Of a stretch of 64,000 nucleotides of DNA, positions 1 to 64,000 are shown one piece after another. A model generated the notes under the pieces. That model did no database searches and was not told the DNA's origin. It worked only from the letters and a program-made list of their open reading frames with translations. This stretch comes from Marine Group II euryarchaeote MED-G38 (GTDB taxonomy: Archaea > Thermoplasmatota > Poseidoniia > Poseidoniales > Thalassarchaeaceae): the NCBI GenBank assembly GCA_002457145.1, contig NTJP01000003.1:1-64000 (forward strand). Direction: 5' to 3'. Both the position numbers and the translations under genes were made by a program. The first letter of the stretch is position 1; the number at the start of each line of letters is the position of its first letter.

Positions 1-2806
1 CAAAGTGTTCATACTCTTCACTTGCAGTCCAAGTTGTATTCATGTATTCATCGTAAAAATCATGTCCTTCGAAAACTAGACTCCAATCTAATCTATAATC
101 AGTACCAATATCTAACATTGTTGCATTGAGGATTAATGTATATTCACCAGGTTCTAACATTGGCATATGATGTGCTTCACACCAGTATGTCATTGAACTA
201 TTATCCCACATACAATCTCTAAAGTGCGCATAATGATCTATGTAGCCATCTCCATCATGGTCAATTGCGCATTCCCAGTGACCTTCTTCATATTCATCAC
301 AATTATCAAACTCCTCGTATGTAATAGTTGGTTCCCACATCACGACTTCTGTTCCATTATCGTAATATAATTCAAAGTGGTGATCAGATACTGGCTCTTC
401 ACAATATGTATCAAACCTGAAATAATCATTGAAATGCATACCGTTGTAGTGTGTTAGATGGAATTCCATATCGAAACCACACATGTACTCATCTATTTGT
501 ACATCCCACTCAAAGTGTTCATATTCATCGGTTGCGTTAACGGTTATTCCGTCATAATCACCATTGATCCACCACTCCAGCTCATGTGATTCTCCAATCT
601 CTAAACCGCTCACATTCAATGTGAATGTGTAATTACCTGGTTCTAGCATAGGATTATTCCAGCCCATCTCACACCAGTAAGTCATTGAGTTATTATCCCA
701 ATCACAGTGTTCAAATCCGTAATATTCATCTGCATATCCATCGCCATCATAGTCAATTGCGCATTCCCAGTATCCATCATCATAGTGTGTACAATTATCA
801 AAGGAAGCGTAATTATATACTGGCTCCCACATTACAGGACCAGTACCATTATCATAATACAATTCAAACGGCGAAGGCATTTCTTCACAATATCCATCGA
901 AAGCGAAATAATCATTGAAATGCATACCGTTGTAGTGTGCTAGATGGAATTCCATACTGAAACCACACATGTACTCATCTATTGTGAAATTCCATTCAAA
1001 GTGTTCATATTCATCGGTTGCGTTAACGGTTATTCCGTCATAATCACCATTGATCCACCACTCAAGCTCATGTGACTCTCCAATCTCTAAACCACTTACA
1101 TTCAGTGTGAATGTGTAATCACCTGGTTCTAACATAGGGTAATCATACCATGTAGCACACAAATAAGTCATAGAATTATTGTCCCATTCGCAGTGTTCAT
1201 AATAATTATACCAATCTGTATTTCCATCGTTATCATAATCAACTTGACATTCCCAATGTTCATTATCATATTGTGAACAATTATCAAATTCTTCGTAGTT
1301 CCAAGCTTGCTCCCACATTACGGGACCAGTACCATTATCATAATACAATACAAACGGCGAAGGCATTTCCTCACACTCTCCATTAAAAGAGAATTCACCA
1401 TTCATTATGTGATTACCAGCCATGTAAATATCAAACTGTATATGTAAAGAGCACATATATTCGTTAATATCTAATTCTAAACCATCAATGATGTGTGATT
1501 CATTAGAATTGTTCCATGTGAACCATTCATAATTACTTTCATAATTATCTTGAGTATTCAAATAATAATTCGCATAGACCTCATAATCAGCACCAACTTC
1601 AAGATTGCTTAAATTAGCCATGAACTCATAATTACCAGGCTCTAAATGTGGGGATTCAGCCCATGCCTCACACCAGTACGTCATTGAGTTATTATCCCAC
1701 TCACAGTGTTCAAATCCATCATAATAATCTATGTTTCCATCGCCATCATAGTCAACTTCACATTCCCAAAAAGATTCTTCATCCTCTTCTTCAAATTCAG
1801 TACAAGAATCATATTGTTCATATTCCCATGCCATTTCATACATTACTGGACCAGAGCCATTATCATAGTATAATTCAACATCTGGATATTCAAATTCTGC
1901 ACAAGGACCTTCCATATCAGTGATGGTAGTTCCCATTAATGTACTGTTATCTTTGTCCCATTCCCCATCTGCGAAATATTCTGCTTCCCAAAGCATAGCA
2001 TCATTCATAATTGCACAAGTATGCAAATCGACCGTAATATTCCAGCCTAGGCTACCGAGACCTATACCACTTTGGCTACCAGCAGTCCAATTATACATAC
2101 CTTCGGTATGGCTATGGTTGGATGATCCTGATACTTCGCGATACCATTCGACTAGGTAGTCATCACCACTAGTAAATGTTCCACTACCACCTGTACTATA
2201 CCACATATCATAGGTTCCCGGTTCAAGATCTAGCATATTGTCCCATAGATCTGGGCCATGGAATGATTCTACTAAAGTATCATTACCGTCTATTTCTATG
2301 TTTGTAAATATGACTCCATTGTTTCCACATGGTCCTAAGAATTCATAAAAGCCATAATCTACAGTAGACGAGGTTGAATGATTAAGCAATTCATAATTTA
2401 TCATTATCCAGCATGTAAACTCATTCACTGTGAGGTTAAATGATTCAGAACTTTCATTATTATAAGCAATCCATGTCCTATTCTCTTCAACGTATGACCC
2501 TCCATCAAAATATTCTTCCATACTAACATCCCAAGTTAACTCATAGGTATCATTTAGAGTTAAATTACTAGATCTAATTTCCATTTCATGAGTTCCTTCT
2601 TCTAAGAATTGTGTTTGGAATGATGATATTAATTCCCAAGAGCTAGTATTATTATCAAAAATAGATAATGAAACACCATTACCAGTACCTTCTCCGTAAT
2701 CATCATCTTGATGGTCAGCATATACTGGCATTAAAATCGGAGATAGTGCTGAGAGCAACATTATCATTGTTAGGGTTAAACTACGGGTCATACGTACGTC
2801 GTACAT
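1..2806 (-). CDS. Giant secreted repeat protein with Ca-loop-like motifs (3' end outside window)
   Basis: An open frame of 935 codons has no stop before the left edge, so the C-terminus is missing. An N-terminal signal peptide is visible (MTRSLTLTM, a hydrophobic core, then an Ala-rich cleavage region before DHQDDD). Four similar units follow, about 162 to 171 residues each. Each has about six Cys, a YYDNGTGPVMWE-like strand, and a DxDxDG loop resembling an EF-hand or thrombospondin-3 calcium site; the loops begin near 1753, 1240, 754 and 262. A TATA-like box (CTATATAG, about 2828-2835) lies about 26 nt before the ATG at 2806, favouring a leaderless start; the ATG at 2791 is the alternative. 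It is probably a cell-surface or secreted protein. The function is unknown. Confidence 0.85.
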   Translation of the reverse strand, partial: MYDVRMTRSLTLTMIMLLSALSPILMPVYADHQDDDYGEGTGNGVSLSIFDNNTSSWELISSFQTQFLEEGTHEMEIRSSNLTLNDTYELTWDVSMEEYFDGGSYVEENRTWIAYNNESSESFNLTVNEFTCWIMINYELLNHSTSSTVDYGFYEFLGPCGNNGVIFTNIEIDGNDTLVESFHGPDLWDNMLDLEPGTYDMWYSTGGSGTFTSGDDYLVEWYREVSGSSNHSHTEGMYNWTAGSQSGIGLGSLGWNITVDLHTCAIMNDAMLWEAEYFADGEWDKDNSTLMGTTITDMEGPCAEFEYPDVELYYDNGSGPVMYEMAWEYEQYDSCTEFEEEDEESFWECEVDYDGDGNIDYYDGFEHCEWDNNSMTYWCEAWAESPHLEPGNYEFMANLSNLEVGADYEVYANYYLNTQDNYESNYEWFTWNNSNESHIIDGLELDINEYMCSLHIQFDIYMAGNHIMNGEFSFNGECEEMPSPFVLYYDNGTGPVMWEQAWNYEEFDNCSQYDNEHWECQVDYDNDGNTDWYNYYEHCEWDNNSMTYLCATWYDYPMLEPGDYTFTLNVSGLEIGESHELEWWINGDYDGITVNATDEYEHFEWNFTIDEYMCGFSMEFHLAHYNGMHFNDYFAFDGYCEEMPSPFELYYDNGTGPVMWEPVYNYASFDNCTHYDDGYWECAIDYDGDGYADEYYGFEHCDWDNNSMTYWCEMGWNNPMLEPGNYTFTLNVSGLEIGESHELEWWINGDYDGITVNATDEYEHFEWDVQIDEYMCGFDMEFHLTHYNGMHFNDYFRFDTYCEEPVSDHHFELYYDNGTEVVMWEPTITYEEFDNCDEYEEGHWECAIDHDGDGYIDHYAHFRDCMWDNSSMTYWCEAHHMPMLEPGEYTLILNATMLDIGTDYRLDWSLVFEGHDFYDEYMNTTWTASEEYEHF
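421..1136 (-). repeat. Near-identical 486-bp tandem coding repeats in the surface protein
   Basis: DNA at about 421-650 recurs almost unchanged at about 907-1136, an offset of 486 bp (162 codons) in the same frame. The match continues through synonymous positions, so it is close at DNA level and not only at protein level. More diverged units lie at about 1380-1640 and near 1-190. This points to recent duplication or gene conversion inside the gene. Confidence 0.85.
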
Positions 2807-2873
2807 GTCTTTTCGGCTCAGTAATTACTATATAGGTCTATTTCCGTACCAAGTTATTTAAAAAACACCTGAT

Positions 2874-3959
2874 TTAATATATTTTTTTATCCCAAATAGT
2901 AATCTTATCGTTATCGAGATTAAATGATTTAGAAACTTCTAAACCATTTTCTATCAAGTAACTAGAATCAAACTTTTCTCCCGATTCACCATCTAATTCT
3001 AGATTTGAAATGCATAATTGTGCCTTATCAACCAAGCCCGATTTAAGAAAACGAATCCATGTGTCCTTACCTCCTTCAACGAGCAGTGACTGAATTCCTC
3101 TGTCTCCTAACATATCTAATATTTTTACAATCTCAATTTCATTATTATCCGAAATTATTACTCTCTCTACGTGTTTTTGGTCTTTTTCTGAATTAAAATA
3201 CATACTCTGAATTAGAATTGTTTTTGATATACCATTTTCCATTAATTTACAATTAGTCGGAATTTTATTATTTGGATCGATAACAACTCTTATTGGAAGC
3301 TCTCTTGGACCAATATCAGGGCCTCTGACGGTTAATTCTGGGTTATCTCGTATAACAGTATTTACTCCGACTAATATTGCCATTGATTCGGCTCTTAATT
3401 CATGTACTAATTTTAGAGAGGAGTCGGAGCTAAAACGTTTAGCAGGTTTATTTCTATCTCCATCGATCTTGCCATTAATATCAGTAGCAGCTTTCAATGT
3501 AACTAATGGTCTTCGATTCTTACACCAATGCATGAAACTTTGCATCTGTTCTTGACATTCTTTTTCAAGAATACCTGATTTTACTTCAAAATTTTCTTCT
3601 TGTAGCATCTTAATACCGCCTCCTCTTACTGTTGGATTTGGATCTAATGCTCCAATTACCACTTTTTTTATCCCCGCCCACAACAAAGCTTCGGTACAAG
3701 GAGGCGTTCTTCCAAAATGATTACAAGGCTCTAAAGTGATATATGCTGTAGCACCTTGTAAAGAAATTCCCTTATCTTCAGCATCTGCGATAGCCATTTG
3801 CTCTGCATGCAATCCGCCTAAATGATCATGCCAACCTTTCGCAATAATTTGATCGTCTTTTACAATAACACAACCAACTAAGGGATTAGGTATCACTTTC
3901 CATTTTCCTAATTGGGCAATTTTTAAAGCATGCAGCATGTAATTTTCATCCTCATCCAT
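2874..3959 (-). CDS. ribD: RibD: bifunctional riboflavin deaminase/reductase
   Basis: The N-terminal half is a cytidine-deaminase-like zinc domain with HAE (GLHAEQMAI) and PCNHFGRTPPC zinc ligands. The C-terminal half is the RibD reductase fold (LVTLKAATDINGKI, then RVVIDP and LLVEGG). In the bacterial route it deaminates and then reduces the pyrimidine intermediate of riboflavin synthesis; many archaea use separate proteins instead. The ATG at 3959 (MDEDENYMLHAL) matches the usual family start; an upstream in-frame GTG at 3986 would add nine residues. A T-rich run follows the stop at about 2858-2865 and may terminate transcription before the surface-protein gene. Confidence 0.92.
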   Translation of the reverse strand: MDEDENYMLHALKIAQLGKWKVIPNPLVGCVIVKDDQIIAKGWHDHLGGLHAEQMAIADAEDKGISLQGATAYITLEPCNHFGRTPPCTEALLWAGIKKVVIGALDPNPTVRGGGIKMLQEENFEVKSGILEKECQEQMQSFMHWCKNRRPLVTLKAATDINGKIDGDRNKPAKRFSSDSSLKLVHELRAESMAILVGVNTVIRDNPELTVRGPDIGPRELPIRVVIDPNNKIPTNCKLMENGISKTILIQSMYFNSEKDQKHVERVIISDNNEIEIVKILDMLGDRGIQSLLVEGGKDTWIRFLKSGLVDKAQLCISNLELDGESGEKFDSSYLIENGLEVSKSFNLDNDKITIWDKKIY

Positions 3960-4049
3960 GCCTATTCTTTTGGTGGGAAGTAGCACTCATTCATCATATC
4001 TCGTATTCATATCATAGCATTCAATACTAAATTGGTTTCTGACCAGATT

Positions 4050-5099
4050 ATGAGCCGCATAGCGTGTATACTAAATCCCAAGGCTCGTGATGGTTTGTCT
4101 GTAAAGCAGTGGGCTCTTTTTGAAAATTGTTTACTTGAAGCAGGTTATGAAATAGATTTGCATCATACTGAGTATATTGGCCATGCTATAGAAATTTCAG
4201 CAAACCTTCGTGAGTCTGATTATGAATTGGTTGTAGCAGTAGGAGGAGATGGGACTGTTCATGAAGTTGCATCAGGTTTGAGAGGTTCTAGTAAGATTCT
4301 AGGAATTCTCCCTATTGGTAGTGGTAATGATTACGCCCGAGCACATGGAATTCCAATTCCAAAGGGTAGAAAATTTACTGATATGCAAAAAGCCGTAGAT
4401 ATCCTATCACAGGGAGTTGATAGGAGAGTTGGTGCTTTCAGGGTTGAAGGTCCGCCAGCACCTGAGCATCCTCTAATTCCAGCCCCAATTGCAAATGAAT
4501 GTAATGGTAAACCAAATAAATCTGGTAATTTAGTCCGTTGGAGTTTTCTTGAATGCGATAGCGGAGTTACTTCGACAGTAAACAGAATGAAGACAGAAGG
4601 TAAATTTAGACGAATACGAGGTCAATTAAAATATAAACTCTTAGGAATTACGGCAATTCTAGGCTGGAAAACACAAAAAGGATGGATAAAGGTTGATGAT
4701 GAGCCAGGCGAAATTGTAGACTTATCAGGACTTTTTTGTATGAGTCAATGTCAAACATTTGGAGGAGGTTTTCAAATTGCTCCTGGGGCAACCCCAATAC
4801 AAAAACATGGTTCACTAGTCTTAGCATGGGGCTTATCAAAATTACAAATGTTACTAGTTATGGGTCCAGTGGAAAAAGGAAAACATATTGGAAAATGGAA
4901 TAAAATTTTCATGAGAAAGGCAAAAAAATTAGAATTAAAATCGATTGATTTCGACAATAACCCCTCTGAAAAACCTCATCAACCGGATTTATTTGTGAAT
5001 ATTGATGGTGAAGCTGTTATGACTACTCCAATTAAATTAGAATATTTTGAAGATCAATTAACAGTAAGAGGGGCAGAAAATATTCCTAATCAAAATTGA
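4050..5099 (+). CDS. Diacylglycerol/sphingosine kinase family protein
   Basis: The DAGK catalytic domain is visible: ILNPKARDG near the N-terminus, the nucleotide loop GGDGTVHEVASGL, and LPIGSGNDYARA. The family (YegS/LCB5/DgkB) phosphorylates lipid alcohols with ATP; the substrate here is unknown, though an archaeal isoprenoid lipid is plausible. An insertion of about 40 residues containing ECNGKPNKSG follows the nucleotide-binding part. The ATG at 4050 was preferred to the upstream TTG at 4032. It is divergent from ribD. Confidence 0.85.
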   Translation: MSRIACILNPKARDGLSVKQWALFENCLLEAGYEIDLHHTEYIGHAIEISANLRESDYELVVAVGGDGTVHEVASGLRGSSKILGILPIGSGNDYARAHGIPIPKGRKFTDMQKAVDILSQGVDRRVGAFRVEGPPAPEHPLIPAPIANECNGKPNKSGNLVRWSFLECDSGVTSTVNRMKTEGKFRRIRGQLKYKLLGITAILGWKTQKGWIKVDDEPGEIVDLSGLFCMSQCQTFGGGFQIAPGATPIQKHGSLVLAWGLSKLQMLLVMGPVEKGKHIGKWNKIFMRKAKKLELKSIDFDNNPSEKPHQPDLFVNIDGEAVMTTPIKLEYFEDQLTVRGAENIPNQN

Positions 5100-5185
5100 T
5101 GGCGCCGAGAGAGGGATTTGAACCCCCGCGTCCAATGGACAGTGGATTTCAAATCCACCGCAATACCGGGCTATGCGATCTCGGC
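5100..5185 (-). tRNA. tRNA-Ser (anticodon UGA)
   Basis: A cloverleaf folds on the minus strand: acceptor GCCGAGA/TCTCGGC, anticodon stem GTGGA/TCCAC with loop TTTGAAA giving anticodon TGA, a long class II variable arm, and a T-arm with GTTCAAAT. The discriminator is G and the 3' CCA is encoded. No intron is seen. It abuts the 3' end of the convergent lipid kinase gene. Confidence 0.95.
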
Positions 5186-5225
5186 AGCATTCACGCGACT
5201 TAACCATTAGTCATGAACCTATATG

Positions 5226-5561
5226 TTAGAGTTTGTAGTATCCAGGTCTACACCATTCAGGTAATCCAATTGAAGCCTCGGGATGCGTCAATCCAATAAA
5301 TAGAACCATGATAACAATGAAGAAAGCTGGAAATAAAGCAGTTAATGTTAATATTTTCGAGTCTTTATCGCCCCACAAGTGCATAAAAATAGCAGCAATC
5401 ATTATGAATTTAGGTATTGCTATTCCGACGAGGATAAATAATGTAATTGTTTCTGAAAAATCTAATCCTACTGCAGCAACTTCAATTGCAGTTAAAACAA
5501 TCAAGCCAATAAAATTAGCCCAGTATAGATCAAATTTTCCGAATAGTAAATGGTCACTCAT
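5226..5561 (-). CDS. coxD: Cytochrome c oxidase subunit IV-like
   Basis: This small membrane protein of 111 residues has three hydrophobic helices and matches the prokaryotic subunit IV family (GIAIPKFIMIAAIFMHL, with the K..MH pattern typical of COX4 proteins). It is the last gene of the oxidase operon and probably stabilises the catalytic core in the membrane. The ATG at 5561 has a GAGGTG Shine-Dalgarno about 6 nt upstream, better than the in-frame GTG at 5570, which would overlap it. The coxC stop lies inside the same sequence, so translation is probably coupled. Confidence 0.85.
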   Translation of the reverse strand: MSDHLLFGKFDLYWANFIGLIVLTAIEVAAVGLDFSETITLFILVGIAIPKFIMIAAIFMHLWGDKDSKILTLTALFPAFFIVIMVLFIGLTHPEASIGLPEWCRPGYYKL

Positions 5562-5571
5562 TTTTTTCACC

Positions 5572-6723
5572 TCAATATAGATAGAAGAATGGGAATACTA
5601 GAACCCAAATCAAATCAACAAAGTGCCAATAGAGTCCAAAGTATTCTATTGATACAGCATTTTGTGGAGTATAACCACCAGTCCAGGCTTTCCATGTCAT
5701 GTATGTTAATCCAATGATACCAATGAATACGTGAGCACCGTGAGTACCTGTAGTAACAAAGAATGTTGATGAACTTACTCTAATATCTGCAAGCATGACC
5801 GCATTTGTTGGTTCATAATTAGGGCCAACAGCCGCCAAATATGCTTGGTAATCTTCAGGGTGTAATGCAGCAAGCTCAGCTAGATGAACATCATCCCAAC
5901 CATGATGTGGATGATAATGATCGGCATGAATGGTGTAACCCTCCTCAACCAATGACATGATATCATGTTCGTGGAACGGACCTATTGCAGGGATATAAAA
6001 TCCTATAAACCATTCAACCATCTTCAAAGTAAGGAATATTATTGCTAAAACCCAAGTACTACCTAAGTAACGATAAACACGCTTCCTACGAACCTCCTCA
6101 TCTACACTTCCTACTGGTTTCTTTGCCCAACGAAGTGCTTGAACAATGGTAAAAGAAGACACTATCAGAGCAAATGTATTGATCGCCCCAGGCGCAATAT
6201 GGAACCATGAGGACGCAATTAATTCAGATGCAGGTAAGAAGCAATTAACTGCTTCTCCGGTATCTACATTTTGAGAGTTAACTATCCAAGAACCACTTTC
6301 GTATACTTCTTGGCAAGAATCAATACCAAATCTATATCTCATGTATGTGCTAAATAATGACGTAAAAACCATCATTTCAGACATCAAGAATACCCACATC
6401 GCAACTTTACGGATTTCAATATTCTGAAATGGCGTTCCCGTTGCTTTAGGTTCGTAAACACCATCAAATGACGCATCTTGTCTCCACCATATCAAAAGGC
6501 CAAAGAATGTTATCATCATTCCAATTAAAACCAAAGCAATACTTGATGAATCCACCATTTCTCCCCATGAGTATACTGAGGCAACTGTGTACAAAAAGAT
6601 ACCAATACCAATTGACATTATTATTGGAGACCATGAATTGTGAGGAGCTCCATGACTCCAATCGTGAGGCCCCCAAGCACTTGCATGATGTTCATGCTCA
6701 TTGTCATGATATCCGTCACTCAA
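5572..6723 (-). CDS. coxC: Cytochrome c oxidase subunit III with His-rich inserts
   Basis: This COX3 family membrane protein has hydrophobic helices, FLMSEMMVFTSLF, and the C-terminal ending YWHFVDLIWVLVFPFFYLY, which is diagnostic of the family. At 383 residues it is longer than typical bacterial subunit III. The extra length lies in a His-rich N-terminus (HDNEHEHHASAWGPHDWSH), a loop with two Cys, and a loop near residue 260 rich in His, Asp and Glu. The TTG start overlaps the coxA stop as TTGA, indicating translational coupling. Confidence 0.93.
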   Translation of the reverse strand: MSDGYHDNEHEHHASAWGPHDWSHGAPHNSWSPIIMSIGIGIFLYTVASVYSWGEMVDSSSIALVLIGMMITFFGLLIWWRQDASFDGVYEPKATGTPFQNIEIRKVAMWVFLMSEMMVFTSLFSTYMRYRFGIDSCQEVYESGSWIVNSQNVDTGEAVNCFLPASELIASSWFHIAPGAINTFALIVSSFTIVQALRWAKKPVGSVDEEVRRKRVYRYLGSTWVLAIIFLTLKMVEWFIGFYIPAIGPFHEHDIMSLVEEGYTIHADHYHPHHGWDDVHLAELAALHPEDYQAYLAAVGPNYEPTNAVMLADIRVSSSTFFVTTGTHGAHVFIGIIGLTYMTWKAWTGGYTPQNAVSIEYFGLYWHFVDLIWVLVFPFFYLY

Positions 6724-9044
6724 TGGCTCACTTCCTCTTCATTATCTAAGACCATTAGACCTTGGAACCACTTCACTATTGCACTAGGCTCATTTGCAAT
6801 ATGGTCTTCGTTTGCGTCTTTCAAAGTTGGTAAATCATCTAATGGGAAACTTGGTGTGGGAGGCGGAGAAGAAGTCATCCATTCGAAAGACCATCCTCCC
6901 CATGGATCCGCTGGTGCTTTTTGTCCACGTATTACGGACTTAATCATATTAGCAATTAGTATAAAGTTTGAGAAAAAGAATAAGAATGCACTAATCGAAA
7001 TGAACATATTCCAACCCGCTGCTTCTGCAGGCAAAGACCCCATCGCCTCTTCCGTTGATATGAAATATGTATGATGTCTTCTAGCCATGCCCCATATTCC
7101 TAGACGATGCATAGGCCAAAATACTGCATTATAACTTATGAAAGCAGTCAAGAAATGCAAAACACCAAGACGTTCATCCATCATTCTTCCAGTCATCTTT
7201 GGGAACCAATAGTAAATTGCAGAGAAGAAACCAAACACGGTTCCTCCGACTAAAACATAATGGAAGTGTGCAACAACGAAGTAAGATTCATGGAAATGCA
7301 AATCCATTGCCATAGATGGGAAGAACATCCCAGAAATTCCTCCTAAAGTAAATGTAATCAAGAAACCTAAGGCCCAAAGAGTATGTGTTCTATAAATTAA
7401 AGAACCTTTATGCATAGTTTTTAACCAATTAAATATCTTAATCCCAGTCGGAACAGCGACTATCATAGTAGTCAACATGGTTACGAATCTCAAAGTAGGA
7501 CTCATTCCTGAAGTAAACATATGGTGTCCATAGACAATAAATGAAACTACTCCAATTCCAGCCATTGCATAAACCATCGACCTGTATCCGAATACTGACC
7601 TTCTTGCACTTGTTGCAATTACTTCAGATATGACTCCGAAGGCTGGTACTATTACTACATATACTTCAGGATGTCCAAAGTACCAGAACAAATGACTCCA
7701 AAGTAAAGGATCTCCTCCTGCAGAAGCATCATAAAATGCAGTACCAATAACCCGATCCAAATATACTTGAACCAGTCCTACTCCAAATGCAGGTATAGAT
7801 AAGAATAACATGAGATTAGCAATTAGTATTGACCATGTGAATAATGGCATTTGCATCCAACCCATTCCTGGAGCACGCATGACTGCTATTGTAGTTAGGA
7901 AATTTACTCCGGTTAGAGTTGAAGACGCAACTAACATAATTTGTCCTGCAACCCACATGGTGGTACCTACATGTGCTGTTTCACTTACAATGTAAGGTGC
8001 ATAACCTGTCCATCCAGTATCTGCTCCGGTACCAGAGAAAACTCCTGTAAATATCAACAATGCAGCTACAGGTTGTAACCAAAATGACATTGCATTTATT
8101 CTAGGTAAAGCTAAATCAGGGGCACCTATTTGTAGAGGTACCATCCAATTAGCAAATCCATTTATGAGAGGCATAGCGGCCAAAAATATCATAGTAGTTC
8201 CATGTAATGTAAAGAATTGATTATATTGATCTTGAGTAAGAAAATCATTCCCAGGAACAGACAATTGTATTCTTATCATTAAAGCCATAATTCCTCCTAT
8301 ACCTAAGAAAAACATACCTGCAAGGAAATATAGAGTACCAATTTTTTTATGATCAGTAGTAGTTAACCAATCTGATATCCAAGGTTCAAAGCTTTCCCAA
8401 TTAAATGAATCCGGGTTAGTTCTGTAAAAGATATAAGTAACCGTAATAAATAGTAATATTCCAGAAATTACAATTAATGTGGAAAGAACTACGTAAGGAT
8501 TGGCCGATTCTAGAACTAATATTGGAGCATTTATCTTTTGTGATATTTTATTCCATTCATCTCCAGAAGAACCAGCTCCATCGCCTGCATTACCATTTAC
8601 TGAGTTAACATGCAATATCATCTCTACATTTCTATCTGTATCGGGAGCAGTCCAAGTAACTGTCCAACTCGTTTGATCATTACCAACTTCAGTATGCCCT
8701 ACTTCATTAGGGTTGTATTGCTGAGCAGTTGCGTCTGTGACTGATAACTCTCCCTCACTTGCCCAAAGATGAAAACCACCAAGATTAATGTTTCCTGGAG
8801 TACTTGGTCCTCCAGTGAATGAGACTGTTAATTCATACACCTGGGAGTAATTGTAAACTTCTGGTAATCCCATTATCATTGGAGTTACGGAATCACTAGT
8901 TGTTGCACCATGACAATTACAACCAGAATCTTTTACTCCTGAAATTCCTGTTGGAAATGAACTCACCAATGGGGTGAATATCATAGCTGCAATCAGAACA
9001 GTCATTACAACTATGATTCTGGATTGAATAAAATTCTTCTTCAT
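6720..9044 (-). CDS. coxA: Cytochrome c oxidase subunit I with N-terminal Reeler-like domain
   Basis: Residues 1-30 form a signal peptide or anchor. Residues about 30-170 form an extracellular beta-rich domain with CNCHG at 42-46, resembling the Reeler-like (choice-of-anchor V) domains of secreted proteins. One added helix (about 184-205) follows, then the full heme-copper oxidase subunit I. Visible A1-type features include LHGTTMIF (heme ligand), the GAPDLALPR D-channel Asp, GHPEVY with the His-Tyr pair, HHMF, VPTGIKIF (K-channel Lys) and HFHYVLVGG. It should reduce O2 and pump protons. The ATG at 9044 follows the coxB stop by 10 nt with GGGTG upstream; a TTG at 9068 is less likely. Confidence 0.95.
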   Translation of the reverse strand: MKKNFIQSRIIVVMTVLIAAMIFTPLVSSFPTGISGVKDSGCNCHGATTSDSVTPMIMGLPEVYNYSQVYELTVSFTGGPSTPGNINLGGFHLWASEGELSVTDATAQQYNPNEVGHTEVGNDQTSWTVTWTAPDTDRNVEMILHVNSVNGNAGDGAGSSGDEWNKISQKINAPILVLESANPYVVLSTLIVISGILLFITVTYIFYRTNPDSFNWESFEPWISDWLTTTDHKKIGTLYFLAGMFFLGIGGIMALMIRIQLSVPGNDFLTQDQYNQFFTLHGTTMIFLAAMPLINGFANWMVPLQIGAPDLALPRINAMSFWLQPVAALLIFTGVFSGTGADTGWTGYAPYIVSETAHVGTTMWVAGQIMLVASSTLTGVNFLTTIAVMRAPGMGWMQMPLFTWSILIANLMLFLSIPAFGVGLVQVYLDRVIGTAFYDASAGGDPLLWSHLFWYFGHPEVYVVIVPAFGVISEVIATSARRSVFGYRSMVYAMAGIGVVSFIVYGHHMFTSGMSPTLRFVTMLTTMIVAVPTGIKIFNWLKTMHKGSLIYRTHTLWALGFLITFTLGGISGMFFPSMAMDLHFHESYFVVAHFHYVLVGGTVFGFFSAIYYWFPKMTGRMMDERLGVLHFLTAFISYNAVFWPMHRLGIWGMARRHHTYFISTEEAMGSLPAEAAGWNMFISISAFLFFFSNFILIANMIKSVIRGQKAPADPWGGWSFEWMTSSPPPTPSFPLDDLPTLKDANEDHIANEPSAIVKWFQGLMVLDNEEEVSH

Positions 9045-9054
9045 CTGAAACACC

Positions 9055-9855
9055 CTAGTTGTGTACAAAGAGACCTGCAGACATTATAGAATGTGCATCA
9101 CCACAATATTCTGTGCATAATATCATAGATTCTCCTGCTTCACTCATAGGAAGCCACAGAGTAGTGGTTTGGCTTGGTAAAACATCTTCCTTTGTACCAA
9201 TCACTTGAACCCATGGTGCATGAGTAACGTCTTCAGATTGCATAACTGCAAGATAGGTCTCTCCTGATTTAAGAGATAGTAGGGGCTGCATGCCGTAACC
9301 TTCTATTGAAATAGTTCCAACATCACATAGGTCAGTTTGTAATTCAAATCCCCTGTCTGGAACAACGTCTCCTCTCCAGGAATCATCATTTGGATTACAA
9401 TTGAAACTCCAAACCCATTGTTTAGCAGTTATTTCAATTATATGATAACATTCAGAAACTATAGCACCACTACTCGAATCTAGGTAATTATTGGAACTTT
9501 GCCCTTCTTCACATTCATTCCCATGAATGCCACCATCTGCTGATGTCCATACTGCATCAAGAGGTGCCCAAGATATATATGTCAAGTAAACTATTAGGAT
9601 AAATGGTAATATCGTCCACGCTACTTCTAGTTTCATATCATCATTGTGTCGAGGAAAAACTCCAACTTCAATTTTATCAGGATTACTATACTCTTCTTCT
9701 TTAGATGATGTATACCAAAAAGAATGATGAAAAAGCCATCCAAAGGTAAGTATTCCTACCAAAAGAGACCATAAAATATATTCATCAAATAGTTCCCAAA
9801 ACAATACGCTCGCAACCACGATGCCTACCTCTATTGTAATGGGGTAGAAAGTCAT
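9055..9855 (-). CDS. coxB: Cytochrome c oxidase subunit II (CuA)
   Basis: N-terminal membrane helices are followed by an outside cupredoxin domain. The CuA site is intact: DVTHAPW supplies the first His, and CTEYCGDAHSIM supplies the two Cys, the Glu, the second His and the Met. KQWVWSF is the aromatic stretch for electron entry from cytochrome c. A Ser/Asn-rich insert with Cys lies between the last helix and the cupredoxin core. This is the first gene of the cox operon, so the promoter should lie in 9856-9994. Confidence 0.95.
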   Translation of the reverse strand: MTFYPITIEVGIVVASVLFWELFDEYILWSLLVGILTFGWLFHHSFWYTSSKEEEYSNPDKIEVGVFPRHNDDMKLEVAWTILPFILIVYLTYISWAPLDAVWTSADGGIHGNECEEGQSSNNYLDSSSGAIVSECYHIIEITAKQWVWSFNCNPNDDSWRGDVVPDRGFELQTDLCDVGTISIEGYGMQPLLSLKSGETYLAVMQSEDVTHAPWVQVIGTKEDVLPSQTTTLWLPMSEAGESMILCTEYCGDAHSIMSAGLFVHN

Positions 9856-9994
9856 TCATAAATGCCGCGTAATGATATTCTTCATATCTTGTCAATAACA
9901 TCCTTGAATAAAGAATGATTAATGTATAAATATACGCATTTATGAATATCAATAATTAAAAAACACTCTTTTACATCAATTCAATGCAACTTGC
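9856..9994. promoter_or_regulatory. AT-rich spacer between Lrp gene and cox operon
   Basis: This 139-bp stretch separates the Lrp-type regulator gene from coxB, both on the minus strand. It contains AT-rich runs (for example around 9915-9965) and should hold the cox promoter and the Lrp-gene terminator. I could not fix one TATA box. A partly symmetric AT-rich sequence of this type could be an Lrp target, but that is a guess. Confidence 0.4.
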
Positions 9995-10453
9995 TTATTC
10001 TAAAAATTTAGGTAATGAATTGGGTAACTCTTTTACAGTATTCAAAACTAAATGTGTAACCGATCTCTCAACACCTTCTATGGATAATACATTTTTTGAT
10101 AAATCATCTAAATCTTTTCTATTAGATGCCTTTGCGACAATCATTGAATCATAATTACCAGTTACATCATATACTGCATATACTCTATGATCCTTAGCAA
10201 TCTTTTCCTGAATTTCTATTAATCTACCTTTTTGTATTCTAATCCCGATTACTACAGTCAACTCCCATCCAATTTTATCAGCATCTAAAAGTACTGTATA
10301 GCCTTTTATTATCCCATTTTTTTCTAACTTTTTTACTCTATTGCTTACTGCTCCCAATGAGACGCCTATTTTTTCAGAAATTTTTCTCAGAGAAGTCCTT
10401 GCATCATCACAGAGAACTTCAATTATCATTCGATCAGTCTCATCCATATCCAT
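9995..10453 (-). CDS. Lrp/AsnC family transcriptional regulator
   Basis: Residues about 5-55 form the AsnC-type helix-turn-helix (DDARTSLRKISEKIGVSLG, then RVKKLEKNGIIKGY). Residues about 65-145 form the RAM ligand and oligomer domain (VYDVTGNYDSMIVA). Length (152) is normal. Such proteins sense amino acids and bind DNA as dimers or octamers. Its place directly upstream of the cox operon makes local control of respiration possible but unproven. Confidence 0.93.
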   Translation of the reverse strand: MDMDETDRMIIEVLCDDARTSLRKISEKIGVSLGAVSNRVKKLEKNGIIKGYTVLLDADKIGWELTVVIGIRIQKGRLIEIQEKIAKDHRVYAVYDVTGNYDSMIVAKASNRKDLDDLSKNVLSIEGVERSVTHLVLNTVKELPNSLPKFLE

Positions 10454-10538
10454 ACGTCCTTTATGGAAGGTTATAGAACTAGGCTATTGAACATATGCCC
10501 ATTATTAAGAATTTTTAATATTCAGTTGTATATAATTT

Positions 10539-12185
10539 TCATTCTTCCTCATCAATTATACTCAATCCTCTCATGAATTTTAGTATTCTTTTTTCATCAT
10601 CATTAATCATTAAACTGACACGTTTACCGACCCAAATAGGAATACAAGTCATATTCCTTTCATCAACTAGCAACAAACCCCCTTTATATTCCTTGAAATT
10701 ATTCCCTAAATCTTCAGTAAGTAACTGTTCATCAATCAATAACCTATCAATTATTTCTCCTTTAGTTATGATATATCCAGATTTAATTTCAGGGACGATT
10801 TGCTGGGATGCTCTACCTACTACTCTATCAATTTCATTTTTTCTTAACTTGACAGTATCAAGTCCTAAATTAATTATTTTCAAAGGCCTCCATCTTTTTC
10901 CAGGGATTATTATTTTTCCAGATTTACGAGTTTTTTCATTTTCCCATATTATTTTAGCTTCATCTGTAGACCATGAGATTTTTTTCCCTCTAATCCATAA
11001 ATTATCTGGACATTTTCCAAAATGAGCAACCATTTTATCCTTTAATTCGGAATTAATTGGTACTGGTAAACTATCTAAATCAGGTTTTACATTGTAATCA
11101 ACGGAGCTATTAATTACACTATTACTATTTTTCATCTTTGTCTTTTTCTCTATTATTGCGATGAAAAAACCACCTCCATCAATCTTATCATTCCAAATCC
11201 TTACACATTTTTTTAATGAATCAATAATAAATTTTTCAGTAGGTGGTAACATTGATTTCTCCAAAATTAAACTATCATTCACATTACCATAATCATCTAT
11301 TTTTACCCATTTTGTAAAACCCTCATCAAAAGGTAATAATTCCAATTTATTCACCGCAGAAACTACATCAACAGGAAAACATCTCAATATTTCTGCAACT
11401 ACAGCTTCATTTTCTACAGGATCTAATGAACAGGTGGAATACACTACCCTCCCTCCTGGTTTTATTAAATCAATAGCTTTTCCTAAAAGACCCAATTGTA
11501 GTTTATGTAAAGAGCGACTTCCGGAAGGTAGCCATTTTTTCCAAACTTCCGGGTTTTTCCTAGTTGTCCCAGATCCAGTACATGGGGCATCAACTAAAAT
11601 CTTATCAAAACCTGTGTTAAGAATTTTAGGAATATGCCTCCCATCATGCTGGGTTACCATGCATGTTCTAGATCCATGACGTTGTACATTTGATACGAGA
11701 GTATTAATTCTATTATTTGCAATTTCATTAGCTATTACTAAACCTTCATTTTGTAGATTCTCTGATATCTGTGTAGTTTTAGAGCCCGGAGAAGCGCACA
11801 TATCGAGAACTATTTCTCCAGGTTGTACATCAAGTGCTATCGTGGGAATCATTGAAACTGATTCTTGTCTGGTAATCCTCCCAGTTCTATGCAATGAAGA
11901 AAGAACAAGTTTAATTTCTCCTTCTGCTTTTCCTCTGTCGAATGGCAGGGTCCAAGCACTGCCTTTACAGCCTCTAAACCATTCAATTCTCTCAGCACCA
12001 ATTTTTTCTAACCAATCTTCAACCCATCCCCAATCTTTTCTTAGATAATTCACTCTAACTGTTTCAGGTAATCTGTTAACAGATTTTGATAACCATAATT
12101 CAGAATCATTCCTCCATTTACTCACGGCATTTAATAGAATACTATTTTCACCAAGTTTATTCCAATACTCTTGGGTTCTCGCCAT
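10539..12185 (-). CDS. NOL1/NOP2/Sun family RNA m5C methyltransferase (Trm4/NSUN2-like)
   Basis: The SAM-binding motif EIVLDMCASPGSKTTQ is followed by the catalytic motif VDAPCTGSGTTRKNPEVW and the second Cys motif YSTCSLDPVENEAVV, so both Cys of RNA m5C methyltransferases are present. After residue about 380 there is an extra C-terminal region of about 165 residues, as in the longer Trm4/NSUN2-type enzymes, possibly a PUA-like RNA-binding part. The substrate is likely tRNA, but rRNA cannot be excluded. Confidence 0.88.
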   Translation of the reverse strand: MARTQEYWNKLGENSILLNAVSKWRNDSELWLSKSVNRLPETVRVNYLRKDWGWVEDWLEKIGAERIEWFRGCKGSAWTLPFDRGKAEGEIKLVLSSLHRTGRITRQESVSMIPTIALDVQPGEIVLDMCASPGSKTTQISENLQNEGLVIANEIANNRINTLVSNVQRHGSRTCMVTQHDGRHIPKILNTGFDKILVDAPCTGSGTTRKNPEVWKKWLPSGSRSLHKLQLGLLGKAIDLIKPGGRVVYSTCSLDPVENEAVVAEILRCFPVDVVSAVNKLELLPFDEGFTKWVKIDDYGNVNDSLILEKSMLPPTEKFIIDSLKKCVRIWNDKIDGGGFFIAIIEKKTKMKNSNSVINSSVDYNVKPDLDSLPVPINSELKDKMVAHFGKCPDNLWIRGKKISWSTDEAKIIWENEKTRKSGKIIIPGKRWRPLKIINLGLDTVKLRKNEIDRVVGRASQQIVPEIKSGYIITKGEIIDRLLIDEQLLTEDLGNNFKEYKGGLLLVDERNMTCIPIWVGKRVSLMINDDEKRILKFMRGLSIIDEEE

Positions 12186-12344
12186 AACCCTCGCACCATG
12201 TGCCCATCAAAGAATTACTTGTTTAGCTTGAAGAAATCATCTCTATACTATTTTCGACCTAATCCAATATTATTTTCATAAAATATTATACCATTGATAA
12301 ATTCCTCAGAGTATGTGGCTTAGTGCCGCAAAGGGGATGCATGA

Positions 12345-12698
12345 ATGAATTTGAGTAGGCGAATAGCAAAAAATAGTCAAGAACAGGTGACGACAGATAT
12401 ATTTGGGGCCACAAAGAAATTAGTTGAATTAGTAGAACGAGCACGCGAAAATTCATCTCAACAAGGACCTTTGATACCAATCGAAGCACTTGTTACTGTG
12501 GATAATGATGAATGGATTTGGAAAAAAGTTGATCGTAAAGTATTAGAAAATTTAAGTCATAGATTAGTACTTCAGAATCCAAATGGACTTCGCCGAGAAA
12601 TACTCATGACATCGAGCATTGATAATGCAATGGATGCAGCTTCTATCATTGTAGAACTAGACGGTGGATGTATTTTGATTGAAACTTTAGAGCCTTAA
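12345..12698 (+). CDS. Hypothetical protein, 117 aa
   Basis: I do not recognise this protein. It is soluble, with an N-terminal basic helix-rich part (MNLSRRIAKNSQEQV) and a mixed C-terminal half ending with alternating hydrophobic residues (ASIIVELDGGCILIETLEP), as in a small alpha/beta fold. Codon use looks like its neighbours. It precedes the Sec61-beta gene in the same direction with a T-rich spacer between them. The ATG at 12345 is used; nearby ATGs are out of frame. Confidence 0.65.
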   Translation: MNLSRRIAKNSQEQVTTDIFGATKKLVELVERARENSSQQGPLIPIEALVTVDNDEWIWKKVDRKVLENLSHRLVLQNPNGLRREILMTSSIDNAMDAASIIVELDGGCILIETLEP

Positions 12699-12762
12699 TT
12701 ATTTTTTTTATTTATATTATATCTTAGTGGCCTTGAAATAGTGCATGTGGGTGCGAAGTTCA

Positions 12763-12954
12763 ATGGCAAAGGAGAAAAAAGGTAGTGGGATTCAGCAAGC
12801 GGCTGGTTTGATTCGATATTTTGATGAAGAATCAGAAGATGCTATACAAATCTCAAAAGGTACAATTTACTTTGCCTGTATTTCATTTTCTTTGATAATT
12901 TATCTAGCTCAGCATGGCGTTTGGTCATGGATGTATGGTGCATTTGGATTCTAA
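12763..12954 (+). CDS. secG: Protein translocase subunit Sec61-beta (SecG-like)
   Basis: This tail-anchored protein has the archaeal Sec61-beta layout: a short Lys/Gly-rich N-terminus (MAKEKKGSG), the signature AGLIRYFDEESEDAI, and one C-terminal membrane helix (IYFACISFSLIIYLAQ). It is the small subunit of the SecYEbeta channel. ATG 12763 fits the family. An upstream in-frame ATG at 12745 lies about 27-30 nt after a TATA-like TTTATATTA (about 12712), so a leaderless start adding six residues is also possible. The 3' end overlaps the convergent neighbour by 4 nt. Confidence 0.9.
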   Translation: MAKEKKGSGIQQAAGLIRYFDEESEDAIQISKGTIYFACISFSLIIYLAQHGVWSWMYGAFGF

Positions 12955-13709
12955 TCCTTATTCAACAATATATCAGTTAATACTAATTCAGTTTTTGGAT
13001 CTGCCTGTATTATCGAATTAGAGGCTCTACTTAATGCTCTCTCAACAGCAGGAGCATTCCTATCAGATAACGCCGTTCTAGCCTCTTCAAGAGATAAATC
13101 TGCAGATTTTAATAATTCTACTGCATCTTCATTAACGCCTCTCAATTTTCTTACTTGATCCTCTAGTCTTAATATCTGGTCATTCATTTCATTTTTAGCA
13201 TGTTGAATTAACATTGTCCAATTTTCAAAATGATCTGAAATTTTTAATCCAGTAACTCTTTCAAATGATTTTACCATTACAGCCTCCCAGGGATTTCTTC
13301 CTAATATTGATACAATATCATGTGCACATCTAGATCTTACAGATAATGGGCCAAAAATCTCTATTTTATTGTAAAAACATCTAGAAATCATACCAAAGCC
13401 CCAATAATGATTACTTTGTATTTTAACGCTTAAATCATTATTTTTACAGACTAGTTCCCACCGCTGTTCGTCCAAATTTGGCTCATTGGTAAATACTGGG
13501 TTTTCATGGGAGCCAAGTGAATGTAATACTGATTTTGCTACATCTCCAATGAATACTTTCCTATTCTTTTTTGATTTACCTAATACTTCCAAAAAACCAT
13601 CTTCATTAATTTCCATACGAGGTTTTCCATGCATAACTTGAGCAAATAGTATTGATTTACCTTCATTCTCAAAAGGAAGGCTATTTCCATCTATTCCTAT
13701 CTCATCCAT
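12951..13709 (-). CDS. Hypothetical protein with C-terminal helical region, 252 aa
   Basis: I do not recognise the family. There is no signal peptide or membrane helix. The N-terminal half is mixed beta/alpha with several Trp and Cys (RWELVCKNN, YWGFGMISRCF). Residues from about 165 are strongly helical and coiled-coil-like (AKNEMNDQILRLEDQVRKLR), followed by EEARTALSDRNAPAVERAL, which resembles helical repeats. The next gene in the same direction encodes a Xer recombinase 53 nt upstream. Function unknown. Confidence 0.75.
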   Translation of the reverse strand: MDEIGIDGNSLPFENEGKSILFAQVMHGKPRMEINEDGFLEVLGKSKKNRKVFIGDVAKSVLHSLGSHENPVFTNEPNLDEQRWELVCKNNDLSVKIQSNHYWGFGMISRCFYNKIEIFGPLSVRSRCAHDIVSILGRNPWEAVMVKSFERVTGLKISDHFENWTMLIQHAKNEMNDQILRLEDQVRKLRGVNEDAVELLKSADLSLEEARTALSDRNAPAVERALSRASNSIIQADPKTELVLTDILLNKD

Positions 13710-13762
13710 GTTTATCTGTCAGTGTCTTTTAGGTTGAACATTTTGTATAGATGTTCTCAATA

Positions 13763-14902
13763 TTATATTTTTTCTATTGAAATAATCTGATCTTCTTCTT
13801 TTTTTTCTGATAGTCCTTCAATCTCGAATTCTTCTATTATTGGAATTTGTTTTTGTGCTCTATGATATATTTCACGCAATGTCTGATCTCCAATTTCAAG
13901 ATAGACTCTTGTGGTAGCAATACTAGCATGCCCCAATAGTCTCTGTATTGTGACTAAATCAGCCCCTCTCTCTAACAGTCCAGTTGCAAATGTGTGCCTC
14001 AGTGTATGTGGACTAATTCGACTTCTTGGAATATCTGCTGCATCTGCTAATCTATCGATAATTTTCTGAACTGAGCGAGGATTCATTCTGTTACCTCTGC
14101 TGGATAAAAATAAAGAACGCTGGTCTTCAGACCTTTTACATAATTTCAGTCTAGTTTCTCTCATTGGTTTCCATGCTTCTATGGCCACAACCGTAGATCT
14201 AGTAAAAAGTACTGTCCTATCTTTTTCTCCTTTTCCTCCGATGACTAGTGCCGATAAATCTTCAAAATCAATATCATCTAAATCTAAGCCACATAATTCA
14301 GAAACTCTTAAACCGGTATCGAGCATTATTGTAACAATTGGCGATGATAAACAATCTTCAGATCGTTTTGTAGCCAAAAGAAGCTTCCTTAATTCTGATT
14401 TACCTAATGTTTTGGGAAGTGAACGACTTCTAGAGGGTCTTTGTATCCAATCAGGTATTGCATAACCAAGCCACTTTAATAAATGAGAAATACCAGCAAT
14501 CCTTGCATTAATAGTAGAGGGTTTTAGTTTACTAATTTCATTTAACCACGCATCAATTCTCCCATTATCAGGATTACAAAAGTTATGAAATTTTATTATG
14601 TTAATATTTTGTATTTTTTTCCAAATATTTTCTGATTCATTTGGTAATTTAGTCTTTGTGAAGGTTTTTATTGAAACTATGTAAGATCTGATTGTATGAA
14701 CACTCTTTTTTTCTGTTCTCAATTGTTGTAACCAACATTCAAACCAAGAAAGATGAGATATTCTCCCCATCCTAAGTGGTAAAGTAGAATTTGTTCCTAC
14801 ATTTCCTCTATCCTCGGATAATAGATTTACATCTATTCCCTTGTAAAATACATCATCATCCCTTCTCATATTATCGCCTCTCGCCGTAAACGACGCGTGC
14901 AT
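13763..14902 (-). CDS. Tyrosine recombinase (XerC/XerD/XerA family)
   Basis: An N-terminal SAM-like core-binding domain (about residues 45-140) precedes the catalytic domain. All catalytic residues are visible: Arg in TGLRVSELCGLDLDD, Lys in GGKGEKDRTVLF, HTLRHTFA for the His/Arg pair, LGHAS for the second His, and Tyr in TTRVYLEI. In archaea XerA resolves chromosome dimers at dif. No dif site was identified. There is no phage context, so a housekeeping role is likely. ATG 14902 was chosen; ATG 14869 and TTG 14923 are alternatives. Confidence 0.9.
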   Translation of the reverse strand: MHASFTARGDNMRRDDDVFYKGIDVNLLSEDRGNVGTNSTLPLRMGRISHLSWFECWLQQLRTEKKSVHTIRSYIVSIKTFTKTKLPNESENIWKKIQNINIIKFHNFCNPDNGRIDAWLNEISKLKPSTINARIAGISHLLKWLGYAIPDWIQRPSRSRSLPKTLGKSELRKLLLATKRSEDCLSSPIVTIMLDTGLRVSELCGLDLDDIDFEDLSALVIGGKGEKDRTVLFTRSTVVAIEAWKPMRETRLKLCKRSEDQRSLFLSSRGNRMNPRSVQKIIDRLADAADIPRSRISPHTLRHTFATGLLERGADLVTIQRLLGHASIATTRVYLEIGDQTLREIYHRAQKQIPIIEEFEIEGLSEKKEEDQIISIEKI

Positions 14903-15015
14903 CCCTGTTCTAACGAACACCAATCAGCAAACGTATATTGTATTGAATGCTTCTCTAGTTTCTAATATTAAAAACAACATTTACTAACTATCTTTTTTAA
15001 TCCGTAGCGATATTT

Positions 15016-15969
15016 TTAGTAAGCATCTGTTTCTTGATTTTTTCGACTAACTGTTTCTAAATTATCAGCTTCATCTCTATCAAAAATCATATCTTGATAT
15101 AATAAATTTAGATAGTTGGCAACCTCTCCTGCAATATTCACTCCTGTTGAAGACTCTATTCCTTCTAAACCAGGACTCGAATTAACTTCTAGAATCAATG
15201 GACCTCTACTTGATATCAACATATCAACACCTGCCAAATCCAGTCCCATTGCAGATGCAGCTAAACAAGCAATCTTTTTTTGCTCCTCATTAATATCTAT
15301 TTTTTGGACTGATCCACCTAAGTGAAAATTAGAACGAAATTCTGAGCCATTGGCACTTCTCTTCATCGATGCTACCACTTTACCTCCGACGACTAGTACT
15401 CTAACATCTTGACCGTGCGACTCTTTGATATATTCTTGTACCAAAGGACGCATATTTCGCTCCAACATTTGGTATACTAACTGCCTAGCTTGTTGATCAG
15501 ATTTAGCTAAAAATACTCCATATCCGTGAGTACCTTCTGTAGATTTAATCACACATGGTGTTCCACCAACCCTGCTGACAGCTCTTGCAGTATCTTTCCA
15601 AGATCCAACATGGGCAGTAATAGGAACTGGAATATTACTATCTGACATCAATTGGCATGCTAGTAATTTATCTCTACTTTGTATTATACCTGCACTTTTA
15701 TTCAAAACTACTGTACCTTCCCTTTCAAATTGTCTAACTATAGCAACTCCTCTTCTGGTTATTGAATAACCAATTCTAGGTATAACTGCTTCACATTCAA
15801 CGGGCCACCCTCGATTGAAAATTTTGCCTCCATCACTATCTACAACAATTGTTAAAGATAAAGGATCTAAAATTTTAACATCCCAACCAGTTTTTTCTGC
15901 CTCTTCATACAATCTCTTGGTACTGTATAATTCTGGCCCTCTTGACAGTATTACTAGCCGAGGCTTCAT
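15016..15969 (-). CDS. RimK-family ATP-grasp ligase
   Basis: The ATP-grasp fold is visible: CVIKSTEGTHGYGVFL (ATP loop), VQEYIKESHGQDVRVLVVGG, and the metal-binding end LILEVNSSPGLEGIE. The family adds glutamate or related amino acids to proteins or cofactors (RimK on ribosomal protein S6, or the archaeal CofF, MptN and LysX relatives). The TGVNIAGEVANYL ending is closest to RimK, but substrate cannot be set from sequence alone. Length (317) is normal. It stands alone, divergent from the SAP-membrane gene. Confidence 0.85.
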   Translation of the reverse strand: MKPRLVILSRGPELYSTKRLYEEAEKTGWDVKILDPLSLTIVVDSDGGKIFNRGWPVECEAVIPRIGYSITRRGVAIVRQFEREGTVVLNKSAGIIQSRDKLLACQLMSDSNIPVPITAHVGSWKDTARAVSRVGGTPCVIKSTEGTHGYGVFLAKSDQQARQLVYQMLERNMRPLVQEYIKESHGQDVRVLVVGGKVVASMKRSANGSEFRSNFHLGGSVQKIDINEEQKKIACLAASAMGLDLAGVDMLISSRGPLILEVNSSPGLEGIESSTGVNIAGEVANYLNLLYQDMIFDRDEADNLETVSRKNQETDAY

Positions 15970-16097
15970 AGTTTTCCCAACAAAAACTCCTTCTTGAGTC
16001 CTTTGTCTGAAATATTATTTAGACTGCATTAGTAGTACTTTAATGACACAATTATACAAAGAGATTGAAAAACTGTACTCGTGACTCAAGTGTAAGA

Positions 16098-18206
16098 ATG
16101 TCCAAAGAAGCCGACGATTCATTTGATGGAGATAGACTCTCTAGAATGACAGTTGTAGAATTAAGAGAAATATGCAAAAACCTACAATTAATGGTTTCTG
16201 GAAATAAATTAATATTAATTGATAGAATTTTAGAATTCAATGGTAATAAAGAAAGAGATATTGAAGTAGAGAATGAGCAAGTTTTGTTATTAGAAGATGA
16301 TGATGACATAAAGGAAGATATTATCGGCGATGCAGTTGATAAATTAATTATAAAAAAAATTATTTCTAAAAATGATGAAATGACTCAACCAAAAGTCACT
16401 TTAGATTTATTAGAAGATAAAGGAAATGATATACTTGAGGCAGAAATATTTGTAGAAGACAATTCTCTAAAGCCTGAAATTATGGGCAAAGATGATTCTG
16501 CATCAATGGTTATCACACTACCCTCACTAAAAAATATTAATCTCAATACTAAGGTTATAGGTGCGATTTTTGCCATCATACTCTTACTAGGTGCCACGGT
16601 CTTTCTCGTTCTAAATAATAATAATTCATTCTCTGCCAAACCTCTAAATTATGGTGATGAAATGAACTTTAATGTCGATGAAGTAAGAGTATCTATTATT
16701 GGAGATGATATGGTGCAGATATTTCGTGACTCTTCAGGTGGAATATTAGATGAAGCATGTGGCGAATTAGAAATTAATATGGCAGGAGAAGGAAAAGTTT
16801 CCATTTCAAGAGATGAAAAGATTTCTACAGATAGTCTTGGACGTTCTGGATTTTACACAGCTGAGAAAAAAATAGAACATGACTTAGTTGTAGATTTTGA
16901 AGGAAAAACTTGGAGAGATACTGATGATTGCGGTAATCTAGGATGGTCTATGGCAAATAATATTCTTGATATGAATTCAATGTCCTGGACAGAATTAGAG
17001 GACAAAGATCTAAAAAGAACTAATACAGATATATCATTTACTGATATAGAAAATGAAGTAACAAACCTACAAGTTGTTACTTACGGGTTGGAAGGATTGG
17101 GAGATTTAGACCTCCTCATACCTATACTGACATTTCCCCTAAAGCCAATTGAATTACATTCTTTTTTTGGAGATAGGTCACTTTCCGAAGGAACTTCCTC
17201 TAAGAATGATCAGGATTGGAGTTCAGATTGGGAATGGACAGTCGGTGCAGAAATAAATAGTAAAAATCATGGTCTCGTCTATCCTGTAACTATTCATCAT
17301 GTTGAAATCGGTAAATGTATCGGCCATGCAAATATAGAAATAGAAGTCAAAGCCAATAATCCATGGCCGGTAAGTCAAGAAGTTGATATTCTAATTGATA
17401 AAGAAACATCTAATTCTGATTGTAATTTCTTATTAAGTTCAGCAGCAGAAACAATACTACCCGAGGGCAGACTTACCATAAGATTAGTAATGGGAGAAAC
17501 TAAAACTTCTTTAGGCACGACTCCAATTAACTGGGGTAAAGAGTATCTAAAACCAGAAACTGGAGAAGATCAACCAAGAACTTCTGATAAGAAAAAATGG
17601 TCTGATTCTATGTGGGATGAATCAGATATTCGAATTTTTAATTTAGAAACTGCAAAAGAATGTCTAATGAATAATCATTCTTCTTCAGATGCAGCACGTG
17701 CAATTATTGATGGAGGATATTTATGGCAATCATATTGGGAATATCCGGATGATTTTAATGATCCACAATGGAATCTTTCATGGGTTGATCCGGAAGATAA
17801 TTCAGGTTGGATAGTATTGAGTGGTAACAGTTCCTTGGACTGTAAAATAATTAGTAGTAAAAATAATGACAATGGAGAGATAATTTGGAACAGACCCGCC
17901 ATTCCTGATACTCCATCTTTAAATCTTTTAGAAAAAAGAATATTAAATCCTGATAGATATCCTGATCTTAATCCCCTGATAACTTCAAATCAGAATTCTT
18001 GGGATTCTGAAATTAAAATAGGCTACAGACTCTCAGTGTCTAATGAAAATGAATTGCTAAGTACTCTACCAATAAATTTAGGGGAAGGACAAGTATCTAT
18101 AATAGGTTCAAAAAATTGGGTAGAGTCCGGAAAAGATCACTCGAGTTATTTCGCTATGAATGGTGAAACAGGAGAAATGTTAGCCTGGTATCATATAGCC
18201 AACTAA
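16098..18206 (+). CDS. SAP-domain membrane protein with large outer region
   Basis: Residues about 17-48 form a SAP DNA-binding motif (VVELREICKNLQLMVSGNK, then LIDRIL). An acidic linker follows (LLLEDDDDIKEDI). A single membrane helix spans about residues 153-172 (IFAIILLLGATVFLVL). The remaining approximately 530 residues lie presumably outside the cell, with scattered Cys and many Trp/Asp. If topology is N-in, the protein could attach DNA to the membrane. It is followed 71 nt later by parA in the same direction. The ATG at 16098 was preferred over a TTG at 16065. Confidence 0.75.
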   Translation: MSKEADDSFDGDRLSRMTVVELREICKNLQLMVSGNKLILIDRILEFNGNKERDIEVENEQVLLLEDDDDIKEDIIGDAVDKLIIKKIISKNDEMTQPKVTLDLLEDKGNDILEAEIFVEDNSLKPEIMGKDDSASMVITLPSLKNINLNTKVIGAIFAIILLLGATVFLVLNNNNSFSAKPLNYGDEMNFNVDEVRVSIIGDDMVQIFRDSSGGILDEACGELEINMAGEGKVSISRDEKISTDSLGRSGFYTAEKKIEHDLVVDFEGKTWRDTDDCGNLGWSMANNILDMNSMSWTELEDKDLKRTNTDISFTDIENEVTNLQVVTYGLEGLGDLDLLIPILTFPLKPIELHSFFGDRSLSEGTSSKNDQDWSSDWEWTVGAEINSKNHGLVYPVTIHHVEIGKCIGHANIEIEVKANNPWPVSQEVDILIDKETSNSDCNFLLSSAAETILPEGRLTIRLVMGETKTSLGTTPINWGKEYLKPETGEDQPRTSDKKKWSDSMWDESDIRIFNLETAKECLMNNHSSSDAARAIIDGGYLWQSYWEYPDDFNDPQWNLSWVDPEDNSGWIVLSGNSSLDCKIISSKNNDNGEIIWNRPAIPDTPSLNLLEKRILNPDRYPDLNPLITSNQNSWDSEIKIGYRLSVSNENELLSTLPINLGEGQVSIIGSKNWVESGKDHSSYFAMNGETGEMLAWYHIAN

Positions 18207-18277
18207 CGGCTATTTTTTAAGCACCTCAATTTAATCTATTTTCTCTCATTTTATCCGGCATATTCAACACCTCAGTA

Positions 18278-19246
18278 ATGCCCGATTATATCGTGATTAA
18301 TGTGAAGGATAACACATCCCTTCCCGATGTAGATAAAGCACCTCTTATTCTAGATGTAGAGTTTTTAGAAACTGAAGAGAATATCGATATCACAATTTTA
18401 GATTCTTTCGAAGAAGTTCATACATCAAAAAAATATGGAGCAGTAGAATTACCTAAATCACTAAGTAGCCCAAGGGAAAGAGCCCGAGTAGTTACAGTAA
18501 TTAATCAAAAAGGTGGAGTCGGAAAAACAACTACAGTAATCAATGTAGCAGCCCAATTGGCTCTCCGTGGCCACAATATTTTGGTAATTGATTCTGATTC
18601 CCAAGGTAATTGTGCAACTGGCCTTGGTGTTGATAAAAGCAAAGTTCGTGAAACAACTAGAGATCTAATCCTTAATCCTGAAACGGCTATCAGCGCACGC
18701 CATGCAACCGCTGTCGATAAATTACATTTAATTGTAGGCGATAAGAATCTGATTGGTTTAGAACAAGAAATGCTTAGGCAATTAGGGCGAGAAAAACGTT
18801 TATCTGAGGCTTTAGAGCCTTTACTACCTCATTATGATATCATTCTTATTGATACGCCACCTTCATTAGGATTAGTTACAATAAATGCATTGGTAGCTAG
18901 CGATGGTCTAATTATCCCTGTTCAAACAGAATATTTTGCTTTAGAAGGTCTCGCTTTAATGTCTGGAACTATTAGAGAAGTAAGAAATTTATTGAACCCC
19001 AGGCTTGGCGTCGATGGCGTTATTCTAACTATGCATTCATCAACACAACTAAATCAACAAGTTGCGAACGAAATCATAGACTATTTTCCAGAATTGATTG
19101 TTAAACCTGCAGTTAGGAGAAATATCAAGTTAGCCGAAGCTCCAAGTCATGGAATTCCTATTCATTTGTATGATCCTAAAAGTGCGGGCGGCAAGGATTA
19201 TCAAGAAATTGCTTCTGTTTTATCTCGACGCTGGAGTTTAATTTAA
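18278..19246 (+). CDS. parA: ParA/Soj-type partition ATPase
   Basis: A deviant Walker A INQKGGVGKTTTVINVAAQ is followed by IDSDSQGNCATG and Walker B IILIDTPPSLGL. The C-terminal core AVRRNIKLAEAPSHG is typical of chromosomal ParA/Soj. A poorly conserved extension of about 70 residues precedes the ATPase. ParA forms ATP dimers on DNA and is stimulated by the N-terminal tail of ParB. No complete parB follows; the next gene begins at the very next base and encodes a membrane protein with a ParB-like N-terminus. Confidence 0.93.
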   Translation: MPDYIVINVKDNTSLPDVDKAPLILDVEFLETEENIDITILDSFEEVHTSKKYGAVELPKSLSSPRERARVVTVINQKGGVGKTTTVINVAAQLALRGHNILVIDSDSQGNCATGLGVDKSKVRETTRDLILNPETAISARHATAVDKLHLIVGDKNLIGLEQEMLRQLGREKRLSEALEPLLPHYDIILIDTPPSLGLVTINALVASDGLIIPVQTEYFALEGLALMSGTIREVRNLLNPRLGVDGVILTMHSSTQLNQQVANEIIDYFPELIVKPAVRRNIKLAEAPSHGIPIHLYDPKSAGGKDYQEIASVLSRRWSLI

Positions 19247-20203
19247 ATGAAAAAAAGTGCATTGGGCAGAGGCTTAAATTCTATGTCAAGTCTCACCGAG
19301 GATGGACCAAATCTCTCAAGTTTCATCAGAAATAAAGATGAAAAATCACCAACTGATTCTCCAAGTATTGCTATACTTTGGATGATATTTGGTAGTGTTT
19401 GTTTTGGTACTATGAACGCACTAGTTAAATGGACATCAGTAGATGCAGATGTTTGGATGATAATTTTTATGCGATCATCTGTGATTGCTATAATTGTTGC
19501 ACTATATGCAAAAGCCAACTCTGTAAATTTAAAGCCTAATGATTCAAAAACAATGTTTCTAAGATGCTTAGCAGGTTTAATTGCAATGATATTGTATTTT
19601 TCAGCATTATCTAGGATACCCATAGGACAAGCGGTTACATTACAATATACTGCACCACTATTTGTTGCCCTGTTGTCGGGTAGAATAATTAGAGAGCAAG
19701 TTTCGAAGCCTGTTTTATTATTACTAATAACTTCTTTCTTTGGAATAATACTTGTAGTATCTCCCGGCACTGGAAATTTAGAACCAGATGCATTACTTGC
19801 TTTAGGGTCAGGTTTTTTTGCAGCTATTGCATATATCTATGTTAGGAAACTACGTCATACAGACTCACCCTCTTCAGTAGTTTTTTGGTTCGCTACTTTT
19901 TCTGTCATAGGTAGTATAATTCAAGCAGCCCCTAATCTTTTATCCTTGAGTGTAGAAACCATAGCTGCATTAATAGGAATTGGAATTGGTGCTGGAGGTG
20001 GACAAGTTGGAATAACAATGGCGTATCACAAAGCTAACGCAGCATGGGTTAGTGCATTCTCCTATCTTACTGTTATCGTAGCAACATTTTATGGATATAT
20101 TATTTTTGATGAGAGTTTAACGAATACAAACCTAATTGGAGGTATTTTAATAATTTTTTCTGGCATATCACTGGCTCTCTTACCGCCTTCAAATAAAAAA
20201 TAA
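19247..20203 (+). CDS. EamA/DMT transporter with ParB-like N-terminal tail
   Basis: Residues about 42-315 contain about ten hydrophobic helices in two EamA repeats (SVCFGTMNALVKW, then LALGSGFFAAIAYIYVR), the drug/metabolite transporter fold. The first residues, MKKSALGRGLNSMSSL, closely resemble the start of ParB/Spo0J proteins, where the LGRGL motif activates ParA. The ATG abuts the parA stop codon with no gap. The tail is predicted cytoplasmic. The transported substrate is unknown. A start at Met13 would remove the tail, but the abutting ATG is better placed for coupling. Confidence 0.85.
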   Translation: MKKSALGRGLNSMSSLTEDGPNLSSFIRNKDEKSPTDSPSIAILWMIFGSVCFGTMNALVKWTSVDADVWMIIFMRSSVIAIIVALYAKANSVNLKPNDSKTMFLRCLAGLIAMILYFSALSRIPIGQAVTLQYTAPLFVALLSGRIIREQVSKPVLLLLITSFFGIILVVSPGTGNLEPDALLALGSGFFAAIAYIYVRKLRHTDSPSSVVFWFATFSVIGSIIQAAPNLLSLSVETIAALIGIGIGAGGGQVGITMAYHKANAAWVSAFSYLTVIVATFYGYIIFDESLTNTNLIGGILIIFSGISLALLPPSNKK

Positions 20204-20204
20204 C

Positions 20205-20771
20205 TTATGTTTGAAATCTTCTCCAAAGCACCATTGTAAAAACAGACATAAGTGCAATTAATGATACAATTTTCGAGTAGGCTACGATCTTTGATTCATT
20301 ACTTTCAGAGTTGCAAGACTCATCTATTCCGCCCCATTCTTCACCATCAAACCAACAATTAGACCATACTTTCCAACCAAAACCACTTTCGGGAAAACTT
20401 TGCTCATCTCCATCACTCCAATTCATTTTTATACGCCAATTAATATAGCTGGCATCATCGTCTATATTTACCGACCCAACTAATTTACTTTCCTCATTTG
20501 ATACCCAGTCTTGATTATTTTCTGGAGGATAACAAACTCCAGTATTTATACAAATTTGTGTTACCCACGTGACTTGGGTTCCATTAGCAGATGTTTCTGA
20601 ATCTAACTCTAATTCGATTTCAAAAGACTCTGATGCAAAGGCTAAGTCGTCATAACTCATAGAATTTAATCCAGTTCCTTCAAGACTCATTTCTTCATTA
20701 ATTCCCCCCGAACCTCCTGATACACTTGATAAAAAAATTAACACAACACCTGACACGATAAGCATGCGCAT
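20205..20771 (-). CDS. Predicted secreted, membrane-anchored protein
   Basis: A signal peptide (MRMLIVSGVVLIFLSSVSGG) begins the protein and a single C-terminal helix (IVSLIALMSVFTMVLW) ends it before a basic tail RRFQT, which suggests a surface protein anchored at its C-terminus. The middle is acidic, with paired Cys (ICINTGVCYPPEN and NCWFDGEEWGGIDESCN). No known domain was recognised. The ATG at 20771 gives the best signal peptide; an in-frame ATG at 20798 exists. It lies downstream of the PUA gene. Confidence 0.65.
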   Translation of the reverse strand: MRMLIVSGVVLIFLSSVSGGSGGINEEMSLEGTGLNSMSYDDLAFASESFEIELELDSETSANGTQVTWVTQICINTGVCYPPENNQDWVSNEESKLVGSVNIDDDASYINWRIKMNWSDGDEQSFPESGFGWKVWSNCWFDGEEWGGIDESCNSESNESKIVAYSKIVSLIALMSVFTMVLWRRFQT

Positions 20772-20811
20772 GTTAATCCGTACCTCTACAAAACACATTA
20801 ATACTCTTGAT

Positions 20812-21315
20812 TCAAGTTTCTAATTCCCATAATTCATCACCGATCCAATGTATTGTTTGTATGGCCTTACCTTTTGTCATTTCTATCATTTCATTTCCAT
20901 CGACCATTGCAATTCCAATGGCCAGCGGTTTACCATGTTGTTGATCTTTTATCCATATCAAATCTCCTGATTTTAGTGATATGTCTGTTAGGTGAACGCC
21001 AGCACCCATACAATCAGCTCCATTCATCAAAAAAGGTATCGCACCATGATCTACTGCAGCCCATTTAATTTCCGGCAACCACTCTAAAATTCCTCTAATC
21101 GTTGGAAACCATGATTTACCATTTTCAGTACTCACTTGGAATGCTAAAATTACTCTATCTATCAATAATACATCTTTATCATCAAAATTTGCTTTTTCTA
21201 AAAATCTATCAGAAATATCAAATTCAACTCCGATTTTTTTTTCTATTTCATTGATTATACTTTTCACTTGTTTATATCTAACAGGTGTCCGTCGCCTTAA
21301 CTTCTTCTCACTCAC
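20812..21315 (-). CDS. PUA-domain RNA-binding protein (MCT-1/Tma20-like)
   Basis: The N-terminal part resembles the pre-PUA domain of MCT-1-type proteins. The C-terminal part is a PUA domain with VDHGAIPFLMNGADCMGAGV, aligning with the MCTS1/Tma20 core, then GDLIWIKDQQHGKPLAIG. Relatives bind the ribosome and help start or recycle translation. The GTG start is at 21315. It is divergent from the S8e gene. Confidence 0.85.
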   Translation of the reverse strand: MSEKKLRRRTPVRYKQVKSIINEIEKKIGVEFDISDRFLEKANFDDKDVLLIDRVILAFQVSTENGKSWFPTIRGILEWLPEIKWAAVDHGAIPFLMNGADCMGAGVHLTDISLKSGDLIWIKDQQHGKPLAIGIAMVDGNEMIEMTKGKAIQTIHWIGDELWELET

Positions 21316-21416
21316 ACTGTGCCGTCCAAATACTACAAAATAACATCTCTTATCCTAAATATCAAAATATTACTTTTGCCAATCCTTTGAAATAAGGGGG
21401 GACGGTCGGCGGAGGG

Positions 21417-21812
21417 ATGGCAAAGTGGCATGGCATATCTCGTCGTAAACCAAGCGGAGGTCGATTGAAGCGTCCAAGTCGTTACCGAGGAAAGCGTAAA
21501 ACAGAGATTTCAAGTGAAAATCAGTTCGCTTTTGTTGGTGAGAAAGACGCTCGTAAATTATATCGTAAAACTGCTGGTTCACAGACAGTAAGAGTACTTT
21601 CAATCAAAAATATTAATGTAAACAAACCCAAAGAGGGAAAAACAGTACGTGCTCAAATAACAAATGTAATTAGAAATGATGCTGATACGAACTATGTTCG
21701 ACGTAATATTGTAACCAAAGGAGCAATAGTTGAAACCGATGTAGGTCAAGTTAGAGTTACCAGTCGCCCAGGGATGCATGGAGTAGTTAGTGGTATTCTC
21801 CTTGAAGAATAA
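21417..21812 (+). CDS. rps8e: Ribosomal protein S8e
   Basis: The protein has the full S8e layout: a basic N-terminus MAKWHGISRRKPSGGRLK, the middle RKLYRKTAGSQTVRVLS, and a C-terminal GAIVETDVGQVRVTSRPG. It is a small-subunit protein shared by archaea and eukaryotes. A G-rich stretch (GGAGGG) touches the ATG, too close for a normal Shine-Dalgarno. The SRP19 gene follows 50 nt later. Confidence 0.96.
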   Translation: MAKWHGISRRKPSGGRLKRPSRYRGKRKTEISSENQFAFVGEKDARKLYRKTAGSQTVRVLSIKNINVNKPKEGKTVRAQITNVIRNDADTNYVRRNIVTKGAIVETDVGQVRVTSRPGMHGVVSGILLEE

Positions 21813-21862
21813 ATTTCACGAAGAACTCAAATTAATAGTACCCTTAGGGTGTTATTAGTAGC

Positions 21863-22303
21863 ATGACCCGCGACCCTACCAAAATGAAGATTTGGACACG
21901 TTATTTTGATTCTAAATTATCTAGATCAGAAGGTAGAAGAGTTCCAAAAGAAGCTAGTATACCAAATCCCTCGCTTGAAGGCGTATTATGGGCTAGTAGA
22001 GATGCAGGAATAAACAGAACCAAGAAGGTAGAAAATATTAGCCATCCATCCAGGCCTTATTCAAAGGAAGGAATGTTGATTTTATCCACAAAAGATGCAC
22101 TATTAGCAACAAATGCAGAAAGTAAAGAAGGAGTATTGCAATCCATAGGTCTGAGGCTTAGAAAGAATTTTATTGATGCAAAATCAGACCAAAAACAAAA
22201 TATAAATAATAAAAATAATAATTCAAGACAAAAATTCTCTCAACGTAAATCGTTCAAGAATAAATCCAAATCTGCAAACCGAAGGAATAAATTTGGACGT
22301 TAA
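21863..22303 (+). CDS. srp19: Signal recognition particle protein SRP19
   Basis: The SRP19 core is visible (KIWTRYFDSKLSRSEGRRVP, then GVLWASRDAGI). It binds SRP RNA and prepares it for SRP54. The C-terminus is a basic Asn/Lys tail from about residue 110, likely disordered and RNA-binding. The stop codon overlaps the convergent ilvE stop by 4 nt. A second ATG at 21884 would shorten the start by seven residues. Confidence 0.92.
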   Translation: MTRDPTKMKIWTRYFDSKLSRSEGRRVPKEASIPNPSLEGVLWASRDAGINRTKKVENISHPSRPYSKEGMLILSTKDALLATNAESKEGVLQSIGLRLRKNFIDAKSDQKQNINNKNNNSRQKFSQRKSFKNKSKSANRRNKFGR

Positions 22304-23328
22304 ATATCCAATTCTAGTAACCAATTAAATTTATCCGGTGACCTTTTCTCTTGGATTGCAACTAATGAATCATAAATTTCTCTCGTTATTTTGCCAACTC
22401 CTCCATTGCTAAACTCTACTACTCTTTTTCCATGTTTTATGGACCCAATTGAAGAAACAACTGCTGCTGTACCTGCACAAAAACATTCATCTGCTTCTAA
22501 AGCATATTCTACATCGATCTTCTCTTCTCTGACCTCATATCCCTTTGATCTGGCTATTTCTATTATCGATAATCTTGTAATTCCTCCAAGAATAGTTCCT
22601 GTTAATTCTGGTGTTGAAATTATATTGTCTTTAATACAAAAAAAGTTTGCTGCTCCTACTTCTTCTATGTATTTATTATTTATGGCATCTAGATAAATTA
22701 TTTCGGCAAAACCTTCTTCTTTGGCTTTCTTAGATGGAACCATGCCGGGGGCGTAATTACCAATTGCTTTTACTCCTCCTGAACCACCTGGCGCAGCTCG
22801 ATGGTGTTCTTCAGATATCTTTAATGAGGTAGGCTCCAATCCTCCTTTAAAATAAGGTCCTACAGGAGAGACATATACCAAGAATGTGTATTCAGGAGCC
22901 GGTGCAACTCCTAAAATAGGGCCGCTACCCATTAGCAGTGGACGAATATATAGAGTACCTTTTCCTATTGGAGGTATCCATCTTGCATTTTCTTTCACAG
23001 TTTGGATTACCGCATCAAGAAATATCTCTTCAGGAACTTCCGGCATACCTAACCTTCTAGCGCCCTTTTGCATCCTCTTTGCATTCTCTTGAGGGCGAAA
23101 TAATACTACACTACCGTCTACTGTCCTATATGCCTTCATACCTTCAAATAATCCTTGTCCGTAATTTAGAACTCCAGCCGCAGGAGATATGTTCAAATTT
23201 TGAAAGTCTTGAATTACACCTTTTGACCATTTATCATCCTTTTTACATATTGAAATATACATTTTATCAGTTTCTCTGAAACTGAAAGTCATGTTTTCCC
23301 AATCAATATCCGTTTTATCTTTTCCCAT
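22300..23328 (-). CDS. ilvE: Branched-chain amino-acid aminotransferase
   Basis: This class IV PLP aminotransferase has LNYGQGLFEGMKAYR, RPLLMGSGP, the PLP Lys in GGSGGVKAIGNYAPG, and EVGAANFFCIKDN. It resembles the longer BCAT type that also occurs in eukaryotes. It carries out the last step of Val, Leu and Ile synthesis. The frame reaches a GTG at 23355, but a TATA-like CTATATAAT at 23344-23352 lies inside that extension and about 20-24 nt before the ATG at 23328, so the ATG is preferred and the mRNA is probably leaderless. Confidence 0.93.
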   Translation of the reverse strand: MGKDKTDIDWENMTFSFRETDKMYISICKKDDKWSKGVIQDFQNLNISPAAGVLNYGQGLFEGMKAYRTVDGSVVLFRPQENAKRMQKGARRLGMPEVPEEIFLDAVIQTVKENARWIPPIGKGTLYIRPLLMGSGPILGVAPAPEYTFLVYVSPVGPYFKGGLEPTSLKISEEHHRAAPGGSGGVKAIGNYAPGMVPSKKAKEEGFAEIIYLDAINNKYIEEVGAANFFCIKDNIISTPELTGTILGGITRLSIIEIARSKGYEVREEKIDVEYALEADECFCAGTAAVVSSIGSIKHGKRVVEFSNGGVGKITREIYDSLVAIQEKRSPDKFNWLLELDI

Positions 23329-23453
23329 GACTGGCCACTCCAAATTATATAGCACGGAAAGGAGTATCCTTTCAATAATTCCTATCGATATCCCTTAATA
23401 CGACTCTTACATAACTCATTAATACTTTTAATACAACTCAGGCACTCCCTTGA
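23329..23453. promoter_or_regulatory. Divergent promoters for ilvE and polB
   Basis: The spacer holds two outward-facing promoters. On the minus strand, CTATATAAT lies upstream of the ilvE ATG. On the plus strand, TTTTAATA (about 23426-23433) lies about 24-27 nt before the polB ATG at 23454. Both distances fit leaderless transcripts. No other element was seen. Confidence 0.55.
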
Positions 23454-26090
23454 ATGAAATTAGACATGTTGTGGGAAGAAGAGATGTGTATTATCTCTGG
23501 AGATAATCGTAGTTGGCAAGATGAAGAAACACCTAAAACAGTTATTGAGTTATGGTGTAGGGCTAAATCAGGTCATTCTGTATTAGTATTGGTAAATGGT
23601 CTTAGGCCTTACATGGAAATATTCGATCCTAATATTTCCCATAATTCCACAGAAAAAAATCTTTCCTTAGATTTTGTTGAAAGAATGAAAGAAGTAGACG
23701 GTCCGCCAGAATCAGTTGGAAATAAGCTATTTGAAGGTGAAATGAAGGAATTTTGGAGGATTTATGTTTGTGAAACATGGTCTGTACCAAAATTAAGAGA
23801 TAAATTAAAGAAATTAGGTTGGGTTGTGACTAGTGCAGATATTAATTTTGCTCAACGTTTGTTACTTGATTGCGATCTTGGCCCACATATCAAAGTCAAA
23901 GGAAGTGTATTGTGGGCTGACATAAGATCACCAGACGAAGCTAAAAATAACAGTAATAGTGATTCTCAAATAGCAAATAAAAATATCAAAAAAGTTGGTG
24001 GTGCAGGCATCTATCCTGTTGATATGATAATTTCATGTACGTTTGACTGTTTGGAAAAAACATTACCCTTCCCAACTCCATTTGTTACTTTTTCTTTCGA
24101 TTTAGAAACTAGTATTAAGACCAATGAAATTCTTTGTGCTGCTGCTGTTATTCAGAGAGATAATGAAAGGTCTGAACACACTTTTACAGGCGATGAAGAA
24201 AATATAATGAAAGGCCTGACCAATCTTATCAGGTCCGAAGATCCTGATATCATAACTGGATATAATATAGATAACTTTGATTTACCTAGAATGAAAGAAC
24301 GTGCCGAGGATTTATATGGTAAACAGAAATTTAAGTTATCACAATTAAATGGATGGGGACGGGTTCCATTAATTGAGAATGAAACAAAAAGATTACTTCC
24401 AGAGAGAAGGCAAAATAGAGTTTGGCGAATTCCTGGTCGTATACCTCTTGATGCTTGGTGGCAGGCACGTCAAACACTGAGGCCTCAAAGAGAATCTCTG
24501 CGTTATGTTTCTCAATTACTTTGGCCCGATGACGACGAGATGCATAAATTAGACATAGACTCGAGTCAAATGGACCGTGAGTGGGAAGAACGTCCAGAAG
24601 AAGTATTGGAATATTGTGTTAGGGATACAATTATTCCTATAGATATCCTAAATAAATTACAATCAATCGGGCGTAAAGAGGCATTAGCCTCGGTTTCTAT
24701 GACAACAGTAGATATCGCAGCAACAGCGACTACTAGTTGGTGGATAGACTCTCTTGTAATCCGATTAGCAGATCGTTCTGGAATAGCTATTCCAATGACT
24801 AAATCCGGACCAAGGAGAAGAGATCAGATTGCTGGAGGTTATGTTCACGAGGTGGAAGCAGGAATGAGGCCATGGATTGCTGTTTTAGATTTTAAATCAA
24901 TGTATCCTTCAATTATGATTTCAAATAATATCTGTTCGACAACTTTGGTAAGAAATGAGAAAGATAATTCAGAAGAAGATAATATATCTCCAATAACTAA
25001 TACTAGATATATTTCCAGTAACAATAGGAAAGGATTAGTTCCACAATTATTAGAGCATTTGATGCAAAGTCGTGACTTACATAAAGCAGCCTATAAAAAA
25101 GCAAACGAAGAAGGAAATGAAGAACAATCATTTTTACAGGACCAACTACAATATGCGGTTAAAATCTTAATGAATTCTTTTTATGGCGTCTTTGCATCCA
25201 GTTTTTATCGATTCACAGATCCAAAATTAGGTGCTAGCATAACTGAATGGGCTAGACACAATATCAAGGAAATAATAAGACAATTAGATGATGAAGGTAA
25301 GCATGTAGTTTATTCAGATACAGATTCTATTTTTGTTCAGGCACCTGTCAGTAATGAAGCACCTACTAGTAGACCAAAATCTGATCAATTAAGTATTGAT
25401 TCTTGGAAAGATGCAAAAGACACCACTCTTGATTTTGGTAAAAAATTAGCTACTCGTTTTAGTAAAGAAGGTGCAGAACTAGAATTTGAAACCGCATTAT
25501 CTGCATTTTTTAGCCATGGAGCCAAAAAGAGATATGTTGGAAGAGTTGTATGGCCTCGTGAAGAATTACTCATTAGGGGATATGAGGTTAGACGCACAGA
25601 TTCATTTGAATTATTGAGAGAAACAATGACAGAAATGTTTGAGTTGATACTTGATAACCAGTCTTGGAGCTCTGTTGAAATGACAAAAACAGTAATAGAT
25701 GATGTAAAGAGTAAAAAGATTCCAGCATCTAAATTAGTAATAAGCAGGTCTTGTAAGGGCAGATGGGATAGTAAAAATAGCAAATGGTCTTTCGATATGT
25801 ATTCTAATGAAAATTTACCTTATGTACGTGCGGCTAAAGATAGAATTAAACTTGGATTAAGTTTTACACCAGGGATGAAGGTAGGATATATCGTGTCCGA
25901 TGCTTCTTCAAGTCCAATGAAGGTTGAGCCTTGGTTAGTTGATGAATTGGGTACAAAACCTCCTGAATATGATTCAGAATATTATGCAAAGAGATTAGCG
26001 AAGGCACTTGGACGTATTACAGAAGCTTTCAATTGGAGTGAAAAAGAACTTCTTTCCGGCTCACGCCAAAAAAAGTTATTTGATTTTTAA
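23454..26090 (+). CDS. polB: Family B DNA polymerase
   Basis: The replicative polymerase is complete at 878 residues with no intein. The 3'-5' exonuclease motifs are present: FDLET (D216/E218), GYNIDNFDLPR and YCVRDT. The polymerase motifs are VLDFKSMYPSIM (about 478-489), KILMNSFYGVF (about 567-577) and YSDTDSIF (about 619-626). The sequence is somewhat longer than typical archaeal PolB, with a charged loop near 163-180. It stands alone, divergent from ilvE. Confidence 0.97.
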   Translation: MKLDMLWEEEMCIISGDNRSWQDEETPKTVIELWCRAKSGHSVLVLVNGLRPYMEIFDPNISHNSTEKNLSLDFVERMKEVDGPPESVGNKLFEGEMKEFWRIYVCETWSVPKLRDKLKKLGWVVTSADINFAQRLLLDCDLGPHIKVKGSVLWADIRSPDEAKNNSNSDSQIANKNIKKVGGAGIYPVDMIISCTFDCLEKTLPFPTPFVTFSFDLETSIKTNEILCAAAVIQRDNERSEHTFTGDEENIMKGLTNLIRSEDPDIITGYNIDNFDLPRMKERAEDLYGKQKFKLSQLNGWGRVPLIENETKRLLPERRQNRVWRIPGRIPLDAWWQARQTLRPQRESLRYVSQLLWPDDDEMHKLDIDSSQMDREWEERPEEVLEYCVRDTIIPIDILNKLQSIGRKEALASVSMTTVDIAATATTSWWIDSLVIRLADRSGIAIPMTKSGPRRRDQIAGGYVHEVEAGMRPWIAVLDFKSMYPSIMISNNICSTTLVRNEKDNSEEDNISPITNTRYISSNNRKGLVPQLLEHLMQSRDLHKAAYKKANEEGNEEQSFLQDQLQYAVKILMNSFYGVFASSFYRFTDPKLGASITEWARHNIKEIIRQLDDEGKHVVYSDTDSIFVQAPVSNEAPTSRPKSDQLSIDSWKDAKDTTLDFGKKLATRFSKEGAELEFETALSAFFSHGAKKRYVGRVVWPREELLIRGYEVRRTDSFELLRETMTEMFELILDNQSWSSVEMTKTVIDDVKSKKIPASKLVISRSCKGRWDSKNSKWSFDMYSNENLPYVRAAKDRIKLGLSFTPGMKVGYIVSDASSSPMKVEPWLVDELGTKPPEYDSEYYAKRLAKALGRITEAFNWSEKELLSGSRQKKLFDF

Positions 26091-26154
26091 TAATCCTATT
26101 TTTATTAGTACATTTGGGCGTTGGTTTAATTTTTGTTGAATGCTCGCAGACCAC

Positions 26155-27381
26155 ATGATGAAGCACTCCCGACCTCTAGCGTCCCTGCTCATAATCTTGT
26201 TAATTGCTCCAATTTTTTCTGGTTGTACAGATTTTTTTGATGAAAACGCGCCTCCAACCGTTATTATGTCTACTGATCCATCTGGTACATTAAAAGAAGG
26301 ACAATCAGTAACATTTAGTGCCGTAGGAACCTCAGACTCTGATGGTGATAGTCTGACATTTAATTGGGAATTTGGAGATGGAAACACGGGTCAAGGATTA
26401 ACTACTAGTCATACTTATTCCAGTATGGGTGAATACTTAGTTAAATTACGAGTTTCTGATGGGACCCATGAAACTACAGTAAGTAAAACAGTAAATGTAG
26501 TAAATTCTGATGCTAGAGAGCCCAAGGCAGAGATTTTTCAAGAAAAACAAGAAGACTGTGAAGGAGAAGAACCTTCCAATTCTGTAAAAGGAATACTATA
26601 CTGGGTATGTGAAGATGATAGAGATATAGATGACAGAGAAATTGTGGTTTCAGTTACTGTAACATTGGACGGCTCTCCTTCATGGGCTGGATGTGATCCA
26701 GAAGACTCAACTTGTTATGCAGAAGAATATTTAGTCAGTTACAAATGGGATTTGAATATTCACCTGGATTCGGATGGAGACGGTGATACTGAAAATGATA
26801 TTGATGCAACAGGCGAAATCTATGAATGGAAAGAAGTACCTTCTGGGGCCTTTGAGGTTAGACTGACAGTCGAGGATAATAATGGTTTTATCGATAATGT
26901 TGATTCTATGGTTTATGTCAATTACAGAGGAGTTTGGAACGACTTCGTATTGGGAAGAGTAGCCAATAATCCTCAAAGTGAGAATGCAGCCTGTGTAGAT
27001 GAAGACTATCCCTGTGAATTAACATGGTCTTTTCCGTTAAACTATGAGGACCCCAAGGATAAATTAAGATATTATAGAGCAAAATTAACCTATCCTCAGA
27101 AAGATGATGATCAGCCAATTGGCTCTATTGGAGATGATGATAACAAATTAGATATGTACTTGAAAAATGAAACAGAAGAGTCTGTTACAAATACTACTTC
27201 ACTCGGAAATGACAATAGAGATGCTGGAGATTGCAGTGGAGATGATTATTGTGTTTGGATTCAAATTGGAGGTTCAACAGTCCGTTCTTTTGAACCAGGT
27301 ACTTGGACAGTCGATGTGAAAAATGAGAAAACCCACAATACAGATGTTAAACATATGGTAATTGAACTACAATACCGATAA
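26155..27381 (+). CDS. PKD-domain lipoprotein
   Basis: A lipoprotein signal (MMKHSRPLASLLIILLIAP, then IFSGC) is followed by a PKD domain (GTSDSDGDSLTFNWEFGDG, then HTYSSMGEYLVKLRVSDG). A second, degenerate PKD-like domain has inserted Asp-rich segments (DSDGDGDTENDIDATG) that may bind calcium. Several Cys occur in the second half. It is probably a cell-surface protein facing outside. The ATG at 26155 is followed by the best signal; an in-frame ATG at 26140 exists. Confidence 0.82.
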   Translation: MMKHSRPLASLLIILLIAPIFSGCTDFFDENAPPTVIMSTDPSGTLKEGQSVTFSAVGTSDSDGDSLTFNWEFGDGNTGQGLTTSHTYSSMGEYLVKLRVSDGTHETTVSKTVNVVNSDAREPKAEIFQEKQEDCEGEEPSNSVKGILYWVCEDDRDIDDREIVVSVTVTLDGSPSWAGCDPEDSTCYAEEYLVSYKWDLNIHLDSDGDGDTENDIDATGEIYEWKEVPSGAFEVRLTVEDNNGFIDNVDSMVYVNYRGVWNDFVLGRVANNPQSENAACVDEDYPCELTWSFPLNYEDPKDKLRYYRAKLTYPQKDDDQPIGSIGDDDNKLDMYLKNETEESVTNTTSLGNDNRDAGDCSGDDYCVWIQIGGSTVRSFEPGTWTVDVKNEKTHNTDVKHMVIELQYR

Positions 27382-27492
27382 TGTGATTTGGTCGTTTTTA
27401 CGTTATACTGCTAAGATATCCTCAATTTACATATTGGGGAACGATTCATATACACCCCATTAGTCGGCGAGAATACATTAGAGGTGTATAAA

Positions 27493-28776
27493 ATGGGCTC
27501 ACAATGGGAAGATAAGAAAAAAGATCACTTGAATATCGTGTTCGTTGGACACGTTGACCACGGAAAATCAACTACAGTAGGAAGACTACTTCTTGACAGT
27601 GGTCATATCGAACAACACGTAATTGACAAAAATGAGAAACTTGCATCAGAACAAGGTAAGGCAGGATTTGGTCTAGCATATGTTATGGATGGATTGAAAG
27701 AAGAGCGTGAGCGTGGAATAACTATTGACGTAGCACATAAAGAATTTTTTACTCCTAACTACTACTTCACAGTTATTGACGCACCTGGTCACCGAGATTT
27801 CGTGAAAAATATGATTACTGGTACAAGCCAAGCTGATGCTGCTGTGTTGTGTGTTGCGGCAAATGATGGAGTAAATGCCCAAACTAAAGAACATGCTTTC
27901 TTAGCTAGAGTTCTCGGTGTAAAACAACTTATAGTTAATATTAACAAAATGGACATTAGTGGTGTCGATTACTCTGAAGATAAATATAATTCTGTAGTTA
28001 CTGAAGTATCTAATCTTTTGAAAACTGCAGGTTTCAATCCTGATGATGTTCCAATGATAGCTGGATCATCATTCCTTGGTGAGAACATATTCAATAAGAG
28101 TTCAAATATGCCTTGGTACAAGGGTCCAACACTTTTTGAAGCAATTGATGCAATAAAAATGCCTCCAAAACCAACTGATAGGCCACTAAGATTACCGATA
28201 CAAGATGTTTACAAAATAAGTGGAATAGGTACAGTTCCAGTAGGAAAAGTAGAAACTGGAGTCCTAAACTCTGGTAAAACAGTAGTTTTCAATCCAAGTC
28301 AAAAATCTGCTGAAGTTAAGAGCATCGAGATGCACCATACTATTCATGAAAAGGCTGAACCAGGTGATAACGTTGGATTCAATGTAAGAGGATTGGCAGC
28401 TACAGATATCCGCCGAGGAGATGTGGCTGGATACGCAGATAATGCTCCAGTATTCGTTCGTCACGATGAAACATTCGTAGGGCAAATACAGATTATGGAT
28501 ATTCCTAAGGCAATTGGTGCAGGTTATACTCCTGTTTTCCATGCACATACATCTCAAGTTGCAGTTCGTTTTGTAGATCTCTTAGAAAATGCCAAGACAA
28601 AAGAAGCGAACCCCGCTTTCCTAAAGTCTGGAGATGCCGCATTAATCCGCTTTATGCCTACTAAACCTATGGCAATAGAGGAAATGTCTAACTTCCCAGA
28701 ACTAGCACGCTTCGCTATTAGAGATATGGGTAAGACAGTAGCTGCTGGCGTATGTATGAAGATTGAAAAGAAGTAA
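27493..28776 (+). CDS. tuf: Translation elongation factor EF-1alpha
   Basis: GTPase motifs are intact: [10 protein letters not shown] (G1), RGITIDVAH (G2), DAPGHRDF (G3) and NKMD (G4), followed by the two beta-barrel domains. It delivers aminoacyl-tRNA to the ribosome. The ATG at 27493 has a strong GAGGTG Shine-Dalgarno at 27481-27486; the GTG at 27484 within it is not a start. rps10 follows 22 nt later, the usual archaeal pairing. Confidence 0.97.
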
Positions 28777-28798
28777 TTCTTCATATGGAGTGAACATT

Positions 28799-29128
28799 AT
28801 GCCAGTTGTAACTACCATCAAACTCACTGGTGATAATCACAATGATGTAGATATGGTATGTCAGCAAATAAAGCATATATCCGATGAGACTGGTGTTAAA
28901 CTAAGAGGACCAATACCTTTACCAACAAAAAAACTACTTGTCCCTTGCCGAAAAAGTCCAGATGGTGAAGGAGCAGAAACTTGGGATCATTGGGAAATGA
29001 GAGTGCACAAGAGACTCTTGGAATTAGTTACCAATTCTTCAAAAGATGAAAAGTCACTTAGGAAAGTATTGAGAATACCTATACCAGATAGTGTAACAAT
29101 AGAACTATCTCTTCGCAATCTAGGATAA
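28799..29128 (+). CDS. rps10: Ribosomal protein S10
   Basis: The S10 core is visible ([20 protein letters not shown], then [13 protein letters not shown]). The 109-residue protein binds the small-subunit head. A GGAGTG Shine-Dalgarno lies 6 nt before the ATG at 28799; the in-frame upstream codon at 28763 lies inside the EF-1alpha gene. Its 3' end overlaps the convergent PepC gene by 9 nt. Confidence 0.96.
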
Positions 29129-30460
29129 ACTTTCTTTCGCCAAACTACCCATGGGATCCCATGCCGGTAATACTATAGGTTTAGTTTCTAAAGCTTTCAA
29201 CATATCGTCTGTTAAATATGACTTTGGAGAAGCAATTTCAAACATATATTCATCAAACCAATTGTCATTCATTGTATAAAATCCCTTTTCTCCACTGTCT
29301 TCGGCGCCCCATGAGTTCTCGACTCTCCACCTTCTTGGTCTTCCATCAATCAGGTCCACGCCTGTAAAAAGCATCGCGTGTGTCATCATAGTTTGACTAT
29401 AACGTAATCTATCTGCTTTGCTCATTCCAAAATCAACACCATATAAATTCTCATATTCAAATAGATTCGCATCCCATAAACCCCTTTTTCTTTCCATTTG
29501 TTTACCAACATCACAGCCCATCCATACTGGCACACCATCAATTAAAATATTCTTAGTAATATTCTTCATTGCTTCAATACCTATATTAAGATATATTACT
29601 GGGGGCCCACCTGAAACATTTTGTAGAAAATCTACAGTATAAGTTTGCATTTCTTTATTTCTAGGATCATGAACCAAACATACATAATTTTCCCAATCAA
29701 TTTCTACATATTCATTAACAAATTCTTGAGGTGTCATTTTTCCTTTAGTGTGGAAATTATTATCTTTATCTCTCCATTGCCAATCAAAACTTTCTGGTGG
29801 AGTGCCAAGGTGTATACACAATATTTTCCATATATCACTTATTCTTTTTTCTTTATGTTTTCTTGCTTCTTCAAAACTTCCTCCATCATTAATAATTTTT
29901 CTAATCTCACATGCTGAACTTCTCAAAATATCTTTCAACATCGCGTTCATCCATCTTGTGGAACTACTACTATCTGATTCTGGATAGACTGATTTAGGAA
30001 CTAAACCATGTTTACGAATTAAATTCATTGCCATATTCCATTGGCCTCCGTCTCCTATTGGATCTCCCAATAAAAAGTCAATCGTTCGATCACTTATTTC
30101 ACGATCTGAAGTAGTTATTATTGATTCCAATAAATGATTAGATCTTTCAAATTTATCCCAAAAGTGAATATGAGATTGACTAAATTCAAAATCTTTTAAA
30201 TTCATTTTTTTCATAGCATCAACTCTGAATAAATTTAATGCTGCAAAAAGCCAACATCTCCCACTTCTTTTTTGGTTTGTAACTGACCATTCATCTAATT
30301 TTATACTAAATGTTGGATTTATTTCATTTACTAGCTCCCTGTTTAGAGTTAATTTTGGAAGAGGTACATTTGTAACAGCATTTTGTGCAATTTTAGCAAT
30401 ATTGTCTTTTTCAAATTTTTCTCTATATTGTTTAATCTGTGTCTTTGTTATTTCATTCAT
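29120..30460 (-). CDS. pepC: Aminopeptidase C / bleomycin hydrolase (peptidase C1B)
   Basis: The papain-like catalytic set is visible: [13 protein letters not shown] for the Gln and Cys, [11 protein letters not shown] for the His, and [14 protein letters not shown] for the Asn. Length (446) and the C-terminal tail match the hexameric PepC/bleomycin hydrolase family, which trims peptides in the cytoplasm. There is no signal peptide. The family is common in bacteria and eukaryotes and uncommon in archaea, so lateral gain is plausible. Confidence 0.93.
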
Positions 30461-30523
30461 TTAATTACTTCCTATTTTAATTTAATTTATTATAAAAATT
30501 ATCTTAATATTAATATTCGGCTT

Positions 30524-31426
30524 CTATACTGGCGCTGGTTCTGCCAACCCAGCTGCAATCAAAGTATCTGCAACTAATAATGAACAAGACTCAATATCTC
30601 CGGCATTAAGTAATAACTCTGTACCATCTTCAGCAATAATCGGATCATTTAAATCTTTAATTATTTTTATTCTTCTTAGTTCAGACGAGTTTCTATCTAG
30701 TATCTTCAATTCACTTTTAGGGGGGACATGACTAACTTGGTAGGGAAACTCTTCAATTTCTCTAATTCTATCTTCATCATCATATTCAGGATCTTTCCAT
30801 TCTCTATTTATTTCTTTACTTTTTATTGGAATTGTATTTTTAATATCTAATTCCTCATTACCGTTAAATTCTTGTAAATTCATATGATTTGTAGCGATTT
30901 CGATTTCCTCAATAAAATTATCAGGCCCATTCAATAAACCATCCCATTGGACGTCCATCTTATATTTTTCAGTAAAATCAATCATCCCATTGTAAAATTT
31001 ACGTTCAGCAGGATCATGTTTCTTCCAATCTATTTTGTGTAATGTTCTAGAAGAGCTATGAGAAATTGCTTGTTTATTTATCAGATTAGATAATATAGCA
31101 TGTTGAGCAAAGGCATTCAATCTCAATCTTGTAGTATCATTAACACATGTACGTAAAGTATTCAATCTTCTGGATTGTAATTGTGATTTGGTAGTTTGTC
31201 CACCTTCTTTCCTTATGGTTTCAGAACATTCCGTATCTAGATTATATAGTAATTGCCTAACAGCTGACCAAAAATTTTCTCTAGGTAGATCTACTGGGAT
31301 TGTTTGAGTTTTTTGTTTTCTAGATACTTCAAAAACGGCCTTTTCAACTTCTATTAGTTCGTAATTACTCAATCTTGGAATGTCTTCGTTGCCTAGCACG
31401 TGAGTAACCTGTAACAGGTGGGCCAC
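30524..31426 (-). CDS. GINS complex subunit (Gins15-like)
   Basis: The N-terminal region (NYELIEVEKAVFEVSR and NFWSAVRQLLYNL) is helical as in a GINS A-domain. The C-terminal 45 residues (RRIKIIKDLNDPI, then LNAGDIESCSLLVADTLI) match the small GINS B-domain of archaeal Gins15/Sld5-type proteins. GINS activates the MCM helicase with Cdc45/RecJ-like protein. At 300 residues it is longer than usual because of an acidic middle linker (about 155-240). The start is GTG. The call is moderate since the A-domain is weakly conserved. Confidence 0.6.
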   Translation of the reverse strand: MAHLLQVTHVLGNEDIPRLSNYELIEVEKAVFEVSRKQKTQTIPVDLPRENFWSAVRQLLYNLDTECSETIRKEGGQTTKSQLQSRRLNTLRTCVNDTTRLRLNAFAQHAILSNLINKQAISHSSSRTLHKIDWKKHDPAERKFYNGMIDFTEKYKMDVQWDGLLNGPDNFIEEIEIATNHMNLQEFNGNEELDIKNTIPIKSKEINREWKDPEYDDEDRIREIEEFPYQVSHVPPKSELKILDRNSSELRRIKIIKDLNDPIIAEDGTELLLNAGDIESCSLLVADTLIAAGLAEPAPV

Positions 31427-31512
31427 AGGCGATAAATGAACAATCCCCTTGCTATATCTATTTCTATGCTTTATGCGTGAGTATCAAGAAGTAGTATTAC
31501 TCCCCACAATGT

Positions 31513-31594
31513 GCAGATGTACCCGAGTGGTCAAAGGGGACGGGCTCAAGATCCGTTGCGTAGTGCTTCGCAGGTTCAAATCCTGCCATCTGCA
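31513..31594 (+). tRNA. tRNA-Leu (anticodon CAA)
   Basis: Acceptor GCAGATG/CATCTGC, an anticodon stem ACGGG/TCCGT with loop CTCAAGA giving anticodon CAA at 31547-31549, a long class II variable arm (TGCGTAGTGCTTCGCA) and T-arm GCAGG/CCTGC. The base after the acceptor is A followed by CCT, so the 3' CCA is not encoded and must be added later. No intron. Confidence 0.95.
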
Positions 31595-31599
31595 CCTTT

Positions 31600-32322
31600 T
31601 TACTCTAATATCTGAATTAACTTTTCGATAAATTCTATTGTACCACTTTTTCCATTTTTTTCTGTATTATAATCCGAGGCATCTACTACTTCCTCAAATT
31701 TACTATCAATCGCGACTGACCAACCCACAGTATCAAACATTGGTATATCATTTGGCCCATCACCGCATGCTATTACATTTAATGGATTAATGCCACGTTG
31801 TTCTAGTGCAATTTTTAGTCCAACAGATTTATCTATTAATGAAGAAATAATATGAATCGCAAATCCCGTTTTAACTACCAGTAAATCAGACCACTCACTA
31901 TCATTCAATAGTTCACACATTTTTTCATAGTTTTCATTAGGGCCAAGACACCATTCAGTTTCTCTCCAACGATTTGATTCTATCCCCTTCTCATCAAAAC
32001 CATCAATCTTGGTGGCTAACCACTTTGCTGCTTTTTCCGATCGAGAACCATCAGCCAAAACTCTAATTTCATGTCCTTCTATGCTATCCCATACAATACC
32101 TCCATTTTCTGCTACAATAAAACCAGATAAAGCCAAAGATTGCATTATTGGGGTAATATTAGGTAAAGTTCTACCAGATGCCAATGAAACTATCAAACCT
32201 ATATCTTCTAGTTTACGAATCAATGGAATCATTTTAGCGTCAAAACCCTCGAAATCCATTAGAGTTCCATCTATATCAAAAACTACCATTTCCCACTTTC
32301 TATCCCGGGGGAACTCATTCAT
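31600..32322 (-). CDS. HAD-superfamily phosphatase (phosphoglycolate phosphatase-like, Cof type)
   Basis: HAD motif I is VVFDIDGTLMD near the start, motif II SLASGRT, motif III Lys before ALEQRG, and motif IV ACGDGPNDIPMF. The large cap between motifs II and III fits subfamily IIB, as in archaeal phosphoglycolate phosphatase. The substrate is not provable from sequence. The ATG at 32322 has GGAGAG 5 nt upstream; the ORF also has an ATG at 32364. It is convergent with tRNA-Leu. Confidence 0.85.
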   Translation of the reverse strand: MNEFPRDRKWEMVVFDIDGTLMDFEGFDAKMIPLIRKLEDIGLIVSLASGRTLPNITPIMQSLALSGFIVAENGGIVWDSIEGHEIRVLADGSRSEKAAKWLATKIDGFDEKGIESNRWRETEWCLGPNENYEKMCELLNDSEWSDLLVVKTGFAIHIISSLIDKSVGLKIALEQRGINPLNVIACGDGPNDIPMFDTVGWSVAIDSKFEEVVDASDYNTEKNGKSGTIEFIEKLIQILE

Positions 32323-32410
32323 ATCTCTCCGAGAGTGCAATCTATCATGATACCACCGCTCCATATCTTACATTCATCACATTCAAAGACATCTTGCTTT
32401 TGCAAAGGAT

Positions 32411-35092
32411 ATGGTGGAGGAAGGTGAAGATTTCTTAATTCTTGATGATGATGAATTTCAACCATTAGAATCAGAAAACTATTCTAAGAAACCTTTACTC
32501 AGTATTCCAAATAATATCATAAATAAAATTTCCAGAATAAATAAAATAAATCATTCTGATAATAAAAAGATACACAATATTATTGATTTAGAAGATTCAT
32601 CATTATTATCATTAGACGGCGTCTATGATTTCGATTGGAAAATTCGTGGAATGGATTGTCCAGACTGTGCTATGAAAGCATCTAAAGCTGTGCGTAGACT
32701 ATCGGGAATTGAAGATTGTTATGTTTCTGCGACTGAAGGAAGAGTAAGAATATCACTTGATGTAGCTAGAGGAAGTACATACAAAATATCTTCTCTATTA
32801 GATAAATTAGGCCATTCAGCAGATGTAACTTGGCTCTCCCTTGCCAATCAGAGAATTTCAGATGTAGAGTCTAGAACTGGATTAAATAATAAAAAATTAC
32901 TTAATTCTATTTCTAATATAATTGGTGTATTGAGCGTCAGAGTAAAATCTGAGAGACTAGAGTTACAGCTATTAGAAACCTCTGATTTACAAATTATTCT
33001 ATCGAGAAAGAAGATGTTAGCAATGTTTTTTGGTAATGATTATCTATTAATGAGAACTAATCATTCTTATTTAGATAAAGAACATATTCAATTAATTGGT
33101 GCTATTTTAACGATTCCTTTCCTCTTACTGATTATTCTTTTAGAACAAATACCATTAGTACCAAATTTCATGATAATTTTAATATCATTTGTTGGAGTTT
33201 CTTTTTCTTCATATTACATGTTCCAAGAGGCAATTGTAAGTATAAGAAATAGAATATTGGGATTCCAGGTATTGACATCTTTGGCTGTTATTGGGGCATT
33301 TCTTTTAGGCGAATATCCTGAAGCTCTTATGGTTTCAGGATTAGTTGGGCTTTCGGCACATCTTGAGAATAGGGCCCTAGTAAGGGCAAGAGAAGCAATG
33401 CAAGGAGGCTTTGATAGGATTCCAAAATATGCTAGAATTAGTGCTAAAAAACAACCTATAGCATTAAAAAGTATATCAAATAAAATTTCACTAACTATTA
33501 GTAAACCTCATGATGATGATAATTTAATGCCCATCGAAGCGGTAAATATAGGTGATGATATAGAAATTAGGTCCGGTGAAATAATTCCTATTGATGGAAT
33601 AGTATTAGAAGGAAATGGAGAAATTGACAAAGCTCCTCTCACAGGAGAACCAATTCCTGTACCTATTAAAAAAGGAGATTTTGTAGAAGCCGGTTTAGTC
33701 TTAAAACGAGGTCCTATTCTTGTTAAATGTCAATCTGTAGGAAATGATACTAAACTTTCAGGACTAATAGATCTTGTTCGACGTTATCGTGATATACCAA
33801 CTAAAAGACATACATTAATTGAAAAATTTACATCCATATGGGTTCCTTTTGTCCTGATATCTGCTCCCTTTGTAGGACTCATAACTGGAAATCTATTCAA
33901 TACTCTGATACTTTGGGTCGTCTCATGTCCATGTTCATTATTACTAGCATCACCAGTTCCTCACGCAACGGCACTTTCTGTAGCATCTCAATCAGGTTTA
34001 GTCGCCAGAGGTGGTGATGTTCTGGAAACTGCCGCTGGAATAGATTTAGCATTATTTGACAAAACAGGAACACTTACAACTGGAAAATCTACTTTGAAAG
34101 AGATATATACGATTAGGAATTTTGATGAGGATAAAGCACTAATAATAGCATCTGGATTAGAAAAAAAATCTAATCATCCATATGCTACTAGCATTTTACA
34201 GGAACTTAAAGATAGAAACCTTAATGCCTCCAAAATATCTAATTTAAAAGATGGCCTAGCTGGTATAACAGGTCAGGATAATTCCAAATCAGTAATAATA
34301 GGTAGATTAGATTGGTTAATAGACTCAGGTATTGAAATATCTAAATCAATTCAAAATACGGTTGATAAAATGAGAGATAATGGTTATGGAATAAGTGTTT
34401 TAGCAATCGAAGGAAAGGCAGTTGCAGTATTTTCATTTTCACATGATGAAGCAAGAGAAGGAGTAAAAGAACTTATCCAAGAATTAAAGGAAAGAGATAT
34501 TAAGATAGAAATATTAAGTGGAGATGAACAAAAAAGTGTAGAATCTTTTGCAAAAAAACTAGGGTTAAACCCCACTGTGTGTATGGGAGGAATAGATCCT
34601 GAAGGAAAAGCATCTTTAGTTTCAGAGAAGATTAAGAAGAATCGTATACTAATGGCAGGAGACGGTTTTAATGATGCAGGAGCATTGGCTGTAGCAAATA
34701 TAGGAATTGCTGTAGGAAGTGGTGAGCAAGTTAATTTAGATGCCGCAGACGTTCTTATTCCGGGGCAAAATCCTCATTCGATAATAAAATTAATTGACTT
34801 AGCCAAGAGAACAAGGAATATTGTTCTATTAAATATAATAATTTCAGTTCTTATTACTGCGATTTTAGTTTCAACAGTATTATTAGGTTACCAAATTAAT
34901 TTAGCTACCGGCATCGCTCTTCATGAAGCAAGTGTATTTTTAGTCATTCTAAATGGTATGTGGGTATCAGGAAATAATATTTCTAGGTTTTCAACTTTAA
35001 TTTCATTATTTAATGATTTAAGGGATGATATTTTACATTCATTCACTATTTTGTTTCAAAGTTTTTTTAGAGAACCCCCTGCTACCACTTAA
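32411..35092 (+). CDS. P1B-type heavy-metal ATPase (probably Zn/Cd type)
   Basis: An acidic N-terminal region of about 70 residues precedes an HMA metal-binding domain with MDCPDC (Cys83 and Cys86). Membrane helices then carry the ion motif SCPCSLL. The pump signatures are TGEPIPV, DKTGTLTTGKS (phosphorylated Asp) and GDGFNDAGAL. The last helix has LHEASVFLVILNGMW, closer to the Zn/Cd branch than to the copper branch, so metal choice is an inference. It exports metal ions. The zinc-ribbon gene follows by 20 nt. Confidence 0.92.
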   Translation: MVEEGEDFLILDDDEFQPLESENYSKKPLLSIPNNIINKISRINKINHSDNKKIHNIIDLEDSSLLSLDGVYDFDWKIRGMDCPDCAMKASKAVRRLSGIEDCYVSATEGRVRISLDVARGSTYKISSLLDKLGHSADVTWLSLANQRISDVESRTGLNNKKLLNSISNIIGVLSVRVKSERLELQLLETSDLQIILSRKKMLAMFFGNDYLLMRTNHSYLDKEHIQLIGAILTIPFLLLIILLEQIPLVPNFMIILISFVGVSFSSYYMFQEAIVSIRNRILGFQVLTSLAVIGAFLLGEYPEALMVSGLVGLSAHLENRALVRAREAMQGGFDRIPKYARISAKKQPIALKSISNKISLTISKPHDDDNLMPIEAVNIGDDIEIRSGEIIPIDGIVLEGNGEIDKAPLTGEPIPVPIKKGDFVEAGLVLKRGPILVKCQSVGNDTKLSGLIDLVRRYRDIPTKRHTLIEKFTSIWVPFVLISAPFVGLITGNLFNTLILWVVSCPCSLLLASPVPHATALSVASQSGLVARGGDVLETAAGIDLALFDKTGTLTTGKSTLKEIYTIRNFDEDKALIIASGLEKKSNHPYATSILQELKDRNLNASKISNLKDGLAGITGQDNSKSVIIGRLDWLIDSGIEISKSIQNTVDKMRDNGYGISVLAIEGKAVAVFSFSHDEAREGVKELIQELKERDIKIEILSGDEQKSVESFAKKLGLNPTVCMGGIDPEGKASLVSEKIKKNRILMAGDGFNDAGALAVANIGIAVGSGEQVNLDAADVLIPGQNPHSIIKLIDLAKRTRNIVLLNIIISVLITAILVSTVLLGYQINLATGIALHEASVFLVILNGMWVSGNNISRFSTLISLFNDLRDDILHSFTILFQSFFREPPATT

Positions 35093-35112
35093 TCTAGCCG
35101 AGGTCATGTGTG

Positions 35113-35505
35113 ATGTCTGATATTGCTTATGTTGAATCAAAACATGCTCCTCCATTAGCAGAATGTCCTAATTGTAACCATATGCTTCCTCAAGGATTAG
35201 GGGAAGTAACTTGTGAAATATGTTCGGCTGTTTGTCGAATAACTCATCAACCCACAATTGATTCTTTAGTATCTGAGTCAATCCCCTGTCCAAGTTGTAA
35301 TACTGTTTTAGTTTCAGGAACAGATCAAAGGCCTGTTAACATGACTTGTAGCGCCTGCTCTTCAAGCTTTATGTTAACTCAGAAAATAATTAAAGTAGAT
35401 ATTCAATGTCCAAGTTGTGAAAGGCAACTTAGGATTAGACCAAGGCCAGGAACAAGAGAATTAGATTGCCCTGCATGTGAAACTTCATTTAATGTTACAT
35501 TCTAA
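35113..35505 (+). CDS. Triple zinc-ribbon protein
   Basis: Three CxxC pairs of pairs are visible: CPNCNHML with CEICSAVC, CPSCNTVL with CSACSSSF, and CPSCERQL with CPACETSF, each an MJ0042-like small zinc ribbon of about 35-40 residues. The whole protein is little more than these three units. A GTG at 35110 directly precedes the ATG at 35113. It follows the metal ATPase closely, suggesting a metal-related or regulatory role. Function is not known. Confidence 0.75.
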   Translation: MSDIAYVESKHAPPLAECPNCNHMLPQGLGEVTCEICSAVCRITHQPTIDSLVSESIPCPSCNTVLVSGTDQRPVNMTCSACSSSFMLTQKIIKVDIQCPSCERQLRIRPRPGTRELDCPACETSFNVTF

Positions 35506-35608
35506 AATTCTAGATATATCTAACATAGCAAAAAAGCCACTATTGAGTAAATTTTAACCTGCGAACTCAAATATTACAAAAGTTTCGTAGATGTGGGGAT
35601 GGACATTA

Positions 35609-36712
35609 ATGAGTGAAAGCAAGCCATCAGAAAAAGTTGATAATGAAGCTTCAGATGAACTTGCAGTACTTAGAGCTCAACATACACTCTCATCTTCGTC
35701 AACGATGGAGTCACTTGCCAGGACTAGAGATAGATTAGATGAAGAATCTAGATTAAGATCAGGAATAAGAAGAGAAAGAAGAATGCGAATCTCTGAGATG
35801 TCAGAAAGACTGTCTGGCATGCACGGTGCGATGAGGAAGGCTAATGAAATATTTTTTGAAGATCAGATTCAACAAATTGAAACAGATTTAAGAGCTGAGT
35901 TAGAAGACGAGTTGGAAAGACTTGAGTCAGAGGCTTTAGAGAGAGAGGAAAGATTACTCAGAGAAGAAATGTTACACCGTCTTAGAAGAGAAGAAAATAG
36001 ATTAAGAGAACAATTAGATCTTGAGAGAGACAGAAGAGTTGAAGCTCACTCTTCTAAAATTAGAACTAGGTTAAAACAAGAAATGGAATTAGAATTTACA
36101 AGAAGAAAAGCATTTTTGAATGAAAGACTGGAATTAGAGGCTACTCAAAATATTGAACGTATGGAAAGAAGAGTTGAGATGGATTTACGAGAGTCTATGG
36201 AATCTCAGGTACATAGAGTAGTTGAAGCATATAGATTGGACCAAGAAATACAAATGCGTGAAACACTAGCTAAAGTACGAAGGACCCGAGAGTCTGAATT
36301 ACAAAAACAAATGAACAATGAACAAAAATCTCTCGAAAAAGAAATGATTTCCGATGTTGATATTAGAATTAAAGTATTACAAGAAGAGTCTGAACGAGCT
36401 GCTCTAGCCGAACTAGATCGTAGATTCCGTTCAGAAAGGGAAACTATGGATATTGCTTTAGCATTACGTAAACAAGAGCTTGCATTAGAGAAAGAAGTAG
36501 AAATGGAACAAAGAATATCATTATTTGTTAAAGAAAGAGAATTAGAATTAATGAATAAATTAGAAGAGCAATTATCAAAAAGAAGTAAACTATCTGAAAA
36601 AGAAATAAATGAAGTAATAAAATCTTTAGAATCTGAAATTAAAGTTAAAATAGAATCAATACTCATCGACACTCGTCAAAGTATGTTAGAAACACATTCT
36701 TCTGAGGATTAA
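35609..36712 (+). CDS. Long coiled-coil protein
   Basis: From about residue 20 to the end the protein is almost all charged heptads (ERLLREEMLHRLRREENR and similar), with no membrane helix, no Cys and no catalytic motif. It should form a rod or filament. Arg, Glu and Leu dominate. The ATG at 35591 would add six residues (MWGWTL); 35609 is used. Its stop overlaps the convergent second ParA gene by 4 nt. Function unknown; the ParA neighbour suggests a structural or partition role. Confidence 0.7.
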   Translation: MSESKPSEKVDNEASDELAVLRAQHTLSSSSTMESLARTRDRLDEESRLRSGIRRERRMRISEMSERLSGMHGAMRKANEIFFEDQIQQIETDLRAELEDELERLESEALEREERLLREEMLHRLRREENRLREQLDLERDRRVEAHSSKIRTRLKQEMELEFTRRKAFLNERLELEATQNIERMERRVEMDLRESMESQVHRVVEAYRLDQEIQMRETLAKVRRTRESELQKQMNNEQKSLEKEMISDVDIRIKVLQEESERAALAELDRRFRSERETMDIALALRKQELALEKEVEMEQRISLFVKERELELMNKLEEQLSKRSKLSEKEINEVIKSLESEIKVKIESILIDTRQSMLETHSSED

Positions 36713-37617
36713 TTATTAAGTATTTTTTTAATTTTGATATCAACTTCTTTTGCTAGTGACCAATAGGCCAAGCTGCCTTGATTAGCACTAGTTGGCTTTT
36801 GAGTAATAACAATTGGCGCCCCTTCGAGTGGAGATTCTGCTATTGATACTGAACGTTGAATTTGTGTTTTGAATACATGATCTCCAAAATGCTTACGAGC
36901 TTGCTCTGAAACAGTCTCGCATAGCTTACTTCGTGTTTGAACCATTGTGAGTAGTATGCCAAACAATTTTAGGTTAGGATTGACAGCTTTCTGCACATTT
37001 CTTATAGAATGCATTAATTGATTCATACCTTCTAATGCATAAAATTCTGCTTGGATTGGAATTAATACCCATTCAGATGCTGATAAAGCATTTATGGTCA
37101 ATAACCCAAGGGAAGCCGGAGTATCGATTATGATTAAATCAAAATCATTTTTAATTTTACTAATAGCAATCTTCAATCTATTTTCTCTCCCTATTCTAGT
37201 TGCTAAATCTATTTCTATACCAGACAAATCCAGATCAGCAGGTAATATCCAGATATTTTTTACTTCGATATTTCTTGGTGGACCTCTACTTCTATCTGGA
37301 TTATGAATTTTCCAAGATTTTCTCATAGCCCTAGTTATTCTCTGTGGGCCAATTAGATACTCAGTAATATCTAATTTTGAACCTTCTATTTCACCTTTAA
37401 ATAATTCATTCATAGTCAAACCAATATTTTTCTTATCTAGTCCAAATGTAGTAGCTACATTCCCTTTAGGATCTAAATCTATCAATAATACTTTTTTTGG
37501 CATAATTCCTAAACTATCATTACCATTCGCCAGAGATACTGCTAGATTTACTGCAGTTGTAGTTTTAGCACAACCGCCTTTGTGATTTATGCAAGCAATA
37601 ACTACAGTCACATACAC
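36709..37617 (-). CDS. Second ParA-family ATPase
   Basis: A deviant Walker A NHKGGCAKTTTAVNLAVS, IDLDPKGNVATTFG and the Walker B IIIDTPASLGLLTI are clear. An insertion of about 35 residues sits between the first two motifs (LTEYLIGPQRIT region). The C-terminus keeps the AESPLEGAPI motif of ParA/Soj. It differs from the parA at 18278 in lacking the N-terminal extension. No parB is adjacent; the neighbour is the coiled-coil gene. Start GTG 37617 or 37611. Confidence 0.88.
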   Translation of the reverse strand: MYVTVVIACINHKGGCAKTTTAVNLAVSLANGNDSLGIMPKKVLLIDLDPKGNVATTFGLDKKNIGLTMNELFKGEIEGSKLDITEYLIGPQRITRAMRKSWKIHNPDRSRGPPRNIEVKNIWILPADLDLSGIEIDLATRIGRENRLKIAISKIKNDFDLIIIDTPASLGLLTINALSASEWVLIPIQAEFYALEGMNQLMHSIRNVQKAVNPNLKLFGILLTMVQTRSKLCETVSEQARKHFGDHVFKTQIQRSVSIAESPLEGAPIVITQKPTSANQGSLAYWSLAKEVDIKIKKILNN

Positions 37618-37650
37618 TCTAGTAGGCAGTCGGTTAATTGTATTGTCCGA

Positions 37651-38637
37651 TTATTGTATTACAGGAACAACAACTTCACCCAATATTTTTCTCATTACAT
37701 GCTGTCCAGTGACGCCCCTTATCTTTGACTCTGGCTTGAGCACAATTCTATGGCTTACAACTTGGAGTGCTATATTCTTTATATCATCTGGAATTACATA
37801 ATCTCTTCCATCAATCGCAGCTGAAGCTCTACAAGTCTTGAATAAAGACTGACTGGCACGAGGAGAAGCTCCTGTAATTATTCTATGATCTTCCCTAGTT
37901 CTCCATACAAGTTCAACGATATACGACATTATGGCAGGATCAACATGCACTGTTTCGAGTGCTTTCTGCATTGCTACAACTTTATTTGGAGAAGTAATTT
38001 TATCAGTTTCATGGTCATCTTTACCTCGCAATTTCCTTCTTTGAAGTATTGCCTTTTCCTCTTGGCGATTTGGATAACCCATACTCATTTTCATCAAGAA
38101 ACGGTCCATTTGAGCTTCTGGTAAAGGATATGTCCCCTCCTGCTCAATTGGATTCTGTGTTGCCATGGTGACGAAAGGAGCTGGTAATTTATGAGTAATT
38201 CCCTCAATCGTTACTTGTTTTTCTTCCATTGCTTCTAAAAGGGCTGCTTGAGTCTTAGGTGGTGCTCGGTTTATTTCATCTGCCAGAAGGATATTTGTAA
38301 AGAGAGGACCAGGTCTTAATTTGAATTCACCCGCTTGCTGATCGTACATATATGTCCCCATAATATCTGCAGGAAGTAAATCTGGAGTAAATTGTACTCT
38401 TTTGAACTTACATCCCAATGCTGTAGCAAATGTGTTAGCCATTAATGTCTTAGCAGTTCCAGGTACATCTTCTATGAGGATATTTCCATTTGAGAGGATT
38501 CCAACCGCGATTCTTCTAAGATTTTCTTGTTTCCCAATAATGACTTTAGAAACTTCATTCATTAATGAATTTGATATCTGTGAAACGGTATTTATTAGTT
38601 CTCTAGATTTAGGATTACTACCATTCCCCATCGTCAT
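37651..38637 (-). CDS. MoxR-family AAA+ ATPase
   Basis: Walker A EDVPGTAKTLMANTF, Walker B ILLADEINRAPPKTQ, the sensor region MATQNPIEQEGTYPLPEAQ and Arg-finger region RFLMKMSMGYP are all visible. This is the standard MoxR/RavA group of chaperone-like ATPases, which often act with VWA-domain partners. No VWA or DUF58 gene is next to it here. The ATG at 38637 is used; a GTG at 38643 is in frame. It lies 34 nt upstream of the second parA. Confidence 0.9.
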   Translation of the reverse strand: MTMGNGSNPKSRELINTVSQISNSLMNEVSKVIIGKQENLRRIAVGILSNGNILIEDVPGTAKTLMANTFATALGCKFKRVQFTPDLLPADIMGTYMYDQQAGEFKLRPGPLFTNILLADEINRAPPKTQAALLEAMEEKQVTIEGITHKLPAPFVTMATQNPIEQEGTYPLPEAQMDRFLMKMSMGYPNRQEEKAILQRRKLRGKDDHETDKITSPNKVVAMQKALETVHVDPAIMSYIVELVWRTREDHRIITGASPRASQSLFKTCRASAAIDGRDYVIPDDIKNIALQVVSHRIVLKPESKIRGVTGQHVMRKILGEVVVPVIQ

Positions 38638-38717
38638 TGCCACATCACCAATAACATAAGCCCACTTTATTCACTACTTGAGTCTTCGGTGTTAATGAAC
38701 TACTGCTTCATCATCAT

Positions 38718-40496
38718 TCATCTTCCCCAAAAGTGATCTTCTTTACGATGAATAAGCATTAATTCTTCTAAAATTTCCTTTTCAATAGGAGTCAAATCCA
38801 TTTTTATTAATTTTATTGCATGTGATTCTGGAACATCAACTAATAATTCATCTCCTTCTTCAATTTGTCTTCCAATAGTCACACCGTCAACTGAAATCGC
38901 AACCTCTGAACCTTGCTCAGATTGTTTCATACTATCTTGTCCTGATCTAATTGACTTTATTCTCCCTATTCTCTTACCATCTTTTAGTAGCCTTTGTCCA
39001 ACATGAATTCTCCCTCCTAGTACTCTAACGCCGACAACTGCTGGTTTAGAGGCTCTGAATGTATGGTCGGGAAGTAATCGTATTCTACCCGGATATACAA
39101 CATCTTCTCTATTTTCTTCCTCTATTTCCTTTTTCCTAAGCTCAACCCATTCTTCATGCTCATCAAGTATTCTGTAAATAATATCTGAATTGATATATTT
39201 AATTTTATTTTCCGATTTCTCTATTTCATTTTTCGCATCAATGAGTATATCTGTACTAAATGCCATAATTATTCTATGGAAAGGATCCTGAGATGTTTCC
39301 ACACTTCTTACGTCTTTTCTGCTAACTTTTCCTATACTGGCACTACGAATCGGAACTCCAATACTTTCTAATTCCTTAGCCAGAGCCTCTAATCCTCCAA
39401 CAGTGTCAGATTTTATACAAACCCCCTCCTCACTTAATTCAATAGATAATTTAGATTCATTATTTGCGTTTTTTATTGCAATTCTTTTTTCTTCTTCATT
39501 ATTTACAACTCTAATTGTAGTTCCTGCTAGAACTCCTTCTAAATTCACTCCACTTATTTTTAAACCAGCTGCAGCATAAATAATATCCGTGTCGTCCCAT
39601 CTGTTTCCTGCGTCTCTCATTTCACTCATGCCACGAGGACTAAACATGCCCTTTACTCGTGTAGATGTACCTCCTTCATTGGTAACTAATACTATTTCAT
39701 CTCCCTTTTTTATCGAACCTCGGTGTAAAATGATATCCAAGGTTTTCCCCAAACCTCTTTCTTCTTTAACTTCCAGAACAGTCCCTTCACCAGATCCTTC
39801 AATATCTGATAATTTTTCAGATAAATAACGTTCTGCTAATCCAATTACTACAGCTAATAAATCTTGAATACCCTCTCCTTCTCTAGCAGATATTGGTACG
39901 AGCGCAATTTCTTTTGTAAAATCCTTAACTCTATCATATCTTTCGACATTAAAGTCATATTCGGCCAATTGTCCAACTATTTTCCAGTATTTTTCTTCGA
40001 ATATTGCCATAGCATCTTTTGTTTGTTGTTTTAGTGAGTATGCCATAGGTCTATTAGATTCTGAACTCCATCCATGTAACCTATCAACTTTATTTGCCGC
40101 CAATACAAATGGAGTTTTAGAATTCTTCAAAATACGTAATGATTCTATAGTCTGAGGTTTACATCCTTCTGAAATATCGACTATCAGGATTGCTATATCG
40201 GCTAAAGCACCTCCTCTAGAACGTAATGCAGAAAATGATTGATGACCAGGAGTATCTATGAATAATAATCCAGGAGAATCAAATGTTTTTCCCCCTAACA
40301 ATGGTCCACATAAATTATTGAGTATTATTGCCGGAACTTCAGTAGCACCTATGTGTTGTGTGATTCCGCCAGCCTCTCTATCCATTACAGATGATCTAGC
40401 CTTGTTTCCTAATGATCTAACATGATCTAATAAAGATGTTTTTCCATGATCTACATGACCTAGTATTGCGATGATTGGTTGTCTAGTTTTATCCAC
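38718..40496 (-). CDS. infB: Translation initiation factor aIF5B (IF-2 homolog)
   Basis: G-domain motifs GHVDHGKTSLLD, DTPGHQSF and NKVD are followed by the elongated four-domain structure of archaeal IF5B; the length of 592 is normal for archaea. The GTG start at 40496 is preceded by GGTGAT. It promotes subunit joining. It follows ndk on the same strand and is the last gene of the L7Ae/S28e/L24e/Ndk/IF5B cluster. Confidence 0.95.
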   Translation of the reverse strand: MDKTRQPIIAILGHVDHGKTSLLDHVRSLGNKARSSVMDREAGGITQHIGATEVPAIILNNLCGPLLGGKTFDSPGLLFIDTPGHQSFSALRSRGGALADIAILIVDISEGCKPQTIESLRILKNSKTPFVLAANKVDRLHGWSSESNRPMAYSLKQQTKDAMAIFEEKYWKIVGQLAEYDFNVERYDRVKDFTKEIALVPISAREGEGIQDLLAVVIGLAERYLSEKLSDIEGSGEGTVLEVKEERGLGKTLDIILHRGSIKKGDEIVLVTNEGGTSTRVKGMFSPRGMSEMRDAGNRWDDTDIIYAAAGLKISGVNLEGVLAGTTIRVVNNEEEKRIAIKNANNESKLSIELSEEGVCIKSDTVGGLEALAKELESIGVPIRSASIGKVSRKDVRSVETSQDPFHRIIMAFSTDILIDAKNEIEKSENKIKYINSDIIYRILDEHEEWVELRKKEIEEENREDVVYPGRIRLLPDHTFRASKPAVVGVRVLGGRIHVGQRLLKDGKRIGRIKSIRSGQDSMKQSEQGSEVAISVDGVTIGRQIEEGDELLVDVPESHAIKLIKMDLTPIEKEILEELMLIHRKEDHFWGR

Positions 40497-40532
40497 TTAA
40501 TCACCTTCATAATTCCCACTCTTTATCGAAAT

Positions 40533-40988
40533 TTATTCATATATTTGTGATTCAGCATCCCTTCGCCATTCCGAAAGACCATTTGGAAACCATAATTCTA
40601 ATTCAAATTTAGCAGTTTCTTCTCCATCTGAACCATGAATTATATTGTGTCCAATATCCATGGCTAAATCACCACGTATTGTTCCAGGTGAAGCTTCTCT
40701 GCCGTTAGTAGGGCCAATTATATTTCTAGCTACTTTAATTGCTTCAACACCTGTCCAAGCCATTGCAACTACTGGCCCAGATGTGATAAATTTAATCAAT
40801 CCAGAATAGAATGGACGATCTTTGTGGATAGCATAATGTTCCTCTGCAACTTTAGAAGAAGGAATTAGCTGCCTCAAGCCCACCAATCTTAATCCTTTAT
40901 TCTCAAAACGAGTAATTATTTCTCCAACTAAACCCCTTTGTACACCATCAGGTTTTATCATAATGTAAGTTGTCTGCATACCTTCCAT
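40533..40988 (-). CDS. ndk: Nucleoside diphosphate kinase
   Basis: The NDK signature is clear: [16 protein letters not shown] near the start and [13 protein letters not shown] with the phosphorylated His. Length 151 is normal. It balances nucleoside triphosphates. The ATG at 40988 or the next ATG at 40979 could be the start. It belongs to the conserved archaeal ribosomal cluster upstream of aIF5B. Confidence 0.97.
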
Positions 40989-41092
40989 ATTCTGCCCGAC
41001 AAACCTCCCCTATTTCAACGCAAAGCACAAGTTAATGCTTATTATGCCCAAAGCGCCGAATTATTGATTTATCATAAGTCTCTCGTGGTGGT

Positions 41093-41539
41093 ATGCGAAT
41101 ACTGTCTACTGTGTTAATTACTTTGATATTGATGTCTTCAGGTTGTTTATCAGATGTTGAAGATACAATTAACCCTGAAAAGGAACTATTCGAAGATACA
41201 ATATTTATCGATGAAGATGGACATATGAAATTAACTTGGACTATTGACAGTATTCAAACCATTCGAATAACATTAGAACTTTTGGATGGGCCAAATATCG
41301 ATTTATATACGATGAGTGAGGCAAATTATGCAGATTACGAAGAATGTGAACCATTCAATTATTACTCCCAACTTAGTGATCCAAATACGTCGAATACAAA
41401 TATAGAAGTAAATGTAGAACCAGGAACTTATGTCACGGTAATAGACAATACAGATTGTGGCGACAGTGCACCTCCTGACCAATTTCCTATAGATGAAAAT
41501 GATAGAGCTAGAGTACAATATAAAATTACAGCACAGTAA
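41093..41539 (+). CDS. Predicted lipoprotein, 148 aa
   Basis: A lipoprotein signal (MRILSTVLITLILMSSGC) with the lipobox Cys18 starts the protein. The rest is acidic and beta-rich, with three later Cys, and recalls small jelly-roll or PPC-like modules (NTNIEVNVEPGTYVTVIDN). A TATA-like box near 41065-41075 is about 25 nt before the ATG. It lies on the opposite strand inside the L7Ae-S28e-L24e-Ndk-aIF5B cluster. Confidence 0.7.
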   Translation: MRILSTVLITLILMSSGCLSDVEDTINPEKELFEDTIFIDEDGHMKLTWTIDSIQTIRITLELLDGPNIDLYTMSEANYADYEECEPFNYYSQLSDPNTSNTNIEVNVEPGTYVTVIDNTDCGDSAPPDQFPIDENDRARVQYKITAQ

Positions 41540-41556
41540 TTTTTAATAGAATAAAA

Positions 41557-41748
41557 TTACTTAATTCCGCCCTTTTCATAGCGCTGTGTCCACTTCATTC
41601 TTCGAGGATTACGTTTTAATTTTAATGAATTTTTCCGAGCTTTACTATCCTTAAACCACATAACAGAACCATCTCTTCTGACAAACATCATTCCTGTGCC
41701 AGGTTCTATTTCTTCATGGCTGAAACTGCAAATTCTTCTTTCTGGCAT
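41557..41748 (-). CDS. rpl24e: Ribosomal protein L24e (zinc ribbon mostly lost)
   Basis: The L24e core is visible: CSFSHEEIEPGTGMMFVRRD, then KRNPRRMKWTQRYEKG. Typical archaeal proteins hold zinc with four Cys (CSFC and FCSSKC); only the first Cys is left here, the others being Ser, Lys and Ala. Eukaryotic L24 shows a similar CSFS variant. The 63-residue length is normal. It follows S28e by 8 nt. Confidence 0.9.
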   Translation of the reverse strand: MPERRICSFSHEEIEPGTGMMFVRRDGSVMWFKDSKARKNSLKLKRNPRRMKWTQRYEKGGIK

Positions 41749-41756
41749 AAATACAC

Positions 41757-41975
41757 CTACCTAGTTCCTAAGCGACGAGCCTCTCGTCCTGTATCTCTGA
41801 GCATCAAAACATCTCCTACTCTTATCGGACCAACTACATTTCTAGCTATAATCCTTCCAATATCCCTTGGATTATTCGAATCGTTGACTCTTACTTTTAC
41901 TTGAGTTGCTTCACCAGTCATACCAGTTCTTCCTACAATTTCTACAACTTCTGCAGGCCATGCTTCTTTTGCCAT
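41757..41975 (-). CDS. rps28e: Ribosomal protein S28e
   Basis: The S28e pattern is clear: [38 protein letters not shown] and the conserved C-terminal [11 protein letters not shown]. It sits in the standard archaeal order between L7Ae and L24e. Length 72 is normal. Confidence 0.96.
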
Positions 41976-41996
41976 TTCTCATCTCTCCTAAGTTAA

Positions 41997-42377
41997 TTAA
42001 TTTGATAGTGTTTCAAAGTGGCCTTTTATTTCTTCAAATCTATCCTTAGCATCTTTTTCCATAGTCATTATTGCTACTGCAGCTGTTTTTGTTCCAGTAC
42101 TCATACCAGCAGCTTCAGCAAGATATGTCTGATCGGCAACATAAATATAGGGTATTTCTTTTTCCTTACAAATCATTGGAATGTGTGCCAGTAATTCACC
42201 AGGACTAACATTTTCTGCCATCACTATCATTAGAGCAGTACCTCTTTCCGCAGCCTTAGTTACTTCATTGGCACCCTTTTTCAAACGGCCCCTTTCATTT
42301 TTACCAATGGCTTTCACCAATTCATAGACGGACTCTTGTATGTCTTGCGGGGTTTCAAAAGATATATGTACACTCAT
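41997..42377 (-). CDS. rpl7ae: Ribosomal protein L7Ae
   Basis: The kink-turn RNA-binding fold is clear: GRLKKGANEVTKAAERG, ALMIVMAENVSPGELLAHIP and KEIPYIYVADQ. In archaea it also joins box C/D and H/ACA guide RNPs and RNase P. Length 126 is normal. It is the first gene of the cluster. Confidence 0.96.
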   Translation of the reverse strand: MSVHISFETPQDIQESVYELVKAIGKNERGRLKKGANEVTKAAERGTALMIVMAENVSPGELLAHIPMICKEKEIPYIYVADQTYLAEAAGMSTGTKTAAVAIMTMEKDAKDRFEEIKGHFETLSN

Positions 42378-42452
42378 TAGATAATCTCCTCATGTAGGTA
42401 AGTCCGCGCACGACATGGCTGATATAAACGCAACGCATTGGAAATAATATAT

Positions 42453-43388
42453 CTAAATTATCTCTAATAGTTGTTTTATGCCTCTGTAAAGAGCTGGAGC
42501 ACAAGAAACCAACCCTCTTGGATTTGATAACGAATTCGTACTATGTACTCCATCTACATGATTTGCAAGTTTTGAAATTGCTCCCCCAGTAAATAATCCA
42601 TGAGTACATGCAGCATGCACTTCTACAGCACCCTGTCGACGCAAAGCATCACTTGCTCTGCAAATTGTTCCTCCGGTACTAATCATATCATCAACTATGG
42701 CTACTATCTTATCTGAAACGTCTAAATCTTTTGGAGTATGTTCGATTGTATGGGCATCTATCCTTTTCTTTTCAAGGTATGAAAATTCACACCCTATGAG
42801 TTTTGCAACTTTAGATGCTCTGTCTATTGCCCCTTTATCAGGACTTAGTATAAAATCAGGACCTACTTCTTTTTGTAATTTTTCTGCTATTTCAGTCATT
42901 GAACTAACAAACATAATTGGGAAATCTAACCCCTCCATAACTTTCTTTTCATGTAGATCTAAAATTACCATACCATCACAAAAACTCGAGATAACATTTG
43001 CAATTACTCTTGCAGAAATAACTTCTCCCTTTGAAAATCTTTTATCCTGTCTGGAATATCCATAATAAGGAATTGCAAGGATTATTCCTTTTCCTACATC
43101 CTGCAACTTTTGGGGTTCTTCACCCTTTAGATTGGATAAATCACCTTTTCTAACATCTCCAATAGCCTTCAATAATAATATGGTCTTCAAGATATTTGAA
43201 TCAGGATATGTATTAGAAACTAAAATTACAGGTTCAGACCTAATTCTATCTATTTCTTCACTGGGGACTCTAACATATCCCTCTCCATCAGGAAATTTTC
43301 TGTCTTCAAGTCTGATGTAGTCCATTTTCATTATTTCTGCTAATGATTCTGCAACATTTTGTCCATTCGAGCCACTAACTACTGGCAT
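42453..43388 (-). CDS. prs: Ribose-phosphate pyrophosphokinase (PRPP synthetase)
   Basis: The protein begins MPVVSGSNGQNVAESLAE as in archaeal Prs and has RKFPDGEGYVR, the YSRQDKRF loop and the PRPP-binding motif KIVAIVDDMISTGGT. It makes PRPP for nucleotide and amino acid synthesis. The frame extends to 43544, but that extension runs through the tRNA-Ile gene, so 43388 is preferred (ATG 43418 also possible). Confidence 0.93.
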   Translation of the reverse strand: MPVVSGSNGQNVAESLAEIMKMDYIRLEDRKFPDGEGYVRVPSEEIDRIRSEPVILVSNTYPDSNILKTILLLKAIGDVRKGDLSNLKGEEPQKLQDVGKGIILAIPYYGYSRQDKRFSKGEVISARVIANVISSFCDGMVILDLHEKKVMEGLDFPIMFVSSMTEIAEKLQKEVGPDFILSPDKGAIDRASKVAKLIGCEFSYLEKKRIDAHTIEHTPKDLDVSDKIVAIVDDMISTGGTICRASDALRRQGAVEVHAACTHGLFTGGAISKLANHVDGVHSTNSLSNPRGLVSCAPALYRGIKQLLEII

Positions 43389-43447
43389 ATTAATAATCTC
43401 GAAGTGCAAGTTGTTCATGATTATGCCGATTGTTAATAATTTATTTT

Positions 43448-43525
43448 TGGTGGACATGACAAGATTTGAACTTGCGACCTCCCGGTTATCAGCCGGGTGC
43501 TCCAGCCAGACTAAGCTACACGTCC
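43448..43525 (-). tRNA. tRNA-Ile (anticodon GAU)
   Basis: Acceptor GGACGTG/CATGTCC, anticodon stem CCCGG/CCGGG with loop CTGATAA giving anticodon GAT, and T-arm GTTCAAAT are visible. The discriminator is A and the 3' CCA is encoded. No intron or long variable arm. It lies 59 nt upstream of the prs start, so the prs promoter must be at or next to its 3' end. Confidence 0.96.
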
Positions 43526-43575
43526 TTGTGTAGTCGTTCGACATGAGTATTGTTTTTGAACACTACTCTAATTAC

Positions 43576-44169
43576 TTACTCACTATCAAAAGATATTTCA
43601 TTACTATTTAATTTCAAATAACTAGGTAATGTTGTCAATCTTTTAGCAGAACATTTTAGTATTATTTCATCCAATCTTGCAGTTGTTCTGGATAATTGTC
43701 CTACTGGAACAATTATTTTTTCTGATAGATTATACTTAGTCTTCATTCTAAAATGTGGCTTTACTACCAATCCTTTGTATGTACGCTTTAGTTTTACCAA
43801 GCCGATCACATTTCCAATATCTGCTCCATCATTATCTAGAACTGCTCTATCGCGTAATTCGTCTGGAGCATATAATTTTTCATCAATCCTTATTGTATTT
43901 CTCCATCTTCTTTGAAGCTCTCTCATCGATTTTGATAATTTTACCCCACCATCAGAACGTATACTATGTACCAATTCCTTTGATAGTGGAGCATATTCAG
44001 CTGGCTTTCTCATATATTCATTGGCAATATTATCAACTACTTGCAATCTCATTGATTTAACATAATCATCACTTGGATGAAATCTTTCTCCAGTGATAAC
44101 TCCTACTAATTTGTCACCAACATAAACTTCTCTTTTTATTAATTCTTGTATTCTATATTCATCATTCAT
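43576..44169 (-). CDS. PRC-barrel-like protein
   Basis: The C-terminal half (PDELRDRAVLDNDGADIGNV, then IIVPVGQLSRTTARLDEII) resembles a PRC-barrel beta domain. The N-terminal half holds VYVGDKLVGVITGERFHPS. PRC-barrel proteins occur in ribosome maturation and other RNA-linked settings; the role here is unknown. The ATG at 44169 follows an AGAGGA Shine-Dalgarno; a TATA box (about 44240-44250) lies about 75 nt upstream, leaving a short leader. The frame reaches 44274 without support. Confidence 0.6.
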   Translation of the reverse strand: MNDEYRIQELIKREVYVGDKLVGVITGERFHPSDDYVKSMRLQVVDNIANEYMRKPAEYAPLSKELVHSIRSDGGVKLSKSMRELQRRWRNTIRIDEKLYAPDELRDRAVLDNDGADIGNVIGLVKLKRTYKGLVVKPHFRMKTKYNLSEKIIVPVGQLSRTTARLDEIILKCSAKRLTTLPSYLKLNSNEISFDSE

Positions 44170-44467
44170 TTTATTTCCTCTGAAAGGCGTTTGTGCATCC
44201 CCGGCATCTTCCTCAAGCAAGCCAAGGTAAGAACGGCACTTATATATATTCCATAAATCATATTGATAATTCAATATAAAAATTTACATATAATTAAATT
44301 TTTCAATTGAAAAATCAATTTTACTTTAATTATTTAAGTGATTATCAGAATTTATTATTTATTGATTAATTGAGAAGTATTTATTGATTAATTGACAAGT
44401 ATTTTATTTGCTAAAACAGAATATCTTCAGAATAGATTGATGAACACTGCCCTCTCACGTATGTCTG
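44170..44467. promoter_or_regulatory. AT-rich divergent regulatory region with palindrome and tandem repeat
   Basis: No gene was found. From minus to plus strand it has a TATA box for the PRC-barrel gene (44240-44250), a perfect 18-bp palindrome ATTTTTCAATTGAAAAAT at 44298-44315, and two tandem 22-bp repeats at 44359-44380 and 44381-44402 that share TTGATTAATTGA and differ at one base. The repeats end about 65 bp before the aminotransferase ATG, so they could be operator sites. Confidence 0.5.
44359..44402. repeat. Two tandem 22-bp repeats (possible operators)
   Basis: Positions 44359-44380 and 44381-44402 are identical except for G/C at their 16th base. Both carry TTGATTAATTGA. They lie between the palindrome and the aminotransferase gene. 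Two adjacent copies with no spacer suggest cooperative protein binding, but no protein is known. Confidence 0.6.
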
Positions 44468-45979
44468 ATGGCATCGGTTCTTGTACAACTCCAAGAAATT
44501 AGGAACAAATCAGGTAAGCCTAATACTATTGGTTTAAATGATAATCTTGTTATTAAATTTAGCAAACTCGATCCTTTACTATGTCAAGCGATAGATGAAG
44601 CCGTGATTAACCAAGATGCCCTGATAGAGAACTTTGGTACGGATATTCTAGATATGGAAGAATCTAAGTTAATCCCATTACTACAAGAAGACTATGTAAA
44701 TTTTTATTCTAAAGACACCATTAATCCCTACGTCGCCATTTCAGCACGAGGCCCATGGATTATTACATCCCACGGAGCAGTTCTTCATGATAATGGAGGT
44801 TACGGTATGCTTGGTATGGGACACGGCCCAGATATAATTATGTCAGCTATGAAAGAAAACTGGGTCATGGCTAATGTGATGACTCCGTCTTTCAGTCATA
44901 AAAAACTATCAGATAGTCTAAAAAAAGAGGTAGGACATAAAAGGGGAAATTGTCCTTTTGATAAATTTGTATGTCTAAACAGTGGTTCCGAATCAGTAAC
45001 AATTTCTCTTCGAATATCTGATGTTAATTCTTACAATATGACCTCCAAAGGAGGTCTTCATGAAGGAAAAAATACAAAATTATTGGCACTTACTCATGGT
45101 TTTCATGGACGTACAGACAGGCCAGCCCAGATATCAGATTCCTGTAAATCCAAATATGACTCAAAACTTGCTAGTTTTCGTGATAGAGACAATCTTATAC
45201 TTGTTGATCCTAATGATACTATTGGGCTCCGAGATGCTTTTTCGCGAGCTAACGATAATGGAGATTTCATAGAACTAATGGCCATTGAGCCTGTTATGGG
45301 CGAAGGGAACCCTGGACTATGCGTTACTCGAGAATTTTATGATGAAGCGCGTAGATTATGTAATGAAAATGGTACTTTATTATTGGTTGACTCTATACAG
45401 GCCGGTATACGTGGACAAGGTTGCTTAAGTATAGTTGATTATGTTGGGTTTGAAGATTGCGAAGCTCCCGATATGGAAACATGGTCAAAAGCTATTAATG
45501 CAGGGCAATATCCTTTATCTGTAGTCGGTTTAAGCCAAAGAGCTGCTAACCTATATGCGGTTGGAATATATGGAAATACAATGACAACAAATCCTAGGGC
45601 TTTAGAAACAGCTGTCGCTGTTTTGGACAGTATTACTCCCAAATTAAGAAAAAATATTGTCGATAGAGGTTTAGAATTTTTAGAAAAATTAAATAAGCTC
45701 TCAGAAGAATTACCTGGTTGTATTACCAAAGTACAGGGAACTGGATTATTGCTAAGTGCAGAACTCGATCCAAAACGATTCAAAGTTGTTGGCCCAGAAT
45801 TAGTTGAAGAATGGTGTCGTCGCCATGGACTTGGGATAATTCATGGAGGGGAAAATGCAATCCGCTTTACTCCTCATTTTAAACTAACATCTGCAGAAAT
45901 AGATTTAATAATCTCTATTATCAAAGAAGCATTGATTCATTTTTCCGCACCAGAGATTGTTGAACCATTATTAGTCTAA
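44468..45979 (+). CDS. Class III aminotransferase (PLP)
   Basis: The PLP fold is visible: GSESVTISLRISD, HGFHGRTDRPAQ, EPVMGEGNPG, LLLVDSIQAG (Asp contacting PLP) and the Lys motif METWSKAINAGQYPLSVVG. The family moves amino groups from omega- or gamma-amino donors. The protein is long (503 residues) because of an N-terminal part of about 80 residues with no match. The substrate cannot be named. It is followed 8 nt later by an unknown gene, likely the same transcript. Confidence 0.85.
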   Translation: MASVLVQLQEIRNKSGKPNTIGLNDNLVIKFSKLDPLLCQAIDEAVINQDALIENFGTDILDMEESKLIPLLQEDYVNFYSKDTINPYVAISARGPWIITSHGAVLHDNGGYGMLGMGHGPDIIMSAMKENWVMANVMTPSFSHKKLSDSLKKEVGHKRGNCPFDKFVCLNSGSESVTISLRISDVNSYNMTSKGGLHEGKNTKLLALTHGFHGRTDRPAQISDSCKSKYDSKLASFRDRDNLILVDPNDTIGLRDAFSRANDNGDFIELMAIEPVMGEGNPGLCVTREFYDEARRLCNENGTLLLVDSIQAGIRGQGCLSIVDYVGFEDCEAPDMETWSKAINAGQYPLSVVGLSQRAANLYAVGIYGNTMTTNPRALETAVAVLDSITPKLRKNIVDRGLEFLEKLNKLSEELPGCITKVQGTGLLLSAELDPKRFKVVGPELVEEWCRRHGLGIIHGGENAIRFTPHFKLTSAEIDLIISIIKEALIHFSAPEIVEPLLV

Positions 45980-45987
45980 GTGGTAAA

Positions 45988-46662
45988 ATGACCATAGAAG
46001 TAAATATCATAGGAGAAAATGATTATTTTTACGAAGCTCTGAAAGACAGACTCATTAGAGCAGGTATTTTAATTGTTGAAAAACCAAAACTTTCAACAAT
46101 AAAAATTGGATTAGATACGGATAAGGATGTTGACATACTAATAGTACCCGGATTAACTAGTAATACCAACTCTAGATTAGTAATTTCAATTTACGATTTA
46201 TTAATACCTGAAGGTAAAAATAAATGGGGTTCAGATATATTATTCGAATGGTTAGAAAATATTAAGAAAAATAATAACAAACCTTTGAATGTTGATGCAA
46301 TTCATTACTGGGTTCATATAAGAGACGCCATTGAAGCAATATTAGTCCTATTATTATCTGAAGAATCTTCTATTATCAAGGGAAAATTAAATCTTTCCGG
46401 GAGGCGAGCATGGTCCAATGATTCTGTTTTTGAAGAGTTAGAGATGTTATTGTTGAGATATACCAATTCGATTAATTATTCTCATACCCTAGAATCTTTG
46501 TCTAATATTCCGGATCCGGTAAAGAAAAATAAGAAATATATTAGGGAAAGACCTGATTTAAGCCTTCTAGATAAAGAATTATTAAGGGCGGGAGGAGATG
46601 GTTGGCATCCCCTCACGCCTTTGCGTACAGGACTCATGGAATTGCTTGCACAAAACCTTTGA
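45988..46662 (+). CDS. Hypothetical protein, weak SDR-like C-terminal pattern
   Basis: The N-terminal half has Rossmann-like alternation (MTIEVNIIGENDYFYEALKD and DILIVPGLTSNTN) but lacks the GxxGxxG motif. The C-terminal half (YWVHIRDAIEAILVLLL, then GKLNLSGRRAW) resembles the VHVDD region of extended short-chain dehydrogenases/epimerases. It may be a diverged or inactive epimerase. It follows the aminotransferase by 8 nt, so an aminosugar or related pathway is possible. Confidence in function is low. Confidence 0.5.
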   Translation: MTIEVNIIGENDYFYEALKDRLIRAGILIVEKPKLSTIKIGLDTDKDVDILIVPGLTSNTNSRLVISIYDLLIPEGKNKWGSDILFEWLENIKKNNNKPLNVDAIHYWVHIRDAIEAILVLLLSEESSIIKGKLNLSGRRAWSNDSVFEELEMLLLRYTNSINYSHTLESLSNIPDPVKKNKKYIRERPDLSLLDKELLRAGGDGWHPLTPLRTGLMELLAQNL

Positions 46663-46699
46663 ATCCATTCTGAACTATTTTTTAAGGTTAAGAAATTAA

Positions 46700-46882
46700 T
46701 TAACGAGAATTCTTGTCGCCTTGTACTTGTAGGCGTACTGCTTGTGCAGATCCTTTTACAGCTTGCATAGCCTTTCTTACACGTGTTCCTGCAGCGGAGT
46801 TTCCGCCATCGTGCTTTCCAGCATCTGCCATTACTGCAGTTAATTCATCAATCATTCCTTGTACCATATCGCTAACGGACAT
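46700..46882 (-). CDS. Hc1/histone H1-like small basic protein
   Basis: This 60-residue protein carries GNSAAGTRVRKAMQAVKG and AQAVRLQVQGDKNSR, closely resembling the short Hc1-like proteins of Bacteroidetes and chlamydiae, which bind DNA and compact it. The N-terminus MSVSDMVQGMIDELTAVM is helical. The ATG at 46882 is preceded by GGGGTGGGGT, a Shine-Dalgarno-like purine run; a longer TTG start at 46936 is less likely. No other histone is in the window. Confidence 0.6.
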   Translation of the reverse strand: MSVSDMVQGMIDELTAVMADAGKHDGGNSAAGTRVRKAMQAVKGSAQAVRLQVQGDKNSR

Positions 46883-46945
46883 ACCCCACCCCAGCATAGT
46901 GCCATTATTAGCAATTACTATTCGGTTGTAAACCAAATTACAACA

Positions 46946-47956
46946 TCAATTGAATAAATCCGCACCTAAAATAGGCAATATCAAACTAGCATCCCCCTCA
47001 ATAACTACTTGTGGCGCTTCCGGACTAATCTTGCCCCAAGATATAGCTTCTCTTAACCTAGCACCAGATAAAGAACCATCATATTCTGGTGCTGTAGTAA
47101 TCCCTACAGCGGAGTCAAGACCTCCTCTATATTGATTCCACCATATCACATGATGTTTGGAAATTCCTCCTCCAACCATTAGTGCATGACTCTCTTTTGC
47201 AGTCCATGTAAGATCTGAAAGAATTTGTTCATCAGCTAAAAAATCAATGATAAAATCTGGATTTTTCTGTCTATGCATAAATAGTTGCGCTCCTATCGCA
47301 CCATCTGATAGACCAGGAATTACTATTGGAATTCTATTCTTTGCAGCCCAGTACAATAGCGAACTCTCATCATTAATTCTTTTACCTATGGCCCAACAAA
47401 GCTCAACAGATCCAAATCCTAGCCAAGGATTATCAGGATTTTTCTCAATCCTCTCTAATTCAATTTCACCTAGCCATGGAATTATTACATTTTCTAATAT
47501 TTCACCGTAACATTCATTGGGAATTATTACATTACCCAATCGATTTAAACCCTCATTTCCTAATGCAATATCATCTAGATCAAAATCACCATGAAAATAA
47601 CTTTTGAATGTTCTAGCGATATCATGGTCTAAAGTTCCACAGGTTGTAACTATTACGTTGAATTTGTTATTCTTTATTGCTTCGAGAAAAAATCCCCTAG
47701 TTCCTGTGGCACACAAGCAAGCAGGGAAAGATAACCAATTCAATATTCCATCATCTTCCGATTTTAATAGAGAATTTCTTAATATGTCTCTTCCTCTTGC
47801 TAATTTAGTTGCTGTAAATCCCCCAGCATCTTTCATTTGGTCAATTAGTGAAGTAACATCACTTATTTTAGCAAAGTCATAATCTTTTACTGGGATGTCA
47901 AAATTGTCTTTATTATACTTAGGCACAGATGGAGCGACAAGACATCTCAACTTCAA
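46946..47956 (-). CDS. dys: Deoxyhypusine synthase
   Basis: The catalytic Lys motif SHALMVGGGISKHHVIWWNQ, the NAD region GTRGFFLEAI and the C-terminal DSAVGITTAPEYDGSLSGA identify the enzyme. It modifies aIF5A with spermidine. Length 336 is normal. Its TTG start overlaps the uvrB stop (TTGA), so the two genes are probably translated together. No other in-frame start lies before residue 41. Confidence 0.94.
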   Translation of the reverse strand: MKLRCLVAPSVPKYNKDNFDIPVKDYDFAKISDVTSLIDQMKDAGGFTATKLARGRDILRNSLLKSEDDGILNWLSFPACLCATGTRGFFLEAIKNNKFNVIVTTCGTLDHDIARTFKSYFHGDFDLDDIALGNEGLNRLGNVIIPNECYGEILENVIIPWLGEIELERIEKNPDNPWLGFGSVELCWAIGKRINDESSLLYWAAKNRIPIVIPGLSDGAIGAQLFMHRQKNPDFIIDFLADEQILSDLTWTAKESHALMVGGGISKHHVIWWNQYRGGLDSAVGITTAPEYDGSLSGARLREAISWGKISPEAPQVVIEGDASLILPILGADLFN

Positions 47957-50226
47957 TCCGTCGCATTTTTAATTTGATAAATCCTATCTCTAATAGACGC
48001 AGCTCTCTCAAAATCTAGTCTTTCTGCAGCTTGATGCATTTCCTTTCTCAATTTTTTAATTAATATATCATATTCTGTATCTCTTTCATCAATCATAGGA
48101 TATTCTTGTTCCAATTCTTTTGGTTGAGAAATATTTTCAAGGAGTGAATCTGAAGAGTTCCATAATCCAGCACCTAAATTGAATCTCTTGGTTATTTTAT
48201 CTCCTCCTTTCTTTTTAGATGATTTCTTTATTAGCCTCTTTCCGCCCTTTTGTCCTTTTCCTGCTACTCCAGATATTAAATCATCAATTTCTACCCCCAT
48301 AGTAGGCATGGTTTTCATAATCGTTTTTGGGATGATTTTATGTTCTTTATTATATGTTTTTTGTCTTGATCTTCTTGAGATTGTTTGATTTATTGCTGCT
48401 TTCATCGAGGCAGAAATAGTGTCCGCATAAAGAATTACCAACCCATTTTCATTTCTAGAGGCTCTTCCAATTGTTTGTAAAAGAGAACGTTCATTTCTCA
48501 GAAATCCCTGTTTATCTGCATCAAAGATAGCAACAAGTGAGACTTCTGGTATATCTAAACCTTCCCTTAACAAATTAATTCCTACAATTACATCAATATG
48601 TCCAATTCTTAGTGCTTTAATTATCTCCGTTCTTTCTAAAGTATCAATCTCGCTATGTAAATAATGGGCCTTTATTCCCATTCTTTGAAAATATTCTGAT
48701 ACCTCTTCTGCAAATTTTATGGTTAAAACTGTAACTAAAACTCTCTCATTTTCTAAAACTCTCTCATTTATCATACTTAGTAAATCTTGAACTTGTCCTT
48801 CAGTAGGACGAACTTCTATTCTAGGATCTAATAGACCAGTTGGTCTTATTTCCATTTTAGCTATTTCATTTACTTTTTCTAGAATCATTCCCATTGTTTG
48901 TTTAATTTTAGGTTTTTTCAAATCTGGCTTCCCTGCTCCTCCATTACTCTTAACGTGAAGCAAACCATCAGGAATTTTTTGCTTATTTATTTCTGCTAAA
49001 TGCCTCAATTCTCTTTCCCCTGGGGTGGCACTAACGTACAGCATCTTTGGGATCAATTCTTGAAATTCTTCTATTCTTAATGGTCTATTGTCAAAAGCAG
49101 ATGGGAGTCTAAATCCATGTTCAATCAAATTCTTTTTTCTTGAATAATCTCCTCCATACATTCCTCCTACTTGTGGTAATGTTACGTGTGATTCATCCAT
49201 AATAACAAGATAATTTTTTTCTCCTCCATGGAACTTCTCAGCATTTTTTGCAAAGAAATCTAAAAGACAATATGCTCTTTGTCCGGTTTTCCTTCCGTCA
49301 AAATGTAATGAATAATTCTCAACACCTTTACATGAACCAATTTCTGATAACATTTCTAGATCGAACATCGTACGCTGTTCAATACGGTTACTTTCTAATC
49401 CCATATTCTTTGAATTAAAATAATCTTTTCTATCTTCCATTTCTTGTTCAATGTCTTTCAGAGCCTCTCCAAATTTTTCTTCATCTGTCATGTAGAATTC
49501 CCTAGGGTGAATCCATGCTTCTTCAATCTCATCTAATATTTCCCATGATATTGATTCACAAACTTGTATACTTTCAATACCTTCCCAATTAAATTTAATA
49601 CGCAATGGATCATCTCTACTAGGCATCCAAATATCTAATATTTCACCACGCAATCTAATATCTCCTCTCGTAATTTCTCTATTTATCCTGCGATATTGTA
49701 AACCTATCAACTCACGGACTATATCTATTGGATCAGATATTTGACCAACATGTAATCTAAGATGATTTTGTTCAAATACCTCAGGAGGATTCAACCCATA
49801 AATTATTGATACTGATCCAACTGCTATTACATCAGGCCTAGAAACAAGCGAAGCTACTGTTGAAAATCTTTCCTGCTCAATTCTTTCATTCATTTGTAAT
49901 TCTTTGTCAATAAATAAATCTCTTCCTGGTATGTATGCCTCTGGTTGATAATAATCATAATAACTTACAAAATATTCAACTGCATTTTGAGGAAATAAAT
50001 CTGACATTTCTTGCCACAATTGTCGTGCTAATGTTTTGTTATGCGATAAAATTAGTGTAGGAATTTGTAATCTTTTGATGATATTTGCCATTGCAAATGT
50101 TTTTCCAGAACCGGTAACGCCAACTAAAATACAACGTTCTTTTCCATTTTCAAGTTGTTCAACAAGCATATCAATAGCTTGTTGTTGATCTCCTGCAGTT
50201 TCATAGTCAGATCTCAAAAAAAACAT
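47953..50226 (-). CDS. uvrB: UvrABC excision nuclease subunit B
   Basis: Walker A GVTGSGKTFAMAN, the beta-hairpin YYDYYQPEAYIPGRD, helicase motifs (GINLLREGLDIPEV and QTIGRASRN) and the C-terminal UVR domain (AERLDFERAASIRDRIYQI) are all present. It is longer than E. coli UvrB because of a basic insert (about residues 640-700, KGGKRLIKKSSKKKGGDK). It opens damaged DNA for UvrC. The ATG at 50226 has a GAGGT Shine-Dalgarno. Neither uvrA nor uvrC is in the window. UvrB is patchy in archaea, so bacterial origin is likely. Confidence 0.96.
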   Translation of the reverse strand: MFFLRSDYETAGDQQQAIDMLVEQLENGKERCILVGVTGSGKTFAMANIIKRLQIPTLILSHNKTLARQLWQEMSDLFPQNAVEYFVSYYDYYQPEAYIPGRDLFIDKELQMNERIEQERFSTVASLVSRPDVIAVGSVSIIYGLNPPEVFEQNHLRLHVGQISDPIDIVRELIGLQYRRINREITRGDIRLRGEILDIWMPSRDDPLRIKFNWEGIESIQVCESISWEILDEIEEAWIHPREFYMTDEEKFGEALKDIEQEMEDRKDYFNSKNMGLESNRIEQRTMFDLEMLSEIGSCKGVENYSLHFDGRKTGQRAYCLLDFFAKNAEKFHGGEKNYLVIMDESHVTLPQVGGMYGGDYSRKKNLIEHGFRLPSAFDNRPLRIEEFQELIPKMLYVSATPGERELRHLAEINKQKIPDGLLHVKSNGGAGKPDLKKPKIKQTMGMILEKVNEIAKMEIRPTGLLDPRIEVRPTEGQVQDLLSMINERVLENERVLVTVLTIKFAEEVSEYFQRMGIKAHYLHSEIDTLERTEIIKALRIGHIDVIVGINLLREGLDIPEVSLVAIFDADKQGFLRNERSLLQTIGRASRNENGLVILYADTISASMKAAINQTISRRSRQKTYNKEHKIIPKTIMKTMPTMGVEIDDLISGVAGKGQKGGKRLIKKSSKKKGGDKITKRFNLGAGLWNSSDSLLENISQPKELEQEYPMIDERDTEYDILIKKLRKEMHQAAERLDFERAASIRDRIYQIKNATD

Positions 50227-50235
50227 TTTAAAACC

Positions 50236-51168
50236 TCAAGTTAGAAATCTATTATTAGATGGTTCAATCATTAATATGGTTGCTAAAAGTAACCAACCTG
50301 TGAGCATTGATACTCGAAATAAGGTAATTTGAAAATTTTCCAGTTTCTTTCTAGAAAGTATTACTCCAATATTGAGAGTGGACATAAAAACCGCCACAGC
50401 AATGAACCAAATTTCATTCATAGGATTCGCTATGGCAAAACAAGCAAACCATAGTAATGTAAGCTGTACTGAAGTTCTGGTTGTAGCAATTTCTCCAAAT
50501 TTAGAAGGAAATGAATAAATTCCATTTTTAACATCATTTTCCAAATCCATTAGCGCATAATTAATATCAAAAGTTGCAATCCAAATAGCAACTCCTAAAG
50601 AAATAAAGAAAATCGTTGGATACCAAAGAAATTCAGTACTCCCATCATTTAATCCAGTAATTGCATCCCAACCATATACATCTGCAGCAACCGCCACCCA
50701 AGCCCCTGCTGGTGCTAAAGACAAGCATATCCCAAGCCATAAATGACAAAGCCAAGTATATCTTTTAGTGTATGGATATATGACAAATACTAATACAGGA
50801 AGCCAAGACATAGCAAATGCTACTTCATTGAGTTGCCAGGCACCCAATAGAAGCATTCCAAGAAAAACTATCGATAAAACCCAAGCAGTATTCATTGACA
50901 TTGATCCAGATGCCAAATGACGACTTTTAGTCCGAGGATTGTTGGCATCAATATCACGATCAATAATACGATTTAGAGTCATTGCAAGTCCACGAGCACC
51001 AACTGCAGCAATAAGTATCCATACTAGATCTATTCTTATCCAAACCCCATTCGATTCTAAATCATCCATAAATTGATTATTCGCAAGAATATATCCTATC
51101 AACACAAAAGGTAGAGAAAATAAGGTATGTTCAATTTTTACAAAATCGAGTATTTCCTTAAAACCCAT
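50236..51168 (-). CDS. UbiA-family prenyltransferase (MqnP-like)
   Basis: Both Asp motifs are present: NRIIDRDIDANNPRTKSR and DLENDVKNGIYSFPSKFG, with about eight membrane helices. The family joins a polyprenyl tail to an aromatic ring. Overlap with the UbiD stop (TAATG) shows the genes are a unit, the pair seen in the futalosine route to menaquinone. Other UbiA roles, such as archaeal lipid synthesis, remain possible. Confidence 0.88.
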   Translation of the reverse strand: MGFKEILDFVKIEHTLFSLPFVLIGYILANNQFMDDLESNGVWIRIDLVWILIAAVGARGLAMTLNRIIDRDIDANNPRTKSRHLASGSMSMNTAWVLSIVFLGMLLLGAWQLNEVAFAMSWLPVLVFVIYPYTKRYTWLCHLWLGICLSLAPAGAWVAVAADVYGWDAITGLNDGSTEFLWYPTIFFISLGVAIWIATFDINYALMDLENDVKNGIYSFPSKFGEIATTRTSVQLTLLWFACFAIANPMNEIWFIAVAVFMSTLNIGVILSRKKLENFQITLFRVSMLTGWLLLATILMIEPSNNRFLT

Positions 51169-53030
51169 TAATATCCCATTTCCTTCATGATGTTTTCTAC
51201 TCTTTCCATCGTCTCCGAGTTATGTAGTGTAACTGCTGGCCACCTTCGAACTGGTATACTTCCTTTTTGTGACGGTATTGGGGCAGTAGCATCCCATGCC
51301 AAACGTTTCTTTTTATCATCAAAATGAATGTCTCTAGAAACGTCAAACCTACAAAATAATTGCCACAATAATTTTCTCTTCCAATCATCATTTCTCAGAT
51401 CAACATCATTATCTGTTATGAATAGCCATTTTAAATGATTTGCACCTTCCAAATTCCAAATATCTTTACATATTTTTTTAATTTTTTCTCTTTGTTCCCA
51501 AGCTAATTCTTCATTCTCTTCTTCCATATTTTCTTCTGGCTTGGGGCCTCCTTCAATATCAGTTGTTACGACCATCATACTTGGCCTCAACATTCTGGAC
51601 TCAACCACGCCTTCGACAGCCGAAGCAGAAATCTCAATAGATTTTGAATTATCTTTCTTAATATTTTCATTTATTAAATTCTCATCACTCGTAGCATCTA
51701 TGAGTAATTTAGTATGTATATTTTCTTCAGGAGAGGCATGTTCTAACGCATCAGCAACCATTCCGTCTAGAAATACTAAATCATTAGGTATACTAACATT
51801 CTTTTCTAAAACATCCAATAAACAATCAAGATCTTTAACTGGATGTTCTGAATCAACACAAATTATTACCTTTAAGAACATCATTTGCCCTGCACCCAAT
51901 AATCCAAGAGCAGTTTTTCTTCCTTGCCTAGGATAGCGTTGCTTTGAAGAAACTATTGCAAGATTATGAAAACCAGTTTCAAGCGGAAGAAATAAATCTA
52001 TCACATCTCTATGTTGAAATTGAAGTACTGGCCTAAAAGCATCTCCTATTGCTTCTCCTAAATATCCGTCTTCCATTGGAGGAACTCCTACAATAGTCAT
52101 TGAAATAACTGGATCTTTACGGTGGGTTATTTTTGTAACATGCATTACCGGATATTGATCAGATAGTGAATAATGTCCAAAATGATCACCAAAAGGACCT
52201 TCTAGTCTAGTTTCACCTGGAGTCATATATCCCTCAATAACAAAGTCACATTCAGCTGGTACCCACAAATCATTAGTTTTACATTTTACTATCTTCAATC
52301 TTTTTTTACCTAATAGTCCGGCGAATTCATACTCTGATAAATTGTCAGGAAGTGGTGAAATAGCACTGAACATGACTTCTGGGGGGCCCCCCAGACATAT
52401 TGCAACAGGCATCCTATCTCCGAATTCTTTAGCATGGTCAGCTCCATGCTTATGTGCTTGCCAATGTAATCCAACTTCTTTTGCTCCGAAAACTTGACTT
52501 CTGTACATCCCCATATTGTGTACTCCTGTGTTAGGATCACAAGTAACGACCAAAGGTAAAGTCATGAATGGACCTCCATCCAAAGGCCAAGTAGTAGGTA
52601 TTGGAAGTTTTGTCATATCTGGATTGTCAATAATTATTTGTTGACAAGCACCCTTTCTTATTTTTTTCGGAGCCATTGACAGCCCCTCTAAGGCTAAACT
52701 TATGCCCTTCCAAGGAGATTTCAGAATTGCTCCAATATCAGGTTTCATTAGTGCTACCATTCTATCTCCAATTTCTCTTGGCTTTATGACTCCTAATGCT
52801 AGATTTGTCCTTTTTCTAGTACCATATAGATTCATTGCAAGGGGATATTTACTGATAGTTCCATCTGCAAGTCTCGGTTGATCAAAAATTACTGCGGGTC
52901 CTCCTTTTTTAACTAAATAATCAGCTATACAACCAGCTTCAAATTTAACATCTATTTCTTCACTTATTCTAAGTAAATCTCCTTCCGCTTCCAATGCGCG
53001 GACGTAACTAGTCAAATTTCCCCATGTCAC
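51168..53030 (-). CDS. UbiD-family decarboxylase (MqnL-like)
   Basis: The UbiD fold is visible: HNMGMYRSQVFGAKEVGLHW, GEAIGDAFRPVLQF and ETRLEGPFGDHFGHYS, including the conserved Glu and Arg of the prenylated-FMN site. It removes a carboxyl group from an aromatic ring. At 620 residues it is longer than most because of an insert of about 50 residues before the C-terminal domain. It needs a UbiX flavin prenyltransferase, not in the window. The GTG start is the only reasonable one. Confidence 0.88.
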   Translation of the reverse strand: MTWGNLTSYVRALEAEGDLLRISEEIDVKFEAGCIADYLVKKGGPAVIFDQPRLADGTISKYPLAMNLYGTRKRTNLALGVIKPREIGDRMVALMKPDIGAILKSPWKGISLALEGLSMAPKKIRKGACQQIIIDNPDMTKLPIPTTWPLDGGPFMTLPLVVTCDPNTGVHNMGMYRSQVFGAKEVGLHWQAHKHGADHAKEFGDRMPVAICLGGPPEVMFSAISPLPDNLSEYEFAGLLGKKRLKIVKCKTNDLWVPAECDFVIEGYMTPGETRLEGPFGDHFGHYSLSDQYPVMHVTKITHRKDPVISMTIVGVPPMEDGYLGEAIGDAFRPVLQFQHRDVIDLFLPLETGFHNLAIVSSKQRYPRQGRKTALGLLGAGQMMFLKVIICVDSEHPVKDLDCLLDVLEKNVSIPNDLVFLDGMVADALEHASPEENIHTKLLIDATSDENLINENIKKDNSKSIEISASAVEGVVESRMLRPSMMVVTTDIEGGPKPEENMEEENEELAWEQREKIKKICKDIWNLEGANHLKWLFITDNDVDLRNDDWKRKLLWQLFCRFDVSRDIHFDDKKKRLAWDATAPIPSQKGSIPVRRWPAVTLHNSETMERVENIMKEMGY

Positions 53031-53124
53031 ATACCTTCGCAGATCTCTAAGAATGATGAAGGTTCGCTTTTCACCATAGACTTTTGACCGAGAGATTCTT
53101 TGATACTAACCTACTCGCAGGGCC

Positions 53125-54354
53125 ATGACGAGCGGCACTATGATGTACGATGTCTTAGTAATAGGCGCGGGCCCAGGAGGCGGAAATGCCGCATTACATA
53201 GTGCTAGAGCAGGACTTTCTACTATTCTTATTGAAGATCACGATGAAATAGGAACTCCTGTTCATTGTGGAGAATGTATTTCTGATGTTGCTTGTGCTAA
53301 TTTGGAATTAGATCTACCTCATCAAGTAATAAGTAAACGAGTACATGGAATTCGTGTAATTTTTCCTGATGGTACTGAGAAAAAATTAACTGAAGAAGGA
53401 TATGTTTTGGAAAAGCACCTTTTCGAACGCTGGATTTGTGATGAAGCTGTTTCTAATGGGGCTGAATTATGCTTAGGCCACAAAATTAATTCAATGGAAA
53501 AAATGTATGATGGAGACAAATTTATTGGTTGGAGATGTGACGGTAAAGGCGACAAATTCCCTATAGAAGCAAAAATAGTAATTGATGCATCTGGAGTTGC
53601 AGGAGTTAGTTCAAAAATATTAGAATTAAATCCCCGTCCGCAAGTTATCGCTGGCATGCAATATGAGATGCTAGAAGTTCCAACAGATAACTATCTTGAC
53701 TTTTATATATGGCCCAAATATGTAGAAAAAGGATATGTATGGATGATTCCAAAAAGTGATGGAAGGGCCAATGTTGGACTAGTTACTGAGAATAAATCTC
53801 AAACAAAAAAGTCACTTGATGACTTTATTGAAGATACACACTTCAAAGACTTAAAACAAATTTCACCTTCCTGGAAAACTAAAGGTAATCCTGCTTTTGG
53901 AGGGACCATTCCGATATCTGGACCACATGAAAATACTCATGCTGATGGTTTAATGTTAATTGGAGATGCAGCAGGATTCACATCACCTTTGTTTGAGGGA
54001 GGCTCTCATTTAGCATTAAAATCTGCAGTATTTGCCGCACAAACAGCTGTCAAAGCTATTTCCTCTGGGAATTTAAATGCTAGTTATTTAGCAGAATATA
54101 CACGACTATGGAAAAAGGAATTTCCTCCATATAGTAAGATTTTGAGTGGAAAGTCTGCACTTTTCAATTTGTCAGACGATGATATGTCACTAATGGCTCA
54201 ATGTTTTCCAGATGAAATGAGTAACATGGGCGCCCATGGAAAATTATTAGTTTGTTTGAAAATATTCTTACGTAGACCTAGATTATACGTAAAAAGAATA
54301 ATTCCAGCTATGCTTTCATTTGGTTATTCCCGTGCTAAGTATTATGGCTGGTGA
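53125..54354 (+). CDS. Geranylgeranyl reductase family flavoprotein
   Basis: An FAD-binding N-terminus (DVLVIGAGPGGGNAALHSAR) is followed by PVHCGECIS and the C-terminal GDAAGFTSPLFEGGSHLAL motif. In archaea the family reduces the isoprenoid chains of membrane lipids, and some reduce the tails of quinones or carotenoids. It is divergent from the UbiD/UbiA pair and overlaps the ccmF start by 11 nt. The substrate is not settled by sequence. Confidence 0.9.
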   Translation: MTSGTMMYDVLVIGAGPGGGNAALHSARAGLSTILIEDHDEIGTPVHCGECISDVACANLELDLPHQVISKRVHGIRVIFPDGTEKKLTEEGYVLEKHLFERWICDEAVSNGAELCLGHKINSMEKMYDGDKFIGWRCDGKGDKFPIEAKIVIDASGVAGVSSKILELNPRPQVIAGMQYEMLEVPTDNYLDFYIWPKYVEKGYVWMIPKSDGRANVGLVTENKSQTKKSLDDFIEDTHFKDLKQISPSWKTKGNPAFGGTIPISGPHENTHADGLMLIGDAAGFTSPLFEGGSHLALKSAVFAAQTAVKAISSGNLNASYLAEYTRLWKKEFPPYSKILSGKSALFNLSDDDMSLMAQCFPDEMSNMGAHGKLLVCLKIFLRRPRLYVKRIIPAMLSFGYSRAKYYGW

Positions 54355-56716
54355 TCCGATTCTTCCTTTTTTAGGCCATCTTTCGATTATTATAGCAGCA
54401 GGAATTTCTGCTTATCATATTTTTAATAATAAAATATTTTCTTCAAGAGACAATAACTTAACATTTTTATTTCAATCATTGCCATTCCTATTACTGATTT
54501 ACGCATTCTTATTTAATATTAAATCTCTAAGTATTGTTTCTGAATACGGAGGATCTAATCTACCTGTTTTATACCGTATATCAGCAGTTTGGGGTGGGCG
54601 TGCAGGGCCATTACTTTTATGGGTATTTTTAATGTCAACAGTCACATGGTTAATTTCGATTTTTCACAAACATGATAACTTATTATTGCGTATTCTACAT
54701 TCTTGGATTTTATATCTCTTATTCATATCTTGGTTATTAGATCCATTTTCTTCGTATAAGGGAATAGATGGTGAACTAAACCCTTTGCTTCAAACAAATC
54801 TTATGGTCATCCATCCCCCAATAGTATTTGCATATTATTCACTATGTATTGCAGTTGCAAGTATCGCAATTTCTGGAATTATCCAGAAACTTCCTAATGA
54901 AACAATTCACTCTGATTTGATACCCTGGGCACGTGCTGGTTTTTTCGTAGGTACATTGGGAATAGGTTTGGGCGGACTTTGGGCCTATACTGTTTTAGAT
55001 TGGGGAGGATATTGGGCGTGGGACCCCGTAGAGACTGGTTCCTTATTGCCTTGGCTAACACTCTTATTGATAATTCATACAAGGGCTAAAAGTAATTCTT
55101 CTGGTAATGTATCATCTCTACCTGCATTGGCTTTAATGACAGGAATGCTAACTCTTCATGCAACTTTGGTTACTCGAGCTAATGGCGTATGGTCCTCTGT
55201 GCATGCATTTGTGGGTAATGATGCTTCAACACTACCACAAGACCCCTATCTTAGAATTGTGAATATTTCAGATTTTAGCCCTATTGGTTTAGAAATATTT
55301 TCCTACCTAATAGGTTTGATAATTCTGGGTATATTGGTTATTTTCTATCTTTTTAGAGAACAAATGAATATTTTATTATCAGAAGGGGATAATTCATTTT
55401 TTCAAGAGAACAAGATTCTTTCTTGGGCTTTATTGATTACTTTCATATCAATTTCAATAAATATAGGTGCTAGTTCAGTTTTGTTTGTAGGGACTTCCTT
55501 ATTATTCTTAACTCTACATTCTTCTTCTAAAAAACCTTCTTTTCAATGGATTATTGCCGGTATAATACTCATGCTTTATTCAAATTGGTCTTGGTCCGCT
55601 AATACATTTCAAGCATTTATTGGAATGATTCCATTCCTTGTTCCTTGGTTCTTATCCGATGAAGAAGATTTTTCAATTTTATTAAAGCCCTTCAAGAATA
55701 CATCACAAAGAACTAGAATGGCCCGAAATATACCTTGGTATGGAGGTGCAACTTTTCTATTACTCACTTGGATACTTCTTACCGTAGAAATTGAAGGAAG
55801 TAACATTTTAGCTCATGAATTTTATGGAGCCCCATTAATTGCTCTCCTTGCAATAGGGCTCACTTTTTATGCATGGGGCAATTCTGTTAATTCTCGTAAT
55901 GGCAATATATTAATTACAATTATACTGTTCCTTTCTATATTCTTTGCTTATATCTCAGATCAAATTTACTTACCAGGGGATCCAGAATTAAGTGTTACTC
56001 AAGGAATTTCCCGAGGTTCCTTGGGACTATTTATTCTAACATGGCTAGTTTTCGCCCTTCCTCCTACGATTAAACAATTATATTCAACAGCAAATTCTAT
56101 ATTTTCCTCTCGCCGTTCATCAAATATCAATTTAAATAAACCCAAATTAAGATTATTAGGATCACACTTGGCTCATTTTGGTATACTATTATTACTAATT
56201 GGTCATGTTTTAACAACTACAATGGTTGATAGAACAGATCCATCACATTTAGTGACACTGGTTAAGGATCAGCCGATAGAACACAATGGATATGAATTTA
56301 TATTAATCGATGTAGAAAGATTTAGTGCCGATGAAGAAGAATATCCATATTCAATAGGTGATGGTTATATCGGTATAATCATTGATGTAATGGAAGATGG
56401 AGAAAAGATAGCAGAACTATCACCAGGAATGTTAAGATTTACTACTGGAAATAGTGTTTCTCCAAGATCCGAAGTAGACAGATTCTCTACAATTTTTGGA
56501 GATACAATAGTTATATTAGATTTTTATCAATCTCAAGAACTTCTTGAATGGATGACATTTGGACAATCAGATGAGGTAGATAGAGTTAGAGTAACTGTCC
56601 ACTCTCTCCCGGGAAGCCATCTAGTTTGGTTAGGATGGTCAATAATCATGCTTGGGAGTATTTTTTCGATATCTTCAGATAGTTTTTCTCGAAAAAAATC
56701 TAGTAAATACTCTTAA
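54344..56716 (+). CDS. ccmF: Cytochrome c biogenesis protein CcmF
   Basis: The heme-handling WWD motif GGYWAWDPVETGSLLPW lies near residue 220, with about 14 membrane helices and flanking His residues (VIHPPIVFAYYS). A C-terminal outer region of about 150 residues follows LAHFGILLLLIGHVLTT. CcmF attaches heme to apocytochrome c. The overlap with the GGR gene puts its ATG at 54344; the TTG at 54320 is not needed. Other ccm genes are not in the window. Confidence 0.92.
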   Translation: MAGDPILPFLGHLSIIIAAGISAYHIFNNKIFSSRDNNLTFLFQSLPFLLLIYAFLFNIKSLSIVSEYGGSNLPVLYRISAVWGGRAGPLLLWVFLMSTVTWLISIFHKHDNLLLRILHSWILYLLFISWLLDPFSSYKGIDGELNPLLQTNLMVIHPPIVFAYYSLCIAVASIAISGIIQKLPNETIHSDLIPWARAGFFVGTLGIGLGGLWAYTVLDWGGYWAWDPVETGSLLPWLTLLLIIHTRAKSNSSGNVSSLPALALMTGMLTLHATLVTRANGVWSSVHAFVGNDASTLPQDPYLRIVNISDFSPIGLEIFSYLIGLIILGILVIFYLFREQMNILLSEGDNSFFQENKILSWALLITFISISINIGASSVLFVGTSLLFLTLHSSSKKPSFQWIIAGIILMLYSNWSWSANTFQAFIGMIPFLVPWFLSDEEDFSILLKPFKNTSQRTRMARNIPWYGGATFLLLTWILLTVEIEGSNILAHEFYGAPLIALLAIGLTFYAWGNSVNSRNGNILITIILFLSIFFAYISDQIYLPGDPELSVTQGISRGSLGLFILTWLVFALPPTIKQLYSTANSIFSSRRSSNINLNKPKLRLLGSHLAHFGILLLLIGHVLTTTMVDRTDPSHLVTLVKDQPIEHNGYEFILIDVERFSADEEEYPYSIGDGYIGIIIDVMEDGEKIAELSPGMLRFTTGNSVSPRSEVDRFSTIFGDTIVILDFYQSQELLEWMTFGQSDEVDRVRVTVHSLPGSHLVWLGWSIIMLGSIFSISSDSFSRKKSSKYS

Positions 56717-56789
56717 TTTTCTACACTCTCTAAACCGTTTGAATGAAAAAGGGTAAGCAAGTCGCCGAGTCGTCCGTGGAGGCTATAGA

Positions 56790-57482
56790 ATGGAACAAGG
56801 TTCAATTATTCATATTGATTATGACTTATTTAATGCAAATACAGAGAAACTAATCGAGACTACCAGAGAAGAAGTTGCGAAGGAACATGATGTGTACGAT
56901 GAGAATCGTACCTACATACCTATGATCAGCATAGTAGGATCAGGCCGATTAATTAAAGGATTTGAATCTCATTTGGAAAATGCTGAAGTAAATACTGATT
57001 ATAAGTTTGATATTGAGGCAATAGAGGCTTACGGAGAACGAGACCAAAGTTTGATTGAAACTATTTCACAAAATGTGTTACTAAAGAGTGTGCGTGATCC
57101 CAATACTTTGCATATTGGAGGCCCTGTTGAAATCGGAGGGAGAACTGGTACTCTTCAATTCCTCAGTGCAGGAAGAGCAAGAATTGATTACAATCATCCA
57201 TTGGCTGGAGTCACACTTCGATATGACTACAAAATAACAAAAGTGGTAGAAGATCGTAATGAACAAGTTGAAACTTTACTAAAAATGAATACTGGTCGAG
57301 AAGACTTTGAAGTAGAATTCGAAGGAGACGATCTTACTGTAACTTTGCCAGAAGAAATTTCTTATGACCAAAATTGGCCATATGCTAAATTTTCGCTAGT
57401 ACAAACGATTAGAGAAAGTCTGGGAGTAGGAATTGTAATATTCAGAGAAGTTCACAAACCACGCTCGGTTGAAGAAGAGTAA
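56790..57482 (+). CDS. Long FKBP-type peptidyl-prolyl isomerase
   Basis: The FKBP core is split by an IF (flap) domain: MISIVGSGRLIKGFESHLE, then GRARIDYNHPLAGVTLRYDY, the pattern of archaeal FKBP26/SlyD-like proteins. The last about 75 residues form an added alpha/beta domain seen in the same family. It folds proteins in the cytoplasm. There is no signal peptide. The ATG at 56790 is used. Confidence 0.9.
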   Translation: MEQGSIIHIDYDLFNANTEKLIETTREEVAKEHDVYDENRTYIPMISIVGSGRLIKGFESHLENAEVNTDYKFDIEAIEAYGERDQSLIETISQNVLLKSVRDPNTLHIGGPVEIGGRTGTLQFLSAGRARIDYNHPLAGVTLRYDYKITKVVEDRNEQVETLLKMNTGREDFEVEFEGDDLTVTLPEEISYDQNWPYAKFSLVQTIRESLGVGIVIFREVHKPRSVEEE

Positions 57483-57574
57483 TTTACTTCCAATGTATGT
57501 TATATTGTTAGTTTTTATCAACATAGCTTGTTAGTAGGTTTATTTCTGATGTCTTTTTGGCTTGATACGCCTCA

Positions 57575-57679
57575 ATGACGACAAAAGGGTTTACTGAGCC
57601 AATTGGTATTGACGTTCCCTATGAGTACCGAGAGGCACTATTGATGCGTGGTTTGAAATTACACTACAGTATCGGGTAA
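57575..57679 (+). CDS. Candidate 34-aa small ORF upstream of a lipoprotein gene
   Basis: An ATG-to-TAA frame encodes MTTKGFTEPIGIDVPYEY then REALLMRGLKLHYSIG. A TATA-like TTTATTT at 57539-57545 is about 33 nt before the ATG, suggesting an almost leaderless mRNA. The stop is 3 nt before the lipoprotein ATG, the tight spacing of a coupled pair. It could be a small protein or a leader ORF. There is no homology evidence. Confidence 0.35.
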   Translation: MTTKGFTEPIGIDVPYEYREALLMRGLKLHYSIG

Positions 57680-57682
57680 ATA

Positions 57683-58300
57683 ATGAGGAATGCCAGTTCA
57701 GTTAGTATGCTGGTCGCAATTATGCTTGTTTGTATTGTAACTAGTGGTTGTCTCAGTCTAGCAATGCAACGTGAAATGATTGAAGATATGCGAGAAGAAC
57801 CTGTATTGATTGAAAAGGAAGATAGATTTGGTTGGGACTATACTTTTGATTCTTCAACCGCTGTCAACACGATACTTTATTCTAATGAAACATCAATTTC
57901 TTTTGATGATACTGTTTCTAAACTTGTTATAGAATTTCGTGCACAATTTCCATATTCAACATACATTGAAGATCTAGTTGGAAATGAGACAAATGAGGTT
58001 CGTTATGTTGATGTTAAATTGTGGCAACCAGGAACAAGAGGAATCTCTTCTCCTTTTTGGGAAGTTAGAGCTACACAGGACTATCCATTAGAGAGATTTA
58101 CATTTGGAAAAAGTGATTTTATTTTGGGAGAATGGGAATTAGTAGTTGAGGCCAGAGGATATGGAATTACTGCCCCAGTAGATCAACTATCCTTTCATGA
58201 TCATTTTGAAGTCTGGGCTACTGTAACTAAACCTTGTGTCCGATTTCCTGAAATAGATGATGTTGGAGAATGTACTTTTCTCTCGGATTTAAAGAGCTAG
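57683..58300 (+). CDS. Predicted lipoprotein, 205 aa
   Basis: The signal MRNASSVSMLVAIMLVCIV runs into TSGC (lipobox Cys23). The rest has a beta-rich pattern with the motif FEVWATVTKPCVRFPEIDD and two further Cys near the end. No known domain was recognised. The ATG directly follows the small ORF stop. It is probably cell-surface. Confidence 0.72.
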   Translation: MRNASSVSMLVAIMLVCIVTSGCLSLAMQREMIEDMREEPVLIEKEDRFGWDYTFDSSTAVNTILYSNETSISFDDTVSKLVIEFRAQFPYSTYIEDLVGNETNEVRYVDVKLWQPGTRGISSPFWEVRATQDYPLERFTFGKSDFILGEWELVVEARGYGITAPVDQLSFHDHFEVWATVTKPCVRFPEIDDVGECTFLSDLKS

Positions 58301-58317
58301 AATATTTTCCATCATGC

Positions 58318-58354
58318 GTAGCGCTTATGAATAGAAGGCAGGTGGCCGCGCTAC
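58318..58354 (+). promoter_or_regulatory. Inverted repeat upstream of rps2
   Basis: GTAGCGC (58318-58324) pairs with GCGCTAC (58348-58354), a perfect 7-bp stem with a 23-nt loop, ending just before the GAGGT Shine-Dalgarno of rps2. A TATA-like box (about 58300) may place the RNA start inside the loop, so it could be either a DNA operator or an RNA leader. Weak evidence. Confidence 0.3.
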
Positions 58355-58366
58355 TGAGGTTTGATT

Positions 58367-58981
58367 ATGGATGAAAGTATGACCCCACTAGTACCTTTTG
58401 AAACATATGAACAACATGCTGTTCATATAGGTACTAATCAAAAATCAGCAGATATGAAAAGATTTCTTGATACAGATAGACAAGATGCAGCCGGTTTACA
58501 TCTAATAGATCTAAATCAAACAGATGCTCGAATTAGAACTGTTGCAAAATTTATTTCAAATTATGACGCAGACAGAATTCTCGTAGTTAGCGCGCGTCAG
58601 TATGGACAACGTCCTGCTCGAATGTTTGCACAATCTATTGGCTCTAAACATATAGTGGGACGTTTTATACCAGGAACACTAACTAATTCACGATTACGTA
58701 CTTATTTGGAACCTGAGTTAATTATAGTCACTGATCCTGCAGCAGATTCTCAAGCTCTAAATGAAGCAGTAAATTCAGGCCTTCCTGTTGTAGCAATTTG
58801 TGATGCTAACAATAAATTAAGAAATGTTGATATCGCTCTTCCTGCCAATAACAAAGGAAGAAGATCATTAGCTCTTATATTCTGGTTATTATCTCGTGAA
58901 GTTTTGAAAATAAGGGGTACTATTGCTGATGCTGATTGGGAACGTTCTCAAGATGTAGAAGATTGGGAATCTACATTCTAA
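58367..58981 (+). CDS. rps2: Ribosomal protein S2
   Basis: The S2 pattern is clear: ETYEQHAVHIGTNQKSADMK, then GRFIPGTLTNSRL and LIIVTDPAADSQALNEAVN. It sits on the back of the small subunit. The ATG at 58367 has a GAGGT Shine-Dalgarno; the TTG at 58361 is within the spacer. The Dus gene follows by 42 nt. Confidence 0.96.
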   Translation: MDESMTPLVPFETYEQHAVHIGTNQKSADMKRFLDTDRQDAAGLHLIDLNQTDARIRTVAKFISNYDADRILVVSARQYGQRPARMFAQSIGSKHIVGRFIPGTLTNSRLRTYLEPELIIVTDPAADSQALNEAVNSGLPVVAICDANNKLRNVDIALPANNKGRRSLALIFWLLSREVLKIRGTIADADWERSQDVEDWESTF

Positions 58982-59023
58982 CTCCCCGACGCACTCATAG
59001 AGTTGTTATTAATCCGGTAATCG

Positions 59024-60001
59024 ATGAAGAGCGGCCCAGTCCCACTTTTTCTTGCACCAATGGCAGGAGTTTCGGATTTAGCATATAGAATCCTTGCTCG
59101 TGAGTGTGGTGCTGATTTCACAGTAACGGAATTTACTGCTGCTGCTGGATTATCAAGACATGCTTCACATTCTTGGCTAAAAGTAGAGAGCCATCCACTT
59201 GAAAATCCATTCATACCTCAGATTTTTGGAGGAGTAACCGAAGAAATGGTAAAAACAGTCAAACTATTGCAAAAAAAAGCTGATATAATCGATATAAATT
59301 TTGGTTGTCCAGCACCTAAAGTTTGCCGTAATGATGCTGGAGCAGCATTACTGCGTAACCCTGATAAGATTGTAAAAATGGTTAGAGCATGCTTAGATGT
59401 CGCTGAAGTGCCTATTTCTGTAAAAGTAAGACTAGGCACAGGAACTGGTCCAAATACAGCTCTTGAGGTCGCTCAAAGACTTGAGAGAGAAGGAATATAT
59501 CGGATCTGTGTCCATGGAAGAACTCTAAAACAAAGATATTCCGGTTTAGCAGATTGGGAGCAAATAAGAGAAATTGTCGATGGTGTCGAAATTCCTGTGA
59601 TTGCTAATGGCGATGTAGTAGATTCTGCTTCTACAAAATTATGTATGGATATCACCAAATCAGCTGGATTAATGATTGGTAGAGGTGCTATAGGTATGCC
59701 AAATATATTTTATGACATTAAAAGAGATTTAGGATGGAATACATCTCTGCCTCCTTGGAAAGAAGACAACCCTGCAGCTGCAAGACTCTGGTGCTGGAAA
59801 AGATATTTGGATATTAGTAAACAAGTTTATGGTGAAAAAATGAATAAAAATATCAAAAGACATGCCATTTCATTCACTAAAGGATTACCTGGGGCTTCAG
59901 CAATGCGTGTACAACTTCATTCAGTAACTACTCAAGAAGAATTAGGAAAAAGAGTTATTAAATATCTTGAGAATTTAAATCTTGAAGAATTACAATCCTA
60001 A
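59024..60001 (+). CDS. dus: tRNA-dihydrouridine synthase (DusB-like)
   Basis: The FMN TIM barrel is visible: LAPMAGVSDLAYRILAREC, INFGCPAPKVCRNDAGAALL with the catalytic Cys, and VCVHGRTLKQRYSG-like and LMIGRGAIGMP segments. It reduces uridine in tRNA. Length 325 is normal. Its 3' end overlaps the convergent regulator gene by 4 nt. Confidence 0.94.
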   Translation: MKSGPVPLFLAPMAGVSDLAYRILARECGADFTVTEFTAAAGLSRHASHSWLKVESHPLENPFIPQIFGGVTEEMVKTVKLLQKKADIIDINFGCPAPKVCRNDAGAALLRNPDKIVKMVRACLDVAEVPISVKVRLGTGTGPNTALEVAQRLEREGIYRICVHGRTLKQRYSGLADWEQIREIVDGVEIPVIANGDVVDSASTKLCMDITKSAGLMIGRGAIGMPNIFYDIKRDLGWNTSLPPWKEDNPAAARLWCWKRYLDISKQVYGEKMNKNIKRHAISFTKGLPGASAMRVQLHSVTTQEELGKRVIKYLENLNLEELQS

Positions 60002-61059
60002 ACATCTTTGGCTATTACCTTATCAAGTCTCTCTGCAACAGTTTTTATCCTGAGTAAAGACCTCTCCACGCTTCTCATTACATTTTCTTTTACTTCATCT
60101 CCGCTTGAACCTTTTATTCTATAACCATAGGGCATTCTACCTCCTAATGTATTTAGTAATATTTTTTGTTTTTCTATTGATAAAGGAGTTAATATTTCTT
60201 GAACTTTAGCACTATCTAAACTCTTTTCTTCCATGCCATAAATCAATTCTGAAGCAATTTCATCATTAATTCTTCCAAAACCACCTCTGTTAAACAACCA
60301 CTCTTTTCCTCTGGCATTATATTGTCTCATTATTCCAATGTAAATATCTTGGGCTATACGGTCTAACATTGGAACTCTCTCAGCGATATTCGAATTTCTA
60401 AATCTGTCTAATGTTCTTTTAATCCTTGATCTCGATTCTAATAATTTATCTGAAAGAGAGAGAATTGTTATCGGATCACTGCTTTTTGCCAATTCAATAA
60501 AAATCCTCTTTGCTAAATTATCGCTATCTTTTGCCCTATCACCATTTAATCCTAAATCATTTATTAAAGCATCAAATTTATTTTCATTATTTTTTGATGC
60601 AGAAGGTTCAGATATCTTAATTTTAAAATTAGTATCAGTTAATTCACTAGGAATCCTCATTCTTCTGTCTGAGTCTTTTATGTAATGGCCTAATTCTTTT
60701 AGTCTTAATTTAATAATTTCTTTAGATTGAGCAGCTAATAAATTTATAGCGGCAGTTATTGAACCACCTCTTAAAACATAGATATGCCATCTTCCGTTAT
60801 TTTCTGAGGATACCAATCCAGATTCTTTTAGCTTTAACATTTGATGATGCATTCCTGTTTGAGAAAGTCCACAAACATCCCCTAGCGTTTTAATATCCCA
60901 TCCCTTTAATGGCTCTAGTAATAATGCATCGGACATTATTCTGTGTAAAGCTCCAAATTCTTTTTCATCGCCCCATGATTCTATCTTTCTCTTTACCAAT
61001 CCTAATGAATCTAAAATCCAACTGAGAAGAATATCTGGGTCTTTACTGCCGGTTGGCAT
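59998..61059 (-). CDS. Winged-helix regulator, about 350 aa
   Basis: An ArsR-like winged helix is visible (KTLGDVCGLSQTGMHHQML, then ESGLVSSENNGRWHIYVL). A second helical region (SDPITILSLSDKLLESRSRI, then RTLDRFRNSNIAERV) looks like another HTH, followed by an unknown C-terminus. There is no membrane helix. It is the first of three neighbouring regulator genes. The ATG at 61059 (MPTGSKD) was chosen; the frame reaches an ATG at 61122, which would add 21 mostly hydrophobic residues. Confidence 0.65.
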   Translation of the reverse strand: MPTGSKDPDILLSWILDSLGLVKRKIESWGDEKEFGALHRIMSDALLLEPLKGWDIKTLGDVCGLSQTGMHHQMLKLKESGLVSSENNGRWHIYVLRGGSITAAINLLAAQSKEIIKLRLKELGHYIKDSDRRMRIPSELTDTNFKIKISEPSASKNNENKFDALINDLGLNGDRAKDSDNLAKRIFIELAKSSDPITILSLSDKLLESRSRIKRTLDRFRNSNIAERVPMLDRIAQDIYIGIMRQYNARGKEWLFNRGGFGRINDEIASELIYGMEEKSLDSAKVQEILTPLSIEKQKILLNTLGGRMPYGYRIKGSSGDEVKENVMRSVERSLLRIKTVAERLDKVIAKDV

Positions 61060-61143
61060 AGACTTCTCGATCACATTGAGTCTAATCACAAACCACTCGA
61101 ATATTACATGGCTCAAGAGCATTGGCTATGTTTTGAAGTATAT

Positions 61144-61797
61144 TTATGCTAATTCTTGACGAATCCCTAGCCACGGATAATCAACTTTAGATTCATGTAA
61201 GGCATTAATATGAGGTGCAAGAGAGATCCCGGCTTCACTCAATATACCTCTATTTCTAAGTACAGTGATAGCTGAATGGACTGAAGCGCGGGATCGACCC
61301 AAATCTCTGGCAAGTTGAGCTTGAGACGCGGGTTCAGGCGAATTTGATAATTTTTTTACTATACTCTTCTGAACTCCAGATAAGCCCACTGGTAGCATCG
61401 AAGCCGCCCTGTATTCATCAGTAACTCCTGTTCCTTCTAATATTTCGACTTGTGCAGGTGCTCCAGCATAGTAACAAGTCCTCCCATTTACAGATACTGT
61501 AGTAACCGACTTTTCATTTGTTAAAACTCTTAAATGGTGTCTAAGTGTACCATTTGCAGCGTCTAATTGTCTTTGTAATTCTCTAAAATGTATCCCAGGA
61601 GATTTTACAAGTGTAGAAATAATTCTACTTCTTAATGGATGCTCATAAGACTCTCTAGGTGCTATTATTGTTCCTTGTATCATGGGAGGCGCAATAAATG
61701 GTAATATTGATCCAAATCCCAATGTTCCACCAAGTATTGCAGTAAAAATATCTGTAGTCACGGGGTAGTTTCTACACCACTGCTCTAGCAAGGCCAT
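61144..61797 (-). CDS. Membrane-associated two-winged-helix regulator
   Basis: Residues about 15-45 are hydrophobic (TDIFTAILGGTLGFGSILPF), probably a membrane segment. Two winged helices follow: HPLRSRIISTLVKSPGIHF and ELQRQLDAANGTLRHHL, then SQAQLARDLGRSRASVHS. A TATA-like TTTAAGTATA (about 61821-61830) is about 28 nt before the ATG at 61797, favouring a leaderless start; the TTG at 61803 is less likely. A membrane-bound transcription factor is the best reading. Confidence 0.7.
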   Translation of the reverse strand: MALLEQWCRNYPVTTDIFTAILGGTLGFGSILPFIAPPMIQGTIIAPRESYEHPLRSRIISTLVKSPGIHFRELQRQLDAANGTLRHHLRVLTNEKSVTTVSVNGRTCYYAGAPAQVEILEGTGVTDEYRAASMLPVGLSGVQKSIVKKLSNSPEPASQAQLARDLGRSRASVHSAITVLRNRGILSEAGISLAPHINALHESKVDYPWLGIRQELA

Positions 61798-61862
61798 ATT
61801 CAAAACCCTACATTATGACCTTTAAGTATACATGGTCTCTTGAGTCATTAATACTTATTGTT

Positions 61863-62321
61863 TTACTTATCTATTATTACTCTTCCTTGTTGAATTTTCA
61901 TATAAGCTACAAGTGGACTTAATAATCTTCCAGCATTTCTTCCATGTTCAGTTAGTTGGTATCTGACTCTGATTGGTGGACCTTCGTCCACAATCCTGTT
62001 CACCAATCCCAATTCAGCACAATTAGTTAATTTATCAGATAATGTTCTGCTACTTATCCCTTTTAATAAATTACGCATTTCATTAAATCTACGATCACCA
62101 GCAATATATAGTGCTGCTAGAATCTCGATACTCCAACGTGAACTGAAACTAGAAAAAGCCTCAACTGCTGCACCAACTTCCCACTCAATATCATATTCTC
62201 CATTCTCATTATATGGTGCAAAAGTTCTTCTTATTGTGGTACCACTTTTCTTGACATCTTTTATTGCCTCATCGATTACTTCGTAATCCAAATTTGTAAT
62301 TTTCATTGGTTCTCTTGGCAT
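61863..62321 (-). CDS. HxlR-family transcriptional regulator
   Basis: The HxlR winged helix is clear: RWSIEILAALYIAGDRRFNE, LLKGISSRTLSDKLTN and GPPIRVRYQLTEHGRNAGR. An N-terminal part of about 50 residues precedes it. Such proteins bind palindromic operators and sense redox or electrophiles. It is divergent from two mini-ORFs, and the shared 130-bp region is symmetric, suggesting autoregulation. Confidence 0.88.
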   Translation of the reverse strand: MPREPMKITNLDYEVIDEAIKDVKKSGTTIRRTFAPYNENGEYDIEWEVGAAVEAFSSFSSRWSIEILAALYIAGDRRFNEMRNLLKGISSRTLSDKLTNCAELGLVNRIVDEGPPIRVRYQLTEHGRNAGRLLSPLVAYMKIQQGRVIIDK

Positions 62322-62451
62322 ACTATCTAGTTACTCCACAACCATCTAGTGTATAAATTACACCTCGCTGTGTACTTGAATACTACTCAATTAATATACA
62401 TAATCTCAGTGATTAGATGTATAAATAACACCGATTGTGGAGTTGAAAAAA
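62322..62451. promoter_or_regulatory. Symmetric divergent promoter between HxlR and mini-ORFs
   Basis: ACTCCACAA (62333-62341) and its exact inverse TTGTGGAGT (62435-62443) flank the region, each 9-12 nt upstream of a start codon. Two directly repeated boxes, GTATAAATTACACC (62351-62364) and GTATAAATAACACC (62419-62432), contain TATA elements. The TATA at 62420-62427 is about 28 nt before the mini-ORF ATG; the other serves HxlR. The layout fits HxlR binding both promoters. Confidence 0.65.
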
Positions 62452-62523
62452 ATGGATAAATTATTGGAAAAATGGATGGAAGAAGTATTTGAAGAAAGTG
62501 GATTTAAGGGGCTTGTAAATTGA
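62452..62523 (+). CDS. Candidate mini-ORF 1 (23 aa)
   Basis: The frame MDKLLEKWMEEVFEESG then FKGLVN is preceded by a strong TATA (62420-62427) at leaderless distance. Its stop overlaps the TTG of mini-ORF 2 (TTGA). The sequence is an amphipathic helix with Glu and Lys. It may be a real small protein or a remnant of a lost gene. Confidence 0.4.
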   Translation: MDKLLEKWMEEVFEESGFKGLVN

Positions 62524-62609
62524 ATTTAAGTAGATTAAAAGAATTAACTATTATCGCCATAGCTGAATATAGAGCGCCTGTGTGGCCAAGGCAATACAGT
62601 AGAAAATAA
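62520..62609 (+). CDS. Candidate mini-ORF 2 (29 aa)
   Basis: Starting at the TTG in TTGA, the frame reads NLSRLKELTIIAIAEYR and continues APVWPRQYSRK to TAA. The same TTGA coupling is seen in coxA/coxC and uvrB/dys in this window. It ends exactly where the convergent HCD/ECH gene begins. Coding status is unproven. Confidence 0.3.
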   Translation: MNLSRLKELTIIAIAEYRAPVWPRQYSRK

Positions 62610-64000
62610 TCAACAATCGGTATAATTAGGTCTTCTACCCTCAATCAAAGATGAAAGACCTTCAAGTGCATCTTTTGTAGAGAATATCTCCTCTAGATAA
62701 TTTAATTCTTCTGATAACCCTTCTGTTAATGAAATATCATTAGAGTTGGCAATTTCTAATAATTCTGCAGCAGTTTTAAGAGCTATAGGAGCAGTGTAAG
62801 ATAGTAACTTTATCTGCCTTGAAACCATATTCTGATCTAGATTTAAAATATCTTTTGGTTTTGAACCTTCTAATATATCCTTAATATTAATATTTGAATA
62901 AAATCCTTTTGCAAAAATAACAATACTATTCCTATCATCTATCTTTTGACTACCATATTTGTTAATCGGTTTTCCTTTCGATACTATTTTGTTTACTGTA
63001 TTCAAAATCTCATTCTGATTTACCAGGTCTGTAATCAACCCAAATGCCTTTGCAGTTTCCGCATTTAGAAAATTTCCCGCCAGAACAGCATATCTGGCAA
63101 CCTCTATTCCACATATTCTAACAGTTCTTTGAGTCCCCCCAAGTCCTGGATAAATTCCTATGTTAGTTTCTGGAAAACGCATTTGAGTTTTATTTGTACC
63201 AATCCTGTAATCACAAGAAAGAGCAAGTTCTAACCCTCCTCCTAATGACAATCCAGTAGTCAGCGCAATAGTTATTTTAGGACTATTTTCTATCTTATTC
63301 AACACATTATGCCCATGTGCAGTAAAATCGTAGATTTCCTTGAACGAATTATCTTTAATTTTATCTACAAAAAATTTTACATCTGCTCCTGCAACAAATG
63401 CCTTCCCTGAGCCTTCTATGACAATCGTACTAATATCATCTCTGTGATTCAATTTATCTATTTTTAATCCTAATTCATTAATTAAATCCACATTTAGTGC
63501 ATTCATTGCTTCAGGACGATTAAGTATAACAGTAGCAATATCATTATCAATTTTAATGTCAACATATGAAAAATCAAATGCCATATCTAATTCTTTTTGT
63601 ATTTGTAGTAATGCGGGAATATCCATATTTGCGAGTTCACAATATTTTTTCGATATTTTGAAAACTTTATCAATTCCCATTTCATTGGCTATCTCAAATG
63701 GCCCTTTATTCCATCTAAGTCCTACCTTAGCACCTCTATCGACATCTTCTTTTGAGCATATTTCTTCATCTACAATCTGAGCGGAAACTGTAAAAACTTG
63801 CCCAAGTAATCTTTCTTTAACGATTTCTTCAACAGATTTTTCATATTCTGTATTATTATCAATTTCCCATAATTCATTATTAGAAACTATTTCCCTAAGA
63901 TTAGATGCACCTCTATATCTGGAAGTATTTAGTTGCTCAGCTAGATAATCTGTAGCATGAAGTGCTATTGATGGCCCTGTTAGATTCATCAATGCAAATG
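62610..64000 (-). CDS. 3-hydroxyacyl-CoA dehydrogenase/enoyl-CoA hydratase fusion (5' end outside window)
   Basis: The N-terminal part here is the C-terminal domain of 3-hydroxyacyl-CoA dehydrogenase (FALMNLTGPSIALHATDYL, then DVDRGAKVGLRWNKGPFE). The C-terminal half is an enoyl-CoA hydratase (GSGKAFVAGADVKFF, then GLSLGGGLELALSCDYRIG with the oxyanion Gly, and PETNIGIYPGLGGTQRT with the catalytic Glu). The frame stays open to the right edge, so the NAD-binding domain lies beyond it. Such archaeal fusions work in fatty-acid oxidation or the 4-hydroxybutyrate type of carbon flow. Confidence 0.9.
   Translation of the reverse strand, partial: FALMNLTGPSIALHATDYLAEQLNTSRYRGASNLREIVSNNELWEIDNNTEYEKSVEEIVKERLLGQVFTVSAQIVDEEICSKEDVDRGAKVGLRWNKGPFEIANEMGIDKVFKISKKYCELANMDIPALLQIQKELDMAFDFSYVDIKIDNDIATVILNRPEAMNALNVDLINELGLKIDKLNHRDDISTIVIEGSGKAFVAGADVKFFVDKIKDNSFKEIYDFTAHGHNVLNKIENSPKITIALTTGLSLGGGLELALSCDYRIGTNKTQMRFPETNIGIYPGLGGTQRTVRICGIEVARYAVLAGNFLNAETAKAFGLITDLVNQNEILNTVNKIVSKGKPINKYGSQKIDDRNSIVIFAKGFYSNINIKDILEGSKPKDILNLDQNMVSRQIKLLSYTAPIALKTAAELLEIANSNDISLTEGLSEELNYLEEIFSTKDALEGLSSLIEGRRPNYTDC

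Follow-up and report, generated by a model that had tools for sequence, protein, structure and literature searches.

The gene that directly follows parA in the stretch of DNA analysed here (64,000 nucleotides, hereafter the window) encodes an otherwise ordinary transporter that probably carries a portable ParA-binding tail, which would place the partner of ParA in the membrane. This reading draws on the tail itself, its adjacency to parA and its conservation, on the apparent replacement of a soluble partner, on the loss of the tail motif together with parA, and on a predicted N-in topology, all of them read from sequence. The source genome, from an uncultured marine archaeon, comprises 1.37 Mb in 21 contigs and is 75% complete. 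Its order appears to be Poseidoniales (marine group II), with Thalassarchaeaceae as the first and Poseidoniaceae as the second of the two families compared below; genera are denoted by g numbers. The features of the locus are collected in Table 1.

Table 1. Features of the parA-transporter locus, with positions in the window.
Feature	Position	Strand	Remarks
Upstream neighbour with a SAP (DNA-binding) domain at the N-terminus, one TM helix (residues 164-182) and a large outer domain	16065..18206	+	Order-wide synteny
ParA (Soj type)	18278..19246	+	Stop TAA 19244-19246; catalytic and DNA-binding residues intact; ~65-residue N-terminal extension
DMT/EamA-type ten-helix transporter, 318 residues	19247..20203	+	PF00892; N-terminus predicted inside; ATG at 19247
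Putative ParB-type ParA-binding tail, residues 1-10 (MKKSALGRGL)	19247..19276	+	Hydrophobic anchors L6, L10 and, just beyond, M13; R8
Second conserved tail motif, residues 19-27 (DGPNLSSFI)	19301..19327	+	pN/pS 0.17 within genera
Variable linker before TM1, residues 28-40	19328..19366	+	Length and sequence variable
Small protein, predicted to be exported; syntenic marker behind the partner/transporter slot	20205..20798	-	Same neighbour at many soluble-partner loci
PUA-domain protein, second syntenic marker	20812..21315	-	Domain match, synteny

The N-terminus of the transporter reads MKKSALGRGLNSMSSLTEDGPNLSSFI, and its ATG begins on the base right after the parA stop, as the original prediction had stated. 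That prediction also held that the HTH and CTP-binding domains of ParB are absent and replaced by a ten-helix membrane protein. In agreement with this, a domain search of the transporter returned EamA only (PF00892, E 1.8e-26, two repeats) and no ParB_N/CTP-binding domain, and ten hydrophobic segments were recognized. Foldseek placed SLC35B1 as the best structural match (TM 0.75) and also returned 5i20 (16% identity). Counts of Lys plus Arg are 17 versus 2 on the two sides of the membrane, the N-terminal side being the richer, so the tail should be cytoplasmic in the predicted topology. The protein thus shows EamA repeats, ten TM helices and, by prediction, the cytoplasmic N-terminus of the EamA/DMT transporters, and residues 1-36 are disordered in the structure model.

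The nearest relatives outside the order are about 44% identical and belong to a sister order of the same class. They begin with '...DSPQLAISWM' or similar and have no tail, and parA was not detected in the genomes that hold them. The tailed protein therefore corresponds to a complete transporter of the ordinary kind, preceded by a tail module, and the DSP at the end of its linker marks the point at which ordinary tail-less transporters start.

The upstream ParA is of the Soj type. KGGVGKT, D58, D60 and N64 are invariant, and every ParA examined from the order has Arg or Lys at position 238; the deviant Walker A motif, the catalytic Asp and the basic residue for binding nonspecific DNA are thereby present. 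Residues 1-65 form a variable extension that contains an acidic motif, (L/I)(D/E)(V/A)(E/D)F.E.E, in most of the first family. Upstream of parA, the gene for the SAP-domain protein is syntenic at the loci examined, including those that lack parA; this single-TM protein is a candidate membrane anchor for DNA, and its presence is in keeping with a locus that deals with both DNA and membrane. Elsewhere in the window lies a gene for a second ParA-like ATPase (36709-37617, minus strand) with an odd Walker A motif (KGGCAKTT), common across the order; it is convergent with, and slightly overlaps, a gene for a 373-aa highly charged, coiled-coil-like protein (35591-36712, plus strand).

We fetched 50 loci with orthologous transporters, and at all 50 the transporter gene lies directly behind parA, with a start offset of -22 to +3 nt according to the start chosen. 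The tail, LGRxL followed by GPDLSSF, is kept in 28 of these loci from five genera (g1, g6, g11, 4/7 of g4 and 1/4 of g9). In the other 22 (g8, g10, the remainder of g4 and g9, and the record NAT54), tail and linker are absent together and the protein starts near TM1, so retention of LGRGL by orthologs was confirmed for part of the family and not for the rest. The distribution fits about four losses of the tail. As parA is still adjacent after these losses, the tail is not essential to either gene, and both the losses and the sister-order relatives, with neither tail nor parA, indicate that transporter and tail are separable.

Among tailed orthologs, L6, G7, R8 and L10 are invariant and position 13 is occupied by a hydrophobic residue in every case (V, I, M or L). 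Comparisons within genera gave pN/pS values of 0.23 in the tail core, 0.17 in the GPDLSSF motif and 0.19 in the TM1 region, and the linker varies freely. By these measures the tail resembles a selected peptide rather than a leftover. A profile of the tail recovered this transporter at E 1.2e-15, and across 146 related genomes its other matches at E ≤ 0.007 were confined to the tails of orthologous transporters and to the N-termini of the soluble partners described below. The best non-partner match thereafter, at E 0.008, is a frame of 88 residues from a genome in which parA was not detected, and it looks like chance. This score and specificity rule out a chance motif, and the tail that had been noted on the transporter is confirmed. 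No other tail-bearing protein was found in the tail-less genomes, where two weak matches (G054, G072) look like chance; completeness of the present genomes is 62-97%, a range that applies equally to the absence of ParB.

Several circumstances had been named beforehand that would have undermined the prediction. An assembly join is ruled out, since the same junction recurs in 28 separately assembled genomes, and a start at Met13 fails to explain the family because many orthologs do not have Met at position 13. Likewise, neither this genome nor others of the order yielded a complete ParB. ParB_N matches in this genome are weak, short and lie elsewhere; HTH_ParB has no match in this genome, and the few weak matches in the order do not fall at the ParB_N places. 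One weak ParB_N match (L001, 1400-1850) was rejected as a ParB, being a short ORF with neither HTH nor tail; its protein is presumably an enzyme of the ParB/serine-kinase fold and not a partition ParB.

At 77 bacterial parA loci retrieved with this parA, the next ORF contains G[RK][GNS][LIVM] within its first 30 residues in 69 cases, and its consensus reads KK[GA]LG[RK]GLDAL[IF]. In Myxococcus ParB, binding is due to the hydrophobic residues L11, L15, L18 and I19, and ATPase stimulation to R13 (PMC12462528). Equivalents of L11, R13, L15 and L18 (the last as V, I, M or L) are present in 27/27 transporter tails scored, and the position of I19 is mostly small or polar in the same 27. The transporter N-terminus thus contains the LG[RK]GL ParA-binding motif of the ParB family and, as a short, basic and disordered N-terminal peptide encoded next to the gene of an ATPase, shares these features with the ATPase-activating partners (AAPs) of ParA/MinD. 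On the comparisons made here, ParA binding by the tail can be inferred with good support.

A comparison with sister genera disclosed what else may occupy the slot. In g2, g3, g5 and g7 of the first family and g16, g17, g19 and g21 of the second, parA is followed by the gene of a 130-160 aa soluble protein that begins like KKRVLGRGLDDLLAQHDQDLPFLDAYG, with the same LGRGL tail. The original prediction had taken a full ParB to be the replaced partner; instead, the sister genera hold this tailed soluble protein. It is present throughout the order (loci L161-L180, L231-L239, L243-L260) and was not found outside it in a phylum-wide sample of 293 genomes, nor elsewhere in genomes with the orthologous transporter. 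The two never co-occur, the overlap in G110 being a 27% identical paralog only. We found no relative of the soluble partner in Pfam, NCBIfam or the PDB. The core of its structure model is confident (pLDDT over 90), and a weak match to the type III secretion chaperone SycT (E 0.012, TM 0.37-0.45) does not lead us to claim that fold. LPLVPSDL is another kept motif of the family. The tails of transporter and soluble partner probably have a common ancestry, given a match of about 15 residues and the shared position, and the second tail motif of the transporter perhaps corresponds to D.DLPFL.AY of the soluble partner, at a similar spacing. The assembly G043 contains parA-partner pairs typical of two genera (L172 and L173; g3-like and g7-like), which suggests a mixed assembly.

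The second family also includes genera in which parA was not found and the soluble partner is kept (g12-15, g18 and g20); at those of their loci that offer sufficient sequence upstream, the SAP-protein gene runs up to the partner gene or stops shortly ahead of it. Its retention across the order where parA was lost implies that the soluble partner must have a function beyond ParA. LGRGL occurs in 0/24 soluble partners without parA (second family) versus 19/22 with parA (both families). The raw Fisher p of this contrast (4e-10) is an overstatement, since about three changes underlie it in the tree, a number that does not permit a phylogenetic test. The segment LDHLMEQN.TEL.FLSAYG, beside the LGRGL position, is retained by the soluble partners of parA-less genomes.

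In the ParA tree, into which some soluble-partner ParAs entered with an untrimmed N-terminus, the ParAs of the transporter type make up a single group (SH-aLRT 93) that lies inside the soluble-partner types, and this topology fits a single replacement followed by about four tail losses. To evaluate the peptide site, we used the pocket described for the Myxococcus ParB peptide, which comprises Y81, D110, V116, E117, L150, L152, L155, L187 and L192, Y81 being the Tyr thought to meet the Arg of the tail (PMC12462528). In the tailed transporter lineages E117, L150, L152, I155 and L192 are kept; Y81 is replaced by Arg, V116 by Gln and L187 by Glu. With a basic residue at the first of these positions and polar or acidic residues at the other two, the pocket is altered. 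At the equivalent of Y81 (residue 128 here), the ParAs examined from this order have Arg or Lys without exception, versus Tyr in 74/75 bacterial ones. This replacement leaves binding better supported than ATPase stimulation, and the earlier statement that the tail Arg activates the ATPase of ParA cannot be transferred as it stands.

The pocket also changes where the tail is lost. Fixed in all 28 tailed lineages are 161 ParA columns, 135 of which are unvarying in tail-less clades. The fixed columns that vary in most tail-loss clades are the equivalents of Myxococcus L152 (4/4) and L155 (3/4), both located in the pocket; the probability that the top two columns fall there by chance is about 0.001 (6/161 x 5/160, for six pocket columns). 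This drift is supportive and not proof, as the changes (L152I, I155V) are conservative and I152 or V155 is also seen in tailed soluble-partner genomes.

Other explanations of the tail were weighed against these data. An accidental leftover of the gene replacement, on its way out and with no function for ParA, would account for the roughly four losses, which left a transporter of normal length behind parA. However, the tail is under purifying selection about as strong as that on TM1, and L, G, R and L are fixed in 28 loci from five genera next to a linker that is variable in length and sequence; we consider such decay quite unlikely. It is unlikely, too, that the tail serves transport, with ParA gating or energising the transporter in the manner of ArsA and ArsB, or with the transporter reporting a metabolite to ParA. 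The transporter does adjoin an ATPase, its tail is predicted to be cytoplasmic, and ParA belongs with ArsA/Get3 to the P-loop superfamily (a weak profile match). Yet sister genera use the same tail without the transporter and the sister order has the transporter with neither parA nor tail, which points to ParA partnering and not to energised transport, and ParA retains its DNA-binding Arg/Lys.

The tail could also address some other protein, for example the second ParA-like ATPase, its adjacency to parA being incidental. That ATPase is widespread in the order, but adjacency to this parA is strict (50/50 loci), clades without the tail show drift in the pocket columns of this ParA, and LGRGL is gone from the parA-less soluble partners, although the second ATPase remains in most of their genomes. 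A different target is thus very improbable.

The preferred reading remains a ParA-binding tail fused to an ordinary transporter. The N-terminal ~27 residues would be a working ParA-binding tail of the ParB kind, descended from a soluble ParA partner that still occupies the slot in sister genera. As for the order and direction of evolutionary events, we infer that in the ancestor of several genera an EamA transporter replaced the folded domain of the soluble partner and the tail stayed; the original start of the transporter would then be 'DSPxxAVxWM' before TM1. Nucleoid-bound ParA-ATP dimers would meet the tails of membrane transporters, and the peptide would dock at the edge of the ParA dimer and probably trigger release. 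The outcome could be ParA-dependent placement of the transporter, spread over the nucleoid, or a coupling of nucleoid and membrane together with the SAP-domain membrane protein. The wider proposal, in which ParA-based spatial organisation in this lineage operates through an integral membrane transporter, nucleoid ParA being activated at the membrane by a transporter that inherited the tail of a soluble partner and the chromosome coupled to the membrane with the SAP-domain protein and with no ParB, has in our estimate an even chance of being correct.

ParA-type ATPases are cargo movers, and the cargo is set by a short peptide on the partner. The order appears to have performed a natural swap experiment, in which one peptide, encoded just after the same parA, is carried either by a soluble protein or by a transporter and is missing from lineages without parA or with a drifted pocket. 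If this is right, the partners of ParA extend to integral membrane proteins, and candidates open to tests with peptides of ~27 residues become available for a group of archaea in which ParA occurs and ParB does not.

Among known systems, the chromosomal ParB/Spo0J of ParABS shares the position directly after parA and an N-terminal tail that is basic and contains both LG[RK]GL and the hydrophobic anchors (PMC12462528). In contrast to it, the transporter has neither a ParB/CTPase domain nor an HTH, and its remainder is a ten-helix membrane protein. In PomX, McdB, TlpT, ParG and MinE, too, the domain that determines the cargo bears a short peptide at its N-terminus, basic and disordered (PMC7993993, PMC12204374, PMC10241942). 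Those carriers are soluble or peripheral, unlike the polytopic archaeal transporter described here. MinE binds the membrane peripherally, and an activator acting at the membrane is what the present system would have in common with MinD/MinE. Unlike MinD, which is without most of the ParB-binding pocket (PMC12462528), the ParA described here is of the Soj type with the DNA-binding Arg/Lys. DMT/EamA transporters (5i20 fold, SLC35B1) agree with this protein in fold, ten helices and an N-terminus inside, but ordinary members, including the nearest sister-order relatives, have no tail. The arsenite pump ArsA/ArsB joins a soluble deviant-Walker ATPase to an integral membrane transporter and so resembles this locus in pairing ATPase and transporter; ArsA, however, drives transport and has no partner with a ParB-type tail, and ArsB is from another transporter family.

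Searches of the open-access literature yielded nothing on an integral membrane transporter that carries a ParA peptide, on the soluble partner family or on partners of ParA in this group of archaea, and nothing relevant on LGRGL with ParA or on Marine Group II with ParA. That grafted N-terminal peptides make a protein a partner of ParA/MinD is an established principle (PMC7993993, PMC10241942, PMC12204374), and the activating peptide can be grafted onto protein-, DNA- or membrane-interacting domains (PMC7993993). With grafted peptides already known and membrane-interacting carriers foreseen (PMC7993993), what appears to be new here is an integral transporter as the carrier, together with the soluble partner family.
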